A stretch of 8,415 bases of DNA. It comes from Candidatus Zhuqueibacterota bacterium (GTDB taxonomy: Bacteria > SM23-31). Each line of letters opens with the position of its first letter. Position 1 is the stretch's first letter. The notes below the pieces were generated by a model that was not told the DNA's origin, did not search any database, and saw only the letters and a program-made list of their open reading frames with translations. Of this stretch, positions 1-8,415 are shown one piece after another. The DNA lies in NCBI GenBank assembly GCA_022562855.1, contig JADFON010000056.1, forward strand, positions 1 through 8,415. The letters are read 5' to 3'. The position numbers were made by a program, and so were the translations under genes.

Positions 1-2540
1 GCAGGGTCGTATAAATCGGGTATATCCGAATTAACAAGTTCCTGTAGAAAGGGGACTTCATCCTTGCGGGCATGCCAATTCATCGCAGATAGTGCCGCAG
101 ACCGCAGTTCCAATGCCTGTTCCTCGTCCTTGATTAGGTTCATAAGAAAGCTCAGGCTGTTTCTGTAATCGGTCTTTGCGAGAAGCTCCGGAAAATGAAT
201 TCTCGATTCTTGCGGCGCGATTTCAAATAATTGCAATCCCAATTTGAAACAATGTTCCGTAAGTCCATACTGTTTTAAAAACTTTATGAACAAAACCCCG
301 GATGTTTTATGCATAATTTTTTTAAAGGTCTCAAGTATAAAAGTCTCGGCAAGCGCCGGACCGAGGTCCCAGATCACCTGGAGAAGAAAATCAATATCTT
401 CATCTTTATATTCGTCTTTTCCCGCCGGGGACGGCTTTTCCCACATAACATTTGCAAGAAACGCCTGCGAGAATTGTTTTGCGTATTCTTCAGCCGGAAC
501 GCCGCCCCGCCCAGCGGGATCGAATCGTGAATATTCCAAACGCCAGACCATTGCAACGTTTGGATCAAGCGCTATATTCGCACTGATCCTCATTGATGTA
601 CCGATACCCTGAACCCGTTTAAGTTTGTCGGGGAATACTTTCTTTAAATGATCACCGGGCAGTGATTCACAGAGGTATTCAACCGCCGGCAGGTTTTTTA
701 TTATCGAAACACACCATGACAGGAAAAGGACCCTGTTTACTTCAAAAGATATTTTAGTTATTTTTATCAACTCTTTTGTAAAAAGCTCTTCACCAAATGT
801 TACGGCAAACTTCCGGATTTCCGCTCCGATAGCGCTGATATTGTCCCTGTTTATCCTTCGTTCGAACTTGCTTATAAAATTTGAAACGCTTCCTGAGTAA
901 AGCGTCCGTGAATCGGCAACATTTCCCGTTTCGGGTTTGCTTGATTTCTCATAAATACCCAATCCGTCACCGGGTCTGCTTTCTTTTCTGTCCTTTTGAA
1001 TCTTTTCGCACGCCTTACGTAACATCTCGTTTTCATCCGAACTAATTGCTTGATCAAGGAGATTATCGATCTGGTCATCGCGAATGGTACTTAGAAAATT
1101 CCCGGATTTTTCTCTATTCAACTCGAACTTATCGGTCAACATAGATAGCAAATTATTATATACTGTCAACCGTAATTTATCATTGCAGTTATCGGAAGCT
1201 TTGAGCAAATTTGCCGCTGAAAATACGGTGTTTCTTGAAAGCGCTTCACCAATAAGAGGAGAAACATCGTCGGTCAGACCGGCATAAAAATGCAGCGGCT
1301 CGTCCCACCAGGGAAAGTCGAGCCTCCTGACAGTCTCTTCGAGGTCTTCACCCAACAGGCGGTAACCGGCAAAAAACTCCTGGAACAACTGGTGGTAAAA
1401 TTTTATGCGGCCGTCGGTTTCCGTCAAAAGCCCCATTCCGAGCAGTTCATCAAGTAATGTGTCGGCGGTATATCGGTCCTTTTTGAGAACGCTCCTTTCA
1501 ATGTTTCTTTCAAGAAATTTTCGAATTACCCCCCATACTGCCTCTTGCGATGTTCTTACCTCGCCGCGGTTTTGCAGGAAAAACCCGATGGACCCAGCCA
1601 ATTCCAGCATAATCATTACGCCCGCCGTCGTTGACGTCTTTCGTAGTTTTATACTTTCACTGCTGAACCAAAGAACGAAAAATTTTCTGAACAGCCTGCC
1701 GTAATTTAAGGGAAGCTCCCAATTCGATTCCCGATAGACTTTTAACGCCATGGTAAGTATAAGAGGGTTCGAGACTATTTGGGGAAACTCACGGTAAAAT
1801 GTCGATTTAAACGTATCTCTTTTTGAGGAAAAATCTTCGACGTCCTGCAGAGTATTTGCGATAAATTTGTCAATCTCATCAAGACTCAGCGGTCTGACAG
1901 ATAAGACAGATATGTGGAAAAGATCGGGAAAATCCCGGCTCCGGCAGCTTATTATGCAGGATGTTTTTGGATATAATGCGAGAAAGTGCTTTATATCCCT
2001 GACAGCATGATCCCATAGATTAAGAGGGCATTCATTGAGACCGTCAAGGATAACTAATAACGAGCCTCTATTTAACAATTTCTCTATTGTCTCATCAAAA
2101 TCACCTGAAAACGCATATGGATAAAATTGACCGGATATCATACTGCGGATGCTGTTTGTTCCTTCCTGCGGTCTATAAGAGTTAATCTCCAGAAAAACCG
2201 GAACCACTCCGGGGGTAAGACCTTCATCAATTGCCGCAGTATCTGAAAGATGATCGAGCAGAATTTTTGAGTTATGAAGCGAAAGATACTGTAACGCTGT
2301 ACTTTTTCCTGCGCCCGGATCACCGATAAGAACAAACCGTTTCAGCGTCCTGTGGGCTTCTACAATTCCCATGCCGCGGCGCAAATCACCCTGTAATATA
2401 GTATCACCCGATGAAAATTCCGTATCCACCGAATCGGTTTGCAGTGGTGTATAACGGGATGATAAAGCGTTAAAGGAATGAACAATATCTTTTAGATACC
2501 GTTTTATTATTTCCGTTGTCTTATGGTCGAATTCACTCAT
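1..2540 (-). CDS. NACHT-domain STAND NTPase with HEAT-like repeats (C-terminus beyond window)
   Basis: The frame is open from ATG at 2540 to the left edge, giving 846 codons with no stop; I read it codon by codon. Residues 1-65 are a short helical lead-in with no recognisable effector domain. A Walker A motif GDPGAGKST lies at residues 73-81 and a Walker B LLVILDGLNE at 161-170. A sensor-like CIISCRSRDF and a SNPLILTMAL segment follow, then the winged-helix signature HQLFQEFFAGYRL at 383-395. This order is that of NACHT modules. From about residue 420 on, the protein is a run of amphipathic helices resembling HEAT repeats, for example ALELRSAALSAMNW near the edge. Proteins of this family are signal-transducing ATPases that oligomerise after ligand sensing, and several bacterial ones protect against phage; the C-terminal repeats usually sense. 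Defence is an inference here. The missing C-terminus could hold an additional domain. It lies 111 bp downstream of the CorC-like gene on the same strand. Confidence 0.9.
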   Translation of the reverse strand, partial: MSEFDHKTTEIIKRYLKDIVHSFNALSSRYTPLQTDSVDTEFSSGDTILQGDLRRGMGIVEAHRTLKRFVLIGDPGAGKSTALQYLSLHNSKILLDHLSDTAAIDEGLTPGVVPVFLEINSYRPQEGTNSIRSMISGQFYPYAFSGDFDETIEKLLNRGSLLVILDGLNECPLNLWDHAVRDIKHFLALYPKTSCIISCRSRDFPDLFHISVLSVRPLSLDEIDKFIANTLQDVEDFSSKRDTFKSTFYREFPQIVSNPLILTMALKVYRESNWELPLNYGRLFRKFFVLWFSSESIKLRKTSTTAGVMIMLELAGSIGFFLQNRGEVRTSQEAVWGVIRKFLERNIERSVLKKDRYTADTLLDELLGMGLLTETDGRIKFYHQLFQEFFAGYRLLGEDLEETVRRLDFPWWDEPLHFYAGLTDDVSPLIGEALSRNTVFSAANLLKASDNCNDKLRLTVYNNLLSMLTDKFELNREKSGNFLSTIRDDQIDNLLDQAISSDENEMLRKACEKIQKDRKESRPGDGLGIYEKSSKPETGNVADSRTLYSGSVSNFISKFERRINRDNISAIGAEIRKFAVTFGEELFTKELIKITKISFEVNRVLFLSWCVSIIKNLPAVEYLCESLPGDHLKKVFPDKLKRVQGIGTSMRISANIALDPNVAMVWRLEYSRFDPAGRGGVPAEEYAKQFSQAFLANVMWEKPSPAGKDEYKDEDIDFLLQVIWDLGPALAETFILETFKKIMHKTSGVLFIKFLKQYGLTEHCFKLGLQLFEIAPQESRIHFPELLAKTDYRNSLSFLMNLIKDEEQALELRSAALSAMNWHARKDEVPFLQELVNSDIPDLYDP

Positions 2541-2651
2541 AATGATAATTAATTTCGAAGACAGGAATTGAAAATTTAGTCCCGTAACTGCGTTACGTCC
2601 GGGAAATTATAGCTGGATACTAAATTATAATGTGGGATAACCGGCATGCTG
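2541..2651 (-). promoter_or_regulatory. Leader region of the NACHT gene with an inverted repeat
   Basis: This 111 bp gap holds an imperfect dyad whose core is CGTAAC-TGC-GTTACG (2583-2597), flanked by TCC and GGGA. Two TATAAT hexamers read on the minus strand at 2611-2606 and 2629-2624, but neither has a good -35 box at normal distance. No T-run follows the dyad on the minus strand, so it looks more like an operator or leader hairpin than a terminator of the upstream CorC-like gene. No strong Shine-Dalgarno sequence precedes the ATG at 2540. Promoter activity is a guess. Confidence 0.3.
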
Positions 2652-3938
2652 TTATTCGGGTTCGGCGGGAGGTTTGTTCTCTTTCAGTATTTGGATAATT
2701 ACTTCCGTAATTCGGTTTTCCTGCATCTCGTTCACTGTTAGCTTAAGGCTGTCGATCTCGATGGTTTCACCTTTTTCCGGAATATGTCCAAGGTGAAACA
2801 ATATTAATCCCGAAATTGTGTCGTAGGCATCGTCATCTTCAAGATTCAGGTCAAGCAGCTCGTTTGCATCATGTATATTTAGTTTGGCGGAGATCTTAAA
2901 GGTATCGTCGCTGATTCTTTTTACCGGCTGCTCGAGGGGGTCGGTTTCGTCGTATATCTCACCGACCAATTCCTCAAGTACATCTTCGAATGTAACAAGT
3001 CCTGCAATACCGCCGTGTTCGTCCACTACAAGCGCCATGTGGTTCTTTTCTTTTTTGAATTGTCTCAAAAGGGCATCAACCATCATGTTTTCAGGTACAA
3101 ATACTGCCGGTTTCATAATCGACGTAATAAGGTCAGCCTTTTTGTCCGATAAGCCTGCCTGCAGAATATCCTTTACATAGACTACCCCCAGGATCTTGTC
3201 GACACTTTGCTGGTGAACCGGTATTCTCGAAAAAGTTAATGTATTTCTAGCTTTCAAAGCTTTGCCGATCGTCATCTCCGATTCGAATGTAAACATATCG
3301 AGCCGCGGGGTCATAACCGCCGCTACTTCGGTATTGTCCAGTTCAAACACATTATGAATGATCTCTTTTTCTTCCTGTTTGATTACTCCTTCTTCTTCTC
3401 CGATCTTGACGATTGTTCTTACTTCCTCTTCCGTAACGAGAGGATACTTTCGCAGGTAAGTGTCTCCCGAACCGATTCTATTCGATAAATTGATAAACCA
3501 GGCGATTGGTGAAAAAATAAGTTGAAACACCTTCATCAACGGGGAAATTGTCAGGGCGACTCGTTCTGCGTGGTTCATGCAAAATGATTTTGGATAAATT
3601 TCACCGAAGAGAAGTATAAGAATGGTCATAATTCCCGTAGAAATACCCGCGCCGTAGGTGAGCGCAGACGCGACATTGTATGAATCGAGAATATTTATTG
3701 TGAGTGATGTAGCTATGGCGGAGGCGCCGACATTTGCGAGATTGTTACCGATTAACACGGTAACCAGCAGTTTGTGCGGTTTGGATTTTAAACGTGTAAG
3801 CAGACCGGAATTACGTACTTTTTGCTCAAAAAGATGCCGAACCTTCAAGTCGGAAAGCGACATAAACGCAATTTCCGCACCTGAAAAAAAGGCTGAGAAA
3901 AAAATGAGGACAGTAAGAAGAATCAACGGAAATGTCAA
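2652..3938 (-). CDS. HlyC/CorC-family membrane protein (DUF21-CBS-CorC_HlyC)
   Basis: This 428-residue inner-membrane protein has the standard layout of the CorC/TlyC/CNNM family. A DUF21 transmembrane region spans residues 1 to about 165, with FFSGAEIAF (17-25), GNNLAN (64-69) and GEIYPK (112-117). A linker follows with the typical EEEGVIKQEEKEII. A CBS pair lies at about 205-330 (MTPR at 209-212, ILGVVYVKDIL, VVDEHGGIAGLVTFEDVLEE), and a C-terminal CorC_HlyC domain at about 345-420. Length and motifs are complete, so it should be functional. Family members are linked to magnesium or cobalt efflux and adenine-nucleotide binding through CBS; the older label hemolysin is misleading. The start is TTG at 3938: a GGGAGA ribosome-binding site ends about 6 bases upstream, no ATG lies in frame, and a TAG stop occurs 8 codons before. 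Nothing links it functionally to its neighbours. Confidence 0.95.
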   Translation of the reverse strand: MTFPLILLTVLIFFSAFFSGAEIAFMSLSDLKVRHLFEQKVRNSGLLTRLKSKPHKLLVTVLIGNNLANVGASAIATSLTINILDSYNVASALTYGAGISTGIMTILILLFGEIYPKSFCMNHAERVALTISPLMKVFQLIFSPIAWFINLSNRIGSGDTYLRKYPLVTEEEVRTIVKIGEEEGVIKQEEKEIIHNVFELDNTEVAAVMTPRLDMFTFESEMTIGKALKARNTLTFSRIPVHQQSVDKILGVVYVKDILQAGLSDKKADLITSIMKPAVFVPENMMVDALLRQFKKEKNHMALVVDEHGGIAGLVTFEDVLEELVGEIYDETDPLEQPVKRISDDTFKISAKLNIHDANELLDLNLEDDDAYDTISGLILFHLGHIPEKGETIEIDSLKLTVNEMQENRITEVIIQILKENKPPAEPE

Positions 3939-4146
3939 CAGGTTTCTCCCATTCTTTTCAAACTATACCCACTATCCATATGGAAAAAACCGGAATCATC
4001 CGGAGAAGAGTCTGTATCCATATCCTTTGTATTATTTAAACAAAAATATGAATCGATAGCGCAACTTTACAATTTGTGACTATGTAAAAAAGATATAAAT
4101 AAAATTAGTGTCTGTCAAGCAAATTCTAAAGGAAATAATGCCGATA
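3939..4146. promoter_or_regulatory. Divergent intergenic region with two small dyads
   Basis: This gap separates the minus-strand CorC-like gene from the plus-strand SNase-like gene and must carry the CorC-like promoter. It contains a perfect palindrome TCCATATGGA (3975-3984) and a hairpin-like CCGGA-ATCA-TCCGG (3990-4003), with a partial copy TCCATAT at 4017-4023. I find no convincing -35/-10 pair. The reading frame of the downstream gene stays open from about 4099, but that stretch is not treated as coding here. Confidence 0.3.
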
Positions 4147-4186
4147 TTGCATTTCAGGATTGATTTATCTATATTTGAATTCAAAT
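4147..4186 (+). promoter_or_regulatory. Candidate promoter with palindromic operator before the SNase-like gene
   Basis: TTGCAT (4147-4152) and TATATT (4170-4175) are separated by exactly 17 bases, a sigma-70-like spacing. The -10 box matches TATAAT at 5 of 6 positions; the -35 box only at 3 of 6. A perfect 14-bp palindrome ATTTGAATTCAAAT (4173-4186) overlaps the -10 box and the expected transcription start, where a repressor would sit. If real, this promoter excludes the upstream GTG (4108) and ATG (4138) as starts and supports the ATG at 4201. Confidence 0.35.
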
Positions 4187-4200
4187 CTTCCATATTAGCT

Positions 4201-4890
4201 ATGACTGTATTAAGATCAAAATTGTTTCCTGCGGTACTTTACGGTATTCTGATTTTTTTCGCTTCGTCAGTATCAGGGCAGGAACGGTATCCCGATAAAA
4301 TATTTCCCCGGTCGCAGAACTGGTCGGTAGACTGCAAGATATACAGGCTTACCGAAAAAACCGTAATAGTTCTTTTCCAGGGTCAGGAAATTCCAATAGA
4401 AATACAACGGACTTCGCTTAAGAAATTGGAATACGAAGACGGAAGACAGGTCATTTTCAACCGGTTTGGACAAATAGAAGGTGAAATAACGCTTTCACGA
4501 CCTGTGCAAATCCGGGAGGTGTTAAATCCGGGACTCGTAAAATTGTCCGACGGTGAGGAGGTTGTATTGAATGGAATAGATTTCAGCCTGCCCGCCGATT
4601 CACTCAGTCTGCATTATTTCGAAAGTGGAACGAACTACGTCAGGAGTCTCGTTCTCAGGTCAACCGTTCAACTCCAGTTTGACATTCAGCAGAGGGATGA
4701 ATTCGGACGTTTGCTTGCTTATGTGATTCTGCCGGGCGGTTTGATACTCAACGCAGAGATAATCCGCCGCGGGTTCTGCCCGCTTGACCGTGGCAGAAAC
4801 CTGATCTACCTGCAGGACTTCAAACTGCTCGAAGAAGAAGCAAAAAGGGAAGTGCGCGGGATTTGGAGTAAAGGGGGACAGCAACCCTGA
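4201..4890 (+). CDS. Exported protein with degenerate SNase-like (thermonuclease) domain
   Basis: With the start at 4201 the protein has 229 residues and begins with a normal signal peptide: basic MTVLRSK, hydrophobic core, and SSVSG-QE at the likely cleavage site (about 26/27). In-frame starts at GTG 4108 or ATG 4138 (the latter behind AAAGGAAA) would add 21-31 residues before the signal peptide, so 4201 is preferred. Residues 27-100 form an unassigned beta-rich part (KLEYEDGRQV). Residues about 105-224 follow the staphylococcal nuclease fold: KLSDGEEVVLNGID, QRDEFGRLLAYV, then NAEIIRRGF and EEEAKREVRGIWS, which match the family C-terminus closely. Aligned by eye to the S. aureus enzyme, Arg87 is kept (R170), but Arg35 is V122, Glu43 is L130 and Asp21 is G111. 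A hydrolytic role is therefore unlikely; it may bind nucleic acid or a protein in the periplasm. It stands alone as a plus-strand gene. Confidence 0.8.
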   Translation: MTVLRSKLFPAVLYGILIFFASSVSGQERYPDKIFPRSQNWSVDCKIYRLTEKTVIVLFQGQEIPIEIQRTSLKKLEYEDGRQVIFNRFGQIEGEITLSRPVQIREVLNPGLVKLSDGEEVVLNGIDFSLPADSLSLHYFESGTNYVRSLVLRSTVQLQFDIQQRDEFGRLLAYVILPGGLILNAEIIRRGFCPLDRGRNLIYLQDFKLLEEEAKREVRGIWSKGGQQP

Positions 4891-5054
4891 TATTAGGCTC
4901 GTTACCGCTTATTGTTGGAGGCGAGAGATGATTGTCAGCCCCTAGAACCCTGGCTGATCCTTCTCGCTTAACGGGAGTGGGATGAATTGTAGGGGTCTAT
5001 ATATTAAACCGCTGCCGAAAACAGTCAAGAACAGTTTTGAATTCTTCTATGTAC
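4891..5054 (+). other. Non-coding stretch with nested complementary arms (possible structured RNA or 3' UTR)
   Basis: No convincing gene lies between the SNase-like stop and the terminator. On the plus strand GCGAGA (4921-4926) pairs with TCTCGC (4962-4967), enclosing TCAGCC (4935-4940) with GGCTGA (4952-4957). Outside them CGTTA (4900-4904) can pair with TAACG (4969-4973). A competing helix CCCCTA (4939-4944) with TAGGGG (4990-4995) shares bases with the inner one, so two mutually exclusive folds are possible. No known RNA class (6S, SRP, RNase P, tmRNA, tRNA or a common riboswitch) could be recognised by eye. It may be a small RNA or only the 3' UTR of the upstream gene. Confidence 0.35.
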
Positions 5055-5090
5055 AAAAAAAACAGGGGCACAACAATGTGCCCTTGTTTT
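5055..5090 (-). terminator. Rho-independent terminator, probably bidirectional
   Basis: An 11-bp stem (5062-5072 with 5077-5087, one G-T wobble) closes a four-base loop. Minus-strand transcripts leave it through eight T residues, making it a strong terminator for the 51-residue peptide gene and the metal cassette. On the plus strand it is followed by TTTT, so it may also end transcription from the SNase-like gene. A second short dyad, GAGCTA / TAGCTC (5101-5120), lies between it and the peptide's stop codon. Confidence 0.85.
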
Positions 5091-5120
5091 ATACGAATAT
5101 GAGCTACTGAAGTATAGCTC

Positions 5121-5276
5121 TTACTTCACAGTACACATGCCGCAACATTGACCACTCGACATATCGCATTTCATGTCGCTATTTTGGAAAGCATACTGAT
5201 TCACTGCAAAAGCGGCTCCGGCAGTCAAAAGAACCACAAGCATTATGCCGGCTACGATTTTTTTTGTTTTACCCAT
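5121..5276 (-). CDS. Small exported Cys/Met-rich peptide, putative metal-binding
   Basis: ATG at 5276 to TAA at 5121 encodes 51 residues, with AAGGAG ten bases upstream of the start. Residues 1-24 are a textbook signal peptide: MGKTKK, a hydrophobic core, and AGAAFA before the likely cleavage. The mature part is only about 27 residues and ends in MKCDMSSGQCCGMCTVK, with four Cys and three Met. Such a tail could bind a soft metal such as Cu(I) or Hg(II), or form disulfides in the periplasm. The family is unknown to me. It is the last gene of the run that contains the HMA protein and the CsoR-like regulator, and a strong terminator follows 31 bases later. Signal peptide, ribosome-binding site and terminator together argue that it is a real gene despite its size. 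Confidence 0.8.
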   Translation of the reverse strand: MGKTKKIVAGIMLVVLLTAGAAFAVNQYAFQNSDMKCDMSSGQCCGMCTVK

Positions 5277-5394
5277 TGCAATTCATCTCCTTACATGTTG
5301 TTCGTATTCACAGCACGGTGAATATGTATAATACAAACATATATGATTTTTTCATAGTTCCGCAAACTATATTTTTTTGTATTTCAAAATTGAA
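5277..5394 (-). promoter_or_regulatory. Upstream region of the Cys-rich peptide gene with two perfect dyads
   Basis: Between the NHL stop and the peptide start lie two inverted repeats: TATTCAC-6-GTGAATA (5305-5324) and ATAGTT-5-AACTAT (5354-5370). A minus-strand TATTAT (5333-5328) sits between them and could be a -10 box. The second dyad would then overlap the -35 region and the first would cover the transcription start. Neither dyad is followed by a T-run on the minus strand, so they do not look like terminators of the NHL gene. The peptide may have its own regulated promoter. Confidence 0.35.
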
Positions 5395-6366
5395 CTAATG
5401 TATTATTTCAAATTTTTGTATCCGGTTATTTCCGAAGTCCACGACATACACATAACCTTCGTCATCAACCACAACATCGGTAGGCATGTTAAACTGCCCG
5501 CCTGACATTCCCTCAGAACCGATAGACACGAGGTATTCGCCTGTATCGGAAAATTTTTGTATACGGTGATTGAAGAAATCGGCAACAAAAATAGTATTGC
5601 CCGGTCCGGCGGCTACGGCTGTTGCGGTCCTGAACCACCCGTTAAAACCGCCTGGAATATTTATAGCGAACGGACCTCCCCATTTTCGTTCAAACGTGCC
5701 ATCGGGATTAAACATCTGAATCCGGTCATTGTATGCGTCTGCCACAATTAACATACCGTCAGGTAAAAGGGCAACATCGGTCGGGTATTGAAAGTAGCCT
5801 GCCCCGATACCCGTTTCGCCGGTTGAACCGTACTGCTTTATAAAGCGCCCGTCCGGACTAAGCACCTGCACCCGGTGATTATAGAAATCAGACACATACA
5901 TTTGCCCTGATTCATCCACAGCGACACCGCCGGGACTGTCAAACTGACCTTCTCCTGTTCCTGATTCACCGAAGACAAATAGCGGATCGCCTTCAAGAGA
6001 AAATACTTGTATCCGGTCATTCAAATATTCTGTAACATATAATTTATCTTCAAAAATATCCAGATGCATAGGTCTTCCTAATTCACCGGTTTTGTCGCCG
6101 GTACTTCCAAATTCTCTCAAAAAGTTACCATCTAAATCAAATACCTGAATTCTGTTATTTCCAGAATCGCTAACAAACAATTCTTCACCGTTTATAGCTA
6201 TTCCAATGGGAGATATGAATTCTCCGGGAGCAGAACCCTCGTTCCCAAAAGTTAATAAATAACTATAACCCGGTTCTTTTGGAGAAGGAAACCAGTTGAA
6301 AATCAAAGAAAATAGAACCAGTAAAAAAACTACAGACAGAAATGTATATAATAATTTACGTTTCAT
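5395..6366 (-). CDS. Membrane-anchored or exported six-bladed NHL-repeat propeller
   Basis: The 323-residue protein starts with MKRKLLYT and a hydrophobic segment (about 5-25), either a signal peptide or an N-terminal anchor, so the rest lies in the periplasm or outside. Six NHL repeats follow, each ending in a variant of N-x-RIQ-x-F: residues 70-76, 116-122, 163-169, 213-219, 266-272 and 313-319. Each blade carries P-x-G/D-hAh and an hYVxD-type strand. Six blades make a complete beta-propeller with no room for a catalytic domain, so a binding or scaffold role is likely. NHL propellers are versatile and predict no ligand. Its ATG overlaps the TGA of the upstream HMA gene (ATGA), a sign of translational coupling and of a shared function. 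The frame ends with TAG at 5395. Confidence 0.9.
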   Translation of the reverse strand: MKRKLLYTFLSVVFLLVLFSLIFNWFPSPKEPGYSYLLTFGNEGSAPGEFISPIGIAINGEELFVSDSGNNRIQVFDLDGNFLREFGSTGDKTGELGRPMHLDIFEDKLYVTEYLNDRIQVFSLEGDPLFVFGESGTGEGQFDSPGGVAVDESGQMYVSDFYNHRVQVLSPDGRFIKQYGSTGETGIGAGYFQYPTDVALLPDGMLIVADAYNDRIQMFNPDGTFERKWGGPFAINIPGGFNGWFRTATAVAAGPGNTIFVADFFNHRIQKFSDTGEYLVSIGSEGMSGGQFNMPTDVVVDDEGYVYVVDFGNNRIQKFEIIH

Positions 6367-6722
6367 TTACCTCTTTCCTTAGGTAGTTTTGAAAACTTGA
6401 TTTCTTTCGCAGTAAATCCTGACTCTTTTACGATTTTTACTATGGTCTTCTCATCTACAGATTTACCCTCTTTCAGGGAAAACGTAACGAGACCTTTTTC
6501 GAAATCAATTTTCAAATCTAAAATACCATCGATTTTCTTCATCTTCTTTTCCAACCCGTAAACACAAAAAGGACAGGAAAGACCGTCCACCCTGACTTCA
6601 ACAATGTTTTCCTTTTGAGAAGATACCGCAACGGACGTATCTGCTTCCGATTCTGTTTGAGCGAATGCAATAGATCCGTTTAAAAGAAATAAAAGCGCTG
6701 CAATAATACTTACCTTTAACAT
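6363..6722 (-). CDS. Exported MerP-like HMA-domain protein with CPFC motif
   Basis: This 119-residue protein has a signal peptide (about 1-21, cleavage at SIAFA-Q), a Ser/Glu-rich linker (22-38) and one heavy-metal-associated domain (about 40-110). The metal-binding loop reads DGLSCPFCVYGLEKK, with Cys50 and Cys53 in place of the usual GMTCxxC; the ferredoxin-like fold is complete to ESGFTAKEIKF. HMA domains bind Cu(I), Hg(II) or similar thiophilic ions, and an exported single-domain version corresponds in place to MerP, the periplasmic mercury carrier. The metal here is not known. The start ATG at 6722 is preceded by AAAGGGA. It follows the barrel gene by 15 bases and overlaps the NHL gene by 4, so the three are almost certainly one operon. 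Confidence 0.9.
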   Translation of the reverse strand: MLKVSIIAALLFLLNGSIAFAQTESEADTSVAVSSQKENIVEVRVDGLSCPFCVYGLEKKMKKIDGILDLKIDFEKGLVTFSLKEGKSVDEKTIVKIVKESGFTAKEIKFSKLPKERGK

Positions 6723-6737
6723 TTTTTTCCCTTTCTT

Positions 6738-7514
6738 TTAAAAAATTAAGATTCTTGTTCCAAGTGTGAATATGAAATTCGTTTTTTGACCAGACGGCAC
6801 ATCCTCTTTGATGGGGATTTGCACACCCGCTTCAAGTAAAAATCTTCTGCTTGGGATAACCTGAATGCCGGGGGAAATAAACAATGTAGTCCGGCTACCC
6901 TCTAAGATAGTATTTCCATTTAATTCAAGATATGCATTTAATTGCTTTGGAGGATACACAACAGGTAAAATCGGATATCCTATAGCAAGATTATATACCA
7001 GATTGTCGTCAAGGTGCTCACCTACAGCATTATAACCGAATTCTCCGTATAAGCCATATTTAGTGGTAATATATGCGCCGATTAATCCAACCTTTGTTTG
7101 ATATGCGCCAAGCCCAATTGAAGGCATATTATCTGTATCACCGGTTGGAAACGTCTCTTGAAGTTTTATTGCTATACGAAACGTTTTTCCCAAACCGTCT
7201 TTTTGGTAAAGAAGAATTTTTGCAAATAATGAAACATCACCTAAACCTGATTGTGAGTTTATATTTTCAGGAGCAATTCTTAAAAATGGTGCAATTACTC
7301 CTATAAATATTTTGGTTGTTATGTTGTATGGGATAACAAACGGTTGTGCATATACGGTTGCATTTTCTTTTGAGATATACTTTCCAAACGTCCTGAATCC
7401 CCGTCCTTCGAGACCCAGAAATATTGGAGTATCGGTATAGATCGGCGGACCCTGGGCAAAACTTGCTTGCAGAGGAATCATAACAAGTATTATGATATAG
7501 AGAAATTTGTGCAT
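6738..7514 (-). CDS. Predicted outer-membrane beta-barrel protein
   Basis: The 258-residue product begins with a signal peptide (MHKFLYIIIL through ASFA-QG, cleavage near 20). The rest is a series of alternating-residue strands (TTKIFIGVIAPFL, DVSLFAKILL, FRIAIKLQETFPTG, YGLYGEFGYNAV, LNAYLELNGNT, TTLFISPGIQV, FLLEAGVQIPI) and ends in FIFTLGTRILIF, an aromatic-terminated last strand typical of outer-membrane barrels. Its style resembles the family annotated as transporter or MetA-pathway of phenol degradation (PF13557-like), but I could not confirm this. It may pass a metal or small solute across the outer membrane, or be structural. The ATG at 7514 has AAAGGA seven to eight bases upstream, and a candidate promoter lies just before. 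It is the first intact gene after the mer-like remnants and leads the barrel-HMA-NHL group. Confidence 0.85.
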   Translation of the reverse strand: MHKFLYIIILVMIPLQASFAQGPPIYTDTPIFLGLEGRGFRTFGKYISKENATVYAQPFVIPYNITTKIFIGVIAPFLRIAPENINSQSGLGDVSLFAKILLYQKDGLGKTFRIAIKLQETFPTGDTDNMPSIGLGAYQTKVGLIGAYITTKYGLYGEFGYNAVGEHLDDNLVYNLAIGYPILPVVYPPKQLNAYLELNGNTILEGSRTTLFISPGIQVIPSRRFLLEAGVQIPIKEDVPSGQKTNFIFTLGTRILIF

Positions 7515-7533
7515 GTGACATTCCTTTACGTCT

Positions 7534-7562
7534 ATATTACATTGAAATTAATTAAAATACAA
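7534..7562 (-). promoter_or_regulatory. Candidate promoter of the barrel-HMA-NHL operon
   Basis: On the minus strand TTGTAT (7562-7557) and TAATAT (7539-7534) are spaced by 17 bases, 20 bases before the start codon at 7514 and just upstream of the AAAGGA site. Matches to consensus are 3 of 6 and 4 of 6 in an AT-rich region, so this is only suggestive. If active, it would let the intact genes be expressed independently of the csoR-like gene and the remnants. Confidence 0.35.
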
Positions 7563-7568
7563 AAGAAT

Positions 7569-7808
7569 TTATCGGTATAATCCCGAACCGGATATTCCAA
7601 AACACTCCGGCAATAATTGTACTGATCCGGTAATAACCACACTCGGAAGATTACCCTGCCTCTTAAAAAATATCAACCAATGAGTTCTCAGTATAAAGAA
7701 CAACGATAGGGCAAAAAAGAGTGGAATCAGTTTTAGACTCCATAGCTGCACAGCGCCTATTCCGGCGGCAAGACCACCTACAGATAAGGCTGCCGGTTCA
7801 TCCTTCAC
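7569..7808 (-). pseudogene. Shortened MerT-like membrane protein remnant
   Basis: A 79-codon frame starts at GTG 7808 and ends at TAA 7569. Its first residues, KDEPAALSVGGLAAGIGA, resemble the start of MerT-type mercuric transport proteins. LIPLFFALSLFFILRTHWLI followed by FFKRQ resembles the MerT second membrane helix and the loop after it. The stretch that should lie between them, including the vicinal Cys-Cys pair of helix 1, is absent, and the C-terminus after FFKRQ is not MerT-like. Another minus-strand frame over about 7560-7640 is hydrophobic (STIIAGVFWNI), which could be helix 3 after a frameshift. MerT is normally about 116 residues. I read this as a merT-like gene with an internal deletion and a frameshift, hence inactive. 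A real small membrane protein cannot be excluded. It overlaps the HMA fragment upstream by 11 bases. Confidence 0.5.
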
Positions 7809-7932
7809 ATGTCATTCCTGTTACCCGGAGAGTTACTGTTCCCGATGTACTTTCTTTTATTGTTGCAGGTGCTTGGCAAAATTCATCACGAACATCAGAA
7901 CTTAAAAATGTGAATAGTCTTGAAGTTTTCAT
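7798..7932 (-). pseudogene. Truncated HMA-domain gene fragment ending at GMTCEG
   Basis: ATG at 7932 to TGA at 7798 gives 44 residues. The last part, TVTLRVTGMTCEG, is the first strand and metal-binding loop of an HMA domain. The stop codon stands where the second Cys of GMTCxxC is expected, so the remaining 50 or so residues of the fold are missing. Translation past the TGA gives Arg/Cys-rich sequence unlike HMA, so readthrough would not restore the domain. No clear ribosome-binding site precedes the ATG, and the preceding text (FCQAPATIK) may be a linker of a longer lost protein. It lies 26 bases behind the csoR-like gene. Together with the MerT-like remnant it suggests decay of a merT/merP-type pair. 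Confidence 0.6.
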
Positions 7933-7958
7933 TAGAGGAACCCTATTGTAAATGCCGT

Positions 7959-8255
7959 CTATTTGGCATATTTATAGATTACGTCCATCAGTTCTCTATA
8001 CATTGCATTTTGAGTCTCTTTGTCATCCGAACGAAAGGCATCCGTAACACACTGTTCTAAGTAGTTACGCATGGTTTCTTTACTCAGACCTCTCAAGGCT
8101 TCATGCACAGATGAAATCTGCATCAGGATATCGACACAATAACGACCTTCCTCGATCATCCTTTCAAGACCTTGAGACTGTCCGGTAATTTTTTTTATAC
8201 GAGTCAACAAAGATTTTTGACATGTATCTGTTAAGCAGCGTTGTGTTTGTAACAT
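7959..8255 (-). CDS. CsoR/RcnR/FrmR-family transcriptional repressor with Cys-Tyr-Cys site
   Basis: This 98-residue protein is a full-length member of the all-helical DUF156 family: LLTRIKKITGQSQGLERMIEEGRYCVDILMQISSV, then the second helix to NYLEQCVTDAF and a C-terminal helix ending DVIYKYAK. Family members are tetrameric repressors that leave DNA when they bind Cu(I), Ni(II), formaldehyde or persulfide. In copper-sensing CsoR the ligands are Cys-His-Cys. Here the positions are Cys40, Tyr65 and Cys69, so the His is lost while both Cys remain, more like the sulfur-sensing CstR pattern. Two extra Cys (7 and 12) lie in the N-terminal tail. The ATG at 8255 has AAGGAG eight bases upstream. It is the first gene of the minus-strand cassette and probably controls it and itself. 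Confidence 0.93.
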   Translation of the reverse strand: MLQTQRCLTDTCQKSLLTRIKKITGQSQGLERMIEEGRYCVDILMQISSVHEALRGLSKETMRNYLEQCVTDAFRSDDKETQNAMYRELMDVIYKYAK

Positions 8256-8268
8256 TGTGTGATCTCCT

Positions 8269-8322
8269 TATATAGTCATACCCTCTACCCCTATATACAA
8301 TTTAAAAAACAGGAAGTTCCAA
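8269..8322 (-). promoter_or_regulatory. Candidate csoR-like promoter and operator
   Basis: On the minus strand TTGGAA (8322-8317) is followed after 17 bases by TGTATA (8299-8294), or after 19 by TATATA. Overlapping and following it is a dyad TATATAG-15-CTATATA (8297-8291 and 8275-8269) whose spacer holds two G-runs (AGGGGTA, AGGGTAT). G-runs flanked by AT-rich arms are a feature of operators bound by CsoR/RcnR-type repressors. The position between -10 and ribosome-binding site fits autorepression. Motif matches are moderate. Confidence 0.4.
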
Positions 8323-8342
8323 GAAAGTAATTTTAAATATCT

Positions 8343-8382
8343 AAAAAGAGAGCGTTGCATAATTAAAAATTCATCTCTTTTT
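8343..8382. repeat. Inverted repeat with A/T-rich arms upstream of the regulator
   Basis: AAAAAGAGA (8343-8351) and TCTCTTTTT (8374-8382) form 9-bp arms around a 22-base loop. Because the arms end in A and T runs it could act as a weak bidirectional terminator of a gene beyond the right edge, or be part of the upstream promoter region. The rest of 8323-8415 shows no gene. Confidence 0.35.
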
Positions 8383-8415
8383 TGTCATGTCCTCAAAAAG
8401 GGATCACTACGTGAC

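Follow-up and report, generated by a model that had tools for sequence, protein, structure and literature searches.

Described systems related to the locus

The textbook mer system begins in the periplasm, and the crossing of the outer membrane by Hg(II) is drawn as diffusion; in mer biochemistry, an HMA-domain protein takes the soft metal in the periplasm and passes it to MerT-like partners. The transport module of the mer operon (MerP, MerT, MerTP, and MerC, together with MerA) shares an exported HMA dithiol carrier with the locus described here, and the cassettes of its relatives adjoin genes for MerTP, MerT, or MerC-like proteins, MerA, and MerR or ArsR regulators, with one instance of an HMA–HMA–MerT-like fusion. 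In contrast to the mer operon, the cassette adds an outer-membrane barrel, a membrane-anchored NHL propeller, and a Cys peptide, and at the locus itself the HMA protein carries a CPFC motif and falls below the MerP cut-off, the only MerT-like frame alongside is a weakly matching, broken one where many relatives have an intact transporter, and no MerA is seen in the genome.

Other described proteins resemble individual components. Channels of the COG4313/PF13557 type share the 12-stranded fold of the barrel (TM about 0.7 to 4rl8), but the barrel family is distinguished by its QGPPIxTDTPIxLGL N terminus and its fixed linkage to an HMA gene. The propellers of TRIM71, Thin, and ScyF have the six-bladed NHL fold in common with the NHL protein of the locus, which, compared with these, is a membrane-anchored bacterial protein and scores below the ScyF cut-off. 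The mer operon of Gelidibacter salicanalis, ordered ArsR–merTP–merA–hypothetical, agrees with the order in which Bacteroidota loci such as L051 (see below) begin, but barrel, HMA, and NHL genes are not described there (PMC10587081). The barrel, HMA, and NHL proteins of the cassette are not identified as mer components by any curated model at its cut-off, and the open-access literature that we searched holds no paper linking NHL proteins to mer or HMA genes or describing the module; within that literature, the envelope module of mer-type loci seen here is undescribed.

Organization of the locus

The window (the whole 8,415-nt stretch of DNA that was analyzed) is an entire contig, C62, of a metagenome-assembled genome of a Candidatus Zhuqueibacterota bacterium (2.5 Mb in 491 contigs, 80% complete). 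Its metal-related features, in minus-strand order, are as follows:

7959–8255, minus strand: CsoR/RcnR-family metal-sensitive repressor (PF02583, E 2.5e-24; alignment to solved CsoR proteins)
7569–7932, minus strand: broken stretch with a putative HMA N-terminal part and a MerT-like frame (frames shift; in-frame stop)
6738–7514, minus strand: predicted outer-membrane 12-stranded beta-barrel, PF13557/COG4313 type (PF13557, 8.5e-10; AlphaFold2; Foldseek; alignment)
6363–6722, minus strand: exported HMA-domain metal carrier with DGLSCPFCVYGLEK (PF00403, 5.9e-9; relatives; profile comparison)
5395–6366, minus strand: membrane-anchored six-bladed NHL beta-propeller (PF01436, 4.5e-41; AlphaFold2; Foldseek; alignment)
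5121–5276, minus strand: exported 51-aa Cys peptide with the tail KCDMSSGQCCGMCTVK (homologue in L044; further Cys peptide in L108)

The initial annotation had described the last four genes as tightly packed and all exported. Its set of open reading frames, the 15-base gap between the barrel and HMA genes, and the 4-base ATGA overlap between the HMA and NHL genes are borne out by the coordinates; tight packing holds for these three genes but not for the Cys peptide gene, which begins 118 bases past the NHL gene and has its own ribosome-binding-like sequence. Similarly, the barrel, HMA protein, and Cys peptide have hydrophobic, signal-peptide-like N termini by inspection, but the NHL protein is apparently anchored rather than secreted. 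Overlooked in that first reading were the CsoR-family gene, which lies 160 bases from the contig end, and the broken HMA/MerT-like stretch. Its remark that no dedicated P-type ATPase or RND pump is near reaches only as far as this contig end, and genes of both kinds are present on another contig (C65) of the same genome. A terminator-like hairpin (5083–5066) is located downstream of the Cys peptide gene, and Rfam and tRNA scans gave no matches.

The remainder of the window encodes an open 868-aa frame (3–2606, minus strand) that runs past the contig end and contains HEAT-like repeats and a NACHT-like NTPase domain (E 1.2e-5, slightly below the Pfam cut-off; no PADLOC match); a CNNM/CorC-type transporter-associated protein (2652–3938, minus strand), whose nearest model is GldE, under the GldE cut-off; and an exported protein with a C-terminal staphylococcal-nuclease-like domain (4108–4890, plus strand), which faces the metal operon.

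Properties of the components

(i) The barrel exceeds the PF13557 cut-off (39.5 versus 22 bits). Its AlphaFold2 model (built with 24 relatives; all models are of single chains) has 12 long strands at a mean pLDDT of 85.7, and the nearest solved folds in Foldseek are FapF (5o68) and the COG4313 channel 4rl8, at TM about 0.7. In the family alignment, the QGPPIxTDTPIxLGL mature N terminus is almost invariant, and the closest relatives of the window barrel (53 to 57%) are from Bacteroidota.

(ii) The HMA protein scores above the PF00403 gathering cut-off (36.6 versus 24.8 bits), with its CxxC present as CPFC, and far under the curated MerP cut-off (TIGR02052; 23.2 versus 92.55 bits). Its profile is related to CopZ, MerP, and ATPase HMA domains, of which CopZ-like and Cu-ATPase domains score highest.

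(iii) The NHL protein is modeled as a six-bladed propeller with an N-terminal membrane helix (residues 2–23; pLDDT 95.9) that matches the NHL domains of TRIM71 and Thin in Foldseek and scores 197.2 bits against a ScyF (NF035926) cut-off of 350. Its closest relatives (50 to 53%) are from Proteobacteria; a single Bacteroidetes MAG likewise reaches 53%. An alignment of 16 sequences contains no conserved Cys, and the propeller was rejected as a candidate thiol metal site; metal binding via thiols is unlikely, and because a conserved cysteine is missing, we argue that the protein would be a scaffold.

(iv) The CsoR-family repressor, aligned to 2hh7 and other solved CsoR proteins, keeps both Cys ligands and has Tyr in place of His61, so that the Cys–His–Cys Cu(I) site of copper-sensing CsoR becomes Cys/Tyr/Cys. 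In the adjacent broken stretch, the first frame is a 44-aa ORF whose last residues before the stop, VTGMTCEG, are those with which an HMA motif begins. The second is a 79-aa frame that is the top match in the window to the MerT profile, albeit a weak one (E 0.018, with the next at 1.2); the same slot in Bacteroidota holds Grx-like and merTP genes. We tentatively read 7569–7932 as a decayed or misassembled merP/merT-like remnant. Because MerT/CopZ-like selenoproteins exist, the TGA after GMTCEG (at about 7800) was considered as a selenocysteine codon; the downstream frame does not extend the HMA domain, and a broken gene is therefore likelier. A glutaredoxin-like remnant was likewise rejected, with matches in this stretch at chance level only.

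(v) A homologue of the Cys peptide occurs in Caldithrix (L044), with the tail KCEPSGCCGSCMIK, near-identical to that of the window peptide; a single short ORF separates its gene from that of a QGPP barrel downstream, after which an NHL gene begins. A different exported Cys peptide is encoded directly after the HMA gene in L108, a locus from Ignavibacteriae. The pattern CCGxCxxK-stop occurs in no exported small ORF of 386 genomes besides the window's own. Given this recurrence and the lack of other exported matches, the peptide is probably part of the system, in few lineages only. Between the HMA and Cys peptide genes of L044 (10718–12179) lies a pair encoding a sigma factor and a zf-HC2-type anti-sigma factor; sigma-factor genes are present in six related loci.

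Conservation of the cassette

The linkage of these genes was evaluated from each of the three main components in turn. The HMA-anchored sample comprises the best 80 of more than 400 loci in GTDB genomes, not selected by their neighbors: here, the barrel family is found in 71 of 80 loci and the NHL family in 43, all on the HMA strand, and among loci with at least 3.5 kb of flanking sequence on both sides, these counts are 37 and 25 of 39. Genomes contain only zero to four PF13557 copies (25 genomes), and a chance neighbor within 3.5 kb is therefore expected in about 0.3% of cases. With the barrel as anchor (E of 1e-12 or better in 386 diverse genomes), 10 genomes besides the window's were recovered, 8 of which have the gene adjoining metal genes (HMA, MerR, Grx-like, CopZ-like, or MerA), 3 of these with NHL; the matches without metal neighbors (G318 and G007) are among the weakest. 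With the NHL protein as anchor (1e-60 or better, same 386 genomes), all four strong homologues besides the window's reside in barrel–HMA–NHL cassettes.

The co-occurrence beyond chance that the initial annotation had proposed as a check is thus seen from all three anchors, and its view of a conserved envelope cassette for a thiol-loving metal is supported by these neighborhoods in many unrelated bacteria. We found neither the barrel nor the NHL homologue in genomes of the same family and same class, and since same-family genomes are without the cassette, we regard it as an accessory locus. The search for plasmid relatives produced one weak HMA match, beside a P-type ATPase in Marinobacter, with no barrel or NHL gene annotated there.

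Association with mercury genes

The recurrent neighbors in the 80 loci (best of more than 400) are MerTP-like (24 loci), MerR (24), MerA (18), and small MerT-like proteins (17), followed by Grx-like (13), CsoR-like (13), and ArsR (11) proteins and DsbD-like proteins with thioredoxin (9). Cluster assignments were confirmed with the MerTP model at 1e-6 or better for 25 of 26 tested MerTP-cluster members and with the MerA model at 1e-120 or better for 15 of 18 MerA-cluster members; a clear MerA lies within 6 kb in 15 of the 80 related loci. Among the groups in which the module is conserved next to mer genes are Bacteroidota, Proteobacteria, Gemmatimonadota, Zixibacteria, and Ignavibacteria. Gene orders such as ArsR–merTP–MerA–CsoR–Grx–merTP–barrel–HMA–NHL in Mariniflexile (L051), ArsR–MerT–HMA–barrel–HMA–NHL (G235), and barrel–HMA–NHL–MerR–MerC-like with MerA 3 kb distant (G377) place the module in mercury loci. 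The suggestion that the four genes form a pathway of their own is not supported by this comparison: their relatives often sit within or beside mercury loci containing MerTP, MerT, MerA, MerR, or MerC-like genes, and a stand-alone new pathway was rejected on this ground.

At the level of whole genomes, true MerA is present in 13 of 28 cassette genomes (not selected for MerA) versus 20 of 386 background genomes (Fisher p 7e-9, not corrected for relatedness). It is absent from the other 15, occurs in only two of nine cassette genomes in the barrel/NHL-anchored sample, and does not appear above the cut-off in the window genome, which is 80% complete. The Cys that corresponds to MerR Cys82 is present in 15 of 25 neighboring MerR proteins and absent from 10, several of which adjoin Gammaproteobacteria NHL cassettes; the metal may therefore differ between lineages, with Cu or Ag possible. 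Of the 39 loci with long flanks, 10 have genes for RND, P1B, or CDF transporters no more than 6 kb away.

In 17 loci (e.g., L098, 10336–10734), the HMA gene is immediately followed by one for a small MerT-like membrane protein with the motif TGTLVCCAIP; no Pfam or NCBIfam model matched the representative of this family. Such a gene stands by the HMA gene in only 1 of 25 loci with NHL versus 7 of 14 others (p 0.0014, uncorrected for relatedness), and given this near-exclusion, the propeller may mark a different hand-over route.

Proposed function and alternatives

We propose that the genes serve mer-type soft-metal loci as an envelope module, whose probable task is to capture and relay Hg(II), and we judge this model, taken as a whole, to have an even chance of being correct. 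It is based on gene content, predicted folds, conserved neighborhood, and mer association, and from it we infer the metal, the direction of transport, and the roles of the barrel as a metal gate, the NHL protein as a scaffold, and the peptide as a sponge. The barrel would provide a dedicated outer-membrane path for a soft metal, probably Hg(II) or an Hg–thiol complex, which the CPFC HMA protein would bind in the periplasm as MerP does and hand to an inner-membrane acceptor (MerT, MerTP, or a MerC-like protein in relatives), perhaps lost here. Hand-over from HMA to a MerT-like partner is supported by the natural fusion of two HMA domains and a MerT-like membrane domain in L106 (4915–5892). The anchored propeller would bind no metal itself but would keep the carrier and its partners together, the Cys peptide would act as a periplasmic thiol sponge or buffer, and the operon would be controlled by the CsoR-family repressor, which has two thiolate ligands but lacks the His. 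Counting against this model are the cassette genomes without MerA, the window's included; the ten MerR neighbors without the third Cys, which may sense Cu or Ag; the efflux genes near 10 of 39 loci; and the weakness of the remnant assignment.

A copper/silver module, in which the HMA protein would carry periplasmic Cu(I)/Ag(I), the barrel would aid efflux, and the mer association would reflect metal-resistance islands, is an unlikely reading that nonetheless accounts for several observations: the HMA profile agrees best with CopZ-like and Cu-ATPase domains, the third Cys is absent from some neighboring MerR proteins, a P-type ATPase precedes the cassette in G142, and the window's own genome contains a Cus-type RND efflux operon and, after it, the first part of a gene for an HMA-bearing P-type ATPase (L031, 1050–8387, contig C65). 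However, MerTP/MerA adjacency in many loci and the lack of His61 of the Cu(I) site in the window CsoR protein argue against this reading, as does the scarcity of efflux pumps, which only 10 of 39 loci have within 6 kb.

The top Foldseek match of the barrel, the amyloid secretion channel FapF, and the exported Cys peptides at the window locus and two related loci would also suit a secretion module, in which the barrel exports the peptide or its metal complex. Most cassettes encode no such peptide, however, and the fold is common to FapF and 4rl8, so it cannot separate secretion from uptake; we consider secretion improbable. Highly doubtful is a reactive-sulfur module, in which the CsoR relative, with two Cys and no His, would function as CstR, a persulfide sensor, does, and sulfane sulfur would be handled by the thiol proteins: thioredoxin-like and DsbD-like neighbors occur in relatives, but the regulators of those relatives are mostly MerR or ArsR, and the HMA and MerT partners indicate a metal. 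Chance proximity without common function, conceivable in that NHL and PF13557 are generic folds, has next to no credibility when three anchors concur over many phyla.

Implications for mercury resistance

Extending the envelope-module model beyond this locus, we suggest, tentatively and as a claim that may well fail, that many Gram-negative mer loci include, for Hg(II), a dedicated channel in the outer membrane and a periplasmic relay that the propeller scaffolds, with a Cys-peptide buffer in some lineages. The module also supplies markers for three families to which general models give no more specific names than "transporter," "HMA domain," and "6-bladed beta-propeller," and since cultured hosts such as Mariniflexile fucanivorans and Galbibacter sp. 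EGI 63066 exist, it is testable now. If the proposal is true, Hg entry would not be mere leakage via general porins, and the channel–carrier–propeller module would close the outer-membrane gap in the textbook mer system.
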